Part shown: in pieces, positions 1 to 64,000 of the stretch
How the letters are laid out: each line of letters opens with the position of its first letter
Numbering within the stretch: the first letter of the stretch is position 1
NCBI RefSeq assembly: GCF_013394595.1
Contig: NZ_CP053348.1
Coordinates: 2,506,001 to 2,570,000 of the forward strand
Direction: 5' to 3'
From: Winogradskyella forsetii
GTDB taxonomy: Bacteria > Bacteroidota > Bacteroidia > Flavobacteriales > Flavobacteriaceae
DNA: 64,000 nt
Program-made: the position numbers and the translations under genes
Notes under the pieces: generated by a model
What the model was told of the DNA's origin: nothing
Database searches by the model: none
Seen by the model: the letters and a program-made list of their open reading frames with translations, nothing else

Positions 1-3000
1 AAGCATCAATAAAAAAGGATAGGGTAATAATGAAGCCCTATCGCGCTAAAAACGTTAAAAATGAATGGCGATGGGTTGAAACAATACTCACAAATATGTT
101 GGAGAATCCAGCAATTAAAGGTATTGTTATCAATTCACGTGACATTACAGAAAAAATTAAGCAGGAAGAAAAAATTATTCGAACTGAGAAAAGATTTGAG
201 ACGCTCATCGAAAACAGCACAGACTGCATCACCATAATTTCTCCAGAGGGAGAGACAAATTTCATTTCTAAGGCTATAAAAAACATTCTAGGTTACACAC
301 CTTCAGAAGCAATGGACTTAGATATTTGGGAACAGATTCATCCAGAAGATAGAGATGGCTCCAACGTTGCTCTAGCTCAAGCCTTAGAGAATCCAGGTGT
401 TTCCATAGAAGGGCACACTTCTAGAATGAAACACAAAGATGGATCATGGAGATGGGTTAATCCTATAGTAACAAATCTGATACACGACCCTTCTATTGAA
501 GGAATTGTGGATGTTATAAGGGATGTAACCAAGCAAAAAACTGAAGCGCTAGAAAAAGATCTCATCGATAAAATAAACAATTGTTTTAATCAAAAATCAG
601 ATAATGACCTAACTACCATCCTGTCAGGTGTATCTGAGCAAATTGTTAAATTTGGTGATTTTAGTTTTGCTGAAATTTGGTTGCCAACTTTTGACAATAA
701 AAAGATTAAACGCACAGCAAGTTACGCCAAGAGTCAATCTGGCAAGAGGTTTTTTAAAGATTCTAAAAAATTAAACATTTTAGGTGTAGAAGTAGGCTTA
801 TCAGACCAAGTTTTGAAAAACAGAAAAACAGTAATTTGGGAGTCTGTTGATGATGAATGGCAATCATTCAAGAGAAAAGCTGCTGCAGAAAAAGCAGGGA
901 TTAAATCACTTATTGCTATTCCTTTAATTCACAATGGTAAATTATTAGGTGGCCTTTTATTAGGCACAGAAAAAGTTAAATCTGCCCTTTCTGTGAATTT
1001 AGAGTTGTTTCAAAAATTAGAGTCAACCCTTGGCTCCGAACTAAGCAGAAAGAAAACAGAGGTTGAGCTTAATCAAATTTTCAGTTTCGCCCCTGACATG
1101 ATTTGTATGGCAGGTTTTGATGGCTATATTAAGCGGATCAATCCAGCTGGTTTGGAATTGTTGGGGTATTCATTAGAAGAAATTCGTTCACGTCCAATAA
1201 AGTCATTCGTACATGAGGAAGATCAGTCCCAAACAGAAAAAAAACAACATGATTTACATACAGGTAAAAATCTAGACAATTTTGAGAATCGGTATATTAC
1301 AAAAGAGGGCAAAGTCATTTGGTTGAGCTGGACCGCCACTTCTTTACCAGAACAAGGTATTATTTATGCCGTTGCCAAAAATATCACTCAAGAAAAAAAA
1401 CTCAGGGAATTGAATAGGCAAGTTGGTGTTCTTGCGAAAATTGGAAGTTGGGAAGTGGATTTGGTAACCAAAAATCTCTTTTGGTCAGAAGAGGTTCACA
1501 AGTTATATGAAACAGATGCAAAGACATTTGTTCCTACTGTGGATGCAGCTATCAACTTTTACAGAGAGGATTATCGCCAATTGGCACTGTCAAAGTTTGA
1601 AAAATGTATTGAAACGGGAGAGTCCTATAATATAGAAGCAGTTATCGTCACTTCTAGTAATAAGGAGCGGTGGGTACGCACTACTGCAAAAGCTGAATTT
1701 GTGGATGGCGTATGCACTCGAGTCTATGGCAGCTTCCAGGACATTGATGCGCAAAAACAAGCAGAAAACAGGCTGCAGTCCTTAGCTGATAACTTACCTG
1801 GAATAATCTACAACTATGCTATTTATCCAGATGGTACAGACGCATTATTGCATGTAGCTGGAGATGTTGAGAAAATTTGGGGTTTTACAGCTAATCAAGT
1901 TATGGAAAATGCAGACCTACTCTGGGAACAAATTAAGTTGGGAGGCGACTTTGAAGAAGTTCAAGCAAGTATCCAAAAGTCTATCCGAACTAAATCAAAG
2001 TGGATAAATCGCTCTAAATATGTATCTCCAACAGGTGAAGTTCGTAACCTTTTAGGTTTTGGCAGTCCTAGTTTTTTAGCAGATGGCACCATTGTTTTTG
2101 ACTCCATTATTCTTGATAATACGAAAGAAGCTCGAAATGAAATTTTACTCGAGCAGACCACCAAATTAGCTAGAATCGGTAGTTGGGAAATGGATTTAAT
2201 AAACCGGGAAGGAGATAATATATATTGGTCACCAATGATTAGAAAAATTCTGGAATTGGATGATGATTATAATCCTACCTTCTCTAGTGGCTTTGATTTT
2301 TATGTTGACGAAAGTAAGAAGCGAATAGAACAAGCCATGGAACTTTTGATAAAAGATGGCATACCGTATGATTTAGAATTGTTATTGAGTACAGCTAAAG
2401 GCAATAAACGATGGATTAGATTAATTGGGTCAAGAGAGACCATCAATAACAAACCAATTAAACTTTACGGTAGTTTTCAAGATATCAATGAGAAGAAAAT
2501 AGCGACTCTCGCTCTTGAAAACAGTTTAAGGCAATTAAAAGACTATAAGTATTCACTAGACCAGGCTGCTATAATTGCTTTCACAGACCAGAAAGGGGTA
2601 ATAACTTCAGTGAATGATAATTTCTGTAGAATATCAGGTTATAGCAAAAAAGCGCTTCTTGGGAAAACACACAGGATCATTAATTCCGACTATCATTCAG
2701 CCACTTTTTTTAACGACCTGTGGAAAACAATAGCATCAGGAAAAGTATGGCGTGGAGAAATTAAAAACAAAGCGAAGAATGGCTCCTTTTATTGGGTTGA
2801 TACGACCATCGTACCTTTTTTAAATGAAAAAAACAAACCCAAACAATATTTGGCTATCCGTTTTGATATCACAGAACGAAAAAAGGCCGAAGATGAAAAA
2901 GCAAGATTCCAAGAAACGCTAGAAAACAGCTTAAATGAAATCTACATGTTCGATTCTAAAACCTTTAAATTCGGATATGTTAACAAAGGGGCCATGCTCA

Positions 3001-4718
3001 ACCTAGGCTACACGAAACAAGAACTACAAAATCTAACACCTTTAGACTTAAAACCTGAATACACAAAAGAGTCCTTTCGTCAATTGGTTTCACCCTTAAT
3101 AAGTCATGAAAAAGAGAAAGTCATATTTTTCACCAAACATAAGCGTAAAGACGGTAGTCTTTATCCTGTAGAGGTCCACTTGAAATTAGTTGAGGAAGCT
3201 GAATATAAAAGCTTCATTGCTATAATTTTAGATATAACAGAGCGTGAAAAAGCTGAACAAGATTTAATTGCGACCTCAGAAAGACTGCAACTTGCAACAA
3301 AAACAGGAAATATTGGTATTTGGGATTGGGATGTTTTAAATAATCAACTTATTTGGGACGATACCATGTTCCAAATTTTTGGAATTGAAAAAAACGAATT
3401 TCAAGGCACATTTGAGTCTTTGGAAGCAAATATTCATCCTGATGATATTAATGAAGTTAAAGAGGTAGTTCAAAACGCTTTAGAAAATTTTTCGAAATTT
3501 AGTACAGAATTTCGAGTAGTTAAGGATGATAAATCAATTAGATACGTCACAGGAGAAGCTATAGTAATAAGAGATGAGGTTTCAGGAAAACCCGTGAGAA
3601 TGTTAGGTACTAATAGAGATATTACCGAAAGAAAAAAAGCAGAGCAAGACATTCTTTTAGCCAACGAACGATTTGAAAAAGTTACCGAAGCCACGAATGA
3701 TGCCATTTGGGATTGGGATATAATAAACGATAAATTTTACCGCTCTGATGCTATAGAAAGATTTTTCGGAAAAAAAACACGTAAATCAATAACTTCAAAG
3801 GATTTTTGGAAAGATAGATTTCATGAAGATGACTTGGTCAAAATTCAAAAAAGTGTTGAAGAAGCCATTGCCAACCCTTCAACTGTTAAGTGGAAAATGG
3901 ATTACAAAATATTGAACGAAGAGGGAGAAACACTTTATATAATAGACCAAGGCGTAATCATCAGAAACAAGAAAGGAGAGGCCATTCGCATGGTTGGAGC
4001 GATGACTGATGTAACCGATTTAAAAAAAGCAGAAGAAGAGAGCAGGTTTAAAGCTAATTTATTAAGCATGGTTAGACAGGCGGCCATTGCAACTGACCTA
4101 GATGGAGAAGTTAACTACTGGAACAAAGGTGCGGAGGTTATGTATGGTTGGAAAGCGGAAGAAGCGTTGGGAAAGAATATTATGCAACTAACTACCTTGG
4201 AGACCAATAAGAAAGAAGCTCGGCAAATAATGCGAATGCTGAAAAAGGGTAAATCATGGTCGGGAGATTTTGAAGTACAGAAAAAAGATGGCACTAATTT
4301 CAATGTTATGATAACCAATTCGCCAATCTATGATGAGAACGATGAACTAAAAGGGATTATTGGTATTTCATCAGACATTACGCAAGAAATCAAAAATAAG
4401 GAGTTGCTAAAGCAATATACAAAAGAACTTGAGCGCTCCAATGAAGAGTTGGAACAATTTGCATTCGTTACGTCCCACGATTTACAAGAGCCCTTGCGGA
4501 TGATATCTGGCTTTATGGATCAGTTAAAACGAAAATATGAAGACCAACTCGACGAAAAAGCATTACAGTATATTTATTTTGCCACCGATGGTGCTAAACG
4601 CATGAAACAAATCATTTTGGATTTGCTTGATTATTCTAGAGCCAGTAAACCGACTGAAAAGATTGATGAAGTTAATTTAAATGAATTGATAGCAAACTAC
4701 AAACAACTTAGAAGATAA
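1..4718 (+). CDS. Multi-PAS/GAF sensor histidine kinase, 5'-partial, ends at a premature stop after the DHp domain
   Basis: Sensor kinase with no visible membrane segment, so the visible part looks cytoplasmic. The frame is already open from base 3 and the first visible residues are the end of a PAC motif (NEWRWVE, then SRDIT), so the gene begins before the window; the ATG at 30 is probably internal. Counting from that ATG: PAS/PAC about 54-170, GAF about 171-345, then PAS units starting near 345, 457, 580, 710, 838, 958, 1084, 1213 and 1339, most closed by a DIT-type motif. The DHp domain is about 1468-1545, with phospho-accepting His1483 in SHDLQEPLRM. The frame stops at TAA 4716-4718, and the ATPase domain continues in the same frame from 4719. 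A Lys to stop change (AAA/AAG to TAA) is the simplest explanation. As encoded this product cannot bind ATP. It heads a two-component operon. Family is certain; functional state is not. Confidence 0.9.
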   Translation, partial: ASIKKDRVIMKPYRAKNVKNEWRWVETILTNMLENPAIKGIVINSRDITEKIKQEEKIIRTEKRFETLIENSTDCITIISPEGETNFISKAIKNILGYTPSEAMDLDIWEQIHPEDRDGSNVALAQALENPGVSIEGHTSRMKHKDGSWRWVNPIVTNLIHDPSIEGIVDVIRDVTKQKTEALEKDLIDKINNCFNQKSDNDLTTILSGVSEQIVKFGDFSFAEIWLPTFDNKKIKRTASYAKSQSGKRFFKDSKKLNILGVEVGLSDQVLKNRKTVIWESVDDEWQSFKRKAAAEKAGIKSLIAIPLIHNGKLLGGLLLGTEKVKSALSVNLELFQKLESTLGSELSRKKTEVELNQIFSFAPDMICMAGFDGYIKRINPAGLELLGYSLEEIRSRPIKSFVHEEDQSQTEKKQHDLHTGKNLDNFENRYITKEGKVIWLSWTATSLPEQGIIYAVAKNITQEKKLRELNRQVGVLAKIGSWEVDLVTKNLFWSEEVHKLYETDAKTFVPTVDAAINFYREDYRQLALSKFEKCIETGESYNIEAVIVTSSNKERWVRTTAKAEFVDGVCTRVYGSFQDIDAQKQAENRLQSLADNLPGIIYNYAIYPDGTDALLHVAGDVEKIWGFTANQVMENADLLWEQIKLGGDFEEVQASIQKSIRTKSKWINRSKYVSPTGEVRNLLGFGSPSFLADGTIVFDSIILDNTKEARNEILLEQTTKLARIGSWEMDLINREGDNIYWSPMIRKILELDDDYNPTFSSGFDFYVDESKKRIEQAMELLIKDGIPYDLELLLSTAKGNKRWIRLIGSRETINNKPIKLYGSFQDINEKKIATLALENSLRQLKDYKYSLDQAAIIAFTDQKGVITSVNDNFCRISGYSKKALLGKTHRIINSDYHSATFFNDLWKTIASGKVWRGEIKNKAKNGSFYWVDTTIVPFLNEKNKPKQYLAIRFDITERKKAEDEKARFQETLENSLNEIYMFDSKTFKFGYVNKGAMLNLGYTKQELQNLTPLDLKPEYTKESFRQLVSPLISHEKEKVIFFTKHKRKDGSLYPVEVHLKLVEEAEYKSFIAIILDITEREKAEQDLIATSERLQLATKTGNIGIWDWDVLNNQLIWDDTMFQIFGIEKNEFQGTFESLEANIHPDDINEVKEVVQNALENFSKFSTEFRVVKDDKSIRYVTGEAIVIRDEVSGKPVRMLGTNRDITERKKAEQDILLANERFEKVTEATNDAIWDWDIINDKFYRSDAIERFFGKKTRKSITSKDFWKDRFHEDDLVKIQKSVEEAIANPSTVKWKMDYKILNEEGETLYIIDQGVIIRNKKGEAIRMVGAMTDVTDLKKAEEESRFKANLLSMVRQAAIATDLDGEVNYWNKGAEVMYGWKAEEALGKNIMQLTTLETNKKEARQIMRMLKKGKSWSGDFEVQKKDGTNFNVMITNSPIYDENDELKGIIGISSDITQEIKNKELLKQYTKELERSNEELEQFAFVTSHDLQEPLRMISGFMDQLKRKYEDQLDEKALQYIYFATDGAKRMKQIILDLLDYSRASKPTEKIDEVNLNELIANYKQLRR

Positions 4719-5129
4719 GTGATAGCAGAAACTTCTGCCTCCATCACAGCAACAGAATTACCCACTATAAAATCTTACAGTGCTGTAGTGACTCAAATTT
4801 TTCATGGTTTGTTAGATAATGCTATTAAATATGCTAGAGATGAAGTTGCACCTATGATAGAAATCGAAGCCACAGAAAAAGAAAAAGAATGGGAATTTTC
4901 AATCACCGACAATGGGATTGGCATAGATTCGCAATTCTTCGATAAAATTTTCCTTATCTTCCAAAGGTTGCATAATCGAAATAAATATGACGGCACAGGG
5001 ATTGGACTCGCCATTGTTAAACGAAGTGTTGAGTTTTTGAATGGGAAAATTTGGCTTTCATCTACAGTGGGTGAAGGCACCACCTTTAACTTTACAATAA
5101 TTAAAAACAGAAAAACAATAGAAGAATGA
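4719..5129 (+). CDS. HATPase_c (CA) domain severed from the preceding histidine kinase
   Basis: This 136-residue frame is the catalytic ATP-binding domain that would complete the kinase ending at 4718. It is in the same frame and directly abuts the TAA. The N box (HGLLDNAIKYA), G1 box (DNGIGID) and G2 box (GTGIGLAIVKRS) are all present, so the domain itself looks intact. The first codon after the stop is GTG, so stop-restart translation (TAAGTG) could make a free CA domain that phosphorylates the upstream DHp in trans. Equally, the whole gene may be a recent nonsense pseudogene or carry a sequencing error. The 3' end overlaps the next gene's ATG in an ATGA arrangement, so translational coupling to the receiver is likely. 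Confidence 0.75.
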   Translation: MIAETSASITATELPTIKSYSAVVTQIFHGLLDNAIKYARDEVAPMIEIEATEKEKEWEFSITDNGIGIDSQFFDKIFLIFQRLHNRNKYDGTGIGLAIVKRSVEFLNGKIWLSSTVGEGTTFNFTIIKNRKTIEE

Positions 5130-5551
5130 ACTTAGCAAACATCCTCTTAGTAGAGGACAATGAGGGAGATATTCTCCTTACCCGAGAAGCTTTTGAAGAA
5201 AGCAGAGTAAAAACAGTAATTAATGTCGCTAGGAATGGACAAGAAGCGCTTGATTATCTATTTAAAAGAGGGGATTTTACGGAAGCAAAAAAACCCGACT
5301 TGATTCTTTTGGATATTAACATACCGATTTTTGATGGTCATGAAGTATTAAATAAAATAAAAAGTGATCCAGTACTCAAAAAAATTCCCGTAATTGTATT
5401 GACCACTTCCTCAAATGAAAAGGATATTGAAAAAGCTTATGCCAACCATACCAACAGTTATGTAAGAAAGCCTCTCAATATGGAGGACTTTTTAAAAGCT
5501 ATATTAAAAATAGAAGAATTTTGGTTGCAAATAACGACTCTAACCAAATAG
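5126..5551 (+). CDS. Single-domain response regulator (CheY/Rcp1-like)
   Basis: A 141-residue stand-alone receiver domain. The acidic pocket is E10-D11, the phospho-accepting residue is D63 in LILLDIN, the switch Thr is in VIVLTTSS, and the conserved Lys is in VRKPL. The insert with GDFTEAKKPD before D63 is typical of the Rcp1 group of receivers that partner PAS/GAF-containing kinases. There is no output domain, so it should act by phosphotransfer or protein contact. Its ATG overlaps the kinase stop codon (ATGA), which makes the upstream split kinase its likely partner. Four bases separate it from the next gene. Confidence 0.93.
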   Translation: MNLANILLVEDNEGDILLTREAFEESRVKTVINVARNGQEALDYLFKRGDFTEAKKPDLILLDINIPIFDGHEVLNKIKSDPVLKKIPVIVLTTSSNEKDIEKAYANHTNSYVRKPLNMEDFLKAILKIEEFWLQITTLTK

Positions 5552-5555
5552 GTAC

Positions 5556-6581
5556 ATGAAGAAGGACTTAAAATACGAAGAACCTATTACTGTTTTAGTC
5601 GTAGAGAATAATGACGGCGACTTTGTACTTGTTGAAGATTATTTATTTGAAAAATTTAAGTCTATAGAAGTTAAACGATCTCAAGATTTTAAAGAAACAG
5701 CTTCTACTATTGAAAAAAATAAATCATCACTATCTGTTATTCTTTTAGATTTACATTTACATGATGGAAGCGGTCTAGAACTCATAAAAAAAGTGCTTAC
5801 CGCTGCCAATGATATTCCTATACTAATTTTAACGGGTTATTCTGATGTATCGATAGCTCAATTAAGTCTTCAATTGGGTGTATACGACTTTTTGGTAAAA
5901 GATGAGTTAAATCCCAATTTGCTTTATAAAAGCATCGATTTCGCAATAAATAGGAGACAGTTTATCTGCCAAATTGAAAGTGAGCGTTTAAACTATGAAA
6001 ACCTCTTTAATTTCAGTCCACAACCTATGTGGCTTTTAGACCATGATAATTTCAAGATTTTAAATGCCAACTATTCTGCCATTAAAAACTATGGGTATTC
6101 ACTTAAGGAATACCAAGACATGTCATTTATGACATTACATCCAAAAGAAGAGCAAGAACATGTATCTAAATGGCTTTCAGATGATACTCATACTGCCAAA
6201 AATGACAATTTTATACATTTATTAAAAGATGGCACCCAAATTAAAGTGGATGTTCATAGTGAAGAAGTAAAAAGCGCTTCCAATGAAAAAATGACCATTG
6301 TACAATCCAATGATATAACGGAGACTTTAAATCATATTGAAACGATAGAAATTCAAAACAATTCACTTAGAGAAATAGCTTGGACACAATCCCATGTAGT
6401 CAGAGCACCACTGTCAAGGATTTTGGGCATAATTGATTTGATTGAAACTCACAAGGACAACATTGAAGACCTTTCATTTTGGCTAAATGAATTGAAAAAC
6501 TCTTCAAACGAAATGGACACTATTGTAAAAGAAATAGTAAATAAATCCCAAAATTTTAACCTAACCAACCAAGATGAATAA
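5556..6581 (+). CDS. Receiver-PAS-DHp protein lacking an ATPase domain
   Basis: A 341-residue hybrid. Residues about 10-130 are a receiver (acidic residues in VVENNDGD, phospho-accepting Asp in VILLDLHLHDGSG, Lys in FLVKDE). Residues about 143-258 are a PAS domain ending in SNDITE. Residues about 265-335 form a DHp-like helical pair with a modified H box, QSHVVRAPLSRILG. There is no N, G1 or G2 box, and the gene ends right after the DHp segment, so autophosphorylation is not possible. It may be a phosphotransfer relay or scaffold between kinase and receivers. The last 8 bases overlap the next gene. Similar REC-PAS-DHp proteins are common in flavobacteria, so the lack of a CA domain is probably native rather than a truncation. 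Confidence 0.85.
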   Translation: MKKDLKYEEPITVLVVENNDGDFVLVEDYLFEKFKSIEVKRSQDFKETASTIEKNKSSLSVILLDLHLHDGSGLELIKKVLTAANDIPILILTGYSDVSIAQLSLQLGVYDFLVKDELNPNLLYKSIDFAINRRQFICQIESERLNYENLFNFSPQPMWLLDHDNFKILNANYSAIKNYGYSLKEYQDMSFMTLHPKEEQEHVSKWLSDDTHTAKNDNFIHLLKDGTQIKVDVHSEEVKSASNEKMTIVQSNDITETLNHIETIEIQNNSLREIAWTQSHVVRAPLSRILGIIDLIETHKDNIEDLSFWLNELKNSSNEMDTIVKEIVNKSQNFNLTNQDE

Positions 6582-6966
6582 AGTTTTTTACATAGTTGAT
6601 GACGATCCTATTTTCAGGAAAATGATTAGCATCATGATACATAGAAATGATCCCACCGCTATTTGTAAACCATGTGAAAATGGCGCCATTGGCTTAAAAA
6701 AATTAGAACTCGAAAAAGAACAAAATAACAATAAAAACATCATCGTACTTTTAGATATTAATATGCCAGTACTTAATGGCTGGCAGTTTTTGAGGGAAAT
6801 AGAGTCGAACGCGATCTACGACATTACCAATCTTACCCTTTATGTTGTTTCGTCATCTACAGATCGAGTTGATATATTAAAAGCAAAACAACACTATAAA
6901 GTGAGCGGTTATTTTCATAAACCACTAATTGACGGTGATATTCGAAAGATATTAAAGCAGAATTAA
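6574..6966 (+). CDS. Single-domain response regulator (CheY-like)
   Basis: A 130-residue receiver with an N-terminal acidic triad (VDDDP), phospho-accepting Asp in VLLDINMP, and a conserved Lys in FHKPL. The usual switch Thr/Ser is probably in VVSSST. There is no output domain. It overlaps the upstream REC-PAS-DHp gene by 8 bases, so the two are probably translated in a coupled way. It is the last gene of the four-part phosphorelay operon. About 150 bp separate it from the convergent HD-domain gene, and I see no strong terminator there. Confidence 0.92.
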   Translation: MNKVFYIVDDDPIFRKMISIMIHRNDPTAICKPCENGAIGLKKLELEKEQNNNKNIIVLLDINMPVLNGWQFLREIESNAIYDITNLTLYVVSSSTDRVDILKAKQHYKVSGYFHKPLIDGDIRKILKQN

Positions 6967-7120
6967 TTTTACAGCCAAGGAGCTATCTCTTGGGATTTTA
7001 CGATTAGAGCTTTTAAGTTTTCCAAATTCATATAGCTATAATTAAAAATAACTTACGTGAGTTCGATATAACTATATTTGATTCTCGTTAGATAAAGAAA
7101 CTGATTTTTTAAGGTTTATT

Positions 7121-9172
7121 TCATTCCGGATACTCAATCCTCAAATGATAAATATTAGCCAATTTATGCTTGAGAACTTTCTTTATGGATTGAATTTCTT
7201 TAAACGTGATATTCGCATTTAAAAATTGACCACTTTCCATTTGTTTATTGATTATATTTTCAACAAAGTCATTAATCTTTGTACTTGAAGGTTCCTTTAA
7301 ACTTTTTGATGCTGCTTCTACACTATCGCACATCATTAATATTGCCGTTTCTTTACTAAAAGGTTTTGGTCCTGGATACTTGAAATCACTGATATCCACA
7401 TTTTCATTTTCAGCTTTTTCTTTCATATAGAAATAGTAAACCAAACTTGTGCCGTGGTGCGTTCTTATAAAATCTATAACGCGATCGGGTAAATTGTATT
7501 TTTTGGCAATCTCAATTCCTTTTATAACATGGTTTACGATAATTTTTGCACTTTCCTTACTTGATAGTTCATCATGCGGATTAACACCTGTACTCTGATT
7601 TTCAGTAAAATACGTAGGATTATCCATTTTACCTATATCATGATATAACGCTCCTACCCTAATCAACATAGCATTAGCGCCTATCTCATTGGCCGAGGCT
7701 TCTGCTAAGTTGGCGACATTTAAGGAGTGATGAAATGTTCCAGGAGCTTTGTTAGATAGCTCTTTCAATAATTTAGTATTTGTATCTGAAAGTTCTAAAA
7801 GTGAAACATCCGATACGAGTCCAAAAATCTTTTCATAGATATAAATTAATGGCTGAACAAAAAGGGTTGCCAAACCACACAAGATGAACAGACCGAATGT
7901 CTCCAATTTCAAGCCAGTTAATTGTCCTTCGTGAATAACGAAAAAAGCAAAATAGGCAATGATATATATAAACGTTATTTGACCTACTGAAATGAATAAA
8001 TTAGCTCTTTTATACAACTCTGAAACCGTTAAAATAGTGACCATTCCTGCTATAATTTGAAGAAACATATATTCATAACTATTTGGCACCACAAATCCTA
8101 GGAGCAATACGGTCAGTACATGCGCAAACAACCCTAACCTGGCATCAAAAAAGGCTTTTAATACCAAAGGCAATATACACAATGGCACCACATAGATGTG
8201 TTGAGAATTATAATTAATAACCAAAGTGGTTAGTAATATCATTAAAGCAATATTGAAAAATATAAACGTGACTTTAATATTATTCAGAAAAACCTCAAGC
8301 CTATACTTTCTTAAAAACAACAGCAGCATTAAAAGTGCCAATGCCACGAGCAAAGTATAGGCTACCAGCACCCAGTTATAATTTGCCGAGTTCCACACTT
8401 GAGACTCATATTCAGATTTTAGGGAGCTCAAAATATCATACTGATCTGCTTCAATCACTTGACCCTTGGAAACTATAAGTTGGTCTTTTTCAACACGACC
8501 CCTAGTTAGTGAAATTCGGGATAGTTCTTCTTCAAGTGCTTTTTCAGTTAAACTCTTGTTTAGTGTTATGTTTGGTTTTATAACATCGAAAAAAATCGAT
8601 ACCATTTTCATCTTTACCTCTTCAGATATGGAATTATCCAAATCTTTTTCGAAGATTGAACGTAATTCGCTCAACTCATACAAACTCCCATATTGTAATT
8701 CTTTTTGGACTTTGTTGGAAGTAGCTAAAATAACAGATCGGTCATCATCATAACTATAGTCTAAATCTAAAATTCCCGTTGCATAAAGTTTATTGACTAA
8801 TGATTTACCTTTATTATATAAAGTCTGCTTTTTAAAATTATAGTCAATTGAATCTACAAATACTTGATTAAATACTTCAGAATACTCAGACAGAACTTCA
8901 GCTTCTATATCTGTTGAAACTTCAAAATATAAGGGACTTTGATTTTCTATATCTGCTTTTTCTTTCGCTATTTCAGCGTTGGATTTTTTTATAGCAAAAT
9001 TAAAAGGTGCATATAAATTTTCTGACTGCCAAGGTTTACCTTTTTCAAAAGAGTATCTGAATTTCCCTGTTTTAGGAAACAAATAGACTATAAACAAGGT
9101 GGTCACTAAGAACAATAGGATCTTATAGACCAATGCATGATTCTTATACCATTTATTAAGGAATACATTCAT
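7121..9172 (-). CDS. pgpH: 7TM-HD phosphodiesterase (PgpH/YqfF-like, probable c-di-AMP hydrolase)
   Basis: A membrane phosphohydrolase. PgpH-type proteins of this architecture degrade cyclic di-AMP to pApA. From the ATG at 9172 it has 683 residues: one N-terminal membrane segment (about 15-33), a large extracytoplasmic 7TMR-HDED-like region (about 50-260), a block of about seven hydrophobic helices (about 265-450), and a C-terminal cytoplasmic HD domain. The HD metal ligands are visible at H481-H482 (TFHHSLN) and H511-D512 (YHDIGKM), with HHGTS further on. The longer frame from 9178 would use TTG (giving MYM...); ATG 9172 is preferred. It is a single gene divergent from the thiolase gene. A cyclase is not in the window, so the substrate assignment rests on family knowledge. 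Confidence 0.9.
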   Translation of the reverse strand: MNVFLNKWYKNHALVYKILLFLVTTLFIVYLFPKTGKFRYSFEKGKPWQSENLYAPFNFAIKKSNAEIAKEKADIENQSPLYFEVSTDIEAEVLSEYSEVFNQVFVDSIDYNFKKQTLYNKGKSLVNKLYATGILDLDYSYDDDRSVILATSNKVQKELQYGSLYELSELRSIFEKDLDNSISEEVKMKMVSIFFDVIKPNITLNKSLTEKALEEELSRISLTRGRVEKDQLIVSKGQVIEADQYDILSSLKSEYESQVWNSANYNWVLVAYTLLVALALLMLLLFLRKYRLEVFLNNIKVTFIFFNIALMILLTTLVINYNSQHIYVVPLCILPLVLKAFFDARLGLFAHVLTVLLLGFVVPNSYEYMFLQIIAGMVTILTVSELYKRANLFISVGQITFIYIIAYFAFFVIHEGQLTGLKLETFGLFILCGLATLFVQPLIYIYEKIFGLVSDVSLLELSDTNTKLLKELSNKAPGTFHHSLNVANLAEASANEIGANAMLIRVGALYHDIGKMDNPTYFTENQSTGVNPHDELSSKESAKIIVNHVIKGIEIAKKYNLPDRVIDFIRTHHGTSLVYYFYMKEKAENENVDISDFKYPGPKPFSKETAILMMCDSVEAASKSLKEPSSTKINDFVENIINKQMESGQFLNANITFKEIQSIKKVLKHKLANIYHLRIEYPE

Positions 9173-9286
9173 ATACAATCAAATGTAATAAATATTAGAA
9201 TTTTAGACTGCTAATATCATTAATACATTCTAAAATCTCTCAAAAAATGTTTAATTTCGCAGCAAATAACATCAAACATACGCACA

Positions 9287-10465
9287 ATGAACAAGGAGGT
9301 CGTTATCGTTTCAGCCGTTAGAACACCAATAGGAAGTTTTTTAGGAAGTTTATCTACAGTACCAGCACCACGGTTAGGAGCTGCAGCCATCAAAGGAGCT
9401 TTAGACAAAATTAATTTGAAACCTGAAATGGTTGATGAAGTTCTCATGGGAAATGTTGTACAAGCGGGTACGGGTCAGGCACCTGCTAGACAAGCTTCAA
9501 TTTATGCTGGTATTCCAGATACGGTGCCTTGTACTACAATAAACAAAGTGTGCGCTTCTGGGATGAAAGCTGTGATGCAAGCGGCGCAAGCTATTCAATT
9601 AGGTGATGCTGAAATTATTGTTGCTGGCGGTATGGAAAACATGAGTTTGATTCCACATTATTATCACGCCAGGACTGGAACCAAATTTGGACCGGCAACG
9701 CTTGAAGACGGAATGCAAAAGGACGGCTTAGTTGATGCTTATGATAAAAATGCTATGGGAGTTTGTGCAGACGCCTGTGCAACTGAATATAAATTTTCTA
9801 GAGAAGACCAAGATGCTTTTGCTGTTCAATCTTACGAAAGGTCCAAAGCTGCTTGGGATGCTGGTAAATTTAAAGATGAAGTCATTGCGGTTGAAGTACC
9901 TCAACGAAGAGGCGAACCTACAATGGTTGATAGAGATGAAGAATATACCAATGTAAAAATGGAAAAAATTCCTGCTTTACGTCCTGCATTTACAAAAGAT
10001 GGAACCGTAACTGCTGCAAATGCCTCAACTATAAATGATGGCGCAGCTGCGTTGGTTTTAATGAGCAGAGAAAAAGCTGAAGAATTAGGTTTAAAACCTA
10101 TAGCAACCATAAAAAGTTATGCCGATGCTGCTACTGAACCTAAATGGTTTACAACTGCACCAGCTAAAGCATTGCCAAAAGCATTGGAAAAAGCAAATAT
10201 AGAATTAGGTGCTATTGATTATTTTGAATTTAATGAAGCATTTTCCGTTGTTGGCTTGGCCAATATGAAAATTTTAGGATTGGACGACAGTAAAGTCAAT
10301 GTTAATGGAGGAGCCGTTTCGTTGGGTCATCCGCTTGGATGTTCCGGTGCAAGAATTCTTGTGACTTTAATTAATGTGTTACATCAAAATGATGCCAAAT
10401 TAGGTGCTGCAGCTATATGTAATGGTGGTGGTGGTGCTTCTGCAATGGTAATAGAACGCGCTTAA
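9287..10465 (+). CDS. atoB: Acetyl-CoA C-acetyltransferase (thiolase)
   Basis: Condenses two acetyl-CoA to acetoacetyl-CoA, or cleaves it in reverse; cytoplasmic. At 392 residues it is the standard thiolase length. The acyl-accepting Cys89 lies in NKVCASGMKA. The NEAF loop, the GHPLGCSGAR motif carrying the catalytic His and second Cys, and the C-terminal CNGGGGASA glycine loop are all present. The ATG start is followed by the usual thiolase N-terminus (VIVSAVRTPIGSFLG). An NlpC/P60 gene follows after 9 bp and shares the downstream terminator, so the two are probably co-transcribed. The biosynthetic versus degradative role cannot be told from sequence alone. Confidence 0.95.
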   Translation: MNKEVVIVSAVRTPIGSFLGSLSTVPAPRLGAAAIKGALDKINLKPEMVDEVLMGNVVQAGTGQAPARQASIYAGIPDTVPCTTINKVCASGMKAVMQAAQAIQLGDAEIIVAGGMENMSLIPHYYHARTGTKFGPATLEDGMQKDGLVDAYDKNAMGVCADACATEYKFSREDQDAFAVQSYERSKAAWDAGKFKDEVIAVEVPQRRGEPTMVDRDEEYTNVKMEKIPALRPAFTKDGTVTAANASTINDGAAALVLMSREKAEELGLKPIATIKSYADAATEPKWFTTAPAKALPKALEKANIELGAIDYFEFNEAFSVVGLANMKILGLDDSKVNVNGGAVSLGHPLGCSGARILVTLINVLHQNDAKLGAAAICNGGGGASAMVIERA

Positions 10466-10474
10466 CCAAACGCT

Positions 10475-11224
10475 ATGCAATACGGCATTTGCAATCTAGG
10501 GATTGTACCTATACGATTAGAACCCAGCGATACCAGTGAAATGGTAACGCAAGCATTGTATGGGGATTTTTTCAAAGTGCTCGAACAACGAAAAAAGTGG
10601 AGTCGTATTCGTTTTGCGTATGATAATTATGAAGGTTGGATTGATAATAAACAATATCAAGAAATTGACGAGCTTCATTATAATGACCTTGACAAATCTG
10701 GAATTAATTTATCTAAAGATTTAATTGAATTTGTTTCGGACGAATCAAATAACCTTTACCCAATCCCTGTAGGTTCAGATTTGAATGGTTTGAATTTATT
10801 AAATCATCATTTCGATGGCATTGCATTAACTTCTGAAAGTGGAAAGGAAAATATTATAAATTCATCATTTTTATTTTTAAACGCGCCTTATCTGTGGGGC
10901 GGAAAAACGCCTTTTGGAATAGATTGTTCGGGTTTTACTCAAATGGTTTACAAACTAAACGGATATAAATTGTTTAGGGATGCTTCCGAACAAGCTACAC
11001 AAGGTGAGGCCTTAAGTTTTATTGAAGAAAGCGAACCAGGTGATTTGGCTTTTTTTGATAATGCAGAAGGCAACATTACGCATGTAGGCATTATCATGGA
11101 AGATAATTATATTATACACGCACATGGTAAGGTAAGAATTGATAGATTAGACCATAGCGGTATTTATAATATCGACAAAAATATACATACGCATAGATTG
11201 AGGGTTATTAAAAAGATTGTATAA
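10475..11224 (+). CDS. NlpC/P60 (C40) cysteine peptidase with N-terminal SH3-like domain
   Basis: A probable cell-wall gamma-D-glutamyl-diamino acid endopeptidase of 249 residues. Residues about 1-65 resemble a bacterial SH3 domain (WSRIRF, YEGWID). Residues about 130-249 are the NlpC/P60 fold, with Cys151 in GIDCSGFTQ, the catalytic His in ITHVGII, and a polar third residue near IIHAHGK. No signal peptide or lipobox is visible, so either it acts on turnover peptides in the cytoplasm or it is exported another way. It starts 9 bp after the thiolase stop and is followed by a strong hairpin terminator. Confidence 0.92.
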   Translation: MQYGICNLGIVPIRLEPSDTSEMVTQALYGDFFKVLEQRKKWSRIRFAYDNYEGWIDNKQYQEIDELHYNDLDKSGINLSKDLIEFVSDESNNLYPIPVGSDLNGLNLLNHHFDGIALTSESGKENIINSSFLFLNAPYLWGGKTPFGIDCSGFTQMVYKLNGYKLFRDASEQATQGEALSFIEESEPGDLAFFDNAEGNITHVGIIMEDNYIIHAHGKVRIDRLDHSGIYNIDKNIHTHRLRVIKKIV

Positions 11225-11229
11225 AAAAA

Positions 11230-11257
11230 ATCGTCTAAAAATTTCTTTTTAGACGAT
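11230..11257. terminator. Bidirectional hairpin terminator between convergent genes
   Basis: A perfect 12-bp stem (ATCGTCTAAAAA paired with TTTTTAGACGAT) around a 4-nt loop. The A-rich run before the left arm gives a U-tract to minus-strand transcripts. It lies between the + strand NlpC/P60 gene and the - strand TPR gene. Confidence 0.8.
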
Positions 11258-11284
11258 CTCAAATAGTATTTATTCAACAAACAA

Positions 11285-12571
11285 TTAATTTCCACCAGCA
11301 GAATTTTCAATAGCCTCTACTCTAGCTCTCATGGCCTTAAATTTATCTGTTTCACCTAATGCACTATAAATATTCATCAACGTTTTAGCGGCATTAAGAT
11401 TGGTTTTTTTCAATTCTAAAGCTTTCTCTAAATAAGGTATAGCTTTATTATAGGTTTGAGAACGTTTTTCTTTTAGCTCATCATACTTTTTATTATCAGC
11501 AGAACTTGTACCTAAATTATTCATTTCCTCAACAATCTTTGCTTCTCCTTCTAATATCACAACTGCTATATTGTTATAAGCATCAACATAATTTGGGTTA
11601 ATCTCAATAGCTTTTTCGTAATATTTAATTGCTGATTCTGGGTTACCAGCTTCCGCGGCTAGTACACCTAAATTATATTGCAACTCGGCATTGTCTGGAT
11701 CTTTTTGTGTTGCTTCTTCCATTAACGATTTAAACTTTTCTTTATTACCCATTTTTAGATAAACATTAGCTTCAGATAATAATAATCCTAAATCGTCAGG
11801 GTTTTCAGCCCTAGCATCTGCCATAGCCCCCAATGCCTTTTCATTTTTACCCTGAGACACATAGATTAAAGCGATATTCTTCACAATTTCTGCCGTTTTA
11901 GGATCGCTTTTATGATCTCTTGGATTAGAATGCATTTTAGCTTTTACAGAAAGATCTCTAGAAGTTTTATCTCCAAAAAGTTCTTCTTCATTTGTCTCAA
12001 TATTAGTTGCATAATAATTCATTTGAGAACCATTATAGCCCATGTTTTTTAATTGGACATAATAGTCTAACGCTTTATCGTAATCTGGCACTGAAACGGC
12101 CGCAGATGCCGCATAATACAAATAGAGTGTGTCTTTAGGCGACATTTTATATACTTTCTCAAAACCTTTAGCTGCAGCTTTATAATTTTTATTCGTAAAG
12201 GCATCATTGGCTTTGGTTAAGTATGTATTCACCATTTTAGCCGTCATATCGTTTGCTTCTTGAGTATATTTCAATTTTCCCATTTCTGACTCTAGCGTTT
12301 TCAATTTGTCCAAGCTTTCAATCGCTTCGTCAATATTGGCATCTGTACCTGCGCCATTGGCATATAATGCTTGTGCTTTTAAGAAATAGAACTTCGCTTT
12401 AGACTTATCGTCCATATCTCCCATTAAAGCTTCAGCAGCAGATACTGCTGATTTGGCATCTGCAAAATTTGAATTTTTAAGTGCTTTTTCAACCTCCTTT
12501 AGCTCTTTTTTCTGTGCAAAGGACATTGACGCTACAGCTACTAGAAGCACTAATGTCATTAATTTTTTCAT
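11285..12571 (-). CDS. Exported tetratricopeptide repeat protein
   Basis: A 428-residue protein with a Sec signal peptide (MKKLMTLVLLVAVASMSFAQ, predicted cleavage after Ala-Gln) followed by TPR-like helical repeats through most of its length. The clearest repeats are NAELQYNLGVLAAEAGNPES and NPNYVDAYNNIAVVILEGEA; others lie near residues 55-110, 130-170 and 365-420. No catalytic motif is visible, so it is presumably a periplasmic protein-interaction scaffold. It starts 29 bp after the gyrA stop on the same strand and is probably transcribed with gyrA. This gyrA-TPR pairing is familiar in flavobacteria, but the function of the TPR protein is not known to me. Confidence 0.88.
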   Translation of the reverse strand: MKKLMTLVLLVAVASMSFAQKKELKEVEKALKNSNFADAKSAVSAAEALMGDMDDKSKAKFYFLKAQALYANGAGTDANIDEAIESLDKLKTLESEMGKLKYTQEANDMTAKMVNTYLTKANDAFTNKNYKAAAKGFEKVYKMSPKDTLYLYYAASAAVSVPDYDKALDYYVQLKNMGYNGSQMNYYATNIETNEEELFGDKTSRDLSVKAKMHSNPRDHKSDPKTAEIVKNIALIYVSQGKNEKALGAMADARAENPDDLGLLLSEANVYLKMGNKEKFKSLMEEATQKDPDNAELQYNLGVLAAEAGNPESAIKYYEKAIEINPNYVDAYNNIAVVILEGEAKIVEEMNNLGTSSADNKKYDELKEKRSQTYNKAIPYLEKALELKKTNLNAAKTLMNIYSALGETDKFKAMRARVEAIENSAGGN

Positions 12572-12600
12572 CTTGTAATAATAGTTTTTGTTGTTAATTT

Positions 12601-15156
12601 TTAGTTTTCAGTTTCATTATTATCAATAGCCGTGCCATCTTCATTACTGTCATGATTATCAGTGGACTCAGAATCAACTACGCCTTCAGAATCTATATCT
12701 TCAATATCGTCTTCTTCATCCTTCATTACTTTCGCAACCGCAGCAATAGAATCGTTTCCTTTAAGGTTTATTAATTTAACCCCTTGTGTCGCTCTTCCCA
12801 TAACACGCAAATTGGCTACTGCCATTCGAATCGCAATACCTGATTTATTGATGATCATTAAGTCATCTTCATCAGTAACGTTCTTAATAGATACTAAGTT
12901 ACCTGTTTTTTCTGTAATTGAAATGGTTTTTACACCTTTTCCGCCTCTATTGGTAATTCTGTAATCTTCTAAACTTGAGCGTTTTCCGTAGCCATTCTCT
13001 GAAACCACAAGGATATTGCTCTCCATATCATCAACCGCAATCATACCTATAACTTCATCTGTTTTTTCATTTTGAAGTCGGATACCTCGAACACCAGAAG
13101 CATTTCTGCCCATTGGTCTGGTCTTAGCTTCTTCAAAACGAATCGCTTTACCAGATTTTAAGGCTAACATTACTTGGCTTTCTCCAGTTGTTAATTTCGC
13201 TTCTAATAAAACATCATCTTCCTTAATGGTAATGGCGTTGATTCCATTTGATCTTGGTCTAGAATACTGCTCTAAAGAGGTTTTCTTAACCTGCCCCTTT
13301 TTAGTTGCCATGATGACATAGTGACTATTAATGTAATCTTCATCTTTTAAATCTTGTGTACAAATGAAAGCCATCACTTTATCATCTTGTTCAATATTTA
13401 TAAGATTCTGAATCGCTCTACCCTTAGATGTTTTTGATCCCTCTGGAATTTCATAAACTCGCATCCAGAAACATTTTCCTTTCTGCGTAAAGAACAACAT
13501 ATATTGATGATTGGTACCCACAAATAAATGTTCTAAGAAATCCTCATTACGAGTTGTCGAGGCTTTTTGTCCAACGCCTCCTCTATGCTGGGTTTTGTAT
13601 TCCGTGAGTGAGGTGCGTTTAATATAACCTGCATGGGAAATTGTAATAACTACTTGCTCATCTGGAATCATATCCTCAATGCTCAAGTCTCCTCCGGCAT
13701 ATTCAATAATAGAACGACGTTCATCACCATATTTTTCCCTAACAACTTCAAGCTCTTCTTTAATAATAGTCATTCGACGATCTTTCTTCTCCAAGATATC
13801 TTTAAGGTCAATGATCGTTTTCATGATGTCTTCATACTCAGCACGCAATTTATCTTGCTCTAAGCCTGTTAACTGACGCAAACGCATCTCTACAATGGCT
13901 TTGGCTTGAATCTCGGACAATTTAAAGCGCTCAATTAAATTGTTACGCGCTTCATCTGCATTAGACGATGCACGGATAATTTTAATAACTTCATCAATAT
14001 TATCCGAAGCTATAATTAAACCTTCTAAAATATGTGCACGCTCTTCAGCTTTACGTAATTCGTAGGTGGTACGTCTTACTACGACCTCGTGTCTGTGCTC
14101 TACGAAATAATGAATTAATTCTTTTAAATTCAATAACTGCGGACGGCCTTTTACCAATGCAATATTATTAACACTAAAAGACGTCTGTAAAGCAGTATAC
14201 TTATAGAGTTTATTGAGAACGATATTAGGAATTGCATCACGCTTCAAAACATAAACAATACGCATACCATTTCTATCCGATTCATCACGAATAGATGCAA
14301 TACCATCCATTTTCTTTTCGTTTACCAAGTCCGCAGTTTTCTTAATCATGTCTGCTTTGTTCACTTGATAAGGAATCTCTGTAACTATAATACATTCCCT
14401 GCCTTGAACCTCTTCAATATTCGCTTTTCCGCGCATTACAATGCGTCCACGACCTGTATGGAAAGCTTCCTTCACACCATCATACCCATAGATTGTTCCA
14501 CCTGTTGGAAAATCTGGAGCTTTAATGTGCTGCATTAATTCATCAATCTCAATATCATTATTTTCAATATAGGCAATGGTTCCATTCACAACTTCGGTTA
14601 AATTGTGTGGTGGCATATTGGTGGCCATACCGACCGCAATACCAGAAGCACCATTAACTAAAAGCCCAGGGATTCGTGTTGGAAGAACGGTTGGTTCTTC
14701 TAAGGTATCATCAAAATTTAATTTATGATCTACGGTTTCCTTATCAATATCTGCCAACATGTCCTCAGATATTTTGCGCATACGCGCTTCAGTATAACGC
14801 ATTGCTGCAGGACTATCACCATCTACAGAACCAAAATTTCCTTGGCCATCGACTAACATGTAACGCAAACTCCATTCCTGAGCCATACGTACCATAGTGT
14901 CATAGACCGAAGTATCACCATGAGGATGATATTTACCTAAAACTTCACCAACTATTCTTGCTGATTTCTTATGTGCCGAATTTGCCCTAATACCTAGTTC
15001 GTGCATACCGTAAAGTACACGTCTGTGAACCGGTTTTAATCCATCTCTTACATCTGGTAACGCACGTGACACAATGACCGACATTGAATAATCAATGTAA
15101 GCCGATTTCATTTCATCTTCAATGTTAATTGGAATGAGTTTTTCTCCTTCTGCCAT
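12601..15156 (-). CDS. gyrA: DNA gyrase subunit A
   Basis: The ATP-independent subunit of DNA gyrase, which cleaves and rejoins DNA to introduce negative supercoils with GyrB. It has 851 residues with the standard N-terminus. The catalytic Tyr121 lies in AMRYTEARM. The quinolone-binding region reads [14 protein letters not shown], with Thr82 and Asp86 at the positions of E. coli Ser83 and Asp87; Thr is, as I recall, the wild-type residue in related flavobacteria. The C-terminal beta-pinwheel repeats run from about 500 to 810. The GyrA box is present in a degenerate form (TNRGGKG instead of QRRGGRG). The last 45 residues are strongly acidic, rich in Asp and Glu. A TPR gene follows 29 bp downstream. 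Confidence 0.98.
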
Positions 15157-15430
15157 ATATAAAATTAATTAGTTTTTTTGTGAATTTTCTTAACGTGCTA
15201 ATATAACCAAAATAGTACGTTTAGACGCCTAATCCATTATCATTTTTGGTATTTTTTATTAACAATTTTTGATATCTTTTTCGTTAATAAGTATCACAAT
15301 ATTTCCTTTGATTTAAAACGCTTTTTTAGTCTCTTCGTTTGCGACATATGTTAGAATTATTAATTAAGGTATAGTTTTTGACTTATACTCAATATGTTTT
15401 TATTATTTTTAAAGCAGAAAGGAATATAAT

Positions 15431-17980
15431 ATGGATGATAATTTTTCCCCAAGAGTTAAAGATGTTATTGCTTATAGCAAAGAAGAAGCCTTGCGATTAG
15501 GCCATGATTTTATTGGAACCGAGCATTTAATGCTTGGACTTTTAAGAGATGGCAACGGCAAAGCAATAGATATATTAGGTGCATTAGAAGTAGATCTCAA
15601 TCACTTAAGGCGTAAAGTAGAGATTTTAAGCCCTGCTAACCCAAATATAGTGACCACATCTAACGAAAAAAAGAATTTACACTTAACCAGACAAGCAGAG
15701 CGTGCATTAAAAACGACGTTTTTAGAAGCAAAATTGTTTCAAAGCACCTCAATAAACACGGCACATTTATTATTGTGCATTTTAAGAAATGAAAATGATC
15801 CAACGACTAAGCTTTTAAATAAGCTAAAAGTAGATTATGATAACGTAAAAGAAGAATTTAAATCTATGGCAACTAACGAAGATGATTATTTAGAAACCCC
15901 AAAAGCAGAATCGTTTTCTGATGATGATATGAATGATGATGGTGATGCTAAGCAAAATCCATTTGGTGGACAGGCGAGTAAAACGAACAAGAAATCAAAA
16001 ACCCCAGTTTTAGATAATTTTGGAAGGGATCTTACGGTTCTTGCAGAAGAAGACAAATTGGATCCTGTTGTAGGTCGTGAAAAAGAAATAGAGCGTGTAT
16101 CCCAAATTTTAAGTCGAAGAAAGAAAAACAATCCTTTACTGATAGGAGAACCTGGCGTGGGTAAATCTGCCATTGCAGAAGGACTGGCACTTAGAATTGT
16201 AAAACGAAAAGTATCACGTACTTTATTTAATAAGCGTGTGGTCACATTGGACTTGGCAAGCTTAGTAGCTGGCACCAAATATAGAGGACAGTTTGAAGAA
16301 CGAATGAAAGCGGTTATGAATGAACTCGAAAAGAATGACGATATTATTCTTTTTATAGATGAAATCCATACCATCGTTGGTGCGGGTGGTGCAACAGGAA
16401 GCTTGGATGCTTCCAATATGTTCAAACCGGCATTGGCAAGAGGTGAAATACAATGTATTGGTGCCACAACTTTGGATGAATACAGACAATATATTGAAAA
16501 AGATGGGGCTTTAGAGCGCCGTTTTCAGAAAGTGATTGTAGAACCAACTTCAGTTGAAGAAACCGTTGAAATCCTTAATAATATTAAAAGTAAGTATGAA
16601 GAACATCACAATGTGGATTATACAGATGAAGCGATTGAAGCTTGCGTAAAATTGACGAACCGTTACATGACGGAACGTTTTTTACCGGACAAAGCCATTG
16701 ACGCACTAGATGAGGCTGGTTCTCGTGTTCACATAACCAATATTGATGTACCAAAACAAATTCTTGAATTGGAAAAGAAACTTGAAGAAGTTAAAGAAAC
16801 CAAGAATAGCGTTGTTAAAAAGCAGAAGTATGAAGAGGCTGCAAAACTAAGAGATGATGAAAAACGATTAGAAAAAGAATTAGCAACAGCTCAGGAAAAA
16901 TGGGAAGAAGAAACCAAACAACATAAAGAAGTGGTTACGGAAGATAATGTTGCCGATGTGGTTTCCATGATGACTGGGATTCCTGTAAACAAAATTGCGC
17001 AGACCGAAATCAATAAACTCTCACAATTACCTGAATTGATAAAAGGTAAAGTGGTTGGTCAAGATCAAGCAGTTGCAAAAGTTGTAAAAGCTATTCAGAG
17101 AAACAGAGCAGGTCTTAAAGATCCCAATAAGCCAATTGGTTCTTTTATATTCTTGGGACAGACAGGTGTTGGTAAAACACAATTAGCCAAAGTCTTAGCT
17201 CGAGAGTTATTTGATAGTGATGATGCACTGGTGCGAATTGATATGAGTGAGTACATGGAGAAATTTGCTATTTCCCGTTTAGTTGGCGCACCTCCAGGAT
17301 ATGTTGGTTACGAAGAAGGCGGTCAATTAACAGAAAAAATAAGACGCAAGCCTTATGCCGTTGTTCTTTTGGATGAAATTGAAAAAGCCCATCCAGATGT
17401 CTTTAACATGTTATTACAAGTTTTAGATGACGGTTATTTGACGGATAGCTTAGGTCGTAAAATTGATTTTAGAAACGCCATTATCATAATGACTTCTAAT
17501 ATTGGTGCCAGAAAATTAAAAGACTTTGGATCTGGTGTTGGTTTTGGAACCTCTGCGAAAGCAGCTCAAGAATCTGATTACGCGAAAGGTGTGATAGAAA
17601 ATGCCCTTAAAAAAGCATTTGCACCAGAGTTTCTAAACAGAATTGATGATGTCGTAGTGTTCAATGCTTTAGAGAAAGAAGATATTAGTAAGATTATCGA
17701 TATTGAACTGGTTAAATTAATTGACAGAATTAAAGATATAGGTTATGAGCTTAAGTTAACTGACAAGGCTAAAGACTATATCGCTGAAAAAGGATTTGAC
17801 AAACAATATGGTGCACGACCGCTTAATAGAGCGATACAGAAATATGTCGAAGATGCACTAGCTGAAGAAATCATAAATTCTAAAATTCAAGAAGGTGATA
17901 CAATTACTATGGATTTAGATGAAAAGAATGATGCTTTAAGCATTAAGATTAATTCTGCTGGTAAAACGACTGAATCTTAA
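15431..17980 (+). CDS. clpC: ATP-dependent Clp protease ATPase subunit ClpC
   Basis: A Hsp100/Clp AAA+ unfoldase that delivers damaged or regulatory proteins to ClpP. It has 849 residues. A Clp N-domain (about 1-145) is followed by an acidic linker. The first AAA+ module has Walker A at 239-246 (GEPGVGKS) and Walker B in IILFIDEIHT. A UVR/coiled-coil middle domain follows (about 435-485). The second AAA+ module has Walker A at 576-583 (GQTGVGKT) and Walker B in VVLLDEIEKAH, and a ClpB D2 small domain ends the protein. The middle domain is short, which favours ClpC over ClpB. The gene stands alone, divergent from gyrA, and ends in its own terminator. I see no CtsR-type operator. Confidence 0.96.
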   Translation: MDDNFSPRVKDVIAYSKEEALRLGHDFIGTEHLMLGLLRDGNGKAIDILGALEVDLNHLRRKVEILSPANPNIVTTSNEKKNLHLTRQAERALKTTFLEAKLFQSTSINTAHLLLCILRNENDPTTKLLNKLKVDYDNVKEEFKSMATNEDDYLETPKAESFSDDDMNDDGDAKQNPFGGQASKTNKKSKTPVLDNFGRDLTVLAEEDKLDPVVGREKEIERVSQILSRRKKNNPLLIGEPGVGKSAIAEGLALRIVKRKVSRTLFNKRVVTLDLASLVAGTKYRGQFEERMKAVMNELEKNDDIILFIDEIHTIVGAGGATGSLDASNMFKPALARGEIQCIGATTLDEYRQYIEKDGALERRFQKVIVEPTSVEETVEILNNIKSKYEEHHNVDYTDEAIEACVKLTNRYMTERFLPDKAIDALDEAGSRVHITNIDVPKQILELEKKLEEVKETKNSVVKKQKYEEAAKLRDDEKRLEKELATAQEKWEEETKQHKEVVTEDNVADVVSMMTGIPVNKIAQTEINKLSQLPELIKGKVVGQDQAVAKVVKAIQRNRAGLKDPNKPIGSFIFLGQTGVGKTQLAKVLARELFDSDDALVRIDMSEYMEKFAISRLVGAPPGYVGYEEGGQLTEKIRRKPYAVVLLDEIEKAHPDVFNMLLQVLDDGYLTDSLGRKIDFRNAIIIMTSNIGARKLKDFGSGVGFGTSAKAAQESDYAKGVIENALKKAFAPEFLNRIDDVVVFNALEKEDISKIIDIELVKLIDRIKDIGYELKLTDKAKDYIAEKGFDKQYGARPLNRAIQKYVEDALAEEIINSKIQEGDTITMDLDEKNDALSIKINSAGKTTES

Positions 17981-18002
17981 GTCATTTCAACTATTATAAT
18001 TT

Positions 18003-18033
18003 AAACTCCTTTATTATGAAGGAGTTTTTTTTT
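18003..18033 (+). terminator. Rho-independent terminator of clpC
   Basis: A 9-bp perfect stem (AAACTCCTT with AAGGAGTTT), a 7-nt loop (TATTATG) and a run of T to 18033. The ATG at 18016 that opens the longest frame for the next gene lies inside this loop, which argues against its use as the start. Confidence 0.88.
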
Positions 18034-18066
18034 ACCTTAATCCTAATTTATCAATTTTTTGTGAAT

Positions 18067-18435
18067 GTGAAGAAAGAAATTCTACATTATGATTTTTGTG
18101 ATATGTCTATCTATGATAATTATTTAGTGGTAGTTATCAAAGAAGGTGTTAATGTTACACCCAAGCATAATAGTGTTTTAGTTGAAATCGCAAAAAAATA
18201 TTATTCAACTTCCCCTTTTGTTTATATAACGCATAGAATAAATTCCTATTCAGTGGATCCAAAAATTTATCATGAAACAGTACAAATTAAAACACTTAAA
18301 GGCTTTGCTGTTGTTTCAAGTAATTATCAAGCTAAAATAAATGCTCAAATAGAAAAAATGTTCTTTAATAAACCTTTTGAAATCTTCACAAATCTTAAAG
18401 ATGCCGTGACTTGGGCAAATGAAGTGGTTAAATAA
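18067..18435 (+). CDS. Small hypothetical protein (Bacteroidota family, possibly STAS/SpoIIAA-like)
   Basis: I cannot assign a function. The protein is about 122 residues, soluble and mixed alpha/beta, with motifs VVVIKEGVNVTPKH, FVYITHRINSYSVDP and GFAVVSSNYQAKINAQIEKM. The alternation of strands and helices resembles small SpoIIAA/STAS-like proteins. The open frame extends to an ATG at 18016, but that codon lies in the loop of the clpC terminator and the extra residues are hydrophobic and low-complexity. A GTG at 18067 (or 18061) gives a start reading KKEILHYDFC; ATG 18103 is a third option. It needs its own promoter just after the terminator; none is obvious. Confidence 0.7.
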   Translation: MKKEILHYDFCDMSIYDNYLVVVIKEGVNVTPKHNSVLVEIAKKYYSTSPFVYITHRINSYSVDPKIYHETVQIKTLKGFAVVSSNYQAKINAQIEKMFFNKPFEIFTNLKDAVTWANEVVK

Positions 18436-18567
18436 ATTTGATTAAAAGCATCGTTCGGATCGTAATATCCTATACATCGGTAAAAATTAGGGTTTTGCAT
18501 AATGAAGCCTCTAATAGAATTTTCAATTTTGGAAGTATAAAATCAATTTTCTTACTTACAAACTGAA

Positions 18568-18601
18568 AAGACCTCAAAGGTTTAAAAATATTTGAGGTCT
18601 T
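18568..18601 (-). terminator. Hairpin terminator downstream of glgB
   Basis: A perfect 11-bp stem (AAGACCTCAAA with TTTGAGGTCTT) around a 12-nt loop. Reading the minus strand, the stem is followed by TTTTC. It lies 22 bp past the glgB stop and ends the glgE-mak-glgB transcript. Confidence 0.75.
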
Positions 18602-18622
18602 CAAGCTCATATTATTCGATTC

Positions 18623-20635
18623 TTATTTTTTAATTTTTGCTTTACTATTTTTAGCAACCTTCTTAGGTTTAGCCTCTGTATTGACATTTGTATCAGCTAC
18701 AACTTTAGCTTTCTTGGGCTTAGCCTGATTTTCATATTTGAAAGCAACCATTCCTAAAGGTGGAATATCAATTTCAATGGAATTATCCCTAAAATGCCAA
18801 GGGTCTGCTTTTGTTGTTTTTAATTTATTCTTGTATTGATCGCTTCCAAAGTATGCCTTTAAATCACTATTAAATACTTCTTTCAGTTTCCCTTTTCTTG
18901 GTAAGCCCAATTTGTAGTTCTCTTTAGGAACTGGTGTCATATTGCAAGCAATTATTAAATCATCCTTTTCATCATTTCCTTTTCTAATATAGGTGAATAC
19001 CGAATTTTTAGAATCACCATAATCTATCCATTCAAATCCCTCTGCTGAAAATTGTTTTTCGTACAAAGCAGGTTCTTTTTTATAAAGGGCATTTAAATCT
19101 TTTACTAATTGCTGCACCCCTTTATGAGGATCATATTGCAACAAATACCATTCAAGACTGGTTTCAAAATTCCATTCGCCACTTTGTCCAAATTCCGAGC
19201 CTTGAAACAATAAGTTTGTTCCTGGATGTGTAAACATATAACTGTACAACAACCTTAAATTAGCGAAACGTTGCCATTCATCGCCTGGCATACGACCCAA
19301 AATTGACTTTTTACCATAAACGACTTCATCATGACTCAACGGTAACATGAAATTTTCCGTAAACGCATACGTCATCGAGAAGGTTAAATCGTTTTGGTGG
19401 TATTGTCTGTAAACCGGTTCTTTCGCAAAATACTGAAGTGTATCGTGCATCCAGCCCATCATCCATTTCATGCCGAAACCTAAACCTCCCATATATGTAG
19501 GTTTGGAAACCATAGGAAAAGCAGTTGATTCTTCGGCAATGGTTTGCACATCTGGAAAAGAAGCATACACCGCTTCATTCATTTCCCTTAAAAATGACAT
19601 GGCTTCCAAATTCTCTCTTCCGCCAAACATATTTGGTTCCCATTGTCCATCTTCACGACTGTAATCCAAAAACAACATGGAAGCAACAGCATCAACTCTT
19701 AAGCCATCAGCATGGTATTGGTCCAACCAAAAAATAGCATTGCTAATTAAAAAGGATTTGACTTCGTTCCGACCATAATTGAAAATTAAACTCTTCCAAT
19801 CATTATGATAGCCTTTTTTAGGATCTGGATGTTCATACAACGCAGAACCATCAAAGAAACCTAATCCATGGGCATCTTCTGGAAAGTGCGACGGTACCCA
19901 ATCCAAAATAATTCCGATATCGTTTTGATGTAATTTATCGACCAATAATTTGAATTCTTCAGGATATCCGAATCGTGAGGTTGGCGCAAAATATCCGGTT
20001 ACCTGATAACCCCAAGATGGATCGTAAGGAAACTCCATTACTGGCATTAATTCTACATGCGTAAAATTCATGTCCTTTACATATTTGACTAATTCATCAG
20101 CCATTTCTACATAAGACATAAATCGGCCTTCTTCAACCTGTTTTTTCCAAGAACCTAAATGGACTTCGTAAACCGAAAATGGCGCGTCTTGAGCGTTATG
20201 CTTTTTACGCTTTTTCATCCATTTGCTGTCCTTCCAAGAATAAGAATCATCCCAAACAATCGATGCTGTTTTCGGATTGTGTTCTGCTCTTCTAGCGTAT
20301 GGATCTGCTTTTTCGGTTTTAATATCGTTGTTGTTGCTCTGTATTTTGTACTTATAAACACTGCCTTTTCCAGCACCAGCAATAAAGCCTTCCCAAATTC
20401 CACTGGAATCCCAACGTACATTCAGTTGATGTTCGCCTTCAACCCAAAAATTGAAATCTCCAATCACGGAAACATGTTTAGCACTTGGTGCCCAAACAGC
20501 AAAATAAACACCTTCCACACCATCAACCGTTGTGATGTGAGATCCAAATTTTTCGTATAAACGATAGTGCTTTCCAGCTTTAAAAAGATTGACGTCGAAT
20601 TCCGTAAAACGACTGTGTGCAATTACTTCTGCCAT
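18623..20635 (-). CDS. glgB: 1,4-alpha-glucan branching enzyme
   Basis: A GH13 branching enzyme that creates alpha-1,6 branches in linear alpha-1,4-glucan. It has 670 residues: a CBM48 N-terminal domain (about 25-115), the GH13 barrel with nucleophile D315 in DGLRVDAV, general acid E368 in IAEEST and the LSHDEVV motif, and a C-terminal all-beta domain. The last 35 or so residues are a Lys/Ala-rich tail (AKPKKAKVV, VAKNSKAKIKK) beyond the usual end of the family; it may bind polyanion or be a disordered extension. It starts 3 bp after the maltokinase gene, so it is the last gene of a tight operon. In the GlgE pathway this enzyme branches the linear chains made by GlgE. Confidence 0.96.
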   Translation of the reverse strand: MAEVIAHSRFTEFDVNLFKAGKHYRLYEKFGSHITTVDGVEGVYFAVWAPSAKHVSVIGDFNFWVEGEHQLNVRWDSSGIWEGFIAGAGKGSVYKYKIQSNNNDIKTEKADPYARRAEHNPKTASIVWDDSYSWKDSKWMKKRKKHNAQDAPFSVYEVHLGSWKKQVEEGRFMSYVEMADELVKYVKDMNFTHVELMPVMEFPYDPSWGYQVTGYFAPTSRFGYPEEFKLLVDKLHQNDIGIILDWVPSHFPEDAHGLGFFDGSALYEHPDPKKGYHNDWKSLIFNYGRNEVKSFLISNAIFWLDQYHADGLRVDAVASMLFLDYSREDGQWEPNMFGGRENLEAMSFLREMNEAVYASFPDVQTIAEESTAFPMVSKPTYMGGLGFGMKWMMGWMHDTLQYFAKEPVYRQYHQNDLTFSMTYAFTENFMLPLSHDEVVYGKKSILGRMPGDEWQRFANLRLLYSYMFTHPGTNLLFQGSEFGQSGEWNFETSLEWYLLQYDPHKGVQQLVKDLNALYKKEPALYEKQFSAEGFEWIDYGDSKNSVFTYIRKGNDEKDDLIIACNMTPVPKENYKLGLPRKGKLKEVFNSDLKAYFGSDQYKNKLKTTKADPWHFRDNSIEIDIPPLGMVAFKYENQAKPKKAKVVADTNVNTEAKPKKVAKNSKAKIKK

Positions 20636-20638
20636 AAA

Positions 20639-22267
20639 TTAGTTGTTAATGATATTTGAAATCCCTTTTAATGGAATTACTGCCCATTTTGGACGTGAAT
20701 TAAGTTCGTAGCCCAACTCATAAACTGCTTTTTCGAGCATCGCATACTTCAATAAAAAGATGCGCTCTTGATTATAACCGATATTGAGGTTCGCTGATTG
20801 TACTTTAGTTACATAAGTTTCTAAAAACACATTTTTTAAATATTGATACAAAATCTCGCCTGCCTCAAATAAATGGTCTTGATTGTAATTATACAGATGC
20901 ATATTATTGAAAATAGTGGCATAAATGGCATAGTGAAAAGAACGAAACAAGCCAGCTATATCTTTTAAAGGTGGTTGTTTTACCTTACGATCGCGAATGG
21001 TACTTTCTGGTTCGCCTTCAAAATCGAGAATGTAAAAATCATCATCTTTTACTAAAACTTGACCTAAATGAAAATCGCCATGTACTCTGATGCGCTCGCC
21101 TTTTAGTTTTGTCCAATCGAAATCCACAAAACGTTTTCTAATGATATTCTTCTTTTCTAAAAATTCGTTGGCCAATTCTAAAGCTAATCCTTCAAGTTTA
21201 TATAAACTATTTTCAATCGTATTCAATCGATTTTGAAATTGATAAAGTAGTCTATTTTTTAACCAAACTTCGTAATCGCCATTAAAATGCGATGGTGTAA
21301 AAGCCGTATCTTCAAACTCACTACCTAAAGCAATGTGCATTTCGGCTGTACGTTTGGCTAAAGTTTGAATCTTAATAAAAGCATTTAACCCAACCCAATC
21401 AATAATCTGTGCTGGTACATCTCTAATTTCTAAATGGCCAAAATCTTCCGCTTGGGGTAATTTTGAAATGTCTATTTTTTTATATTCTAAATTTGAGAAT
21501 ACCTTATGAAATTCAACCAACATATACTCCCAAGCATCACCTTGATTTTCTACCATCTCTTGCATCAAGCCAATGGTGATATTAATATCGTTCTCCTTTA
21601 TTTGGACACTTCCTAAATAAGCCGGTGTATTTTTGTAATCCTTCTTTTCAGATAGAAATCGACTCATTTCATAATCTGGGTTGCGATCCGAATAAATTCT
21701 TCTAAAGAATTTCAATACATATTTTTCATTATAAACTACAGATGTATTACTCTGCTCCATTCCCATGAGCCGCGATGATTCGTAAGCGCAATCCTTGAAC
21801 AGTTCACTTTTATAATAACGTACCTTTGTTCTGTCTTTTGGTACTGCGGTTAAAATGCGTTCAAAAACGACTTTTCTAAATGCTTCGAGGTTTATGGCAT
21901 CTATAACAAACCCTTCTTGATTTTGAATACTAATGGGTAAAATACGATCATTCTTTGCAAAATTTTCATCTGAAACAAAAGCAATAGGCAAAAAATAGTG
22001 CTGATAAAAAGATTCATCAAAATTGACTTCTAAAATCAAACCATAATAAACTTCGTCGTCTTTTTGAATTCTGAAAGATTCAGCGAGTTCTATATATTTT
22101 AGCTTGCTAGCTTTGCCACCATACCAACGTTGTTTCACAATATAATCTTCGAGAACATCGGATAGAAAGACTTTGATGAACTCTTTATTTTCCAATAGTA
22201 CTTCCCACCTATCATTAAAGTTATACGGTGATTGGATTGTAGTTTGTTTATTCTCTTTATTGCTCAT
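20639..22267 (-). CDS. mak: Maltokinase (maltose-1-phosphate forming)
   Basis: Phosphorylates maltose with ATP to maltose-1-phosphate, the donor used by GlgE. It has 542 residues, longer than the roughly 450 usual in actinobacteria. A maltokinase cap region is seen near the N-terminus (VKQRWYGGKASKLKYIELAE), followed by an aminoglycoside-phosphotransferase-like kinase fold with the catalytic loop in RVHGDFHLGQVLV and the metal-binding Asp in YILDFEGEP. It lies between glgE and glgB with 3-bp gaps on both sides. In many bacteria Mak is paired with or fused to trehalose synthase, but no treS is present in this window, so its maltose source is unclear. Assignment rests on the motifs and the context. 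Confidence 0.88.
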   Translation of the reverse strand: MSNKENKQTTIQSPYNFNDRWEVLLENKEFIKVFLSDVLEDYIVKQRWYGGKASKLKYIELAESFRIQKDDEVYYGLILEVNFDESFYQHYFLPIAFVSDENFAKNDRILPISIQNQEGFVIDAINLEAFRKVVFERILTAVPKDRTKVRYYKSELFKDCAYESSRLMGMEQSNTSVVYNEKYVLKFFRRIYSDRNPDYEMSRFLSEKKDYKNTPAYLGSVQIKENDINITIGLMQEMVENQGDAWEYMLVEFHKVFSNLEYKKIDISKLPQAEDFGHLEIRDVPAQIIDWVGLNAFIKIQTLAKRTAEMHIALGSEFEDTAFTPSHFNGDYEVWLKNRLLYQFQNRLNTIENSLYKLEGLALELANEFLEKKNIIRKRFVDFDWTKLKGERIRVHGDFHLGQVLVKDDDFYILDFEGEPESTIRDRKVKQPPLKDIAGLFRSFHYAIYATIFNNMHLYNYNQDHLFEAGEILYQYLKNVFLETYVTKVQSANLNIGYNQERIFLLKYAMLEKAVYELGYELNSRPKWAVIPLKGISNIINN

Positions 22268-22270
22268 GGA

Positions 22271-24208
22271 CTATTTATGAATCTTAAAGATATGAAATGG
22301 CAATGCTGGATGTAACTCGACATAATTCCATTCGTTATGCCAATTATAACTACTTGCTGTTATTAAATCCTGTACTTGTACACAATGACCTGCTCCAATT
22401 CCTAAATCAGCTAATGGCAACTGCACGTTTCCTTGCTGTGCATAATATTGATCTAAACTGATAATGATTAAAAGTTCATTGGTTTTAGCATCATTCCATT
22501 TATAAAAGGCAATAATATTATCATTATTAATATTTAAAAACTTGATATTATTAGTTTGCTGCAACGCTTCATTTTCATGACGAACCGCATTTATTTTTGA
22601 AATCAATAAGGTCAGTTTACTGACTTTAAACCAATCGTAATGCTTTACTTCAAATTTTTCGGACATATAATATTCCTCTTTTCCTGGAATGGCATCGTCA
22701 ATCATTTGTTCAAATACAGGTCCGTAAATACCAATACTAGAACTTAAGGTTGCCGCTAATGCATAACGCTGTAAATATTTGGCTTCGCTTGCACCCTGTA
22801 AGTGATAAGGATTGATATCTGGTGTATTTGGCCAAAAATTAGGTTGCATGTATTCGCGCTGGTCGGTTTGCGTTAATTCCGTAAGGTATTCTATAAATTC
22901 CTGTTTGGAATTCCGCCATGTAAAATAGGTGTAAGATTGCGTGTAACCTTGTTTTGCCAATTGCTGCATCACTTTTGGTCTAGTAAAAGCTTCTGCCAAA
23001 AACAATACATCAGGATGGTTTTTCTTGACTTCGGCAATGAGCCAATTCCAGAAATAATAAGGTTTGGTATGTGGATTATCTACTCTAAAAACATTAATAC
23101 CACAGTCAATCCAATAGAGCATGGTATCCAAACACTCTTTCCACAGATTTTTATAATCTTTACTCTCCCAATAAATCGGTAAGATATCTTGGTATTTTTT
23201 CGGCGGATTCTCTGCATATTGAACCGTTCCGTCTGGTCGCCATTTAAACCAATCTGGATGCGATTTCACCCAAGGATGATCTGGCGCAGCTTGCAAAGCA
23301 TAATCCATGGCGATTTCAATATTATGTTTCTTTGCTTCGTTAATTAAGTTTTTAAAATCTTCAACGGAACCTAATCGTGATTCTAAATCTTTATGACCGC
23401 CATGTTTAGAACCAATGCCCCAAGCTGAACCAACGTCGCCTTCTCTGGCTTCTGTTGTGTTGTTTTTCCCTTTCCGATTGACTTCTCCAATAGGATGAAC
23501 CGGCGGAAAATACAGGACGTCGAATCCCATTTGTTCTATTCTTGGCAGTAATCGTTCACAATCCTTAAAAGTGCCATGTTGTCCTGCAATTTCTGAAGCA
23601 GAACGTGGAAAGAACTCATACCATGTGCTGAATCTGGCTTTCTTTCTATCGACATAGACCTGAAGTTCTTTAGATTCGTTGGCAAGAAATTTTTCTGGAT
23701 ACTTTATAAAAATGTGATGCAGTTGTGGACTCATCGCTTCCCTAATAGCATCATCATATTTGACTTCATGTTTAAAACAATCGATACAATAATTTAGATA
23801 GTCTTTTTCTTCTTTACTTGCTTTTTTAAGCAATGGTTCTAACAACGTAACTCCTTCTAGCAATTCTGATTTTACGTGTTGGTTATCGTCAATCTTACGA
23901 CGAATACCATGTTGCCAATTTAGGGCATAATCTACCCAACCTTGAACTTTGTAACTGTAAAAGCCCTGTTTTTCAACTGAGAAAGATGCCTTCCATTCGT
24001 CATTTCCAGTTTCGTGCATTCTGACTTCGCTCCATTTTTTTGCTTTTTCATGTTTAAAAAGCACCGAAACTGCAATGACGTCGTGCCCATCTCCAAAAAC
24101 ATGAGCATCAACATTTACAATTTCATTTATGACACGTTTAATATAAAATTCACCACAATTAATCTGAGGAGATACATAATCTATGACAACACGTTCTTGC
24201 TTTTGCAT
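22271..24208 (-). CDS. glgE: Alpha-1,4-glucan:maltose-1-phosphate maltosyltransferase
   Basis: A GH13 subfamily 3 enzyme that extends alpha-1,4-glucan with maltosyl units from maltose-1-phosphate. It has 645 residues: an N-terminal domain of the GlgE type (about 1-190, with RVVIDYVSPQINCGEFYIKR), a GH13 barrel with the DVLYFPPVHPIGEVNRKGKN signature, nucleophile D377 in FRVDNPHTKP and acid E406 in FLAEAFTRPK, and a C-terminal beta domain. RKGKNN and the VDNPHTKPYYFW region are diagnostic of GlgE over ordinary amylases. Mak and glgB follow on the same strand with 3-bp gaps. The GH15 gene lies 126 bp upstream on the same strand and may be part of the same transcript. Confidence 0.95.
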   Translation of the reverse strand: MQKQERVVIDYVSPQINCGEFYIKRVINEIVNVDAHVFGDGHDVIAVSVLFKHEKAKKWSEVRMHETGNDEWKASFSVEKQGFYSYKVQGWVDYALNWQHGIRRKIDDNQHVKSELLEGVTLLEPLLKKASKEEKDYLNYCIDCFKHEVKYDDAIREAMSPQLHHIFIKYPEKFLANESKELQVYVDRKKARFSTWYEFFPRSASEIAGQHGTFKDCERLLPRIEQMGFDVLYFPPVHPIGEVNRKGKNNTTEAREGDVGSAWGIGSKHGGHKDLESRLGSVEDFKNLINEAKKHNIEIAMDYALQAAPDHPWVKSHPDWFKWRPDGTVQYAENPPKKYQDILPIYWESKDYKNLWKECLDTMLYWIDCGINVFRVDNPHTKPYYFWNWLIAEVKKNHPDVLFLAEAFTRPKVMQQLAKQGYTQSYTYFTWRNSKQEFIEYLTELTQTDQREYMQPNFWPNTPDINPYHLQGASEAKYLQRYALAATLSSSIGIYGPVFEQMIDDAIPGKEEYYMSEKFEVKHYDWFKVSKLTLLISKINAVRHENEALQQTNNIKFLNINNDNIIAFYKWNDAKTNELLIIISLDQYYAQQGNVQLPLADLGIGAGHCVQVQDLITASSYNWHNEWNYVELHPALPFHIFKIHK

Positions 24209-24334
24209 TTTTAATAATAATTTTCTTTAGAATGTCGAATTTAGTAAAATTTAGTGTAATTCGTACTGCGTAATTACGAATTAAACAGTAATAGTCACTT
24301 TATTTTTTTACTTTGATAAGAAGGACAACTTTTT

Positions 24335-26134
24335 TTAGGACAAAGAGCCCTTAACTTTTTCATCTTTGGTGATTTTAGAAAGGTTAATCGCCGTTTCAAT
24401 TAAAGCTAAATGCGAATAAGCTTGTGGAAAATTACCTAACAAACGTTTAGTTTTAAAATCTAAATCTTCACTAAATAGCCCTAAATGATTACTGTAGGAT
24501 AAAAGTTTTTCAAATTGTTCGACGGCACTTTTTTCTTCTCCTATTTTGAATAGACTATTGATATACCAAAACGTGCAGATGGTAAATGAAGATGAAGGCA
24601 ATCCAAAATCATCTTTATTTTTATAACGATACAACAACCCATCATTGGATAAGTCTCGACCTATTGCTTTTACGGTACTCACATATTTTGGGTGTTTTGC
24701 GTCTATGAAACCATAGGATTCCATTAATAAAACGGCAGCGTCTAAGTCTTCTGAACCATAGGATTGCGTAAATGCCTGTGCCTTATCATTCCATGCATTT
24801 ACCATAATATCGTCCTTAATGGCCTCTTCTAATAACTGCCATCGTGCCAATTTTGTAGTTTTCCCCAATAACTTAGCTACTTTTATGGCTTTGTCAACTG
24901 CTGTCCAGCATAGCACTTTTGAGAAGGTGAAATGCTGATCTTCTGATCTAAATTCCCATATGCCTTTATCTGGTTCTTGCCAATGTTTATTTACTACCCA
25001 TACAATACCTTTAGTTATATTCCATAAGGATTCGCCATCTTCAACGTCGTTATTGAAATTTAATAATAATTGATAAATCATATCCATCAAGATTCCGAAG
25101 ATATCATTTTGCTTTTGCTTGTACGCGGCATTTCCTATTCGTACCGGACTAGAACCTTTATAACCTGAAAGATGCTCTAAGAACTCTTCAGTTAACTTCT
25201 TTTCACCATTAATACCATACATTATTTGAAGTTTCTCATCTTTATCTGGCATTAAATTGATGATAAACTTGAGATAACGTTTCGCCATATTTTTATGTCC
25301 TAAACTTGATATTACTTTAATGACCATAGAGGCATCACGGATCCAACAAAAACGATAATCCCAATTTCGGACTTCTCCAATGGTTTCTGGTAGCGATGTG
25401 GTGATTGCTGCTAAAACTGCTCCAGTTTTATCGTAACTCAGTAATTTGAGCGTCATGGCACTCCTTGCTATCTGTTTATTATAACTTTTAAATGTGGTTG
25501 TACGCTCCATCCAATTGAGCCAATAGACTTTAGTTCGCTCGTATTCTAGTACAACAGTTTCAAGGCTTGGTACAAATAACTTTTCATGATAACCTACTAA
25601 GAAGAAGTGGTCAGACTTAATTTCCAAATCTTCACCATTAACAATTTTATCTTTTTTAAAATCTGTATATAAAAATAAGGTGTCAAAAAGCTCATTATCG
25701 GTTAAGCTCACTATAAAATCATTCTTGACATAAGTTTTGGTTTCACCTTTTGCGTACTCTAGTTTAGGATTGTAATTGACTTTTACAGTAGGCTTGCCAG
25801 ATATATACTTGATATATCTTATAAACTCTGGTGGTGCATGATAAGAACCCGCAGACTTATAATATCTTGGCATAAAATCCCTTACCTCAAAAACATCCAG
25901 ACCGTTACTGAACTTCGTTACCAAAATAACGGTATTCTCAATATATTTTTGGGTTATTTGATAACTGTCATCTACCTCAAAACCAAAGGATCCACCAATA
26001 TTGTCATCCAGTAGCTTTCCAAAAACCGATGGCGAATCAAATTGAGGTAAACAGCACCAATCTACTGATCCATTTTTTGAAACTAAAGCAGCACTTTTGC
26101 AATTACCTATTATACCATAATCTAAATTATCCAT
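24335..26134 (-). CDS. Glycoside hydrolase family 15 protein (trehalase or glucoamylase)
   Basis: A 599-residue, apparently cytoplasmic enzyme. The N-terminal beta-sandwich (about 1-215) begins with YGIIGNCKSAALVSKNGSVD, and the (alpha/alpha)6 barrel carries the GH15 signature RNWDYRFCWIRDAS, with the general acid expected near GIWEFRSEDQHFTFSK. GH15 includes glucoamylases and, in actinobacteria and archaea, trehalases with this domain order. Placement next to a trehalose-6-phosphate synthase/phosphatase fusion favours trehalase, which would recycle trehalose; glucan debranching or glucoamylase activity remains possible. It is divergent from the trehalose gene across a 271-bp intergenic region and is the first minus-strand gene before glgE. 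Confidence 0.9.
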   Translation of the reverse strand: MDNLDYGIIGNCKSAALVSKNGSVDWCCLPQFDSPSVFGKLLDDNIGGSFGFEVDDSYQITQKYIENTVILVTKFSNGLDVFEVRDFMPRYYKSAGSYHAPPEFIRYIKYISGKPTVKVNYNPKLEYAKGETKTYVKNDFIVSLTDNELFDTLFLYTDFKKDKIVNGEDLEIKSDHFFLVGYHEKLFVPSLETVVLEYERTKVYWLNWMERTTTFKSYNKQIARSAMTLKLLSYDKTGAVLAAITTSLPETIGEVRNWDYRFCWIRDASMVIKVISSLGHKNMAKRYLKFIINLMPDKDEKLQIMYGINGEKKLTEEFLEHLSGYKGSSPVRIGNAAYKQKQNDIFGILMDMIYQLLLNFNNDVEDGESLWNITKGIVWVVNKHWQEPDKGIWEFRSEDQHFTFSKVLCWTAVDKAIKVAKLLGKTTKLARWQLLEEAIKDDIMVNAWNDKAQAFTQSYGSEDLDAAVLLMESYGFIDAKHPKYVSTVKAIGRDLSNDGLLYRYKNKDDFGLPSSSFTICTFWYINSLFKIGEEKSAVEQFEKLLSYSNHLGLFSEDLDFKTKRLLGNFPQAYSHLALIETAINLSKITKDEKVKGSLS

Positions 26135-26405
26135 AAACTATTTGATTTTTAATGTGAAAGATTTTATAATGTGTTGTACCTTTTAATTCATTTCATAAAT
26201 ATTGCCCCAAACCTAAAGGTAATGACGAAGTGGTTTTTGATACATCTCTGTCTGTCAAGATTTAAACTTTGGCTCCAATACTTCGGGAAATGTAAATAAG
26301 CTAAACTTTTAGGCATTTCTGTTACAAATTCTAGTAAAATGCACAACAGTTAATCTATATTTTTTTTAAATTAACAAAATTCTATCAGTTAACACAAATT
26401 ATCTT

Positions 26406-28592
26406 ATGAATAAAACAATTATTGTATCAAATCGCTTACCGCTTCAAGTTTCAATCGATAACAAAACCTTCAAAGTTACACCAAGTGTCGGTGGTTTAGC
26501 TACTGGTATGAAATCCGTACATTCTGAAGGTAATGGAATTTGGGTCGGCTGGTCTGGTATTCCAGAAAATGAACTTAGCCCAGAATTATCTCAGGAAGTA
26601 CAGCACAAAATACAAAAAGAAAAATGTGTTTCTGTACCACTTACTAGCGAAGATATAGAGGAATACTATGAAGGTTTTAGTAATAGAGCCCTTTGGCCTT
26701 TGTTCCATTATTTTATGGAATACACCGATTTTGAACAAAATGAATGGGAGGCTTACAAGCGTGTCAATGAAAAATTTGCTGAAGTCGTTGTCGATAATTT
26801 GAATGATGGTGATACGGTTTGGGTACATGACTACCAGTTATTATTACTCCCTCAACTTATTAAAGATAAAAAACCCAATACAACGATAGGATTCTTTTTA
26901 CACATTCCCTTTCCTTCCTATGAAATTTTCAGAACCTTTCCATGGCGTGAGGAAATTTTAACTGGAATGCTGGGAGCCGATCTATTAGGTTTTCACACCT
27001 ATGATTACGAACGTCATTTTTTGAGCTCCGTTAAGCGTATTTTACGATTAGAAGTTAATTTTAATGTCATAAATTTTCACGATAGAATCGTAAAGGTAGA
27101 TTCATTTCCTATGGGAATTGATTATGAAAAATTTTACAATGCAGCTTTAAAACAGCATAGTGATTCTTATGAGAAATCAGAACTAAGAACGCGCTTAGAA
27201 GAACATCTCACAGATGATAAAAAATTGATTTTATCTATCGACAGAATGGACTACACTAAAGGAATTCCTAATAGGATAAAGGCCTTTGAATATTTTTTGG
27301 ATATGTATCCGCAATACAAAGAAAAAGTTCGCTTGGTGATGTTAGCTGTTCCATCGCGTACCAATGTTCCTCAATATCAAAAATTAAAACGAGATACGGA
27401 TGAGTTAGTTGGTAGGGTTAATGGCAAATTCGCTACCGTAAGCTGGACACCTATTTGGTATTTTTATAGATCAATGCCTTTTGAGAACTTAATTGACTTA
27501 TATATATCATCAGACGTTGCTTTGATTACACCTATTAGAGATGGAATGAATTTAGTCGCCAAAGAGTATATCGCCACACGAACCCAAGGGAATGGTGTAC
27601 TTATATTAAGTGAAATGGCTGGTGCTTCAAAAGAAATGAATGAAGCACTGTTAATTAACCCTAATAGTTTTGAAGACTTTGCAGCGACCCTAAATACGGC
27701 GTTAACAATGCCATTAAAAGAACAGGAAACACGAGTAAATTGGTTACAAAAACGTCTAAAACGTTATGATGTTGAAAAATGGGCTACGGAATTCTTAAAA
27801 GCGTTAGATAATACCAAAGCCGCCAAAAGTGATATTATTACTAAGAAACTAACCACTGACTACGAAAACGAATTATTGGAGAATTTCAAAACTAAAAATA
27901 AAAAACTATTGCTTTTAGATTATGATGGTACGCTTGTTGGCTTCAAAGACAATCCACAAGACGCTGCACCAGATGAGGAACTCTATAATCTTTTAGATCA
28001 ACTTAATGAAAAAGCGAATTTAGTTTTAATTAGTGGCCGAGATAAAGAAACTTTTCAGCGATGGTTTGGGCATAAACCCTACAATTTAGTTACAGATCAC
28101 GGTGTTTGGATATATCAAAATTCTGAATGGACTGAATTAGAGCGTTTGAAAACGGATTGGATGCAAAACATACAGCCAATTTTAGAAACTTTTGTAGATA
28201 GAACTCCAGGAACTTTTATAGAAACAAAAAAGTATTCTTTAGCTTGGCATTACAGAACTGCGGACCCAGAACTTGCCAAAATCCGGACTTTAGAGCTAAA
28301 TACGGTACTTACTAGCATGGTATCTAATAACGACCTATCTATTTTAGAAGGCAATAAAGTTATAGAGATAAAAAGCAGTAATGTGAATAAAGGACGCGTA
28401 GTCAATCGTTTGCTAATGGGAGAAGATTATGACTTTATCACCATAATTGGTGATGATTGGACTGACGAATACATGTTCGAAGAAGCACCTGAATCGGCTT
28501 ATACCATTAAAGTTGGATTTACAAAGACCAAAGCCAAATATCAAGTGAAAGATTCTGGGCAAGTGCGTAATTTACTTCAAAAATTGATTTAA
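26406..28592 (+). CDS. otsAB: Bifunctional trehalose-6-phosphate synthase/phosphatase
   Basis: A fusion enzyme that makes trehalose-6-phosphate from a nucleotide-glucose donor and glucose-6-phosphate, then dephosphorylates it to trehalose; cytoplasmic. Residues about 1-470 are the GT20 synthase (IIVSNRLPLQV, GWSGIP, VHDYQLLLLPQ, DRMDYTKGIPNRI, RDGMNLVAKEY). Residues about 497-728 are a HAD phosphatase (LLLLDYDGTLVGF, VLISGRD, IGDDWTDEYMF). At 728 residues it has the full length for the fusion. It is divergent from the GH15 gene and convergent with glgC, and a long hairpin follows it. Trehalose here would serve as an osmoprotectant. Confidence 0.96.
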   Translation: MNKTIIVSNRLPLQVSIDNKTFKVTPSVGGLATGMKSVHSEGNGIWVGWSGIPENELSPELSQEVQHKIQKEKCVSVPLTSEDIEEYYEGFSNRALWPLFHYFMEYTDFEQNEWEAYKRVNEKFAEVVVDNLNDGDTVWVHDYQLLLLPQLIKDKKPNTTIGFFLHIPFPSYEIFRTFPWREEILTGMLGADLLGFHTYDYERHFLSSVKRILRLEVNFNVINFHDRIVKVDSFPMGIDYEKFYNAALKQHSDSYEKSELRTRLEEHLTDDKKLILSIDRMDYTKGIPNRIKAFEYFLDMYPQYKEKVRLVMLAVPSRTNVPQYQKLKRDTDELVGRVNGKFATVSWTPIWYFYRSMPFENLIDLYISSDVALITPIRDGMNLVAKEYIATRTQGNGVLILSEMAGASKEMNEALLINPNSFEDFAATLNTALTMPLKEQETRVNWLQKRLKRYDVEKWATEFLKALDNTKAAKSDIITKKLTTDYENELLENFKTKNKKLLLLDYDGTLVGFKDNPQDAAPDEELYNLLDQLNEKANLVLISGRDKETFQRWFGHKPYNLVTDHGVWIYQNSEWTELERLKTDWMQNIQPILETFVDRTPGTFIETKKYSLAWHYRTADPELAKIRTLELNTVLTSMVSNNDLSILEGNKVIEIKSSNVNKGRVVNRLLMGEDYDFITIIGDDWTDEYMFEEAPESAYTIKVGFTKTKAKYQVKDSGQVRNLLQKLI

Positions 28593-28593
28593 A

Positions 28594-28631
28594 AATCAAA
28601 GACCAAAATGAAATCATTTTGGTCTTTGATT
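28594..28631. terminator. Long perfect hairpin between otsAB and glgC
   Basis: An 18-bp perfect inverted repeat (AATCAAAGACCAAAATGA and its complement) separated by two bases. The minus strand continues with TTTTTAAATC, so it best serves as the glgC terminator. The plus strand side has no U-run, so its effect on otsAB is less clear. Confidence 0.78.
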
Positions 28632-28676
28632 AAAGCTATAAAATTTCATTATAACCGATTAAACTTTCTCCTATTT

Positions 28677-29942
28677 TTAAATAATAGTACCAGAAGGAAT
28701 AGTGGCATCTTTCTTTACCACAACGATACCTTCTTTGATAACATATGTATCTGTTTCGGCATCTTCAAGATGTTTTCCACCATTTATTCTAACGTCATCA
28801 CCAATGCGACAGTTCTTGTCAATTATAGCATTTTTAATAAAGCAACGTTCACCAATTCCCATGAGCACCTCAATCTTTTTAGACTCAATATCCTCTAAAG
28901 ATTCATATAGGTCGCTTCCCATCATATACGTATTTATAATTGTAGATTCCTTACCGATCCTAGATCTAATACCAATTACGGATTTTTCAATAGTTGCTGC
29001 ATGAATAATGCAACCTTCAGCAATGACTGCTCTATTTAAATTCGTTCCTGAGATTTTAGATGTTGGTAATATACGTGCATTTGTATACACACGATTATCC
29101 AAATCGTAAAGATTAAACTGTGGTATATCGTCCGTTAAGCCAAGGTTAGCTTCAAAAAATGAATCTATATTTCCGATGTCCGTCCAATAGCCTTCAAATG
29201 GATAACTCATCACCTTGCACTTATCGATACTCTGAGGAATGATTTCCTTTCCAAAATCAACCGTACTTTTATCTTCCATTAATTTTACAAGTAAATCCTT
29301 ATTGAATATATAAATACCTGTGGACCCTAAATATTCACGTCCATCTCGTTTCATTTCATCGCTTACCTCAGATTTCCAATTTACTATTTCTTCCAGTGAC
29401 GGTTTTTCTGTAAATGATGTGATCTTATTGGTATCGTCTGTTTTTAAAATACCAAATGACGTTCCGTCTTTGGCATTAACAGGATATGTTCCAACTGAAA
29501 TATCGGCTTTAGCTTCAATATGCGCATCAATCATTTCATTATAATCCATTTGGTATAACTGATCACCAGATAGAATTAAGGCATATTCAAAATCATGTTG
29601 TAAAAAGTGATGCATACTTTGGCGCACCGCATCAGCAGTGCCTTGAAACCATTCGCCACTGCTAATAGTTTGTTCAGCAGCCAATACATCCACAAATGCA
29701 GAACTAAAAAAACTAAAGTGATAGGTGTTTTTTATATGTTTATTTAAGGACGCCGAATTAAATTGCGTCAACACGAACATGCGTTTTATTTCCGAATTGA
29801 TACAATTTGAAATTGGAATATCCACTAATCGATATTTTCCTGCTATAGGTACGGCTGGTTTTGATCGTTTTTCGGTAAGTGGGTATAATCTTGAACCTTG
29901 ACCACCTCCAAGAATTATACTTAAGACTTTGTCGTTTATCAT
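28677..29942 (-). CDS. glgC: Glucose-1-phosphate adenylyltransferase (ADP-glucose pyrophosphorylase)
   Basis: Makes ADP-glucose from glucose-1-phosphate and ATP, the committed step of bacterial glycogen synthesis. It has 421 residues. The nucleotide-binding N-terminus (LGGGQGSRLYPLTEKRSKPA), the DQLYQMDY metal site, the sugar-phosphate-binding IIPQSIDK region and a left-handed beta-helix C-terminal domain (from about 300; GIRSRIGKESTI, NAIIDKNCRIGDDVRI) are all visible. Such enzymes are usually allosteric. It overlaps the upstream GT4 gene by 4 bp (start within the preceding stop), so the two are translationally coupled. Confidence 0.96.
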   Translation of the reverse strand: MINDKVLSIILGGGQGSRLYPLTEKRSKPAVPIAGKYRLVDIPISNCINSEIKRMFVLTQFNSASLNKHIKNTYHFSFFSSAFVDVLAAEQTISSGEWFQGTADAVRQSMHHFLQHDFEYALILSGDQLYQMDYNEMIDAHIEAKADISVGTYPVNAKDGTSFGILKTDDTNKITSFTEKPSLEEIVNWKSEVSDEMKRDGREYLGSTGIYIFNKDLLVKLMEDKSTVDFGKEIIPQSIDKCKVMSYPFEGYWTDIGNIDSFFEANLGLTDDIPQFNLYDLDNRVYTNARILPTSKISGTNLNRAVIAEGCIIHAATIEKSVIGIRSRIGKESTIINTYMMGSDLYESLEDIESKKIEVLMGIGERCFIKNAIIDKNCRIGDDVRINGGKHLEDAETDTYVIKEGIVVVKKDATIPSGTII

Positions 29943-31150
29943 TTTTTATCTATTAAAGATTTATATATAGCTTCTGTTTGTTTTGCAATGGCTCTCCAAT
30001 CGAAATAGTCTTCGACGCGTTTTCGACCGTTTTTTGCCATTCTATGTTGTAATTCCTTATCGTTAATGACTTTGTTAATTCCTGCTGCTAAATCCTTTGA
30101 AAACTGATCTGCGTTTACAGGCTCGAAGGGTGCGGATTTTTGTTGTTCTAATGCAATCAATAATCCGGTTTCTCCTTCAACCACTACCTCTTTTATGCCA
30201 CCAACAGCACTTGCTACTACTGCTGTTTCACAAGCCATGGCTTCAATGTTTATAATTCCGAACGGCTCATAAATAGAAGGACAACAAAATACATCGGCAT
30301 GAGAATAGAGTTGGATGACATCTTTTTTGTCGAGCATTTTATCAATCCACACTATATTATCCCTAGTTTTAGACGCTTCTTTTACGGCGTCTTCCATTTC
30401 TTTACCAATTTCTGGTGTATCTGGAGCACCAGCACAAAGTATTACCTGAGTGTCTTTATCAATATATTTTATGGCATTTACCAGATGAATGATTCCTTTT
30501 TGGCGTGTAATCCTGCCAACGAACAGCACATATGGTTTGTTTTTGTCAATGCCGTATTCCTCTAAAACCGATGTATCGTCAACCACAACATATTGCTCTA
30601 AATCTATACCGTTATAAACAACTTCCACTTTATGTTCATCGACATCGAAATGCTTCATCACGTCTTCTTTCGTTTCTTCCGATACCGCAATTAAACAATC
30701 TGCCATTTCAATGGCCGTTTTTTCAATCCATGACGAGGCGTCATAACCTCTTCCCAATTGTTCTCTTTTCCAAGGACGTAAAGGTTCTAAGGAATGTGTT
30801 GTCACCACTAATGGGACACCATAACACAATTTCGCTAAAATACCTGCGAAATGTGAATACCAAGTGTGGCAATGTACAATGTCTGCGTCAATGGGATCTG
30901 CACTCATTAACAAATCGGTGCTTAATGTTTTGAATATGGCTTTTAATTTGTCATCGGCATGATCAAAATCTGAATTTTCATAAGGAAACCCTTTTACACT
31001 CAAATTTTTACTAGAACTGTCCTGATCTCCAAAGGCTCGCACTTCAACTTCCATTAATTTTGCCAGTTCTCCTGCTAGATATTCAACATGTACTCCTGCT
31101 CCACCATAAACATAAGGTGGAAATTCTCGTGTAAAAAAAAGTGCCTTCAT
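29939..31150 (-). CDS. glgM: GT4 glycogen synthase / maltose-1-phosphate synthase (GlgA-Coryne/GlgM type)
   Basis: A 403-residue GT4 glycosyltransferase with N-terminal FTREFPPYVYGGAGVHVEYL, VHCHTWYSHFAG, the donor-site FVGRITRQKG and the E-x7-E motif in CPSIYEPFGIINIEAM. This is the type first described as the corynebacterial/actinobacterial form of glycogen synthase. In mycobacteria the same type (GlgM) uses ADP-glucose and glucose-1-phosphate to make maltose-1-phosphate for GlgE. With glgC directly downstream (4-bp overlap) and glgE in the same island, the GlgM role is more likely than classical GT5 GlgA, but sequence alone cannot separate the two activities. The symbol is therefore tentative. 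Confidence 0.85.
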   Translation of the reverse strand: MKALFFTREFPPYVYGGAGVHVEYLAGELAKLMEVEVRAFGDQDSSSKNLSVKGFPYENSDFDHADDKLKAIFKTLSTDLLMSADPIDADIVHCHTWYSHFAGILAKLCYGVPLVVTTHSLEPLRPWKREQLGRGYDASSWIEKTAIEMADCLIAVSEETKEDVMKHFDVDEHKVEVVYNGIDLEQYVVVDDTSVLEEYGIDKNKPYVLFVGRITRQKGIIHLVNAIKYIDKDTQVILCAGAPDTPEIGKEMEDAVKEASKTRDNIVWIDKMLDKKDVIQLYSHADVFCCPSIYEPFGIINIEAMACETAVVASAVGGIKEVVVEGETGLLIALEQQKSAPFEPVNADQFSKDLAAGINKVINDKELQHRMAKNGRKRVEDYFDWRAIAKQTEAIYKSLIDKK

Positions 31151-31390
31151 TAAGATTTTATGTAAGTTTTTGGTTGGTTTTAAGACTAACTAAATGTTTA
31201 AAACAACATTTTTTTGTTTAGACTATCAATTTACGATTAAATATTAAAATGTAAATTTAAAAGTCAATTTATTTCCTTAAAAATAAATATTATCATTAAA
31301 TTTTTCAAATTTCATAAGGAAATTAATTGTCATACACATAAAATATAATAAATAATTTAAAAAATTAAGACAATAACTTAAAAAAATACT

Positions 31391-31876
31391 ATGAAAAAAT
31401 TAATTCCGATGCTTACGATTTTTTTCCTAATAAGTTGCAATTCGTCTGCACAAAAAAAAGAGGATCAACAGAAAGAAACTTTTGAAATCACTAAAACGGA
31501 AGCGGAATGGAAAGCAGAACTTACCGATAAAGAATATTATGTGCTGAGGGAAGCTGGTACAGAGCGGCCATTTTCCAGCCCATTAAATAAAAATTACGAA
31601 AAAGGGGTTTACCATTGTGCAGCTTGTGACACGCCTTTATTTAAGAGTGAACATAAATTCGATTCTGGAACAGGCTGGCCAAGTTTTGACCGAGAGATTG
31701 AGGGCAATGTAGCCTATGGAACTGATACTAAAATTGGTTACACCAGAGATGAAGAGCATTGTGCAACTTGTGGTGGTCATTTAGGTCATGTTTTTAATGA
31801 TGGGCCTAAGGAAACCACGGGAAAGCGCCATTGTATTAATGGTGTGGCCTTGAAGTTTGTGCCAAGTGAAGAGTAG
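31391..31876 (+). CDS. msrB: Peptide-methionine (R)-S-oxide reductase, lipoprotein
   Basis: Reduces methionine-R-sulfoxide in proteins. It has 161 residues. The N-terminus is a lipoprotein signal (LTIFFLISC, lipidated Cys16), so the enzyme is exported and acts on envelope proteins. The MsrB fold shows two zinc CxxC pairs (CAAC and CATC), the GTGWPSF substrate motif, GGHLGHVF, and the catalytic Cys in KRHCINGVALKF. An exported MsrB needs an envelope electron donor, which is not encoded nearby. A weak hairpin follows the gene. Confidence 0.95.
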   Translation: MKKLIPMLTIFFLISCNSSAQKKEDQQKETFEITKTEAEWKAELTDKEYYVLREAGTERPFSSPLNKNYEKGVYHCAACDTPLFKSEHKFDSGTGWPSFDREIEGNVAYGTDTKIGYTRDEEHCATCGGHLGHVFNDGPKETTGKRHCINGVALKFVPSEE

Positions 31877-31885
31877 AACAATTTC

Positions 31886-31905
31886 CCAAAGTTAGGACAA
31901 CTTGG
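31886..31905 (+). terminator. Weak hairpin after msrB
   Basis: CCAAAGTT and AACTTGG pair with one bulged A around a 5-nt loop, followed by TTTTA. It is a plausible but weak intrinsic terminator. Confidence 0.4.
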
Positions 31906-31970
31906 TTTTATCATTAATTTTTTATAGCTTAAGAGGCTTTATAAATGAAATTCCATAAACACTACTGAAA

Positions 31971-32228
31971 ATGAGTTTGAATAACATAAAATCGGAAATA
32001 GAAAACTATGTCAATTCTTCCAATCTTACAGAATTACAGGTCGTAGAACGATTACAGGACTTTTACTTCAATAAAAAAGTAAATGAAAATTTAAAGCCCT
32101 ACAAAAAAGGGCATAAAAAAGTGAGCGAAATTACAAAAGATTTAAAAATCTCACCTCGGAAATTCTATGCCATATTAAAGAAGAAAAATATAGAACATAA
32201 AATTTACAACAAATCAAAAACGGAATAA
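31971..32228 (+). CDS. Small hypothetical basic protein
   Basis: An 85-residue protein I do not recognise. The N-terminal half is helical and polar; the C-terminal half is basic, and KVSEITKDLKISPRKFYAIL reads like a helix-turn-helix segment, so DNA binding is possible. No signal peptide is seen. It lies 2 bp before the DinB-like gene on the same strand and is probably co-transcribed with it. The frame uses ordinary codons and has an ATG start, which supports it being real. Confidence 0.6.
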   Translation: MSLNNIKSEIENYVNSSNLTELQVVERLQDFYFNKKVNENLKPYKKGHKKVSEITKDLKISPRKFYAILKKKNIEHKIYNKSKTE

Positions 32229-32230
32229 AA

Positions 32231-32803
32231 ATGAGACCTGTTTGTAGTATGAATAATTCTTACCTCAATAGTGCAATTAAACAATTTGAATACTATAAAT
32301 CCCTTGGCGATAAAACCATTGACCGACTTACGATTGAAGAGTTAAAAAAGGAGTTTGCTGAAGATTCCAATTCTATAGCGATAATAGTAAAACATATTGC
32401 AGGCAACATGCTTAGTCGCTGGACTAATTTTTTAACGGAAGATGGCGAAAAAGAATGGCGACAACGTGATGAAGAATTTATTGAAAATTTCAAATCGAAA
32501 GATGACTTGTTAGACGCTTGGAATAAAGGTTGGATTTGCTTATTTAACGCTATTAAACCGTTAAATTCAACTGATTTAGAGAATGTTATTTACATTAGAA
32601 ATCAAGGCCATTCAGTAACCGAAGCCATACATAGACAAATGATGCATTATGCCTACCACGTTGGTCAAATGGTACTTATTGGCAAATTGATTAAAGGTAG
32701 CAATTGGGAAAGCCTATCCATCGCTAAAGGCCAATCCAAAATTTACAATAAAGCTAAATTCGAAAAGGACATAAGCCGAAAACACTTTACCGATGACTTT
32801 TAA
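32231..32803 (+). CDS. DinB-like protein (DUF1572 type)
   Basis: A 190-residue putative metal-binding four-helix-bundle protein of the DinB/YfiT group. Candidate metal ligands are His in VKHIAGNM and the two in MMHYAYHVGQM. WTNFLTEDGEKEWRQRDEEF and HVGQMVLIGKL are typical of the DUF1572 branch. Members are proposed thiol-dependent transferases or stress proteins; the reaction is not known. It begins 2 bp after the preceding stop. A second ATG at 32249 (MNNSYLNS) fits the family's usual N-terminus better and may be the true start. A bidirectional terminator follows. Confidence 0.85.
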   Translation: MRPVCSMNNSYLNSAIKQFEYYKSLGDKTIDRLTIEELKKEFAEDSNSIAIIVKHIAGNMLSRWTNFLTEDGEKEWRQRDEEFIENFKSKDDLLDAWNKGWICLFNAIKPLNSTDLENVIYIRNQGHSVTEAIHRQMMHYAYHVGQMVLIGKLIKGSNWESLSIAKGQSKIYNKAKFEKDISRKHFTDDF

Positions 32804-32812
32804 AAAAAAAAG

Positions 32813-32843
32813 ATCATTTGACAATAGCCAAATGATTTTTTTT
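32813..32843. terminator. Bidirectional terminator between convergent genes
   Basis: An 8-bp core stem (ATCATTTG with CAAATGAT), an 8-nt loop, flanking A- and T-runs that lengthen the stem and provide U-tracts on both strands. Confidence 0.8.
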
Positions 32844-32865
32844 CATATTCTGTGATTTAATGAGT

Positions 32866-33438
32866 TTACTTTTTGTAAACTACATTTGCGTTTTTAACTG
32901 CATCGTCAAGATCGTTCATGGTATCGACATAAGTGTAATTATTGTTAAATGCACGATCCACTTTTTTTCCTACAATGATATGTTTTACATCAAGATCTGG
33001 CGCATTTATTTCAACCTGATCTTGGATTCTCATTGTTTTTCCATCTAAGTCGGTGTCCAGCTCTTCTAGTGTGGAAATAACATACAATCTGTTTTGACTA
33101 GCTCTGATTTCCTGAATCTCGATATCATGCTCATTCCCGGAAATCTCAGCTTCTACCGTAATTGATCTTTCCATTTTTTCTTCGCCAGGCATATCAAAAT
33201 CCAAATAAGGGACTTCAACTTCCTCTTCTTCCATCACAACTACAACTTTTGGAATCTCCACCATTTTGGTTTTGGTTCCAACATCTATATCTGCCCATTC
33301 TACATCGTATTCAGGAAGTTCTCCCATGTCTCCATCAACGTCTACGTCTACAGTTGGTAATTCTCCACCTTCTTCTTTATCCATTTTGCAACCTACAGTA
33401 AGTAAGGCCACAAATAATACTAATACTAATTTTTTCAT
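32866..33438 (-). CDS. Hypothetical acidic lipoprotein
   Basis: A 190-residue protein with a clear lipoprotein signal (LLTVGC, lipidated Cys17). The mature N-terminal half is very acidic and repetitive, alternating Val with Asp/Glu (TVDVDVDGDMGELPEYDVEW; MEEEEVEVPYLDF). The C-terminal half (about 110-190) looks folded, with VISTLEELDTDLDGKTMRI and VDTMNDLDDAVKNANVVYK. I recognise no family. Single gene, convergent with the DinB-like gene. Confidence 0.75.
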   Translation of the reverse strand: MKKLVLVLFVALLTVGCKMDKEEGGELPTVDVDVDGDMGELPEYDVEWADIDVGTKTKMVEIPKVVVVMEEEEVEVPYLDFDMPGEEKMERSITVEAEISGNEHDIEIQEIRASQNRLYVISTLEELDTDLDGKTMRIQDQVEINAPDLDVKHIIVGKKVDRAFNNNYTYVDTMNDLDDAVKNANVVYKK

Positions 33439-33768
33439 TATAAAATATTTTTGATTTTTAATTGGTTAAGGTTAATAACTTTTATATAACCTGCTATGAT
33501 GACAATATACCATGAGATTACCATTGTTCTTGACGCAATCAAATTTAACATTTGTTCATTTGCTGATTAAGATGATTGCGATGCATTGGAAATAGAATTC
33601 TAGTGTAGGAATTGATATTTCAGAAGTCATTGGTTTTAATTTCAAATTGAAACTTAGAAATGCATTTTACGCTAATCCAATTATAGATTTGCTTTTTCTA
33701 AGGTCATTAATGTGAATTGAATTTCATATTTTTGTAACTTCAAAAATTCAACTAAAAACACCTTATTC
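33439..33768. other. Intergenic region upstream of lpdA
   Basis: A 330-bp AT-rich gap between the divergent lipoprotein and lpdA genes. The only feature I can support is a TAnnTTTG box near its right end. I see no small gene, tRNA or strong hairpin in it. Confidence 0.5.
33727..33734 (+). promoter_or_regulatory. Candidate -7 box (TATTTTTG) of lpdA
   Basis: Matches the Bacteroidota primary sigma factor -7 consensus TAnnTTTG and lies 34 bp before the lpdA ATG. No well-spaced -33 TTG is obvious. Confidence 0.45.
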
Positions 33769-35145
33769 ATGAGTAAATACGATATTATAGTATTAGGAAG
33801 TGGTCCTGGAGGCTACGTAACTGCAATTAGAGCATCACAATTAGGATTTAAAACTGCTGTTGTAGAAAAGGAAAGTCTTGGTGGCGTATGCTTAAATTGG
33901 GGTTGTATTCCAACCAAAGCCCTTTTAAAATCTGCTCAAGTTTTTGAATACCTTAAACATGCTGAAGATTACGGGCTAAAAGTGAAAGATCCAGAGTATG
34001 ATTTTGATGCGATTATAAAGCGTAGTCGTGGTGTGGCAGAAGGTATGAGTGGTGGTGTTAAGTTTTTAATGAAGAAAAATAAAATCGATGTCATTGAAGG
34101 TTTCGGAAAATTGAAAACCGGTAAGAAAATTGATGTTGACGGCAAAGAATATTCAGCAGACCATATTATAATAGCGACAGGAGCACGCTCACGTGAATTA
34201 CCGAGTTTACCGCAAGATGGTAAAAAAGTGATTGGTTACAGAAAAGCGATGAGTTTAGAAACGCAACCGAAGAAAATGATTGTTGTGGGTTCTGGAGCCA
34301 TTGGTGTTGAATTTGCTTATTTCTATAATTCGTTAGGAACTGAAGTTACCATAGTAGAGTTCTTAGACAAAATTGTGCCTGTTGAAGATGATGAAGTGTC
34401 TAAACAATTAGAACGTAGTTTTAAAAAATCTGGAATTAAAATCATGACATCTGCAGAAGTAACTTCTGTTGACACCTCTGGAAAAGGAGTAAAAGCTACG
34501 GTAAAAACTAAAAAAGGAGAAGAAATACTAGAAGCCGATATTGTATTATCTGCTGTTGGTATTAAATCTAATATCGAAAATATTGGCTTAGAAGATGTTG
34601 GTATTGCTGTTGACAGAGATAAAATTTTGGTTAACGATTTTTACCAAACCAACATTCCTGGTTATTATGCCATAGGAGATGTTACGCCTGGACAAGCTTT
34701 AGCTCACGTGGCGTCAGCTGAAGGAATTCTTTGTGTAGAGAAAATTGCAGGTCAACATGTGGAAGCTTTGGATTATGGAAACATTCCAGGTTGTACCTAT
34801 TGTTCTCCGGAAATCGCTTCAGTCGGTTTAACGGAAGAACAGGCTAAAGCCAAAGGTTTAGATATAAAAGTTGGTAAATTTCCGTTTTCGGCATCTGGAA
34901 AAGCAAGTGCTAGTGGCGCAAAAGACGGTTTTGTAAAAGTGATTTTTGACGCTAAATATGGCGAATGGTTAGGTTGCCACATGATTGGTGCTGGTGTTAC
35001 CGATATGATTGCCGAAGCTGTTTTAGGTCGAAAATTAGAAACCACTGGACATGAAGTCTTAAAAGCAGTACATCCACATCCTACTATGAGTGAAGCGGTA
35101 ATGGAAGCTGTTGCTGCGGCTTATGATGAGGTTATACATCTTTAA
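33769..35145 (+). CDS. lpdA: Dihydrolipoyl dehydrogenase
   Basis: The E3 flavoprotein that reoxidises dihydrolipoamide of the 2-oxoacid dehydrogenase complexes and glycine cleavage system with NAD+. It has 458 residues. The FAD-binding GxGxxG is at 10-15 (GSGPGG), the redox disulfide is C41-C46 in GGVCLNWGCIPTK, the NAD-binding motif is VGSGAIGVEFA, and the catalytic His-Glu pair is in HPHPTMSEAVMEA. No E1 or E2 genes are adjacent. A strong terminator follows. Confidence 0.96.
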   Translation: MSKYDIIVLGSGPGGYVTAIRASQLGFKTAVVEKESLGGVCLNWGCIPTKALLKSAQVFEYLKHAEDYGLKVKDPEYDFDAIIKRSRGVAEGMSGGVKFLMKKNKIDVIEGFGKLKTGKKIDVDGKEYSADHIIIATGARSRELPSLPQDGKKVIGYRKAMSLETQPKKMIVVGSGAIGVEFAYFYNSLGTEVTIVEFLDKIVPVEDDEVSKQLERSFKKSGIKIMTSAEVTSVDTSGKGVKATVKTKKGEEILEADIVLSAVGIKSNIENIGLEDVGIAVDRDKILVNDFYQTNIPGYYAIGDVTPGQALAHVASAEGILCVEKIAGQHVEALDYGNIPGCTYCSPEIASVGLTEEQAKAKGLDIKVGKFPFSASGKASASGAKDGFVKVIFDAKYGEWLGCHMIGAGVTDMIAEAVLGRKLETTGHEVLKAVHPHPTMSEAVMEAVAAAYDEVIHL

Positions 35146-35160
35146 GCTAGAAGCTAGAAG
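35144..35160 (+). repeat. Short heptamer repeat (AAGCTAG x2 + AAG)
   Basis: Two tandem copies of AAGCTAG plus a third AAG overlap and follow the lpdA stop. It shares the 7-bp AAGNNNN layout of the larger arrays near 60.2 kb and 61.7 kb. Confidence 0.5.
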
Positions 35161-35170
35161 TAAAATATTC

Positions 35171-35202
35171 AAAATGCGATTCAGAATTGAATCGCATTTT
35201 TT
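35171..35202 (+). terminator. Rho-independent terminator of lpdA
   Basis: A 13-bp perfect stem (AAAATGCGATTCA with TGAATCGCATTTT), 4-nt loop and following T-run. Confidence 0.85.
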
Positions 35203-35257
35203 AATTTTTTTATTTTAGTTCTAACCCCTAATTATTATTGAAGGGTAGTATTGAATT

Positions 35258-35734
35258 TTACAATTTGAGTGCCAAACCTAAAAATAAAATATTTGGCGAA
35301 AGTTCCTCAAAACCAATTGTGTATTTCATATGCGCACTAAGATTGGATAGAAAATCGTAATCTAAACTTAGATCTGCCCTCACTTTAAATTTCCTATTTA
35401 AAAAATCGGGAAAATAATTTAAACTTGGGCCAATAAGAATATGGAAATTATAAATAATATCATATTTTAAGTACATTGGCGCATTAATAAATTCATAGTC
35501 CCCTACGCCTTTGTACAACAATTCTGGTTGAAAATGAAAGCCGTTATCAATTTTAAAATCCACAAAAATTCCGCCATAATAACCTATTTCAGTTTCTGGA
35601 TTATTTCCGAATTTGCCTTCATCAACTTTAAAAAAAGTAATATTAAGTCCACCCTTAACTCCAAATTCAGTTTGTGCCGACAAATATGTTCCGCCAAACA
35701 TTAAGCATATTAGTATTAAATAGTTTTTCATCAT
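35258..35734 (-). CDS. Small outer-membrane beta-barrel protein
   Basis: About 158 residues with a signal peptide (LILICLMFGGTYLSAQ) followed by alternating amphipathic strands (TEFGVKGGLNI, FHFQPELLYKG, NFHILIGPSLNYF) and a C-terminal aromatic/hydrophobic strand ending FLGLALKL. This is the porin-like/OmpA-like eight-strand barrel type common in Bacteroidota; ligand and role are unknown. A longer frame from 35740 would start with TTG; ATG 35734, two bases after the aroQ stop, is preferred. It is probably co-transcribed with aroQ. Confidence 0.82.
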   Translation of the reverse strand: MMKNYLILICLMFGGTYLSAQTEFGVKGGLNITFFKVDEGKFGNNPETEIGYYGGIFVDFKIDNGFHFQPELLYKGVGDYEFINAPMYLKYDIIYNFHILIGPSLNYFPDFLNRKFKVRADLSLDYDFLSNLSAHMKYTIGFEELSPNILFLGLALKL

Positions 35735-35736
35735 GG

Positions 35737-36159
35737 TCAATTTTTCATAAAACTCTCAATTGCCAATTCATAACTTAATAGTCCAAAACCTAAAATAACA
35801 CCTTTAGCATTTGGAGAAATAAATGATTTATGCCTAAATTTTTCTCTTGAAAAGGTATTGGAAATATGAACTTCCACAACAGGTGTAGTAATCGCTTTAA
35901 CCGCATCACCAATGCCAACAGAAGTATGTGTGTAAGCCGCAGCATTTAAAATAACACCATCATATGAGAATCCTACTTCTTGGATTTTATCAATAATTTC
36001 ACCTTCGATATTAGACTGAAAATGCTCAAGGGATACATTTGGATATTTTTTAACTATGGAATCGTAAAATTCGGTAAAAGTTAAATTACCATATATATTG
36101 GTTTCGCGCTTTCCTAGCAAATTAAGATTAGGACCGTTGATGATGATTAATTTTTTCAT
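35737..36159 (-). CDS. aroQ: 3-dehydroquinate dehydratase, type II
   Basis: Converts 3-dehydroquinate to 3-dehydroshikimate in the shikimate pathway; a dodecameric cytoplasmic enzyme. About 140 residues from the ATG at 36159, starting KKLIIINGPNLNLLGKRE, which is the family's normal N-terminus; the longer frame from 36189 adds ten unrelated residues. The catalytic Tyr is in NIYG, the flexible-loop Arg in GKRE, and the His in VEVHISN. The QSNIEGEIIDKIQ and YTHTSVGIGDA motifs are present. It is divergent from xerD across two barrel genes and couples to the small barrel gene downstream. Confidence 0.95.
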   Translation of the reverse strand: MKKLIIINGPNLNLLGKRETNIYGNLTFTEFYDSIVKKYPNVSLEHFQSNIEGEIIDKIQEVGFSYDGVILNAAAYTHTSVGIGDAVKAITTPVVEVHISNTFSREKFRHKSFISPNAKGVILGFGLLSYELAIESFMKN

Positions 36160-36283
36160 GTATCTGATTATGTTATTTTTTTGCCACATGCAATTCGTTC
36201 ATTGAACATGGGTATAAATATAATCGTTTTGTCTTTTGCTTAGTTCATGAATTAAATATATTAAAATATAGGCATAAAAAAAA

Positions 36284-36301
36284 CCGAAGTAATTACTTCG
36301 G
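36284..36301 (-). terminator. Terminator of the barrel gene at 36332
   Basis: A perfect 18-bp palindrome (CCGAAGTAATTACTTCGG) followed on the minus strand by eight T. Confidence 0.85.
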
Positions 36302-36331
36302 CTTTTCTATGCTTGTAATATTTATTATCTC

Positions 36332-36952
36332 TTAGAACTTGAATAAGATTCCGAAAGCAGCGTTACCACCAAAAGGATTAGCAACATCACCAAAACCTAA
36401 GTTGAATTCTGATACAGCTTCTGCACCGTCAACGTCTGCCTTAGCAGTGGTGAAAGATAATACATTCTTTAAACCGAAAGATAAAGCGATCTTTTCAGTT
36501 ACAAAATAGTTGATACCTAAATCTAAACCAGCTCCGATAGCATTTACTTTGAAATCGTTTAGTTTATCATTTTGGCTAGCATAACCAACACCAAACTCAG
36601 TGTAAGTTTTAAAACGCTCACCTAAATCCAAAAAGTAATAACGAGCAAAAGCGCCAACACCAAAACCAGAATTATCTGCAGTATCAGTTCCTGCAAATTC
36701 TTCTTTAGAAGACATAAAAGATAATTCACCTCCAATAGCTAAATCTTCGCTAATGAAATAGCCTAGTTTTGGACTGATATTAAAGCTAGAAGTTTTTTCT
36801 TCATTGTTTTTATCATTTTCACTGTTAAAACCAATCATACCTTCTAAAAAGATATCACCTTCAGAAAAACCAAAAGTCTTAGCTTCTTCTTGTGCACTAA
36901 CACTTGCAAATCCTAATACTGCAACTGCAGCTGTAAATAATAATTTTTTCAT
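36332..36952 (-). CDS. Outer-membrane beta-barrel protein
   Basis: About 206 residues from the ATG at 36952, with a signal peptide (LLFTAAVAVLGFASVSAQ) and a barrel of about eight strands: FNISPKLGYFISEDLAIGGE, FGVGAFARYYF, YTEFGVGYAS, GLDLGINYFVTEKIALSFGL, ending FGGNAAFGILFKF with the terminal Phe expected for BAM recognition. It resembles the next barrel gene in layout. ATG 36967 is also possible but adds MKTQI ahead of the signal peptide. It has its own terminator, so it is probably monocistronic. Ligand unknown. Confidence 0.85.
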   Translation of the reverse strand: MKKLLFTAAVAVLGFASVSAQEEAKTFGFSEGDIFLEGMIGFNSENDKNNEEKTSSFNISPKLGYFISEDLAIGGELSFMSSKEEFAGTDTADNSGFGVGAFARYYFLDLGERFKTYTEFGVGYASQNDKLNDFKVNAIGAGLDLGINYFVTEKIALSFGLKNVLSFTTAKADVDGAEAVSEFNLGFGDVANPFGGNAAFGILFKF

Positions 36953-37075
36953 AATTTGAGTTTTCATTTTTAATTAATTTGGTCGGCAAATGTAGAGTTT
37001 TGACTTGAACTAAAAATCGAAAATATGTTAATGTTTTTGGTAATTTAACGATGATATGTGTTTTTAAACAAAAAA

Positions 37076-37096
37076 AAAGAGGCTACCAGCCTCTTT
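37076..37096 (-). terminator. Terminator of the barrel gene at 37120
   Basis: A 9-bp stem (AAAGAGGCT with AGCCTCTTT) with a 3-nt loop, followed on the minus strand by a T-run. Confidence 0.85.
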
Positions 37097-37119
37097 AATT
37101 CATTTATATTTTTACTGTT

Positions 37120-37629
37120 TTAGAGACCAAACTCTACTCCTAATGAAATGGCATCAAAAGAACCACCGTCTAAACTTACTCCTTTATAGGCTAAAACAAT
37201 ATCAATCATTTCGGTTACACCGTATTGTACTTTTGGTGCATAATAAAACCCACCATCATTTCCATCAGGACTAATCCCTAATGCATACCCTAAATCAGCA
37301 CCTACTGTAAATTTTTCAGATATACTAAAACGTGCAGCACCTGCAATTGGGATAAAACTAAAGTCTTCAGCTTCTGCTGTGATAGTTGCTCCTCCAAATG
37401 AATTTGAAATATCTTCCCCGAAATAATGATGATAACCAGAAGCGACACCTACATTAAATTCTTCAGATACTTCCCACAAATAGTTTGCATCTAAGTTAAC
37501 ACCAAAAGATGTAAAATCACCAGAATCTCCCAACGGTAATGCACCACTAATGCCTACATTAAAATCCTGTGCTCCTACACTAGTGAAAGCAAATACTGCA
37601 ACAGCAGCAAATAATAATAATTTTTTCAT
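37120..37629 (-). CDS. Outer-membrane beta-barrel protein
   Basis: 169 residues with a signal peptide (LLLFAAVAVFAFTSVGAQ) and barrel strands (FNVGISGALPLG, FGVNLDANYLW, FNVGVASGYHHYFG, FTVGADLGYALG, YYAPKVQYGVTE), ending ISLGVEFGL. It looks like a diverged tandem neighbour of the 36332 gene; the signal peptides are nearly the same. Own terminator, so probably monocistronic. Function unknown. Confidence 0.85.
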   Translation of the reverse strand: MKKLLLFAAVAVFAFTSVGAQDFNVGISGALPLGDSGDFTSFGVNLDANYLWEVSEEFNVGVASGYHHYFGEDISNSFGGATITAEAEDFSFIPIAGAARFSISEKFTVGADLGYALGISPDGNDGGFYYAPKVQYGVTEMIDIVLAYKGVSLDGGSFDAISLGVEFGL

Positions 37630-37810
37630 AATATTTAAATTTTAAAATTGATTGATACAAACTAAAGTCTTTTTTTTGAAATAATAAAATTTTCCTACAT
37701 AGTTATTAACAATTTTATAAACAATTTAATTTAAAAAACTGTATTTCAGTATTTTAAAATTTAAGTTATTAACATAATATCTTTATACTAGAGGAAATGC
37801 ATTATGTTTC

Positions 37811-37818
37811 TACCTTTG
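37811..37818 (+). promoter_or_regulatory. Candidate -7 box (TACCTTTG) of xerD
   Basis: Exact TAnnTTTG match 29 bp before the ATG at 37848. It lies inside the longer open frame that starts at 37797, which supports the downstream start. Confidence 0.55.
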
Positions 37819-37847
37819 TTTCAACCAACAATTCGTTATTTTCAACC

Positions 37848-38756
37848 ATGAAATGGGCACCAGCAATAGCCGATTATAAACATTATCTTCAAATAGAACG
37901 TGGTTTATCAAAAAACTCCATCGTTAACTATAGCTATGATATCAAAAAACTAATGTTTTATCTTGAAGAACATCAAATAAATGTATCTCCTATTTCTATT
38001 GACCATACAGTTGTTAAAGATTTTATTTATTCAGTTTCCAAATCCATTAATCCAAGATCGCAAGCGCGATTGATATCTGGACTACGAAATTTTTTCGACT
38101 ATCTCATTTTTGAAAACTACAGAACCACTAATCCGTTGGATTTAATAGAATCTCCGAGAATAGGAAGAAAATTACCAGATACATTATCTATAAAAGATAT
38201 AGACAACTTAATCAGTGCTATTGATTTAAGTTACCAATACAACGGCGTAAATCTTGGCGAGCGAAACAGAGCCATTATAGAAACCTTATATAGCTGTGGT
38301 TTGCGTGTGAGTGAACTTATAGAACTAAAAATATCAGATTTGTTTTTTGAAGAAGGTTTTATAAAAGTCACCGGAAAAGGAGACAAACAGCGTTTTGTAC
38401 CCATAGGAACATCGACTCAAAACTACATAAACATCTGGATTGCCATTAGAAATCATATAGAGGTGCAGCCCAATTCTAAAGATGTACTTTTTTTAAATTA
38501 CAAAGGTAAAAAACTGACACGCGCCATGATTTTTACCATTATAAAATCCTTAGTCGAAAAAACAGGGCTTAAGAAAACAGTGTCACCACATACCTTTAGA
38601 CATTCGTTTGCGACACATCTACTCGAAAATGGTGCAGATCTTAGAGCCATACAAATGATGCTTGGGCATGAAAGTATAACAACTACAGAAATCTATATGC
38701 ACGTAGATCGTTCTCATTTAAGTGAGGTATTGAATAAGTTTCATCCTAGAAAATAA
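37848..38756 (+). CDS. xerD: Site-specific tyrosine recombinase XerD/XerC
   Basis: Resolves chromosome dimers at dif together with its partner. 302 residues from the ATG at 37848. N-terminal SAM-like core-binding domain (YKHYLQIERGLSKNSIVNY), then the catalytic domain with Arg in CGLRVSEL, Lys in VTGKGDKQRFVP, HxxR in HTFRHSFATHLLENG, His in LGHESITTTEIY and the nucleophilic Tyr in that last motif. The frame is open back to ATG 37797, but those residues are unlike the family and overlap a -7 box. There are no other mobile-element genes, so this is the housekeeping recombinase rather than an integrase. Confidence 0.93.
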   Translation: MKWAPAIADYKHYLQIERGLSKNSIVNYSYDIKKLMFYLEEHQINVSPISIDHTVVKDFIYSVSKSINPRSQARLISGLRNFFDYLIFENYRTTNPLDLIESPRIGRKLPDTLSIKDIDNLISAIDLSYQYNGVNLGERNRAIIETLYSCGLRVSELIELKISDLFFEEGFIKVTGKGDKQRFVPIGTSTQNYINIWIAIRNHIEVQPNSKDVLFLNYKGKKLTRAMIFTIIKSLVEKTGLKKTVSPHTFRHSFATHLLENGADLRAIQMMLGHESITTTEIYMHVDRSHLSEVLNKFHPRK

Positions 38757-38825
38757 GTCAATATTTATTCTATTTTAATGTGACCCTCTTTTCATTTAAG
38801 TGTCTTACATATAAAGAATTAAAGA

Positions 38826-40010
38826 ATGAAACTCAACTTTTTAAATCTAGCTAAATATAAATCAAAAACTTACCGAAACACAAACTATTCAAAACGATCA
38901 ATTGAAAATGAACACTATAAAATTGCATTAGAAATTTCTAATGTTGGTCTTTGGAATTGGGGCATTGAAAGCAATAGAGTCTTCTATTCAAAAGAATCAA
39001 AACAAATTATTGGTTACTGTGAAAGTGAATTAAATAGTACGTCAGAGTTTTTGGATAAAAAAGTGCATCCAGATGACAAGGAAGGCCATTATAGAGATTT
39101 TAAATTGCTCCTAAAAGGCAGGATAGATTCTTACGAGAACGAGTATCGGGTTTTATGCAAAAATGGTAGCTACAAATGGATTTTAGATAAAGGGAAAATT
39201 ATTGAAAAAGATCTTAACGGCAACCCAACACTTATCATTGGCACGCATTCCGATATTACCAATTTAAAACAAAAAGAAGCCCAACTCAATAAGAATCTTC
39301 AACTAATCACCAGTCAGAATAAAAGACTGTATAGTTTTACCCATATTGTTTCTCATAATTTAAAAACCCATATTGGCAACTTCAAAAACATCTTAGAGTT
39401 TTATGATGAAGCAAATTGCGAGAACGAAAAGGAAGAACTCATTCAACATTTACAGTCTATTTCAACATCTTTAACATCAACCATTGCAGATTTAGACGAT
39501 ATTATCAGCATAAAATCCAAAGCGCACAACAACCAACTTAATGAGCGTGTTAATTTATTTGACTGCGTCTATAAAGTAGTAGAGAGTTTAAAAACTGAAA
39601 GTATTAAGAGCGACGTTACTATTTATAATGCTTTAAGAAAAAATGAATTCTTAATGACCAATAGTGCCTATTTAGAGAGTATTTTTTATAATTTGATATC
39701 TAACGGGATAAAATATTCAGATCCCAACAAAAAATCTCAAATAATTATACAATCTATAAATACAAAAGACAATCTGAAAATTCTCATTTCAGATAACGGT
39801 ATTGGTATTAATATGGATAAATATAAACATCAGATCTTTGAAATGTATCAAACTTTTCATGGCACTGACCGAAAAGATTCTAGAGGTATTGGGCTTTATA
39901 TTACAAAAACGCAAGTTGAAGCACTACAAGGTGTCATTCTAATGGAAAGTGCGCTAAACGAAGGCACCACTTTTTCATTGACCTTTAAAAAACAAAAAAC
40001 ACTCGTTTAA
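38826..40010 (+). CDS. PAS-domain sensor histidine kinase
   Basis: 394 residues, no membrane segment. One PAS/PAC unit (about 32-152; ISNVGLWNWGIESNRVFYS to THSDITNLKQ), a DHp region with the phospho-accepting His in FTHIVSHNLKTHIGNFKN, and a CA domain with N box (YNLISNGIKYS), G1 (DNGIGINM) and G2 (DSRGIGLYITK). The H box is atypical (SHNLKTH instead of SHDLRTP) but this variant is common in flavobacterial PAS kinases. No response regulator is adjacent, so it is an orphan kinase. Its stop codon lies in the loop of its own terminator. Confidence 0.92.
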   Translation: MKLNFLNLAKYKSKTYRNTNYSKRSIENEHYKIALEISNVGLWNWGIESNRVFYSKESKQIIGYCESELNSTSEFLDKKVHPDDKEGHYRDFKLLLKGRIDSYENEYRVLCKNGSYKWILDKGKIIEKDLNGNPTLIIGTHSDITNLKQKEAQLNKNLQLITSQNKRLYSFTHIVSHNLKTHIGNFKNILEFYDEANCENEKEELIQHLQSISTSLTSTIADLDDIISIKSKAHNNQLNERVNLFDCVYKVVESLKTESIKSDVTIYNALRKNEFLMTNSAYLESIFYNLISNGIKYSDPNKKSQIIIQSINTKDNLKILISDNGIGINMDKYKHQIFEMYQTFHGTDRKDSRGIGLYITKTQVEALQGVILMESALNEGTTFSLTFKKQKTLV

Positions 40011-40019
40011 AGTGTTTTT
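39995..40019 (+). terminator. Terminator overlapping the end of the PAS kinase gene
   Basis: A 9-bp stem (AAAAACACT with AGTGTTTTT), 7-nt loop containing the TAA stop codon, and a T-rich tail. Confidence 0.7.
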
Positions 40020-40062
40020 ATTTTTTGGGCTCAGTACATTTCTTTAAAGAAATCAGCTCCTA

Positions 40063-40947
40063 TTATTTTGAATTCATTAGTTTTTCTGAAGGAATATTAA
40101 TTTCAGGAATGTCAAACATGAAATAACTATCCGTTAGACTTAAAGCGGATACGACTTCCAAATTATGAAAGCTAACTTTTCCCAAAAATCTACAGCTATC
40201 AAAATTAGTCGTATGGTTCTTTGTGTTAATAAAACCTAAATCCTGAGCAAACATAGAATGACTAAAATCTGCTTTATCCCTAAATTCAGTATAGTTAAAA
40301 AGCACGCGCCCTCTGCAGTCAATCAAAGTAAAGTCCGCATATTTGAAGAATTTGCCTGCACTAAATTGTAATTCAGAATTGAATAAACTGTTTTGAAAGC
40401 TTGCAATGTCATAAAACTCTGCATTCATAAAATTAACTCTTTGATTAAAAAATGCGTTCTGAAATCGTAAAGCTCCTTCAAATTTACATGTATTGAAAAA
40501 AGCATTTTCATGACAATGTAACTCTTCGAAATTAGCACTCTTATCAAATGTAGAGTTTGTAAAATCTGTTCTTCCATAGATGCTACTTCCTCTAAAATTA
40601 ACGTCTTCTTCAAAAAAACAGTCTATAAAAGTGACATTACCCTGAAAAGACGTTAACACAACACTTCCATCCTCCATTTTTCTAAAAGCACTTACAGGCT
40701 TTTTAAAAACACATTTTTTAAATGTAATTCCCGATTTCACATTAACTTGGTAAACACCTTCGCTGATGAGATGAGCATCTAAATACGATGTAAAATCAAT
40801 AACTTCATCGATCGTCTTATTCTCAATGTAAATTGGCTGATCTGTTTTAATTAATTTTTTCATACTATTGTCTTCATTAGTCGAAGAGTTCTGGGTTGCG
40901 CAAGATAATTGGACCAAAGCAACCATTGCTAAAATGAAATGTTTCAT
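40063..40947 (-). CDS. Pentapeptide-repeat-like lipoprotein
   Basis: 294 residues with a lipoprotein signal (MVALVQLSC, lipidated Cys16). From about 75 to 270 the sequence is made of Phe-centred repeats (FIDCFFEEDVNF, TDFTNSTFDKSANF, LRFQNAFFNQRVNF, ASFQNSLFNSELQF, ADFSHSMFAQDLGF) expected to form a right-handed quadrilateral beta-helix. Cytoplasmic pentapeptide proteins can mimic DNA, but this one is exported to the envelope, so a structural or binding role is more likely. Monocistronic in appearance. Confidence 0.82.
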   Translation of the reverse strand: MKHFILAMVALVQLSCATQNSSTNEDNSMKKLIKTDQPIYIENKTIDEVIDFTSYLDAHLISEGVYQVNVKSGITFKKCVFKKPVSAFRKMEDGSVVLTSFQGNVTFIDCFFEEDVNFRGSSIYGRTDFTNSTFDKSANFEELHCHENAFFNTCKFEGALRFQNAFFNQRVNFMNAEFYDIASFQNSLFNSELQFSAGKFFKYADFTLIDCRGRVLFNYTEFRDKADFSHSMFAQDLGFINTKNHTTNFDSCRFLGKVSFHNLEVVSALSLTDSYFMFDIPEINIPSEKLMNSK

Positions 40948-41034
40948 GTGTTTACCGTTATTTTAAGATGAAGTTTCAAAGCCTATGCGCAGTATATCCA
41001 ACATAGGCTAGAAACATCATTATATTATTTAAAT

Positions 41035-42708
41035 TTAGTTACCGTAGTATTTATCCTTGGTAAGTTGGATATGCTCATCAATTTTACTGTCGATATTTCC
41101 ATTTCGCTTTTCCTTTTTGATGAACTCTAAGATCTCCTTTTGGGTATAGGCATTCTTAAAGTTGTCCGTAACCGCAGTTTGACGCTCGTTTCTCTTAAGA
41201 TTCTGCACGTTTGGCTCTAGATTATTAGTGAAACTAAATTGATCAATAGTGGCTTCGTTACCGTCTTGAGAAGATGACCTAGAACTATATCCATAATCAA
41301 AATACTTTGGATCTAAGGTGGTATAGAACAGGTTATTCATTTCATCTTGTTCGTTAAATTTGTCTTCTGCATCAGCAATAAGAACCAAATAATAATACCC
41401 AGATAATTCTGGCATGTAATAGGTTCTGATTTGACTTTCCAGTCCCCAAGCCGTCTGCGTGAAACTATTCCCTGAAGGAATATCAAGATTAAAGACACAA
41501 TTATCAGCAGTTGGACAATCGTAGGTATTCTGTGCTATAGATGTATTGAATTCATCATAATAAATCACACCATAATCATTGGCGTCAAAAGCATTAAAAT
41601 AAATATAATAGATAGACCAATCGTCATTTGCAGAAGCAGTTTGATTTCCGATATTGTAGATATTAAAATCGATCACTCTTTCGGTTGGTTCGCCACTAAA
41701 TTGATAATTTGAATAATCTGCAAAAACCCATGGTGCTAAATCAACACCTGTTGTTACAGGATTGACATCATCTGGCGGATTGTTTTCACCACCACCTTCT
41801 TGATCTGAAGCTATAAATAAAGGTTTGTCACCGTTATAACTTGTACAAAATTCATTCATCATATAGTTATAATCGACCCAAATATAGCCGAAATCGCCCC
41901 ATGTTTCGCCCCAAGAATTAATAACTCTAAAAGCACCATTAGCACCTTTTGAATCATCGTAACCAGCAATGACCATGGCATGGTAAGCATGCTGTCCAAC
42001 ATTGTTATAAGAGGTGCTTGATGACAACACAACATCACTGTTCCAACTCATAAAGTTATCTGCTAATTTTGCACCAAGGATCACAGGAATATTATTCGCC
42101 AGATTCTGTTTAATGCTTTGAATGCTCGCATCTATTTTTCTCCAGTATTGTATTTTATTCTGATTGGCTTCCGTTGTCCAACTCGATTGAACATTAGAAC
42201 TAGAGCAGTTTCCTAAATTTGTATAAGGCACGGTTTGTTCAGTAGCGACACCTCTGTTCTGAAGTAAAGTAAGTGCTTCTGTAAAATTTGTTCCGTTACA
42301 ATCTGTACCTTTTTGGTTATCTGGAATGGCCGTAAATAAATCCTTTGGACTAAATTGATTGGATGTTGACGCCAATTGTGCTGTAGACAAGCCATTGCTC
42401 ATACCATTTAAAGCCGTTTTATAATTATAACCCACAGCCCAAGATACACAAGTACCATATGGATTTTGATTTCCTATCGGAGGAAATTTAGGAACAAGAT
42501 CTACGGATGATGGTAAGTTGGAATTTCCAAAACTAAAATTCGTTGATGTTGGAATGGTGCCTAAATCATCTTCTCCACTCCACCCTAATGCGAAATCACC
42601 TTGTGGCTGTTCTTCTTCCTCAAAAGGTTCGCTGTCTTTATCACAGCTGACAAAAACACATAGTTGTAATGCAAGTATAGCGCATAAAAAGAAATTAATT
42701 TTTTTCAT
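41035..42708 (-). CDS. Papain-like (C1A) cysteine peptidase lipoprotein with a CARDB-like C-terminal domain
   Basis: 557 residues. The signal peptide ends in a lipobox (VFVSC, Cys22), followed by an acidic linker (EPFEEEEQPQGD). The C1A peptidase domain is about 70-305: oxyanion Gln and catalytic Cys in IGNQNPYGTCVSWAVGYN, His in GQHAYHAMVIAGYDD, Asn in VINSWGETWGDFGYIWV. Residues about 325-465 resemble a CARDB adhesion-like domain (VDLAPWVFADYSN, FNIYNIGNQTAS, DEMNNLFY). The classic prodomain is absent. It probably sits on the outer membrane and degrades or processes surface proteins. No T9SS tail is visible. Confidence 0.88.
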   Translation of the reverse strand: MKKINFFLCAILALQLCVFVSCDKDSEPFEEEEQPQGDFALGWSGEDDLGTIPTSTNFSFGNSNLPSSVDLVPKFPPIGNQNPYGTCVSWAVGYNYKTALNGMSNGLSTAQLASTSNQFSPKDLFTAIPDNQKGTDCNGTNFTEALTLLQNRGVATEQTVPYTNLGNCSSSNVQSSWTTEANQNKIQYWRKIDASIQSIKQNLANNIPVILGAKLADNFMSWNSDVVLSSSTSYNNVGQHAYHAMVIAGYDDSKGANGAFRVINSWGETWGDFGYIWVDYNYMMNEFCTSYNGDKPLFIASDQEGGGENNPPDDVNPVTTGVDLAPWVFADYSNYQFSGEPTERVIDFNIYNIGNQTASANDDWSIYYIYFNAFDANDYGVIYYDEFNTSIAQNTYDCPTADNCVFNLDIPSGNSFTQTAWGLESQIRTYYMPELSGYYYLVLIADAEDKFNEQDEMNNLFYTTLDPKYFDYGYSSRSSSQDGNEATIDQFSFTNNLEPNVQNLKRNERQTAVTDNFKNAYTQKEILEFIKKEKRNGNIDSKIDEHIQLTKDKYYGN

Positions 42709-42844
42709 AATAATTGATTTAATAGTTCGATTTAATGGTTCGTATTACACATACATCGACATCTATTAAATATGTCATCATAAAAATTCAGAAAAATTTA
42801 ACTTTATTTATCCTACCCTTGTAATCGTTAGAAAATGGCATAAA

Positions 42845-42869
42845 AAAATCCGGTGTAAAACCGGATTTT
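42845..42869 (-). terminator. Terminator of rny
   Basis: A 9-bp stem (AAAATCCGG with CCGGATTTT), 7-nt loop, followed on the minus strand by a T-run. Confidence 0.85.
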
Positions 42870-42894
42870 AGTTATGATATATATATTCGTTATT

Positions 42895-44472
42895 TTATTT
42901 AGCAATATTAACCGCTCTAGTTTCTCTAATTACCGTAACCTTTACTTGTCCAGGATAAGTCATATCGGTTTGAATTTTTTGCGAAATCTCAAAAGATAAG
43001 CTGGCTGCTCTGTCATCCGTTACTTTTTCACTTTCTACAATAACACGCAATTCTCTACCAGCTTGTATGGCATAAGCTTTCTTTACGCCTACAAAACCAA
43101 AGGCAACATCTTCCAAATCCTTTAAACGTTGTATGTAAGAATCCAGTACTTGTCGTCTTGCGCCTGGTCGTGCACCAGAAATAGCATCACACACTTGGAT
43201 TATTGGTGACAATAATGTTGTCATTTCAATTTCGTCGTGGTGCGCTCCAATCGCATTACAAACTTCTGGTTTTTCACCATGCTTTTCTGCCCATTGCATT
43301 CCTAAAATAGCGTGAGGTGTTTCTACGTCTGTTTCAGACGATGGTACTTTTCCGATATCATGCAATAAACCTGCTCGTTTAGCCAATTTAGGATTTAAGC
43401 CTAATTCCGCTGCCATTACACCACAAAGTTTTGCGACTTCACGCGAGTGTTGCAGTAAGTTCTGTCCGTAAGATGAACGGTATTTCATTCGACCCACCAT
43501 CTTTATTAATTCAGGATGTAAACCATGGATTCCCAAATCGATAACGGTTCGCTTACCAACTTCGATAATTTCTTGTTCAATCTGCTTCTCTGTTTTTCTT
43601 ACAATCTCTTCGATACGTGCTGGATGTATTCTTCCATCCGTTACCAATTTATGTAACGATAAACGTGCTATTTCACGCCTAACGGAATCAAAGCAAGACA
43701 AGATAATGGCTTCTGGTGTGTCATCAACAATAATCTCAACACCTGTTGCCGCTTCAATGGCTCTAATGTTTCTTCCTTCCCTACCGATTATTCTACCTTT
43801 AACGTCATCAGATTCTATGTTAAAAACAGACACACAGTTATCGACGGCTTCTTCTGTACCAATACGTTGAATGGTATTGATTATAATTTTCTTAGCCTCT
43901 TGCTGTGCTGTTAATTTCGCTTCTTCCAAATGGTCTTGTATAAATACTTGAGCATCCGTTTTAGCTTCTTCTTTAAGCGATTCCACTAATTGCTCTTTGG
44001 CTTCTTCAGCAGACAAGGACGAAATGACCTCTAATTGTTTTATTTGGCTTTTATGCGCTTTCTCTACTTCTTCTTGTTTCTTTTCAAGATGTTCCAATCT
44101 AAAATCATAATCTTTTATTTTAGATTCTAAGGATTGATTGGATTTTTTCGTCTTATTAAGCTCAGTGGAAACTTGCGATTCTTTGTCCCTAATGCGTTTT
44201 TCGGCTTCTGCCATTTTTTTGTCCCGAGACAAAATCACTTTTTCGTGCTCAGATTTAAGCTCAATAAATTTCTCCTTTGCCTGAAGCATTTTATCTTTTT
44301 TGATGGACTCGCCATCTGCCTTTGCTTGTTTTATAATTGATTTGGATTCGTTTTCTGCATTTGCAATTAATTTAGAAGCCTTTCCCTTTTCTAAAGATTT
44401 AGCGATTACAAATCCTATTATTACGCCTAGTATTAGGCCTCCAACTATATACATAATTGTGTTAGTGTCCAT
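42895..44472 (-). CDS. rny: Ribonuclease Y
   Basis: A membrane-anchored endoribonuclease that initiates mRNA decay. 525 residues. N-terminal membrane segment ([18 protein letters not shown], about 7-24), a long charged coiled coil (about 30-180), a KH RNA-binding domain ([20 protein letters not shown]), and an HD domain ([22 protein letters not shown]). The length and domain order are canonical. It lies downstream of the 6S RNA gene and zapA on the same strand; the 6S terminator probably separates it from them. Confidence 0.97.
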
Positions 44473-44577
44473 ATTTATTGTTTAGTTTATTGGTGTTAGG
44501 TAAAACATTTTAAAGTTTCCAACAAAAAGTTGGAATAAGCTCAACTAATTAGTTTTTACCAAAACTAAAGTTGCTAT

Positions 44578-44786
44578 AAAAAAAAAGCCTACATCAGTTA
44601 TCGGTTTTGTATAAACTCCTTAAAAACAAGTTTAGGGCTAACAAGCTGATCAAAAATCCGCCTGAGATACTTTAGAGACTGAAATAAATTCAGCATAAAG
44701 CACTAGCGGCACGATTTTACAACTTAAACTCACCCTTTTTAAAGAATTGATCGTTGAGTTTATCAAAAAATGTAACTAATGTAGGC
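44578..44786 (-). ncRNA. ssrS: 6S RNA (6S-Flavo type)
   Basis: A candidate minus-strand RNA of about 200 nt. The closing stem is GCCTACATTAGTTA (44786-44773) paired with TAACTGATGTAGGC (44600-44587), 14 positions with one U-G wobble, followed by nine T on the minus strand (44586-44578) as a terminator. Inside, further partly paired arms flank an internal region, as in 6S RNA, which binds RNA polymerase. The position next to zapA matches the known gene neighbourhood of ssrS in E. coli, and a flavobacterial family (6S-Flavo) is known. No coding frame fits here. The 5' end is inferred from the closing stem. Confidence 0.8.
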
Positions 44787-44816
44787 AGTAACCTTTTATT
44801 TTAAAGAACGTACGAG

Positions 44817-45104
44817 TTAAATATGTGCTTGCAGCAACTCATTTAAAGCTTCTAACTTTTCCTGAACTTCTTCATTCACATACTCTTTATCTATTGATTT
44901 TTGCTCTACTTGAGCTGCAAACTGCAAAGCACACATGGCTAAAACATCTTGCTTATCCCTTACAGAGTAATTCTGCTCAAATTGTCCAATCATAGCCTCA
45001 ATTTTTTTTGTGGCTTTACGTAAACCTTCTTCTTGGCCTGGGTTTATCGTCAAAGGATAAACTCTATTAGCTATAGAAAGTTTAATTTTTAATTGTTCTG
45101 ACAT
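44817..45104 (-). CDS. zapA: Cell division protein ZapA
   Basis: A 95-residue FtsZ-ring stabiliser. The N-terminal part reads LKIKLSIANRVYPLTINPGQEEGLRKATKKI, typical of ZapA, followed by the long helix (MIGQFEQNYSVRDKQDVLAMCALQFAAQVEQK) that dimerises as a coiled coil. It follows a coiled-coil gene by 21 bp and precedes the 6S RNA, a placement that supports both identifications. Confidence 0.93.
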   Translation of the reverse strand: MSEQLKIKLSIANRVYPLTINPGQEEGLRKATKKIEAMIGQFEQNYSVRDKQDVLAMCALQFAAQVEQKSIDKEYVNEEVQEKLEALNELLQAHI

Positions 45105-45125
45105 ATAACGTCTAAATTTACAACT

Positions 45126-45416
45126 TTATTCTGACAGTTGCCCAATACAATGGTCAATATCCCTAATAAGTGCATTTATTTTGAGCTTTGTTTCTCGTTT
45201 ATTTTCGTCACTACCAAGCATTGAATTTGCCATTTTGAGCGTATCATGTTTTTCGATCCAACCAGCAATCTCATCTTGTTGCTCCAGAAGTTTTTGTTGT
45301 TGTTGTTCTAATTGGTCCGAGAGTTTAGCGTTGGTCTGTTTTAAAACCTCTTGCTTATGTAAAATCTTACTGATTTTATTCTCTAACGCATCAACAATGT
45401 CTTCTATTTTACTCAT
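45126..45416 (-). CDS. Small coiled-coil protein upstream of zapA
   Basis: A 96-residue, almost entirely helical protein rich in Gln, Glu and Lys (QLEQQQQKLLEQQDEI), ending NALIRDIDHCIGQLSE. No catalytic motif or signal peptide. It lies 21 bp ahead of zapA on the same strand, so a role in cell division, perhaps like the coiled-coil ZapB, is plausible but not shown. Confidence 0.78.
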   Translation of the reverse strand: MSKIEDIVDALENKISKILHKQEVLKQTNAKLSDQLEQQQQKLLEQQDEIAGWIEKHDTLKMANSMLGSDENKRETKLKINALIRDIDHCIGQLSE

Positions 45417-45732
45417 TAAAGCAATTCAATACTATTGAAACAAAGTTAACATACCTAACGACAAAACACAATTCTTTTATGATTATTTTTTAAATTTTAA
45501 AAGATGAATAGGTTACTAAGTTGTCCATAATTATAACAGAACAAATTTTATGCTTTCAACATCCAACGCTTTCAGTTTAAAGCGATAAGGCACTCTTGTT
45601 CATCTTTTTACGTTTGTATTAACTATTTAGTCATAGTAAAAATTCTAAATCAAAGTTATACCTATTAAAATTGTTACTTTAATATGCTGAAAATCAATAT
45701 TTTCATTTATATTTAAAATTTAATTTACTGAT

Positions 45733-45746
45733 TTAAAGCGCTTTAA
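45733..45746. promoter_or_regulatory. 14-bp palindrome, possible operator
   Basis: TTAAAGCGCTTTAA is perfectly self-complementary and sits about 95 bp before the candidate -7 box. It may be a binding site for a dimeric regulator. No matching site has been established elsewhere in the window. Confidence 0.3.
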
Positions 45747-45827
45747 TCGTTTGTCATAAGAATAGAAAATGATTTATTTCACCTTATATAAATTGTAAGA
45801 CTAGTCCATCAAAATTTATAAACTCAT

Positions 45828-45835
45828 TACATTTG
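45828..45835 (+). promoter_or_regulatory. Candidate -7 box (TACATTTG) of the M23 peptidase gene
   Basis: Exact TAnnTTTG match 35 bp before the ATG at 45871, followed by C as is frequent in this group. Confidence 0.5.
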
Positions 45836-45870
45836 CAAATCGATATCGAATTTATATTTTAGCTTATTAT

Positions 45871-47559
45871 ATGAAACAATTTTTTCTCTTCTTTCTTCTC
45901 ACATGCGCTGTTTATGGACAATCGGAATATCCTCAGGATTATTTTAGGCATCCATTAGATATTCCATTGGTGCTTGCTGGTTCGTTTGCTGAATTGCGTT
46001 CCACACATTTCCATGGTGGATTGGATATTAAGACGCAGCAAAGGGAAGGATTAAAAGTTTATGCGGCTGCTGAAGGTTATGTGAGTAGAATCAAAATTTC
46101 AGAATTTGGTTACGGAAAGGCGCTCTATATTACACATCCCAATGGATACACAACGGTTTATGGTCATCTTCAAAAGTTTTCCAAACGTTTAGAAGATTTT
46201 ATTAGGGAGTGTCAATATGAAAAGGAAAGTTTTGAAGTTGAAGTTTTTCCTAGTTCCGAAGAACTCTTGGTAGACCCCAACGAAGTAATTGCCTATTCAG
46301 GTAATACAGGAAGCTCTGGCGGACCGCATTTGCATTTTGAAATTAGGGATAATCAAGAACGACCAATGAACCCATTACTTTTTGGTATGCAAGTCAAAGA
46401 CACCAAAGCACCTTATGTTTCTGCCGTTTTTGCCTATCCAAAAGATGCAACTTCAACAATTAACGGTAAAAATGAACGTGTTGAGTTACGCCTAATTCCA
46501 AAAGATGAAGGCGCCTATGAAGTTGAAAAAATAACAGCTTATGGCAATATCGGTTTTGGAGTGGTATCTAATGACAAGCAAGATTTAGCTCCAAATAATA
46601 ATGGCGTCAGTAACATTCAGACCTTTTTTAATGGCAATAAAAGTCTCGAAGTCGATTTTAAACGCTTTAGTTTTGATGAGACCAAGCACATCAGACGCTA
46701 CGTGGATTACGACTACTATAAAAGTAACAAATCCAAAATTCAAAAGTTATTCATTGAACAGAACAATCCTTTAAGCCTTTATAAAGATGCTTATGACAAT
46801 GGTTTTGTTCTAGTGGAAGACAGTACAGCTTCCGTTTATAAAATAAAAATAAATGATTACCATAAAAATGAGACTTGGGTTACCATTCCTATAGAGGGAA
46901 AACCTGAAACTATAGAGCAAGACGATTTCATAGATACTTCTGAAAAAACTTTGGTCTACAGTAGTAAAGCAACGACTTTAAATTCTGGACTTATAAATGT
47001 AAAATTCTATGAAAATACGTTGTACGATGATACCTATATAAATTTTAGGGTGAATTCTGATACCCTATTTCTAGACGAAGATAGAATTCCTATGCAAAAG
47101 AATTTTTATATCAATTACGATTTAAGCAACTATAAAAGCGAGCATCAAGAAAAATTATTTGTTGCCAGATATTATGGCAATTATTGGAAACCGTATTATG
47201 TATCTAGCTCACGTAAAGGCAATATATTAACAGCTAGGACCAAATCTTTGGGAACCTTTGCACTTGCTACAGATACCGTACCACCAACTATAAAGCCTAT
47301 TAACTTTCAAGATAAAAAATGGATTAGTAAATATCGTTACTTAAAAGTAAAGATTGATGACGACCTTTCTGGAATAAGTAAATATAGGGCCACTGTGAAC
47401 GGTAAATGGATTTTAATGGAATACGATTATAAAACCAATACCTTAACACATGATTTTAATGATAACATCGTTAAAGATACCAAGAACGAATTAAAAATAA
47501 TTGTTACGGATAATGTTGGAAATAGTTCTACATTTGAAGCAACATTTTTTAGAAAATAG
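45871..47559 (+). CDS. M23 family metallopeptidase
   Basis: 562 residues with a Sec signal (FFLFFLLTCAVYGQ). The M23/LytM zinc peptidase domain is N-terminal, about 27-170: HFHGGLD gives ligands H48 and D52, and GGPHLHFEIRD gives H153 and H155. The remaining 390 residues are beta-rich (DKKWISKYRYLKVKIDDDLS, LKIIVTDNVGN) and look like Ig-type or sugar-binding domains. It probably cleaves peptidoglycan cross-bridges or activates another hydrolase in the periplasm. Single gene, with a TAnnTTTG promoter candidate; the TonB receptor follows about 245 bp later. Confidence 0.9.
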   Translation: MKQFFLFFLLTCAVYGQSEYPQDYFRHPLDIPLVLAGSFAELRSTHFHGGLDIKTQQREGLKVYAAAEGYVSRIKISEFGYGKALYITHPNGYTTVYGHLQKFSKRLEDFIRECQYEKESFEVEVFPSSEELLVDPNEVIAYSGNTGSSGGPHLHFEIRDNQERPMNPLLFGMQVKDTKAPYVSAVFAYPKDATSTINGKNERVELRLIPKDEGAYEVEKITAYGNIGFGVVSNDKQDLAPNNNGVSNIQTFFNGNKSLEVDFKRFSFDETKHIRRYVDYDYYKSNKSKIQKLFIEQNNPLSLYKDAYDNGFVLVEDSTASVYKIKINDYHKNETWVTIPIEGKPETIEQDDFIDTSEKTLVYSSKATTLNSGLINVKFYENTLYDDTYINFRVNSDTLFLDEDRIPMQKNFYINYDLSNYKSEHQEKLFVARYYGNYWKPYYVSSSRKGNILTARTKSLGTFALATDTVPPTIKPINFQDKKWISKYRYLKVKIDDDLSGISKYRATVNGKWILMEYDYKTNTLTHDFNDNIVKDTKNELKIIVTDNVGNSSTFEATFFRK

Positions 47560-47803
47560 GAAATTAAGAATCAAGACCGCTTATGCTTCTAGAACCAAGA
47601 ACATAGACGCTTATAGATGCTGAAAAATTTAAAGTATAAAATTAGCAAACTAGGAGGTATCTATATTTTGTCTCAGAAATAATGTGGTAATTCTATGCTC
47701 AAAATCACTTCGTTAAATTGTCCCCTTGATGGGACTTTAGTGGTGTTTTTTGAAAATAAGAATCTAAATTTCACGTTAACTGAACTAAGAAAAACTAAAT
47801 TAT

Positions 47804-50272
47804 TTGAAACGCTTACATTTTACTATCCTACTGAGCTTACTTTTTAGTCTGCTTTCTTTTTCACAATCTGCTACCATTAGAGGTGTTATTTTAGACGAAG
47901 CCAATATGCCGATTGAAGGCGTTAATATTAAGGCTAATACAGGCGAAGGTACAGCAACCAATAGCAATGGATTTTACGAACTTAAAGTGCCTTTTGATGT
48001 TGAAGTAACAGTTGAGTTCACTCATGTTTCGCACAAACGGGTAGAGCAGAAATTTAATTTAAAAAATGGGCAGGAAATTGAATACAATCCTGTGATGCTT
48101 GTTGAAATAGAGCAAATAGCAACCGTTGTCATTAATACGAATACGAGATTAAATGTTGAAGGCGTCGTATCCATTGATCCGTCAACTTTAAGAACTATAA
48201 AAGGCGCCCAACCTGGTGTTGAAAACATCTTAAAAACCTTACCAGGTGTTAACATTTCGAATGAATTAAGTACCCAATATTCCGTAAGAGGTGGAAATTT
48301 TGATGAAAACCTAGTTTATGTGAACGAAATTGAAGTGTATAGACCATTTTTAATTCGTTCTGGAAACCAAGAAGGTTTGAGTTTTGTGAATACAGATATG
48401 GTACATAATGTCGATTTTTCTGCTGGCGGTTTTCAGGCGAAATATGGCGATAAATTATCATCGGTTTTAGATATAACGTATCGAAATCCTGTGGACTTCG
48501 GCATTAGAGCCGATTTAAGTTTGTTGGGCGGAAGCGTTACTGCCGAAACCGTTTCAAAAGATGGAAAATTTTCAGGGATTGCAGGCGTACGTTATAGAGA
48601 TAATAGTTTATTGTTGAATAGTCTTGAAACCGAAGGCAATGTAGAACCTGTTTTTGCTGATGCACAAACCTATTTGACTTATCGTTTTTCGAGTAAGTTC
48701 CATTTGAATTTTTTAGGGAATATATCCTTAAACAAATACAATTTCCAACCTGAGAACAGACAGACCAATTTCGGGACTTTAGAGAATCCTGTGGCACTTT
48801 TGGTGTTTTATGACGGTCAGGAAAATGACCAATACCAAACCTATTTCGGAGCTTTTAAGGCCAATTATTTTGCTTCAGATGATTTAACCTTAAAACTTAT
48901 TGCTTCGGCTTACCACACAACGGAACAAGAATATTTCGACATATTGGCACAATATCGATTAGGCGAAGTCAATACCAATATTGGAGATGAAAATTTAGGG
49001 GAAGTGGAGTTTAGTGAAGGTATTGGCTCCCAACTCACTCACGCTCGTAATGATTTGGATGCATTTATTGTCAATGCAGAGCATCGAGGCGACTACAAAG
49101 TTGATGACGAAAGTACTATTGAGTGGTCTGTAAAATATACTCACGAAGATATTAGAGACCGTTTGGTAGAATACGAAGTCATTGATTCCGCAGGATTCTC
49201 AATTAGACCGCCTCGATTTAGTGAACCTAATCCGCAACCTTACGAACCGTTTACAGGGCCATTAACGGCGTTTGAAAACATAAGAGCCTTAAATTATATA
49301 CAGATAAACAGACTTCAAGCTTTTGCACAATACAGTAAACAAACGGATTGGAATGGACACGAAGCATTTTTCAATGCCGGTGTAAGAACACATACTTGGA
49401 ATGTGAGTGGCGATGGAATTTCAGACCCTAAAACACAATCTGTGATTAGTCCAAGAGCTCAATTTGCCATAAAACCAGATTGGGAAAAAGACATGCTTTT
49501 TAGAATCGCAGGTGGCTTATATTACCAACCACCTTTTTACAGGGAGTTGAGAGATTCTTCCGGTACAGTGCAACCTAACGTAAAAGCACAACAATCGTTT
49601 CATATCGTTTTAGGAAACGAATACAGTTTTGAAATTTGGGAAAGACCTTTTAAATTGGTTACTGAAGCTTATTATAAAGGGATGACGGACGTGAATCCTT
49701 ATACACTGGAAAACGTAAGAATTCGTTACAGCGCTGACAATAATGCCAAAGCTTACGCTTATGGTCTGGACTTAAGACTGAATGGCGAGTTTGTGCCTGG
49801 CACAGAATCCTGGTTTAGTTTTGGATATTTGAAAACTGAAGAAAACATTGACAATCGTGGGTATATTGCCAGACCGACCGACCAACGGTTAAAATTCGGT
49901 GCTTTGTTTCAGGATTATGTACCGAATATGCCAGACTTAAAAATGTATTTAAATTTGGTTTACAACACAGGAGTTCCTGGTGGTTCGCCTAGTTATGCAG
50001 ACCCTTACGTTTATCAACTCCGCTTACGCGATTATCGACGTGCTGATTTAGGGATATCCTACCAATTGGTCAACCCGGAAAAAACTTATGATGCCAAATG
50101 GAAAAAAACGGTTAAGGAACTCTCCATTGGTTTTGAAATCTATAACATGTTCAACAACCAGAATTCCATTACCAATACTTGGGTAAGGGATGTTTATTCC
50201 AAAGCCCAATATGCCATTCCCAATTATTTAACACCTCGTGTTTTTAATGTACGATTGTCTGCTAGATTCTAA
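47804..50272 (+). CDS. TonB-dependent receptor with carboxypeptidase-like N-terminal domain
   Basis: 822 residues. Signal peptide LLSLLFSLLSFSQ, a carboxypeptidase-regulatory-like domain (about 22-100; IRGVILDEANMPIEGVNIKA), a plug domain (about 115-225; GVENILKTLPGVNISNELS, YSVRGGNFDENLVYVNEIEV), and a 22-strand barrel ending FNVRLSARF. It imports an unknown ligand, energised by TonB/ExbBD. There is no SusD partner, so a siderophore-, vitamin- or peptide-type substrate is likelier than a polysaccharide. The start is TTG 47804: an in-frame TAA at 47786 excludes a longer start and the next ATG would remove the signal peptide. Confidence 0.92.
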   Translation: MKRLHFTILLSLLFSLLSFSQSATIRGVILDEANMPIEGVNIKANTGEGTATNSNGFYELKVPFDVEVTVEFTHVSHKRVEQKFNLKNGQEIEYNPVMLVEIEQIATVVINTNTRLNVEGVVSIDPSTLRTIKGAQPGVENILKTLPGVNISNELSTQYSVRGGNFDENLVYVNEIEVYRPFLIRSGNQEGLSFVNTDMVHNVDFSAGGFQAKYGDKLSSVLDITYRNPVDFGIRADLSLLGGSVTAETVSKDGKFSGIAGVRYRDNSLLLNSLETEGNVEPVFADAQTYLTYRFSSKFHLNFLGNISLNKYNFQPENRQTNFGTLENPVALLVFYDGQENDQYQTYFGAFKANYFASDDLTLKLIASAYHTTEQEYFDILAQYRLGEVNTNIGDENLGEVEFSEGIGSQLTHARNDLDAFIVNAEHRGDYKVDDESTIEWSVKYTHEDIRDRLVEYEVIDSAGFSIRPPRFSEPNPQPYEPFTGPLTAFENIRALNYIQINRLQAFAQYSKQTDWNGHEAFFNAGVRTHTWNVSGDGISDPKTQSVISPRAQFAIKPDWEKDMLFRIAGGLYYQPPFYRELRDSSGTVQPNVKAQQSFHIVLGNEYSFEIWERPFKLVTEAYYKGMTDVNPYTLENVRIRYSADNNAKAYAYGLDLRLNGEFVPGTESWFSFGYLKTEENIDNRGYIARPTDQRLKFGALFQDYVPNMPDLKMYLNLVYNTGVPGGSPSYADPYVYQLRLRDYRRADLGISYQLVNPEKTYDAKWKKTVKELSIGFEIYNMFNNQNSITNTWVRDVYSKAQYAIPNYLTPRVFNVRLSARF

Positions 50273-50430
50273 ATTTTCTTACGAATTTGAATATAGTTTG
50301 ATGGTTTTTTAGTGGAACTACCAATTTCGACGATTATCGAACACTCCATGCATTACAATTTCGTTAAGTTTGTAAATCACTAATTCACTTTTAGTTACCC
50401 TACTAAACTTTAGTGCAAAAATTTAAGAAT

Positions 50431-52266
50431 ATGAAACTTTCTTTCTTTGCCTGTTTAATGCTATTTTTTTCCTTTTCTTTCGCACAATTGAGTGTACGGA
50501 ATGATGCATTTGTCTTTGTTAACGATGAAGTGCTTTTTGTTAATGACGATGTCAATCTTGAAGAAGCAGATTCAAAAATTTATTTAAGGGACGAATCCCA
50601 ACTCATTCAAGGGACAGGTACGACTGGAAATTCTGGTGTAGGAGAACTTAGTGTTTATCAAACCGGAACCGTTAACCAATGGGCATATAATTACTGGTGC
50701 TCACCTGTAGGAAATAATTCCGCTGCGTATGGAAATGAAAGTGCTCGAGTAAATTTAATCGATGATGCTACTGGAATTCCATCAGCTGGAGATCCATTAG
50801 GATTAACTTCGAGTACTGATGCACTATTTACCACTGGTTACAATGGTAGTGCAAGTCCGTTAACCATTTCTTCACGTTGGTTATATACATATTCTATATC
50901 AGATTCTTATGCAGATTGGAACGCTATAGGTTCAACTGGTGCTATTAATCCAGGCCTTGGTTTTACAATGAAAGGTAATGGAACTGGTGCAACTGGTAGT
51001 CAACTTTACGATTTTAGGGGCAAGCCGAACAACGGAACTATGACTAACTCTGTTGCTGAAGGCGTATTTACTTTAGTTGGCAACCCTTATCCCAGTGCTA
51101 TTGATTCAGCTGCTTTTATTCACGACATTGATAATGTGAATGCTATAGATGGCACTTTATTTTATTGGGAACAAGATGCAAGTATTCCTGGTCCAACAGG
51201 TACTCAATCTCATGTTTTAAGAGATTATGTGGGTGGATATTCCGTATTCACAATAGACGCCTCAGGTGTAATCATGTCCAATGCTCCTGCTGCTTTTTTT
51301 AAATATGATGAGCAGGATAATGTCCTACCTCTGCCGCCTGGACCTCCAAGTAACGGTTCTAAAATGGCATATCGCTACATACCAATTGGCCAAGGTTTTA
51401 TGGTCCAAGGCGATGTAGGCTCATCTGGAAGTGTAAGTATAAAAAATGCACATCGTATCTATGAAAAAGAAGGTATAAATAATAGTTATTTTTTTAGAAG
51501 TGAAAATAACAACGATATTACAACCTCTTCTGGAGTTCAATTTCAGGAAAATGGCTTGTCTATTGTGCCAGATGATTACAAACGATTTAGAATTAATGTG
51601 GAGTTTAGCATCAATGAAGCAAATTATGTAAGACAAATGTTATTGAATTTCCATGATACAGCTACTACCGGTTTTGATTACGGATTAGAACTAAGTCGTG
51701 CGAGCGAATTAGTAAATGATGCCTATTTTACTTATAACGACAAAGACTTTATAGGCCTAGCCTATCCATTTGAAAACACATTGGCTATTCCTTTAATAGT
51801 TGACATTGAAGAACAACAACCACTTCGCTTTAGAATATTCGATATTCAAAATTTCGATGATTCCCAAGGCATTTATATTCATGATATTGAAACTGATATT
51901 TATGTTGATTTGAGACAGCAAGATTACGATCTTAATATTGCTCCAGGCAACTACACAGATCGCTTCGAAATTGTATTTACCACAGAAAGCACTTTGAGTA
52001 TTGATGAATTAGATATCACTTCTTTAACTATTCTACAGGATAATGGTAAACATCAACTTACGGTTCAAAATCCGAATAGTTTAGATATAAAATCTGTAGA
52101 AATTTTTGATGTTGCCGGAAAACAAATCTTGAAAGGTAATTACGATGCTATTGAGGAGCAATACAATTTATCTACATTGAATTTAAGTGATGGTGTGTAT
52201 GTTGTAAACGTATCTACGTACTCAAACACTAAAGCAAAATCCAAGAAGATCATCGTTAAGAATTAA
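50431..52266 (+). CDS. T9SS type A sorting-domain protein
   Basis: 611 residues from ATG 50431, with signal peptide LSFFACLMLFFSFSFAQ. The middle contains motifs common in secreted flavobacterial proteins (WAYNYWCSPVGNN, FTLVGNPYPSAIDS, RYIPIGQGFMVQG). The last 80 or so residues are a type A C-terminal sorting domain (VEIFDVAGKQILKGNY, LSDGVYVVNVST, AKSKKIIVKN), so the protein is exported by the type IX secretion system and anchored to or released from the cell surface. The frame is open to GTG 50413, which would precede the signal peptide with six extra residues. The 3' end overlaps the convergent desulfurase gene by 11 bp. Specific function unknown. Confidence 0.9.
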   Translation: MKLSFFACLMLFFSFSFAQLSVRNDAFVFVNDEVLFVNDDVNLEEADSKIYLRDESQLIQGTGTTGNSGVGELSVYQTGTVNQWAYNYWCSPVGNNSAAYGNESARVNLIDDATGIPSAGDPLGLTSSTDALFTTGYNGSASPLTISSRWLYTYSISDSYADWNAIGSTGAINPGLGFTMKGNGTGATGSQLYDFRGKPNNGTMTNSVAEGVFTLVGNPYPSAIDSAAFIHDIDNVNAIDGTLFYWEQDASIPGPTGTQSHVLRDYVGGYSVFTIDASGVIMSNAPAAFFKYDEQDNVLPLPPGPPSNGSKMAYRYIPIGQGFMVQGDVGSSGSVSIKNAHRIYEKEGINNSYFFRSENNNDITTSSGVQFQENGLSIVPDDYKRFRINVEFSINEANYVRQMLLNFHDTATTGFDYGLELSRASELVNDAYFTYNDKDFIGLAYPFENTLAIPLIVDIEEQQPLRFRIFDIQNFDDSQGIYIHDIETDIYVDLRQQDYDLNIAPGNYTDRFEIVFTTESTLSIDELDITSLTILQDNGKHQLTVQNPNSLDIKSVEIFDVAGKQILKGNYDAIEEQYNLSTLNLSDGVYVVNVSTYSNTKAKSKKIIVKN

Positions 52267-53401
52267 CAAATGTCTTTAACACATTAATGACATAATCTAA
52301 TTCTTCTTTAGTATTATAAATACTGAAAGAGAAACGGACAGAAGGCTGCTTTAGTTTTTCTTCATTCAAAATTTCAGTCAACACATGCGATTGTTGGTTA
52401 CTTCCGCTTTGGCAAGCACTTCCCTTTGAGCAGGCAATACCTTTTAAATCGAGTTGAAATTGAAGCATCGCAGCTTTTTCTGGAGCAATGGGCAAACACA
52501 CATTAACCAACGTATAAGTGCTATTAATCTCGTCAGCGCAACCGCCATTAAAACTTGCTTTTGGTATATGCGTTTCTAGCTGTTGCATGAAATATGATTT
52601 TAAACCTAAAACATATTGCTTTTCGTCTTCAAGATTAGCATAAGCAATTTTTAAGGCTTCATCCATACCAACAATATTATGAATGGATTCTGTACCAGCT
52701 CTATAGCCTCGCTCCTGTTCGCCACCAAAAATCATTGGTTTCAATCCAGATTCTTTCCTGATAAAACAAAAACCAACTCCTTTTGGTCCATGAAATTTAT
52801 GAGCGCTTGCTGCTAAAAAATCTATAGGTATCGCTTGTAAGTCTATTTTATAATGACCAATGGATTGTACGGTATCTGTATGGAACATGGCATTGTATTT
52901 TTTGCAAAGTTCTGCGACACGCTTAATATCTAAAATATTTCCAACCTCGTTATTAATATGCATTAAACTAACTACAGATTTGTTACCCGATTGTAGTAAT
53001 TCTTCTAAATGCTCGTAAATAATTACGCCACAGTCGTCAACATTTACAAATTTCAACGTTATGTTATATTCTTTTTGTAATTGTTCCGCTGTATGTAAAA
53101 CAGCATGATGCTCAATTTTGGAGGTGATGATTTCGGTTACGCCTAAATCTCTAACGGTACTTCGTAGCGCAAGATTATCGGCTTCCGTTCCTCCAGAAGT
53201 AAATACAATTTCTGATGCAGCCACATTGAAATATGAAGCTATATTTTTCCGGCATTGTTCCAAAAGTGCTTTAGACGAGCGACCAAAACTGTGCGTAGAG
53301 GATGCATTTCCATAGTTATTCTGTAAAACTTTCGTCATACGGTCAATAACTTCTGGTCTTATAGAAGTTGTAGCTGCGTTATCTAAATATACTTGCTTCA
53401 T
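52256..53401 (-). CDS. Cysteine desulfurase (NifS/IscS-like)
   Basis: A PLP enzyme that takes sulfur from cysteine for Fe-S clusters or thiolation. 381 residues. N-terminal YLDNAATTSIRPEV, the PLP-binding Lys in AASAHKFHGPKGVGF, His in KIEHHAVL, and the persulfide-forming Cys in the GIACSKGSACQSG loop. This is the group I (NifS/IscS) type rather than SufS. No iscU or other cluster genes are adjacent, so the sulfur acceptor is not identified. Its end overlaps the convergent T9SS gene by 11 bp. Confidence 0.93.
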   Translation of the reverse strand: MKQVYLDNAATTSIRPEVIDRMTKVLQNNYGNASSTHSFGRSSKALLEQCRKNIASYFNVAASEIVFTSGGTEADNLALRSTVRDLGVTEIITSKIEHHAVLHTAEQLQKEYNITLKFVNVDDCGVIIYEHLEELLQSGNKSVVSLMHINNEVGNILDIKRVAELCKKYNAMFHTDTVQSIGHYKIDLQAIPIDFLAASAHKFHGPKGVGFCFIRKESGLKPMIFGGEQERGYRAGTESIHNIVGMDEALKIAYANLEDEKQYVLGLKSYFMQQLETHIPKASFNGGCADEINSTYTLVNVCLPIAPEKAAMLQFQLDLKGIACSKGSACQSGSNQQSHVLTEILNEEKLKQPSVRFSFSIYNTKEELDYVINVLKTFVNS

Positions 53402-53479
53402 ATATAACTCGTCTTTGCTGCAAAAATATCGTAAATAAAATTATTTAGATAATGCAGCGTTATAATTTTACAAATCCTT

Positions 53480-53487
53480 TATTTTTG
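53480..53487 (+). promoter_or_regulatory. Candidate -7 box (TATTTTTG) upstream of the acidic-repeat lipoprotein
   Basis: Exact TAnnTTTG match 16 bp before ATG 53503 and inside the longer frame that opens at 53452; it supports the downstream start, though the leader would be short. Confidence 0.4.
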
Positions 53488-53502
53488 TTGAAAATTGAAG
53501 CT

Positions 53503-54477
53503 ATGATACGTCGTTTTTATATCCTTTTTTGTTTGGTCTTTATGGTCGCCTGTGATGATGGCGATATTCTTACAGTTGAATTAGAATTTGATGAAGAATT
53601 GGAAATTTGCGATAATTTTGTAGCGTCATATTTAATTTATAACACAAAATCTGATCCTAATGAATCCTTAACCTTATTGCTTCCAAAGCCAGAATATGAA
53701 GATTTATTTTTGTTTCCCACACCAGAAGGAGACCCTGAAATAATACAACTCTCAGATTCGGATGTCCAATTTAATTATCGTTCATATAATATTAATCCCA
53801 ATGCACTATTATGTGATGTCATTACTAATTCTGAATTAGTAATTACAGAGGATTACCCAGCAGATGCAGGTACCGCTGAGGTAACCGTGACAGTTTTAGA
53901 TGATGATAATGATGGTGTTCCAAATGAGTTTGAAGGTATTTCAGGAGACCAATATGAAGATGGCATTTATTGGGATTCTCAAGATTGGGATGACGACGGA
54001 ATCCCTGATTACTTGGATGAGGACGACGATAATGATAATGTATTAACCAAATTCGAACTAAATGACGAAGATGATGATGATGATGACCCAACTACAAATC
54101 CACTAAATTCAGACGCAGATGTACCAATAACAGGAGATAATTTTCCGGATTATCTTGACGACGACGATGATGGTGATGGAATTCCTACTTATCTAGAGGA
54201 TGTAGATGGTGATAAAAATCCACGAAGTGGTTCAGTAGATCAAGTTGTGGATGTAGAAGGAATAAGTGTTTATCGTTATTTATATAATCATGAAGATTAT
54301 ATGGACCCATATCCAGATCCAGGAAAAAGAATTACAACATTCAGTAGAGTAGTAACCACAACATTTGTTGTGCGAGATATTGACTTAGAAGTTCTAAGAA
54401 CAACATTTATTAGTTTAGGGACTTTGGGCACTTCTTTAACAATTACGCCTGCCGTATTTGATCAAGACGAAGACTAA
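53503..54477 (+). CDS. Lipoprotein with acidic (thrombospondin type 3-like) calcium-binding repeats
   Basis: 324 residues from ATG 53503, which gives a clean lipoprotein signal (FCLVFMVACDDGD). The longer frame from 53452 adds 17 residues ahead of the signal. The middle (about 125-240) has Asp-rich repeats such as DDDNDGVPNEFEG, DWDDDGIPDYLDEDDDNDN and YLDDDDDGDGIPTYLED, the DxDxDG(I/V)P pattern of TSP3-like calcium-binding motifs. The C-terminal part looks folded and beta-rich. Probably an outer-membrane lipoprotein stabilised by calcium. Its end overlaps the convergent Smr gene by 4 bp. Confidence 0.85.
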   Translation: MIRRFYILFCLVFMVACDDGDILTVELEFDEELEICDNFVASYLIYNTKSDPNESLTLLLPKPEYEDLFLFPTPEGDPEIIQLSDSDVQFNYRSYNINPNALLCDVITNSELVITEDYPADAGTAEVTVTVLDDDNDGVPNEFEGISGDQYEDGIYWDSQDWDDDGIPDYLDEDDDNDNVLTKFELNDEDDDDDDPTTNPLNSDADVPITGDNFPDYLDDDDDGDGIPTYLEDVDGDKNPRSGSVDQVVDVEGISVYRYLYNHEDYMDPYPDPGKRITTFSRVVTTTFVVRDIDLEVLRTTFISLGTLGTSLTITPAVFDQDED

Positions 54478-55031
54478 GGCTCAATATTCTGAAAAATCCG
54501 AACCTCAGTAGCACCTAAACCATAAGTTTTATAATCTGCATCATAAAACTTTACATTGTTATAACGCCCAAAAAGCGTTTCCAGCTCTTGGCGAAGCACG
54601 CCTTCTCCAACACCATGTATAAATACAACTTTAGGAATGCGTTTTCTGATGGCAAACTCCAATTGGCCTCTTGCGGTGTCTAATTGTAAATTGAGTATAT
54701 CAAAATTAGACATCCCTTTCGAAGATTTTGTTAATTGATGAATATGCAGATCGACTTCAAACTTTGGAGCGTGTCGCTCTTTGGGTTTTACCGTTGGCGT
54801 TGATTTTCGTTTTATGGATTCCTTTTCTTTTTTTACTGCTTCAAAATCGGTGTTGTAAACGGCATTTTCAAGCGAATTTCCCGACGACGTCAACATGAGC
54901 TCATGAGCTTCAAACTGCAAATCGAAACCGTCGTCAGCCTCAACCGTAATTGTGTTTTCTGAAATCTTAGTTATAATTCCAGTAATATCATCATCAATGG
55001 TTTCCACCTTATCGCCTACTTTAAACTTCAT
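54474..55031 (-). CDS. Smr domain protein
   Basis: 185 residues. An N-terminal small beta domain (about 1-48; FKVGDKVETIDDDITGIITK, Tudor/KOW-like) and a C-terminal Smr domain (about 90-182) with the catalytic-type DLHIH motif and FIHGVGEGVLRQEL. Smr domains occur in MutS2 and in stand-alone endonucleases acting on DNA or RNA; in recent work some cleave mRNA at collided ribosomes. This one lacks a MutS ATPase. It overlaps the upstream membrane protein gene by 11 bp. Confidence 0.88.
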   Translation of the reverse strand: MKFKVGDKVETIDDDITGIITKISENTITVEADDGFDLQFEAHELMLTSSGNSLENAVYNTDFEAVKKEKESIKRKSTPTVKPKERHAPKFEVDLHIHQLTKSSKGMSNFDILNLQLDTARGQLEFAIRKRIPKVVFIHGVGEGVLRQELETLFGRYNNVKFYDADYKTYGLGATEVRIFQNIEP

Positions 55032-55236
55032 CCTCTTTCTCTGTTTTTATGGAAGATTCTTCAGGTTTATCGTGCTTACTTGGAATATTTCTAGAGGTTC
55101 TATAAATCCCAAACATTAAAATCACAATACCACCTATTAATAAATATACATTTTGCTCAGCTTCGGCTTGGGCATAAAAAGCCACCAATCCGCCAACGAT
55201 GATGCATATCAAATTTATAATTCTGGACATATTCAT
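55021..55236 (-). CDS. Small two-helix membrane protein
   Basis: 71 residues with two hydrophobic segments (IINLICIIVGGLVAFYAQ and VYLLIGGIVILMFGIYRTS) and a charged cytoplasmic tail (KHDKPEESSIKTEKEDEV). No recognised family. It overlaps the Smr gene by 11 bp and is probably co-transcribed with it. ATG 55230 is an alternative start. Confidence 0.7.
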   Translation of the reverse strand: MNMSRIINLICIIVGGLVAFYAQAEAEQNVYLLIGGIVILMFGIYRTSRNIPSKHDKPEESSIKTEKEDEV

Positions 55237-55471
55237 TTCAAATGGATTATTAATGAACTTGGTTAGACTTTTTCAATGAGTTGAAAAATTGTCCTTTTTC
55301 GCCTTTACCAAAAAGTTTAAAAAAGTTCATAAACAAAAGTAGTATATCAAAGATTAATACATCTTTTTTTCGACAGAAATTACACGTATTAACACAAATC
55401 CATTAAAACGTTCTGTAGATTTTTTTACCTATTTGACTTGAGTGTAATATGCAATTTGTTAAATTAGCACT

Positions 55472-55771
55472 ATGCTTATTATTGCCAAAGGACTTGAAGA
55501 TTATATGTTGCCATGCCTAAACAAAAAACTGTTAGGGTTTGAATGTATGGGTTGTGGAATGCAACGTTCGATTGCCTTGATATTTAATGGGAAACTGATT
55601 GACGCCTTTTTTATGTATCCAGCGATTTATACATTAATCGTCTTTTTTGGGTTTTTAATTGTCAACAGTTTCTGGAATATTAAGAACAGTAATAAAATAA
55701 TTATTATCTTGGCTTTGACCAACGTGTTTATAATTGTAACCAATTTTATAATCAAACTTTACTTAAAATAA
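55472..55771 (+). CDS. DUF2752 membrane protein
   Basis: 99 residues. Contains the DUF2752 signature PCLNKKLLGFECMGCGMQRS, with three Cys that may bind metal or form disulfides, followed by two membrane segments (YPAIYTLIVFFGFLIVN and IIIILALTNVFIIVTNFII). Function unknown. ATG 55505 (MLPCLNKK) is a possible later start. A TTG-N19-TAAATTAG element (55438-55467) resembles a Bacteroidota promoter but would leave almost no leader before ATG 55472. The CCC-motif gene follows after 12 bp. Confidence 0.85.
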   Translation: MLIIAKGLEDYMLPCLNKKLLGFECMGCGMQRSIALIFNGKLIDAFFMYPAIYTLIVFFGFLIVNSFWNIKNSNKIIIILALTNVFIIVTNFIIKLYLK

Positions 55772-55783
55772 ATTTCAAAAATT

Positions 55784-56113
55784 ATGGAACAACAAAAATT
55801 AAACCCAGCTATTGTTTATGTATTAGCTATTATTGGATTACTATGCTGCTGTATTGGAGGCGCTGGAGTTTTACTTGCAGGACCTGCATTTTTAATCGCC
55901 CAAAGTGGTTTAAAAAAAGCGAGCCAAAATCCAGAGGATTATGATCAAAGTAGTGTAAAAGCTATGAATACCGCCAAAATTGTGGCGCTTGTAATCTTAA
56001 TTATAAATGTGGTTTACTTAATAATGACAGTCTATAGAATATATACTGTTGGTTGGGACGAATTAATGAGACAATCCCAAGAAATGATGGAACAATGGCA
56101 ACAAAACCAATAG
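55784..56113 (+). CDS. CCC-motif small membrane protein (DUF4190-like)
   Basis: 109 residues with two membrane segments; the first carries a triple Cys (GLLCCCIGGAGVLLAGPAF), the second is IVALVILIINVVYLIMTVY. The C-terminal tail is Gln-rich (QSQEMMEQWQQNQ). Such proteins are widespread in Bacteroidota, often beside DUF2752 genes as here (12-bp gap). No known function. A strong bidirectional terminator follows. Confidence 0.85.
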   Translation: MEQQKLNPAIVYVLAIIGLLCCCIGGAGVLLAGPAFLIAQSGLKKASQNPEDYDQSSVKAMNTAKIVALVILIINVVYLIMTVYRIYTVGWDELMRQSQEMMEQWQQNQ

Positions 56114-56130
56114 TTTAATCTTAATAACAC

Positions 56131-56166
56131 AAAAAGCGATTTTCAATTAAGAAAATCGCTTTTTTT
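56131..56166. terminator. Bidirectional terminator between the CCC-motif gene and rocD
   Basis: A 14-bp perfect stem (AAAAAGCGATTTTC with GAAAATCGCTTTTT) with a 6-nt loop and T-runs on both strands. Confidence 0.88.
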
Positions 56167-56183
56167 ATAAATTAAAATTTCTA

Positions 56184-57461
56184 TTATTCAAATTCCTTTA
56201 AAGTCTTCGTGATTATGGAAACACAATCCAGTAACTGATCTTTGGTCATTACCAAAGGTGGTGCAAATCGAATAATATTACCATGGGTCGGTTTTGCCAA
56301 TAAACCGTTATCCCTTAATTTTAAGCAAATATTCCAAGCGGTATCGCTGTCTTCAGAATCGTTGATTAAAATAGCATTCAACAACCCTTTTCCTCGTACC
56401 GCATTAACGATAGAACTCGTTTCAATAAACTTAGAGAGTTCGCTTCTAAATAATTGTCCTAATTCTTCTGCATTGTTTGCTAAATTCTCCTCTTTAATGA
56501 CTTCTAAAGCTGCTATTGCGACTGCTGCTGCTACAGGGTTTCCACCAAAAGTACTTCCATGGTTTCCTGGTTGAATAACGTTCATTATACTATTATTGGC
56601 CAAAACCGCAGAAACAGGATAGGCACCACCAGACAAGGCTTTTCCTAAGATTAGGATATCTGGCTTAACTTCGGGAGTTCCCGAACAATGTTTATCCGCA
56701 CAACTGCAATTACCGCAAGTCGCTAATAAACGACCTGTTCTAGCAATACCTGTTTGTACTTCGTCTGCAATAAACAAAACATTATATTTTTCACATAATG
56801 CCTTTGCTTTTGACAAATAACCGTCACTTGGTACAAATACGCCAGCTTCGCCTTGAATTGGCTCAACCAAAAAACCAGCAACATTAGAATTACTTTTCAA
56901 GGTATGTTCTAAAGCTTCAAGATTATCGTAGTCAATTTTAATAAAGCCTTTGGTATAAGGTCCAAAGTTTTTACGTGCTACAGGATCATTACTAAATGAA
57001 ATGATAGTTGTGGTTCTTCCGTGAAAGTTATTTTCGCATACCACAATTTCGGCTTCATTCTCATCAATGCCTTTGACTTCGTAAGCCCATTTTCTACAGA
57101 TTTTCAAAGCAGTTTCTACGGCTTCTGCTCCAGTATTCATTGGTAAAAGCTTATCGAACTTAAAGGTTTCAGTTGCATATTTCTCAAACTTACCCAACAT
57201 GTCATTGTAAAATGCTCTCGATGTTAAGGTCAAGGTCTGTGCTTGGTTTGTCATTGCGTTCACAATCTTAGGATGACAATGTCCTTGGTTTACTGCTGAG
57301 TATGCAGAAAGGAAATCATAATATTTTTTTCCTTCCACATCCCATACATATACACCTTCTCCTCTACTCAAAACTACAGGTAGTGGATGGTAATTGTGCG
57401 CACCATATTTGTTTTCTAAATCTATCGCTTGCTGCGATGTTACTTGGTCTAAAACAGCCAT
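56184..57461 (-). CDS. rocD: Ornithine--oxo-acid aminotransferase
   Basis: A PLP enzyme converting ornithine and 2-oxoglutarate to glutamate-5-semialdehyde and glutamate in arginine/ornithine catabolism. 425 residues, class III aminotransferase fold: [57 protein letters not shown], and the PLP-binding Lys in [17 protein letters not shown]. Between RLLA and [10 protein letters not shown] there is a Cys-rich insertion ([17 protein letters not shown]) with four Cys, not seen in eukaryotic or Bacillus enzymes; it may bind a metal or form disulfides. Monocistronic in appearance. Confidence 0.93.
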
Positions 57462-57774
57462 TTTAATTTAATTTAAGGTTTATGCCTTAGTAAAAGGCAC
57501 CGTTCAACATTGCTAACAATGCAAACATGAATAATTAAATCTCGCTTAGCGAGTTCCTTATCTACCTTTTTCCTTTCAGCCTTTGCTCACAGTAACTTTA
57601 GTGAAGATGTGAAGACCGAAAATTCAGCGTGGGAAAGAAATCATCCTTAGAGGTGTGCAAATTAATAAATATTCCTGTTGTATTGAAACATAATAAGGCC
57701 TTTTTCAATACCAGATTTATGAATTATTAAAAAGTATTTTATTGGCAAAACAAACTATTTCTAATTAATAAAAA
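57462..57774. other. Intergenic region upstream of rocD
   Basis: 313 bp between the rocD start and the end of the toxin remnant. It has a small hairpin (CTCGC-TTA-GCGAG, 57541-57553). Reading both strands I found no convincing gene or RNA. Confidence 0.45.
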
Positions 57775-58089
57775 CTACATATTGGTCTTCATAATGTCAA
57801 GCAAAGTCTAGGGGTTTTGCCTGTTGTCCTAAAAGGCATAGATTATAATTGATGTCTCAGTTGGTTTAAAATATATACTAAAGTTTCCAAGTGAAGAAAC
57901 TCGAATGTCCTTGAAGTCCGATTATTTATAAATAAAAGGTGTATTTGCAATTTCCTTTGTATGCTTGGTTACCAAACCAACTAATTTCTTTGAAAAGGAT
58001 GCTGATTTATTTCGGTTTACCCAATACTCCAGTATACCAACGAACTGTATATCTGCTGTTCTTGTCCAGATTACATTGCGTTGAGCCAT
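57775..58089 (-). pseudogene. RelE/ParE-type toxin remnant with three in-frame stops
   Basis: Read from ATG 58089 the frame begins MAQRNVIWTRTADIQFVG, continues GILEYWVNRNKSASFSKKL, and reaches TAA at 57922-57924 after 55 residues. In the same frame it resumes SDFKDIRVSSLGNFSIYF, then TAG (57829-57831) in IIIYAF-stop-DNRQNP, TAG (57808-57810), and a final TAG at 57775-57777. The order ILEYW, DFKDIRV, GNFSIYF, DNRQNP matches RelE/ParE toxins of about 95-105 residues; the AF-stop-DNRQNP stop sits where Trp (TGG) is usual. There is no frameshift, only nonsense changes, so decay may be recent or selected. Its start overlaps the antitoxin stop by 19 bp, as is usual for such pairs. Confidence 0.75.
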
Positions 58090-58313
58090 TCGAGATTCCG
58101 TTTATCCATTTCATGTTGGGAAATAAGTTCACCGTTTTTTACATCTTCTTCGCTCATTTGTAACATTAACTTTTGCTCATCGGTTAATGCTACTTTATCA
58201 GACTCTGAGGCACTAAAAGTTACAAGCTTATCAAGAGTTTCTAAAAATTCCTTATTTCTTATCGAAAGAATTTTTTCAATTAATCCGTTTCTAATTTTAT
58301 CTACATTAGCCAT
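58071..58313 (-). CDS. Putative type II antitoxin
   Basis: 80 residues from ATG 58313 (MANVDKIRNGLIEKILSIRN); a longer frame to 58364 adds a Lys/Asn-rich stretch with no family resemblance. The protein is helical and acidic, with SEEDVKNGELISQHEMDKRNLEWL near the C-terminus, which resembles toxin-binding tails of antitoxins paired with RelE/ParE toxins. The call rests mainly on position: the toxin remnant starts inside its last codons. The frame is intact, so it could still regulate itself or neutralise toxins encoded elsewhere. Confidence 0.7.
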   Translation of the reverse strand: MANVDKIRNGLIEKILSIRNKEFLETLDKLVTFSASESDKVALTDEQKLMLQMSEEDVKNGELISQHEMDKRNLEWLNAM

Positions 58314-58462
58314 CTTATTGGATTTTCTGTTTTTGCAAATTACAAATATTCTATTTGAATTCATATTAGTATTACTCCGAAATTTTTGAAGCTAATGACG
58401 ACATTTTTAATTACAACAAAACAATGTAGTAGATTACCAAAAAATTGAGCATAACAATTGGC

Positions 58463-58470
58463 TATATTTG
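58463..58470 (+). promoter_or_regulatory. Candidate distal -7 box (TATATTTG)
   Basis: Exact TAnnTTTG followed by C, with a TTG at 58445-58447. It lies about 175 bp before rlmD, so it would give a long leader or a short untranslated RNA. Confidence 0.3.
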
Positions 58471-58618
58471 CATAGTGGTCTATAATTCTTATTTGAATGA
58501 TCTGTTATTTGTGTGTGAAATTAGCTTTACAGCATTTTAAACGCTAATGGTTTGAACTAATTAAATTTTCAAATAATTATCAAATAGCCTTTCGTCTTAT
58601 CTATTTATAAAATAAAGA

Positions 58619-58626
58619 TATCTTTG
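58619..58626 (+). promoter_or_regulatory. Candidate -7 box (TATCTTTG) of rlmD
   Basis: Exact TAnnTTTG followed by C, 20 bp before the ATG at 58647. Confidence 0.55.
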
Positions 58627-58646
58627 CACCCAAATTAATTCAAAAA

Positions 58647-60098
58647 ATGCCAAAAAGAGAACGCAACAAATTTGTAAAACGCGGACAAATCATCGACATC
58701 TTAATTGAAGATTACGCTTTTGGTGGCAAAGGCATTGGGCGAATTCGCAATGAACATGGTGAATTTGTGGTTTTTGTACCCAATACCTTACCTGGTCAGT
58801 TGGTAAAAACCCAAATCAAAAAGACTAGCAAGAAATATGCGGAAGGAAAACTTTTTGAAGTCTTAAAATCGGCAGAAGATGAAATTGATATGCCATATCA
58901 AAGCATTCCTGGCGCGCCTTATATTAATTTACCCATTGAAAAACAGCATCAATATAAAAAGCAAAGTACCTTAGAATTATTTAAACGAATTGGTAAAGTC
59001 GCTGATATTGAAGACAAGTTTGACGAATTTGTCACCTCGCCTAACACCTTTCATTACCGTAATAAAATGGAATATGGTTTTTCTGCCATTGGTTATGATC
59101 ACGAATTGAAAACGGATGTTGATGAATTCACCTTAGGTTTTAAAAAACGTGGTACATGGTGGTGTGGCGATAATCTAAATAAAGATTCAGGCTTATTTGA
59201 TGCTGAATTCGAAAACCATCTTAAAGATATCAGAGCGTATTGCATTGAAACAGGATTAGCACCTTGGCATGCTCCAAAAAAGGAAGGCTTTTTTAGGTAT
59301 TTCGTGGTTCGAAAATCATATAAAACCAATCAGCTCTTATTTAATTTGGTAACTACATCTTACGATTTACCAAAATTTGATTTGGATAAATTCGCGAATT
59401 TTCTAGTAGAATTATTTGGAGATAGAGTTGCCGGACTGTTACACACTATAAATGATGAAGTCGGAGACCGAACCATAGCCACCACAGGACGTATTTCCCT
59501 AGTTTATGGTAATGACAAAATAGTTGAAGAATTATTTGGTTTAAATTTTGAAATCAGCATGAAAAGCTTTTTTCAAACGAACCCAAAATGTGCCGAAAAA
59601 CTCTATTCTAAAGTCGTCGATTACGCTCTAGAAAATAAAGATGCGGTTGACAATACCGTGGTCTTGGATTTGTTCTGTGGCACAGGAACTATTGGCCAAA
59701 TCATAGCCAACAAAGCCAAAAACACCAAAATTATTGGCGTAGACATTGTGGCTGCTGCCATTAAGGATGCTAAAGAAAACGCAAAAAGAAACAACATTGA
59801 AGGTTTGAAATTCTATGCTGCTGATGTTGGGAAATTTTTAAGTGAACACCCTGAATATATAAACAAAATAAGAACTCTAATTTTAGATCCTGCGAGAGCT
59901 GGAATTGCGCCTAAAACCCTTAAAAAAATAATAAACCTAAATGCAGAACGTTTGGTTTATGTATCTTGTAATCCTGCAACACAGGCAAGAGATACTGAGC
60001 AATTGATGGAAGCTGGTTATACGATTAAAAAACTCAGTTTGGTTGATCAATTTCCACATACTGCACATATTGAAACGGTTGTGCTTTTTGAGAAATAA
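58647..60098 (+). CDS. rlmD: 23S rRNA (uracil-5-)-methyltransferase RlmD-like
   Basis: A TrmA/RumA-family SAM-dependent methyltransferase that forms 5-methyluridine in rRNA. 483 residues: a TRAM domain at the N-terminus (about 8-70; GQIIDILIEDYAFGGKGIGR), the central domain with NKMEYGF, then the Rossmann fold with VLDLFCGTGTIGQI, LILDPARAG, and the catalytic Cys in YVSCNPATQARD. The N-terminal 4Fe-4S cysteines of E. coli RlmD are not evident, so RlmC or TrmA-like specificity cannot be excluded. The DUF6452-like gene follows after about 140 bp that contain a heptamer array. Confidence 0.9.
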   Translation: MPKRERNKFVKRGQIIDILIEDYAFGGKGIGRIRNEHGEFVVFVPNTLPGQLVKTQIKKTSKKYAEGKLFEVLKSAEDEIDMPYQSIPGAPYINLPIEKQHQYKKQSTLELFKRIGKVADIEDKFDEFVTSPNTFHYRNKMEYGFSAIGYDHELKTDVDEFTLGFKKRGTWWCGDNLNKDSGLFDAEFENHLKDIRAYCIETGLAPWHAPKKEGFFRYFVVRKSYKTNQLLFNLVTTSYDLPKFDLDKFANFLVELFGDRVAGLLHTINDEVGDRTIATTGRISLVYGNDKIVEELFGLNFEISMKSFFQTNPKCAEKLYSKVVDYALENKDAVDNTVVLDLFCGTGTIGQIIANKAKNTKIIGVDIVAAAIKDAKENAKRNNIEGLKFYAADVGKFLSEHPEYINKIRTLILDPARAGIAPKTLKKIINLNAERLVYVSCNPATQARDTEQLMEAGYTIKKLSLVDQFPHTAHIETVVLFEK

Positions 60099-60169
60099 TG
60101 AAAGAAAGCCTTAAGTATGAATAGAAATTTTTAAATAACCTAAAACTGAAGTCAGAAGACGGATGACCA

Positions 60170-60225
60170 AAGACTGAAGACTGAAGAATGAAGACTGAAG
60201 ACTGAAGACTGAAGACTGAAAATTG
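60170..60225 (+). repeat. Heptamer tandem array (AAGACTG, 8 units)
   Basis: Eight contiguous 7-bp units: AAGACTG x2, AAGAATG, AAGACTG x4, AAAATTG. It fills most of the space just before the TTG start of the DUF6452-like gene. Confidence 0.9.
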
Positions 60226-60237
60226 AAATAATTAAAT

Positions 60238-60864
60238 TTGAAACGACTACTGATTTTTATAAGTTTTATCACTCTAGCCATATTAAGCTTTAATTGCGAG
60301 CGTGATGATATATGTGCAGAAACGACTTCCACAACACCTCGATTAATTGTTGAATTCTATGATATTGATGATTTGGAAGTCTTAAAAAATGTGCCTAGAC
60401 TAACGGTTTATGGAGATGGTGTATTAGAATTAGATGAAGAAGGAAATCCCATAGAGCCTACGGTCCAATCTGATACATTAGTAGCAAAGTATAACGATGA
60501 CGATTCCTATGTATTTAATGTAAATACCAACACCTTGGCACTACCTTTATTAATTGAAGAGGAATCAACCGACAATTCAGCAAACACAATAACCATAAGA
60601 TACATTTTAGAAAAAGACACCAATTTACGTGTTGAAGATGACGACCTAACCACAAACTCCAACAAAGATATTTTGGTCATATCATATAGCACCGAGTTTG
60701 TTTATGTCTCAAGAGCTTGTGGTTACAAAAGCATATTTACAGAATTAAATGTCACAAGCGAATCCAATGATTCAGTGCCATGGATCGCAAATATTATTAT
60801 AGAAGAAAGCATTGAAAATACTGTTGAAAATGAAAACACAACACATGTACGCATCTATCATTAG
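60238..60864 (+). CDS. DUF6452-like protein
   Basis: 208 residues with an N-terminal signal segment (LLIFISFITLAILSFNC) and a Cys that could be lipidated, although Asn at -1 departs from the lipobox. ERDDICAETTSTTPRLIVEFYD is typical of a Bacteroidota family seen beside rlmD and a DUF6048-type gene, as here. The remainder is beta-rich; function unknown. The start is TTG 60238: an in-frame TAA at 60229 blocks a longer start and no early ATG keeps the signal. It overlaps the next gene by about 35 bp. Confidence 0.82.
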   Translation: MKRLLIFISFITLAILSFNCERDDICAETTSTTPRLIVEFYDIDDLEVLKNVPRLTVYGDGVLELDEEGNPIEPTVQSDTLVAKYNDDDSYVFNVNTNTLALPLLIEEESTDNSANTITIRYILEKDTNLRVEDDDLTTNSNKDILVISYSTEFVYVSRACGYKSIFTELNVTSESNDSVPWIANIIIEESIENTVENENTTHVRIYH

Positions 60865-61588
60865 AAGTGTAACAATATTGCTGTTGTTTTCTGCAATGGC
60901 TTTTGCGCAAGAGGAGAAAAAAACGGTTAAAGATACTTTAATTTACAAGCAAAAGTATGGTCTTAGGCTTGGAGCAGATATAAGCAAATTAGCACGAACT
61001 TTCCTAGATGATGACTATTCTGGTTTTGAAATCATGGGCGATTATCGTTTGACTAAACGTTTATATATTGCTGGTGAAATTGGCAATGAAGAACGCCTCC
61101 TAGAAACTGATTATTTAAATAATACCACAAAAGGTAGCTATTTTAAAGCTGGAGTGGATATGAATTTTTACAAAAACTGGCTCGATATGGAAAATATGAT
61201 TTATGTTGGTTTCCGGGTTGGCGCAAGTTCTTTTAGCCAAACCTTAAATAATTATACCATTTTTGATGTTTACAATCAATACTGGGGCGAGCAATTTACA
61301 GTTGATGAAGGCACAGAATATAATGGCTTATCAGCACTTTGGGTAGAGCTTCAAGTGGGATTAAAAGCGGAAGTGTTCAATAATTTTTTTGCTGGTGTTA
61401 ATGTGCAACTAAAAGTTTTACTTTCAGAGAAAGAGATTGATAATTACGAAAATCTCTATGTTCCTGGTTATAACAGAACCTACGACAGTAGTGCTTTCGG
61501 AGGAGGTTTTGGGTTTAACCTGTCTTATTTAGTACCCATCTTTAAGAAGGATAAGATTGTGATTCAAGAAAAGGAAGTTGAAGAATAA
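60830..61588 (+). CDS. DUF6048-like outer-membrane beta-barrel protein
   Basis: 252 residues from ATG 60830, with signal peptide SVTILLLFSAMAFAQ and a beta-barrel body (YGLRLGADISKLARTF, FKAGVDMNFYKNW, IYVGFRVGASSFSQ, LWVELQVGLKAEVFNNFFAG, FGFNLSYLVPIF). It follows the DUF6452-like gene with overlap, the usual order for this pair, so they probably act together in the envelope. Role unknown. ATG 60812 and 60845 are other possible starts. The heptamer array at 61640 begins about 50 bp after its stop. Confidence 0.83.
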   Translation: MKTQHMYASIIRSVTILLLFSAMAFAQEEKKTVKDTLIYKQKYGLRLGADISKLARTFLDDDYSGFEIMGDYRLTKRLYIAGEIGNEERLLETDYLNNTTKGSYFKAGVDMNFYKNWLDMENMIYVGFRVGASSFSQTLNNYTIFDVYNQYWGEQFTVDEGTEYNGLSALWVELQVGLKAEVFNNFFAGVNVQLKVLLSEKEIDNYENLYVPGYNRTYDSSAFGGGFGFNLSYLVPIFKKDKIVIQEKEVEE

Positions 61589-61639
61589 GAACTCAAATCA
61601 CAGATTATACAATCCAAATTCCAATTTAGTCATAGACCT

Positions 61640-61723
61640 AATTCTTGATTCCTGATTCCTGATTCTTGATTCCTGATTCTTGATTCCTGATTCTTGATTC
61701 CTGATTCTTGATTCCTGATTCTA
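61640..61723 (-). repeat. Heptamer tandem array (GATTCYT, about 12 units)
   Basis: Twelve 7-bp units alternating mostly GATTCCT and GATTCTT, giving a 14-bp higher-order period. On the minus strand the units read AGGAATC/AAGAATC, the same AAGNNNN layout as the 60170 array. It lies between two + strand genes. Confidence 0.92.
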
Positions 61724-61802
61724 ATCAAAAGAAATAACTTTACAACTCCTCTCCTTTACTTTCAAGAAAAATCCATATCTTTTCTTTATCAAAATCTTTC
61801 AT

Positions 61803-62342
61803 ATGCATAAAGACGATATTGCCGATTTAATTGACACTAAACATTCTGAATTGATTACTTGGTTAGAAAAACAACCCGACGACTCGTGGACGCAAGGACC
61901 AGAAGGCAAATGGACCACAGGCCAGCAAGTATTGCATTTATTACAGGGCATAGTTCCGCTCAACAATGCACTGAGCATGCCTAAATTTTTGTTGCGGTTA
62001 AAATTTGGAAAGGTAAATAGACCCGTTAGAGCATACGAAGCGATTGTTAAACGCTACCAAGAAAGGCTGTCAGATGCAAAAGGCAAAACTTATAAAGCGT
62101 CTCAAAACATGAAAGTTCCTAAACTGGCAGACAAACAATATCTTTTAAACCGATTGCAAACCGAAGAAAAGAAACTACAATACAAAACCAGGCGAATTAG
62201 CGATAAGAATTTAGACACCGTAGTTTTGCCGCATCCTTTAATGGGCAAAATGCCAGTTCGAGAACTAATTATGTGGACCGCCCATCATGTTGAGCATCAT
62301 ACTGAGATTTTGAAAAGCTCCTATTCAAATTTGAGCGACTAA
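61803..62342 (+). CDS. DinB family protein
   Basis: 179 residues of the DinB/YfiT four-helix-bundle type. Metal-ligand candidates are His in QQVLHLLQG and the cluster WTAHHVEHHTEIL near the C-terminus, the standard DinB pattern. Members are thought to be metal-dependent thiol transferases or stress proteins; no partner genes suggest a substrate. It is convergent with purC, with only 3 bp between their stops. Confidence 0.87.
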   Translation: MHKDDIADLIDTKHSELITWLEKQPDDSWTQGPEGKWTTGQQVLHLLQGIVPLNNALSMPKFLLRLKFGKVNRPVRAYEAIVKRYQERLSDAKGKTYKASQNMKVPKLADKQYLLNRLQTEEKKLQYKTRRISDKNLDTVVLPHPLMGKMPVRELIMWTAHHVEHHTEILKSSYSNLSD

Positions 62343-62345
62343 AAA

Positions 62346-63299
62346 CTAAACAACTTTCAAATACTCTAAAACATTACCCTCAATCCGACTCTGAATATCA
62401 GAGACATCTGCTTTTACAAATGTATCTCCTGTAATATTCTCATAAAGTTCGATATAGCGTTCGCTTACTGATTCAATATATTCATCACTCATAACAGGAA
62501 CGGATTGCCCCTCTAAGCCTTGGAAATCATTGGCAATCAACCATTGTCTTACAAATTCTTTAGACAATTGTTTTTGCGCCTCTCCTCTATCTTGACGCTC
62601 TTGGTAACCATCAGCATAGAAATAACGTGAAGAATCTGGTGTATGGATCTCGTCAATCAAAACAATTTTACCGTCCTTTGTTTTCCCGAATTCGTATTTT
62701 GTATCGCCTAAAATTAGCCCGCGATCTGCTGCGATCTCTGTTCCTCTTTGGAATAGTTTTCTGGTGTAATCTTCAAGAACATTATAATCTTCTTCAGACA
62801 CGATGCCTTTTTTCAAAATATCTTCTCGAGAAATATCCTCGTCATGATCGCCCATTTCAGCCTTTGTGGCTGGTGTGATAATAGGATTTGGAAATTTATC
62901 GTTTTCTTTCATGCCTTCTGGCATTGCAACGCCGCAAAGGATTCGTTTTCCTGCTTTATATTCACGAGCTGCATGACCAGACATATAACCACGAATCACC
63001 ATTTCCACTTTAAACGGTTCGCATAAATGCCCGACGGCGACATTAGGATCTGGCGTCGCCACCAACCAATTGGGCACCAAATCCTCAGTCGCTTTCATCA
63101 TCTTCGTTGCAATCTGATTTAAGATTTGCCCTTTATAAGGAATTCCTTTTGGCATCACCACATCAAAGGCACTTAAGCGATCAGTGGCAACCATGACCAA
63201 TTGTTCATCATTAATATTATAAACTTCCCTTACTTTTCCTTTATAAACACTTTTTTGATTTGGAAAATTGAAATTAGTGTCTGTTATGGTGTTTGACAT
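62346..63299 (-). CDS. purC: Phosphoribosylaminoimidazole-succinocarboxamide synthase
   Basis: SAICAR synthase of purine biosynthesis: CAIR, aspartate and ATP to SAICAR. 317 residues, the longer type of the family. [80 protein letters not shown] are diagnostic of PurC. The PhoH-like gene lies 177 bp upstream on the same strand; phoH next to purC is a familiar Bacteroidota order. Confidence 0.96.
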
Positions 63300-63476
63300 T
63301 ATTAGATTTAATTTTTTTGAATTTTTGCGGATTTCTTTTTTGAACGTATGGACAAGTCGCGAGTTCTCCGTCCCTTCATATTTGAATAAAAATTATAGTT
63401 TTCATTAATGTGGTCATACTATCAAATCATCATGTTTTTAAATTATGAGTTTTCCCCTTTGGGGAATTAAAGGGGA

Positions 63477-64000
63477 TTATTCCCTATTCTCAATACTCTT
63501 ATAAGCTGCAATTACTTTCTTAACCAATTTATGGCGAATCACATCTTTGTCGTCTAAATAAATCATACCAATACCTTCCACATTTTTTAACACCAAAAGC
63601 GCCTCTTTCAATCCAGATGTTGTACGACGTGGCAAATCCACCTGTCCAGGATCACCTGTGAGTAAAAATTTCGCATTCTTACCCATTCGAGTTAAAAACA
63701 TCTTCATTTGGGCATGTGTCGTGTTCTGACCTTCATCCAAAATTACAAAAGCATGATCCAGTGTACGACCGCGCATAAAAGCCAATGGTGCAATTTGTAT
63801 CACGCCTTTTTCGATATAACTTTCCAGTTTTTCGTGAGGAATCATATCACGCAAGGCATCATACAAGGGTTGCATATATGGATCTAATTTTTCTTTTAAA
63901 TCCCCTGGCAAGAACCCTAAATTCTCACCAGCTTCCACTGCAGGACGCGTTAAAATAATCCGCTTTACTTCTTTGCTTTTTAGGGCTTGTACCGCTAAAG
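63477..64000 (-). CDS. PhoH-like ATPase, C-terminal part (partial, runs off the window)
   Basis: The frame stays open through the right edge: upstream of the GTG at 63938 it reads [28 protein letters not shown], which is the middle of a PhoH domain, so the gene starts beyond 64000 and GTG 63938 is internal. Visible motifs are [41 protein letters not shown] (Walker B), and [12 protein letters not shown]. The Walker A motif lies outside the window. PhoH proteins are ATP-binding, RNA-associated enzymes of uncertain role. A short GC-rich inverted repeat (63454-63475) overlaps the region just past its stop. Confidence 0.93.

Follow-up and report, generated by a model that had tools for sequence, protein, structure and literature searches.

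An in-frame TAA inside the CA domain of a large sensor kinase gene of Winogradskyella forsetii, probably a recent nonsense mutation in an accessory operon

Split kinases, young pseudogenes and the interrupted kinase frame

Kinases with the phosphoacceptor and ATP-binding parts on separate polypeptides have been described previously. CheA3/CheA4 of Rhodobacter sphaeroides is a natural split kinase, and the HisKA and HATPase parts of EnvZ work in vitro as separate polypeptides (PMC3591291). A large sensor kinase frame of Winogradskyella forsetii, interrupted by one in-frame TAA, is like these systems in that the two parts would come to lie on separate polypeptides. It differs from them in that the cut falls inside the CA fold, is not common to the relatives, and any trans activity would be hypothetical. 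The locus can also be compared with the young pseudogenes of prokaryotes, which are often transferred genes (PMC522871). The likeness lies in a single stop within an otherwise intact, non-core gene; the differences are that only one disablement is present here and that its effects on expression and function are predicted ones. The features of the locus are given below by their positions in the window, i.e., the whole stretch of 64,000 nucleotides that was analysed.

1-4718, + strand: PAS/GAF-DHp part of the large sensor kinase (many PAS matches, one GAF, HisKA), with its 5' end beyond the window
4716-4718, + strand: TAA in the kinase frame, present in this genome alone and falling within CA helix 1
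4719-5129, + strand: remaining CA (ATPase) coding part of 136 codons, with all nucleotide-binding boxes kept
5126-5551, + strand: single-domain receiver (Rec), whose ATG overlaps the final TGA of the kinase
5556-6581, + strand: Rec-PAS protein without CA, with a DHp-like segment, AWTQSHVVRAPLSRILG, at its C-terminus
6574-6966, + strand: second single-domain receiver
1-7118, + strand: the part, within the window, of an ~8.9 kb insertion that the sister species G033 lacks

As the first-pass annotation had described, the TAA at 4716-4718 is in frame and is directly followed by GTG (4719), after which the same frame is open to the TGA at 5127-5129. The kinase frame comprises 2019 codons, 1882 before the TAA and 136 after it. 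The TAA had been numbered codon 1563; it is codon 1883 of this frame, because the kinase ATG lies ~930 bases upstream of the window, and the truncated product would be 1882 amino acids in all. Pfam recognized HisKA before the TAA and HATPase_c after it, both above the cut-off. The N, G1, F, G2, and G3 boxes are all present downstream of the TAA and are invariant in the alignment. The combination of a DHp H-box and CA boxes in one frame that marks a sensor histidine kinase is obtained only if the TAA is read through, and the predicted product of the kinase gene is without CA.

Position of the stop within the CA fold

The DHp-CA region was modelled as read through, with Lys in place of the TAA and an alignment of 13 sequences. 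The model reached a mean pLDDT of 83.7, with blocks of ~92-96 around the stop, and agrees with solved kinases, e.g., HK853 and ZraS. Its DHp helices are formed by residues 2-46 and 49-77, followed by CA strand 1 (86-89), CA helix 1 (90-108, with a small break at 101) and the strands 111-114 and 119-122. The TAA corresponds to model residue 103, past CA strand 1 and within CA helix 1. A profile search of the PDB placed the TAA at about position 100, and most isolated CA domains begin at profile positions 82-92; EnvZ (1bxd), PrrB (1ys3), 3a0t, PhoQ (1id0), and others match from positions 82-90 onward, upstream of the stop. The model, together with the positions at which most solved CA domains begin, thus ruled out a stop at the domain linker, and the earlier placement of the TAA "exactly between DHp and ATPase" was incorrect. 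The proposed order PAS/GAF-DHp-stop-CA holds insofar as HisKA precedes and HATPase_c follows the stop, and fails in that the stop cuts CA itself. The Pfam boundary is misleading in this respect, since the HATPase_c match begins only 24 residues past the TAA. A stop between two Pfam matches can still sit inside a structural domain, as this match starts past CA strand 1 and helix 1.

According to the model, the downstream ORF is without CA strand 1 and most of core helix 1, and keeps the boxes. This bears directly on the idea that translation restarts at GTG 4719 or later and that a free CA fragment phosphorylates DHp in trans, the proposed targets being either the truncated kinase's own DHp or the neighbouring DHp-like protein that has no CA. 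Such a restart is improbable. A GTG does lie immediately 3' of the TAA with AGAAG just upstream; however, AGAAG represents conserved Arg-Arg codons that are also present in relatives without the stop, and it is therefore no evidence of a new ribosome site. Still more improbable is a working two-piece kinase, composed of a 1882-residue sensor-DHp scaffold and a restart-made CA fragment of 136 residues that possibly serves a CA-less DHp-like protein. The CA boxes are intact and the operon already holds such a protein, but the fragment is devoid of strand 1 and most of helix 1, both of which are found in most solved isolated CA domains, and no relative is split. In a natural split kinase each polypeptide would be expected to carry a complete structural module, whereas here CA strand 1 is predicted to lie before the stop. 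Modelled alone, the 136-residue fragment gave a confident fold, which is no measure of stability and was not counted toward function. The option of a two-piece kinase acting in trans, as suggested in the first-pass annotation, is weakened by the cut inside the CA fold, the unsplit relatives and the Arg codons before the GTG. A functional free CA fragment, if there is one, would make the locus an example of a split kinase formed in a single step.

Relatives of the kinase and the age of the stop

The closest relative found was Maribacter sp. PR1 (81% identity over DHp-CA), whose ortholog (L029, 2577-8726) is an uninterrupted frame of 2049 codons with AAA at the stop position. The Maribacter kinase shares with the window kinase the multi-PAS architecture and, behind the kinase, the Rec and Rec-PAS-DHp-like genes; unlike the window kinase, the Maribacter kinase has no stop, carries CA on the same polypeptide and has other genomic neighbours. 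At this position AAA, AAG, or ACA is found in other relatives, among them Algoriphagus, Aquiflexum, and Cryomorpha. The expectation of a Lys codon in place of the TAA was therefore borne out in most relatives (AAA/AAG) and not in all, as Thr is found in one and Glu in a paralog of the same genome. The codon comparison that had been advised gave a sense codon in every homolog read, leaving the stop unique to this genome. No internal stop was present among the ~150 kinase matches listed from 58 genomes, nor in the closest matches from 397 genomes of the family. An ancestral split kinase was rejected, as no relative is split and every homolog read is one continuous frame; judged from these frames without an internal stop, the split is not a common one either. 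The paralogous kinase of the same genome (L041 4452-5789; G000 about 3103451-3104788) is intact, has a different N-terminus and shows 59-60% identity over DHp-CA.

The continuous frame and the conserved CA half would also be in keeping with readthrough or recoding of the TAA, yielding some full-length kinase. This is the least probable of the readings: relatives do not conserve the stop, TAA ends 37 of the 50 ORFs in the window and is thus the ordinary stop used most often there, and ARAGORN found no TAA-reading tRNA in the tRNA loci that were covered, with no call for one weak candidate. The tRNAs found were all ordinary, and an alternative code or suppressor tRNA was accordingly dismissed for the tRNA loci searched. 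With neither a suppressor tRNA found nor a relative carrying the stop, the earlier suggestion of readthrough is unsupported.

Comparison of this gene with the Maribacter ortholog gave a dN of 0.15 and a dS of 1.30 for the post-stop part (dN/dS ~0.12), and a dN of 0.15 and a dS of 0.94 for the whole pre-stop part. When the post-stop residues were polarised with Algoriphagus, 3 changes were specific to this lineage and 9 to Maribacter, both being small counts. The view that the ATPase half shows no decay is upheld by the low dN/dS and by the want of an own-lineage excess. Older decay was rejected on the same absence of excess and on the absence of a second disabling change across the 2019 codons of the kinase frame. 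Neither dN/dS nor the polarised changes showed any sign of relaxed selection after the stop, as would be the case for a stop of very recent origin. This leaves three possibilities, namely a young stop, a CA ORF that remains in use, or a stop that does not exist in the cell; the intact CA half would fit the second of these too.

The main rival is a base-calling error at the TAA, with the gene intact in the cell. The otherwise unbroken gene and the normal-looking selection on the CA half agree with such an error. On the other hand, the genome is one complete contig. A change of AAA to TAA would be a substitution, and long-read errors are mostly indels. In a published check of pseudogene stops against sequencing traces, 101 of 116 (87%) were confirmed, which speaks against an error, and 13% were unconfirmed, which speaks for it (PMC522871). 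On balance, a base-call error is unlikely.

The operon, its insertion and the predicted consequences of the stop

Rather than a natural two-piece kinase, the locus most likely represents an ordinary gene disabled not long ago, or else an error in the base call. The probable explanation is a recent nonsense mutation in a non-core operon, which would leave the sensor with no catalytic domain of its own. It is also the best supported of the four options listed in the first-pass annotation, as the stop is unique, the rest is intact and the gene is non-core. The gene carries an in-frame stop where homologs have sense codons, as in a nonsense pseudogene. A single recent point mutation would have produced the TAA from a sense codon, which in the nearest relatives encodes Lys. 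Translation would then end inside CA, giving a protein of 1882 residues with all sensors and the DHp histidine, and without the ATP-binding domain. As it has no ATP-binding domain, the truncated kinase would presumably be unable to autophosphorylate, and the operon output would probably be lost with it. It is not predicted to serve as a phosphatase either, since the N/T of the HE/DxxN/T phosphatase motif, as defined in PMC3591291, is absent; the alignment has an invariant HDLQE here instead. The remaining 136 codons most likely give no product or an unstable one. The downstream receivers may be affected too, as the start of the first one overlaps the normal stop of the kinase.

The first receiver and the Rec-PAS-DHp-like gene are also present behind the intact Maribacter kinase, with a similar order in two other relatives. 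The DHp-like tail of the Rec-PAS protein aligns with the H-box region of the kinase (hhalign probability 83%), and no Pfam family was recognized in the C-terminus of this protein (5556-6581). The protein ends ~60 residues past its DHp-like H-box, SHVVRAPLSRILG, and may be a phosphotransfer protein. Proteins similar to it adjoin the intact kinase in L029, L032, L033, and L035.

A close relative of the kinase gene was absent from all 67 other species in the genus. In the sister species G033, whose flanking proteins are 96-97% identical, the flanking exonuclease and 7TM-HD genes adjoin with three tRNA genes between them, whereas in this genome tRNA-Arg and the 7TM-HD gene are ~8.9 kb apart. This insertion (L093 4238-13118; G000 about 2504238-2513118), of which window positions 1-7118 are the right part, adjoins the 3' end of tRNA-Arg(TCT). 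Given the absence of close relatives of the gene from the rest of the genus and the ~8.9 kb missing in G033, the operon is accessory and was probably gained at the tRNA site; loss in the relatives stays a formal alternative. Loss of the kinase would be tolerable because the operon is an accessory insertion adjoining a tRNA gene. By itself, one strain-level broken accessory kinase is of little weight. No integrase gene was seen in the ~8.9 kb insertion. Its left edge harbors two GIY-YIG nuclease remnants (L093 4275-4523 and 4600-4654), one with an in-frame TAG, and duplicated pieces of tRNA-Arg just downstream of the tRNA-Arg gene.

Follow-up and report, generated by a model that had tools for sequence, protein, structure and literature searches.

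The 64,000-nt stretch of Winogradskyella forsetii DNA analysed here (the window) carries a toxin gene inactivated by three nonsense codons beside an antitoxin frame that is still open. We consider it very likely that this is a horizontally acquired type II toxin-antitoxin (TA) pair in an early stage of toxin-first decay, with the antitoxin frame still standing. In this explanation, a pair made of a ParE/RelE-superfamily toxin and an unclassified 80-residue antitoxin, with the antitoxin first, would have entered this lineage by insertion between rocD and an rlmD-like gene, and nonsense mutations would then have inactivated the toxin recently. The antitoxin frame would still be open for two reasons: decay has a forced order, in which the toxin has to die first, and little time has elapsed.

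The toxin gene and its three stop codons

The toxin frame and its lesions lie at these window positions.

57775..58089, (-) strand: ParE/RelE-superfamily toxin pseudogene, ATG at 58089 to stop at 57775, 104 codons
57922..57924, (-) strand: in-frame TAA at toxin codon 56
57829..57831, (-) strand: in-frame TAG at toxin codon 87
57808..57810, (-) strand: in-frame TAG at toxin codon 94

The original prediction described a toxin frame of about 104 codons that starts 19 bp inside the antitoxin gene and is cut by one TAA and two TAG codons. Its coordinates are right: the two genes overlap at 58071-58089 (19 bp), and the nonsense codons lie in a frame that has no frameshift. With the genome assembled as a single 4.5 Mb contig, it is unlikely that three separate base-call errors arose here without any indel.

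The proposed profile search was run on the read-through translation with X at each of the three stops. The masked frame matched Pfam ParE_toxin (PF05016) over the whole profile with E = 2.7e-4 and 21.9 bits, just under the family cut-off of 23 bits. All 10 intact homologues scanned also matched PF05016, the congeneric one with 33.4 bits. Across 300 genomes of the same family, the closest intact, stop-free homologue had 69% identity along 102 residues (E = 7e-44). The frame is not a chance one, because it matches both PF05016 and intact homologues down to this E value, and it is RelE/ParE-like as had been claimed. A profile search against solved structures found no relative at E up to 0.1. All intact relatives have sense codons at the three stop positions, and the intact homologues in other genera of the family keep the gene order and the overlap. 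The profile match covers the domain, and the frame is no longer open to yield a toxin; it is classed as a pseudogene of the ParE_toxin family and not as an active member.

The antitoxin gene and its upstream region

The antitoxin gene and the region 5' of it are as follows.

58071..58313, (-) strand: antitoxin gene, ATG at 58313 to stop at 58071, 80 codons, open
58314..58364, (-) strand: antitoxin upstream region, in which the usual shared block is unrecognisable and an ATATTTG box remains

The antitoxin was said to be intact, and its 80 codons indeed contain no internal stop. An in-frame ATG at 58364 would extend the protein to 97 aa, but the homology of relatives begins at the 58313 position and not at this ATG. 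No family among the Pfam and NCBIfam models matched the antitoxin, and a profile search against solved structures gave chance-level matches only. An AlphaFold model built from three sequences had low confidence (pLDDT 62), and a fold-based search for relatives was set aside because the model was too poor to use. The antitoxin homologues (60-78% identity) stand 5' of same-family toxins and share the short overlap with them. We therefore call it a putative antitoxin from its gene order and constant pairing, not from a profile or an assay. Its family is uncatalogued, lying outside Pfam and NCBIfam, and is of a Flavobacteria type.

The locus has the hallmarks of a type II module, namely two small, co-oriented and overlapping genes with the antitoxin first and a conserved pairing, and its relatives share this order and overlap. 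The claim of a TA locus with a nonsense-inactivated toxin is borne out, as relatives have the same pair and the stops fall on codons that are sense codons in the intact ones. The pair was probably active here formerly, and the antitoxin presumably bound its toxin at that time; it presumably has no needed function now.

In most relatives a common upstream block (CATTAGGAAAAACG...TTTTTCGGATATTTA) ends in TTTTTCGGATATTTA, roughly 20 bp 5' of where the antitoxin starts. This block was not recognisable at its usual place 5' of the antitoxin here. If a promoter is assumed, ATATTTG is a possible candidate for a Bacteroidetes-type -7 box. Although ATATTTG remains, antitoxin expression at this locus appears uncertain because the usual upstream block is unrecognisable.

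Insertion site and distribution

The pair sits between two housekeeping genes, rocD and the rlmD-like gene, in the following segment.

57690..58597, no strand assigned: insertion that holds the pair (ends approximate), bounded by the rocD leader and the promoter region of the rlmD-like gene

Homology of the flanks to congeners stops near 57675-57690 and picks up again near 58598. The gap that separates rocD from the rlmD-like gene is 1185 bp here versus 193-295 bp in 13 of the 29 congeneric loci examined, in which both flanks are homologous. Therefore, the pair occupies an insertion of about 0.9 kb, both ends of which are approximate. The rlmD-like neighbour gene is present in the congeners searched. 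The antitoxin is carried by two of 68 congeneric genomes, the present one and G302, in which the pair and the rlmD-like gene are on different contigs. Its spread in the family is patchy (26/300 genomes). No mobility gene was seen beside the pair. Acquisition of the pair by horizontal transfer would fit both the insertion and the patchy spread.

Some other congeners have different genes in the same gap, among them a sigma-factor-like gene accompanied by a small membrane protein. The gap is variable in the genus (loci L067-L095), measuring 190-300 bp in many species, and is possibly an insertion hotspot. Next to it, rocD lies at 56184-57461, and a leader upstream of rocD lies at window positions 57540-57660 on the (-) strand. 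This leader (TCTAGGGATGATTTCTYTCCCACGCTG..TTTTC-variable loop-GAAAGRATAAAGGTAGA) is strongly conserved before rocD in all 21 aligned genomes of the genus. It occurs once per genome in 13/13 genus genomes scanned and in 0/8 genomes from other families, and a search of Rfam at E up to 1 gave no match. It might be a cis-regulatory RNA of ornithine aminotransferase that has not been previously described.

Decay of the pair in relatives

Pairs were sorted by hand from the frame translations. Both genes are open at 26 loci, and both are decayed or truncated at six (G757, G261, G110, G193, the first copy of G579, and G674). At 13 independent loci the toxin is broken while the antitoxin is open, and the lesions are nonsense mutations, frameshifts, or deletions at differing places. 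These loci are G000, JAUHYU, G120/G018 (counted once), G024, G094, G163, G042, and G584, together with the more distant members G481, G607, G715, G200, and G215. No locus in the same set had a broken antitoxin and an open toxin (13 toxin-first versus 0 antitoxin-first; sign test, p = 2.4e-4). G576, whose toxin frame is open but without a usual start codon, was left out of these counts. Several antitoxins were flagged with a stop in the searches, which was just their own terminal stop within the match. Thus, toxin-first decay is general among the relatives. TA biology predicts this order, since loss of the antitoxin is not possible as long as the toxin is active.

G120 and G018 (L040/L041) share 3.2 kb regions that are 96% identical, with the same toxin deletion. 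They are filed under two genera and represent either close relatives or a recent transfer. A single ancient toxin death common to the loci was rejected, since the lesions differ everywhere except in G120 and G018. A programmed frameshift or readthrough was likewise rejected, since the lesions differ from locus to locus.

The original prediction also suggested selection against toxicity. In this reading, the toxin would have been harmful in its host and its loss positively selected before drift took over. Loss is frequent in the family: among 39 loci whose antitoxin is open, 13 have a broken toxin. The suggestion is compatible with the toxin-first order. However, the toxin-first order does not need it, and neutral decay in the forced order yields the same pattern. 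We regard such selection as possible though rather doubtful. It bears on why the first stop arose and does not conflict with a horizontally acquired pair in toxin-first decay.

Possible selection on the antitoxin

A branch codon model was applied to the antitoxin and the toxin with stops masked (18 and 17 sequences, respectively). On the branch to the locus, dN/dS was 0.025 for the antitoxin and 0.031 for the dead toxin; both were significantly below 1, and dN/dS is a weak clock there, as the branch is long and its synonymous sites are saturated. Neither value differed from the background (antitoxin p = 0.19, toxin p = 0.18), in a test made weaker by the saturation. Over all dead-toxin branches dN/dS was 0.044 for the antitoxin and 0.052 for the toxin. 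At otherwise invariant columns, private changes were found at 6/40 in the toxin and 3/29 in the antitoxin (Fisher p = 0.72). Constraint on the antitoxin and on the dead toxin is therefore indistinguishable in this lineage. The dead toxin keeps the constraint of its live past, and thus the inactivated period is a small part of the branch. The low dN/dS of the antitoxin is uninformative on the time after inactivation, because inactivation is too recent to judge.

Judging by the stop count only, the toxin should have taken up 37-51 neutral substitutions as a median (95% range, 9-120); the private changes indicate a figure toward the lower end of this range. Under simple neutral decay, an unconstrained antitoxin would still be stop-free by then with a probability of about 0.13-0.21. 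No strain closely related to this one was found to carry an intact copy at this site, and hence the toxin death has no direct date. Neutral, recent decay is sufficient to explain the locus.

The anti-addiction role that had been proposed, or retention as an orphan antitoxin, would require selection to keep the antitoxin, either to neutralise related toxins of mobile elements or to regulate other genes. The antitoxin is open at this locus and at 12 further independent dead-toxin loci, and intact toxin relatives in other genera could arrive horizontally. Yet the constraint on the antitoxin does not exceed that on the dead toxin, and the six relatives with both genes decayed or truncated have lost or truncated the antitoxin as well. 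An intact cognate toxin was looked for elsewhere in the genome, and the toxin frame found only itself and one chance-level match (E = 0.51). The genome holds three other PF05016 toxins, each preceded by its own adjacent, dissimilar small antitoxin gene; two of these three small genes we take by eye to be ParD-like. Searches with the intact congener toxin found no relative in phages and none above 37% identity in plasmids (Empedobacter, then Riemerella). These searches gave no positive support to an anti-addiction role, possible as it is, and we consider retention by selection unlikely. It is slightly less likely still that antitoxins of this uncatalogued family have repeatedly been kept after toxin death as stand-alone immunity genes against incoming ParE-type addiction elements. 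Readthrough of the stops, or a functional 55-residue N-terminal fragment, is extremely improbable: the toxin frame is still strongly constrained on this branch by dN/dS, but there are three stops of two kinds, other relatives bear different lesions (frameshifts, deletions), and the conserved C-terminal DIRV and FWDNRQ blocks come after the first stop.

Comparison with known systems

The full-length profile match, the antitoxin-first operon, and the short overlap are those of ParE/RelE type II toxins (PF05016). Unlike these, the toxin here, whose target might have been gyrase or the ribosome, is dead, and its antitoxin has no counterpart among the Pfam and NCBIfam families or, beyond chance, among solved structures. 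Chromosomal TA loci of E. coli decay by deletions and nonsense mutations, which yield inactive toxins (PMC7167474). The present locus resembles them in the nonsense decay of a chromosomal pair and the inactivation of the toxin, whereas it belongs to another family and host, and the order of events was read from homologues in many genera. Klebsiella has abundant orphan antitoxins, for which anti-addiction has been proposed among the possible roles (PMC7192599). They similarly have no functional toxin partner, whereas the dead partner here is still recognisable next door.

Toxin-first decay of a TA pair is already known, and this locus is a further instance; taken alone, it is an ordinary TA locus in decay. 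The comparative set, with 13 toxin-first and 0 antitoxin-first cases in one antitoxin family that Pfam does not name, provides compact data for how TA modules die. The same set can be used to measure whether selection ever retains orphan antitoxins.
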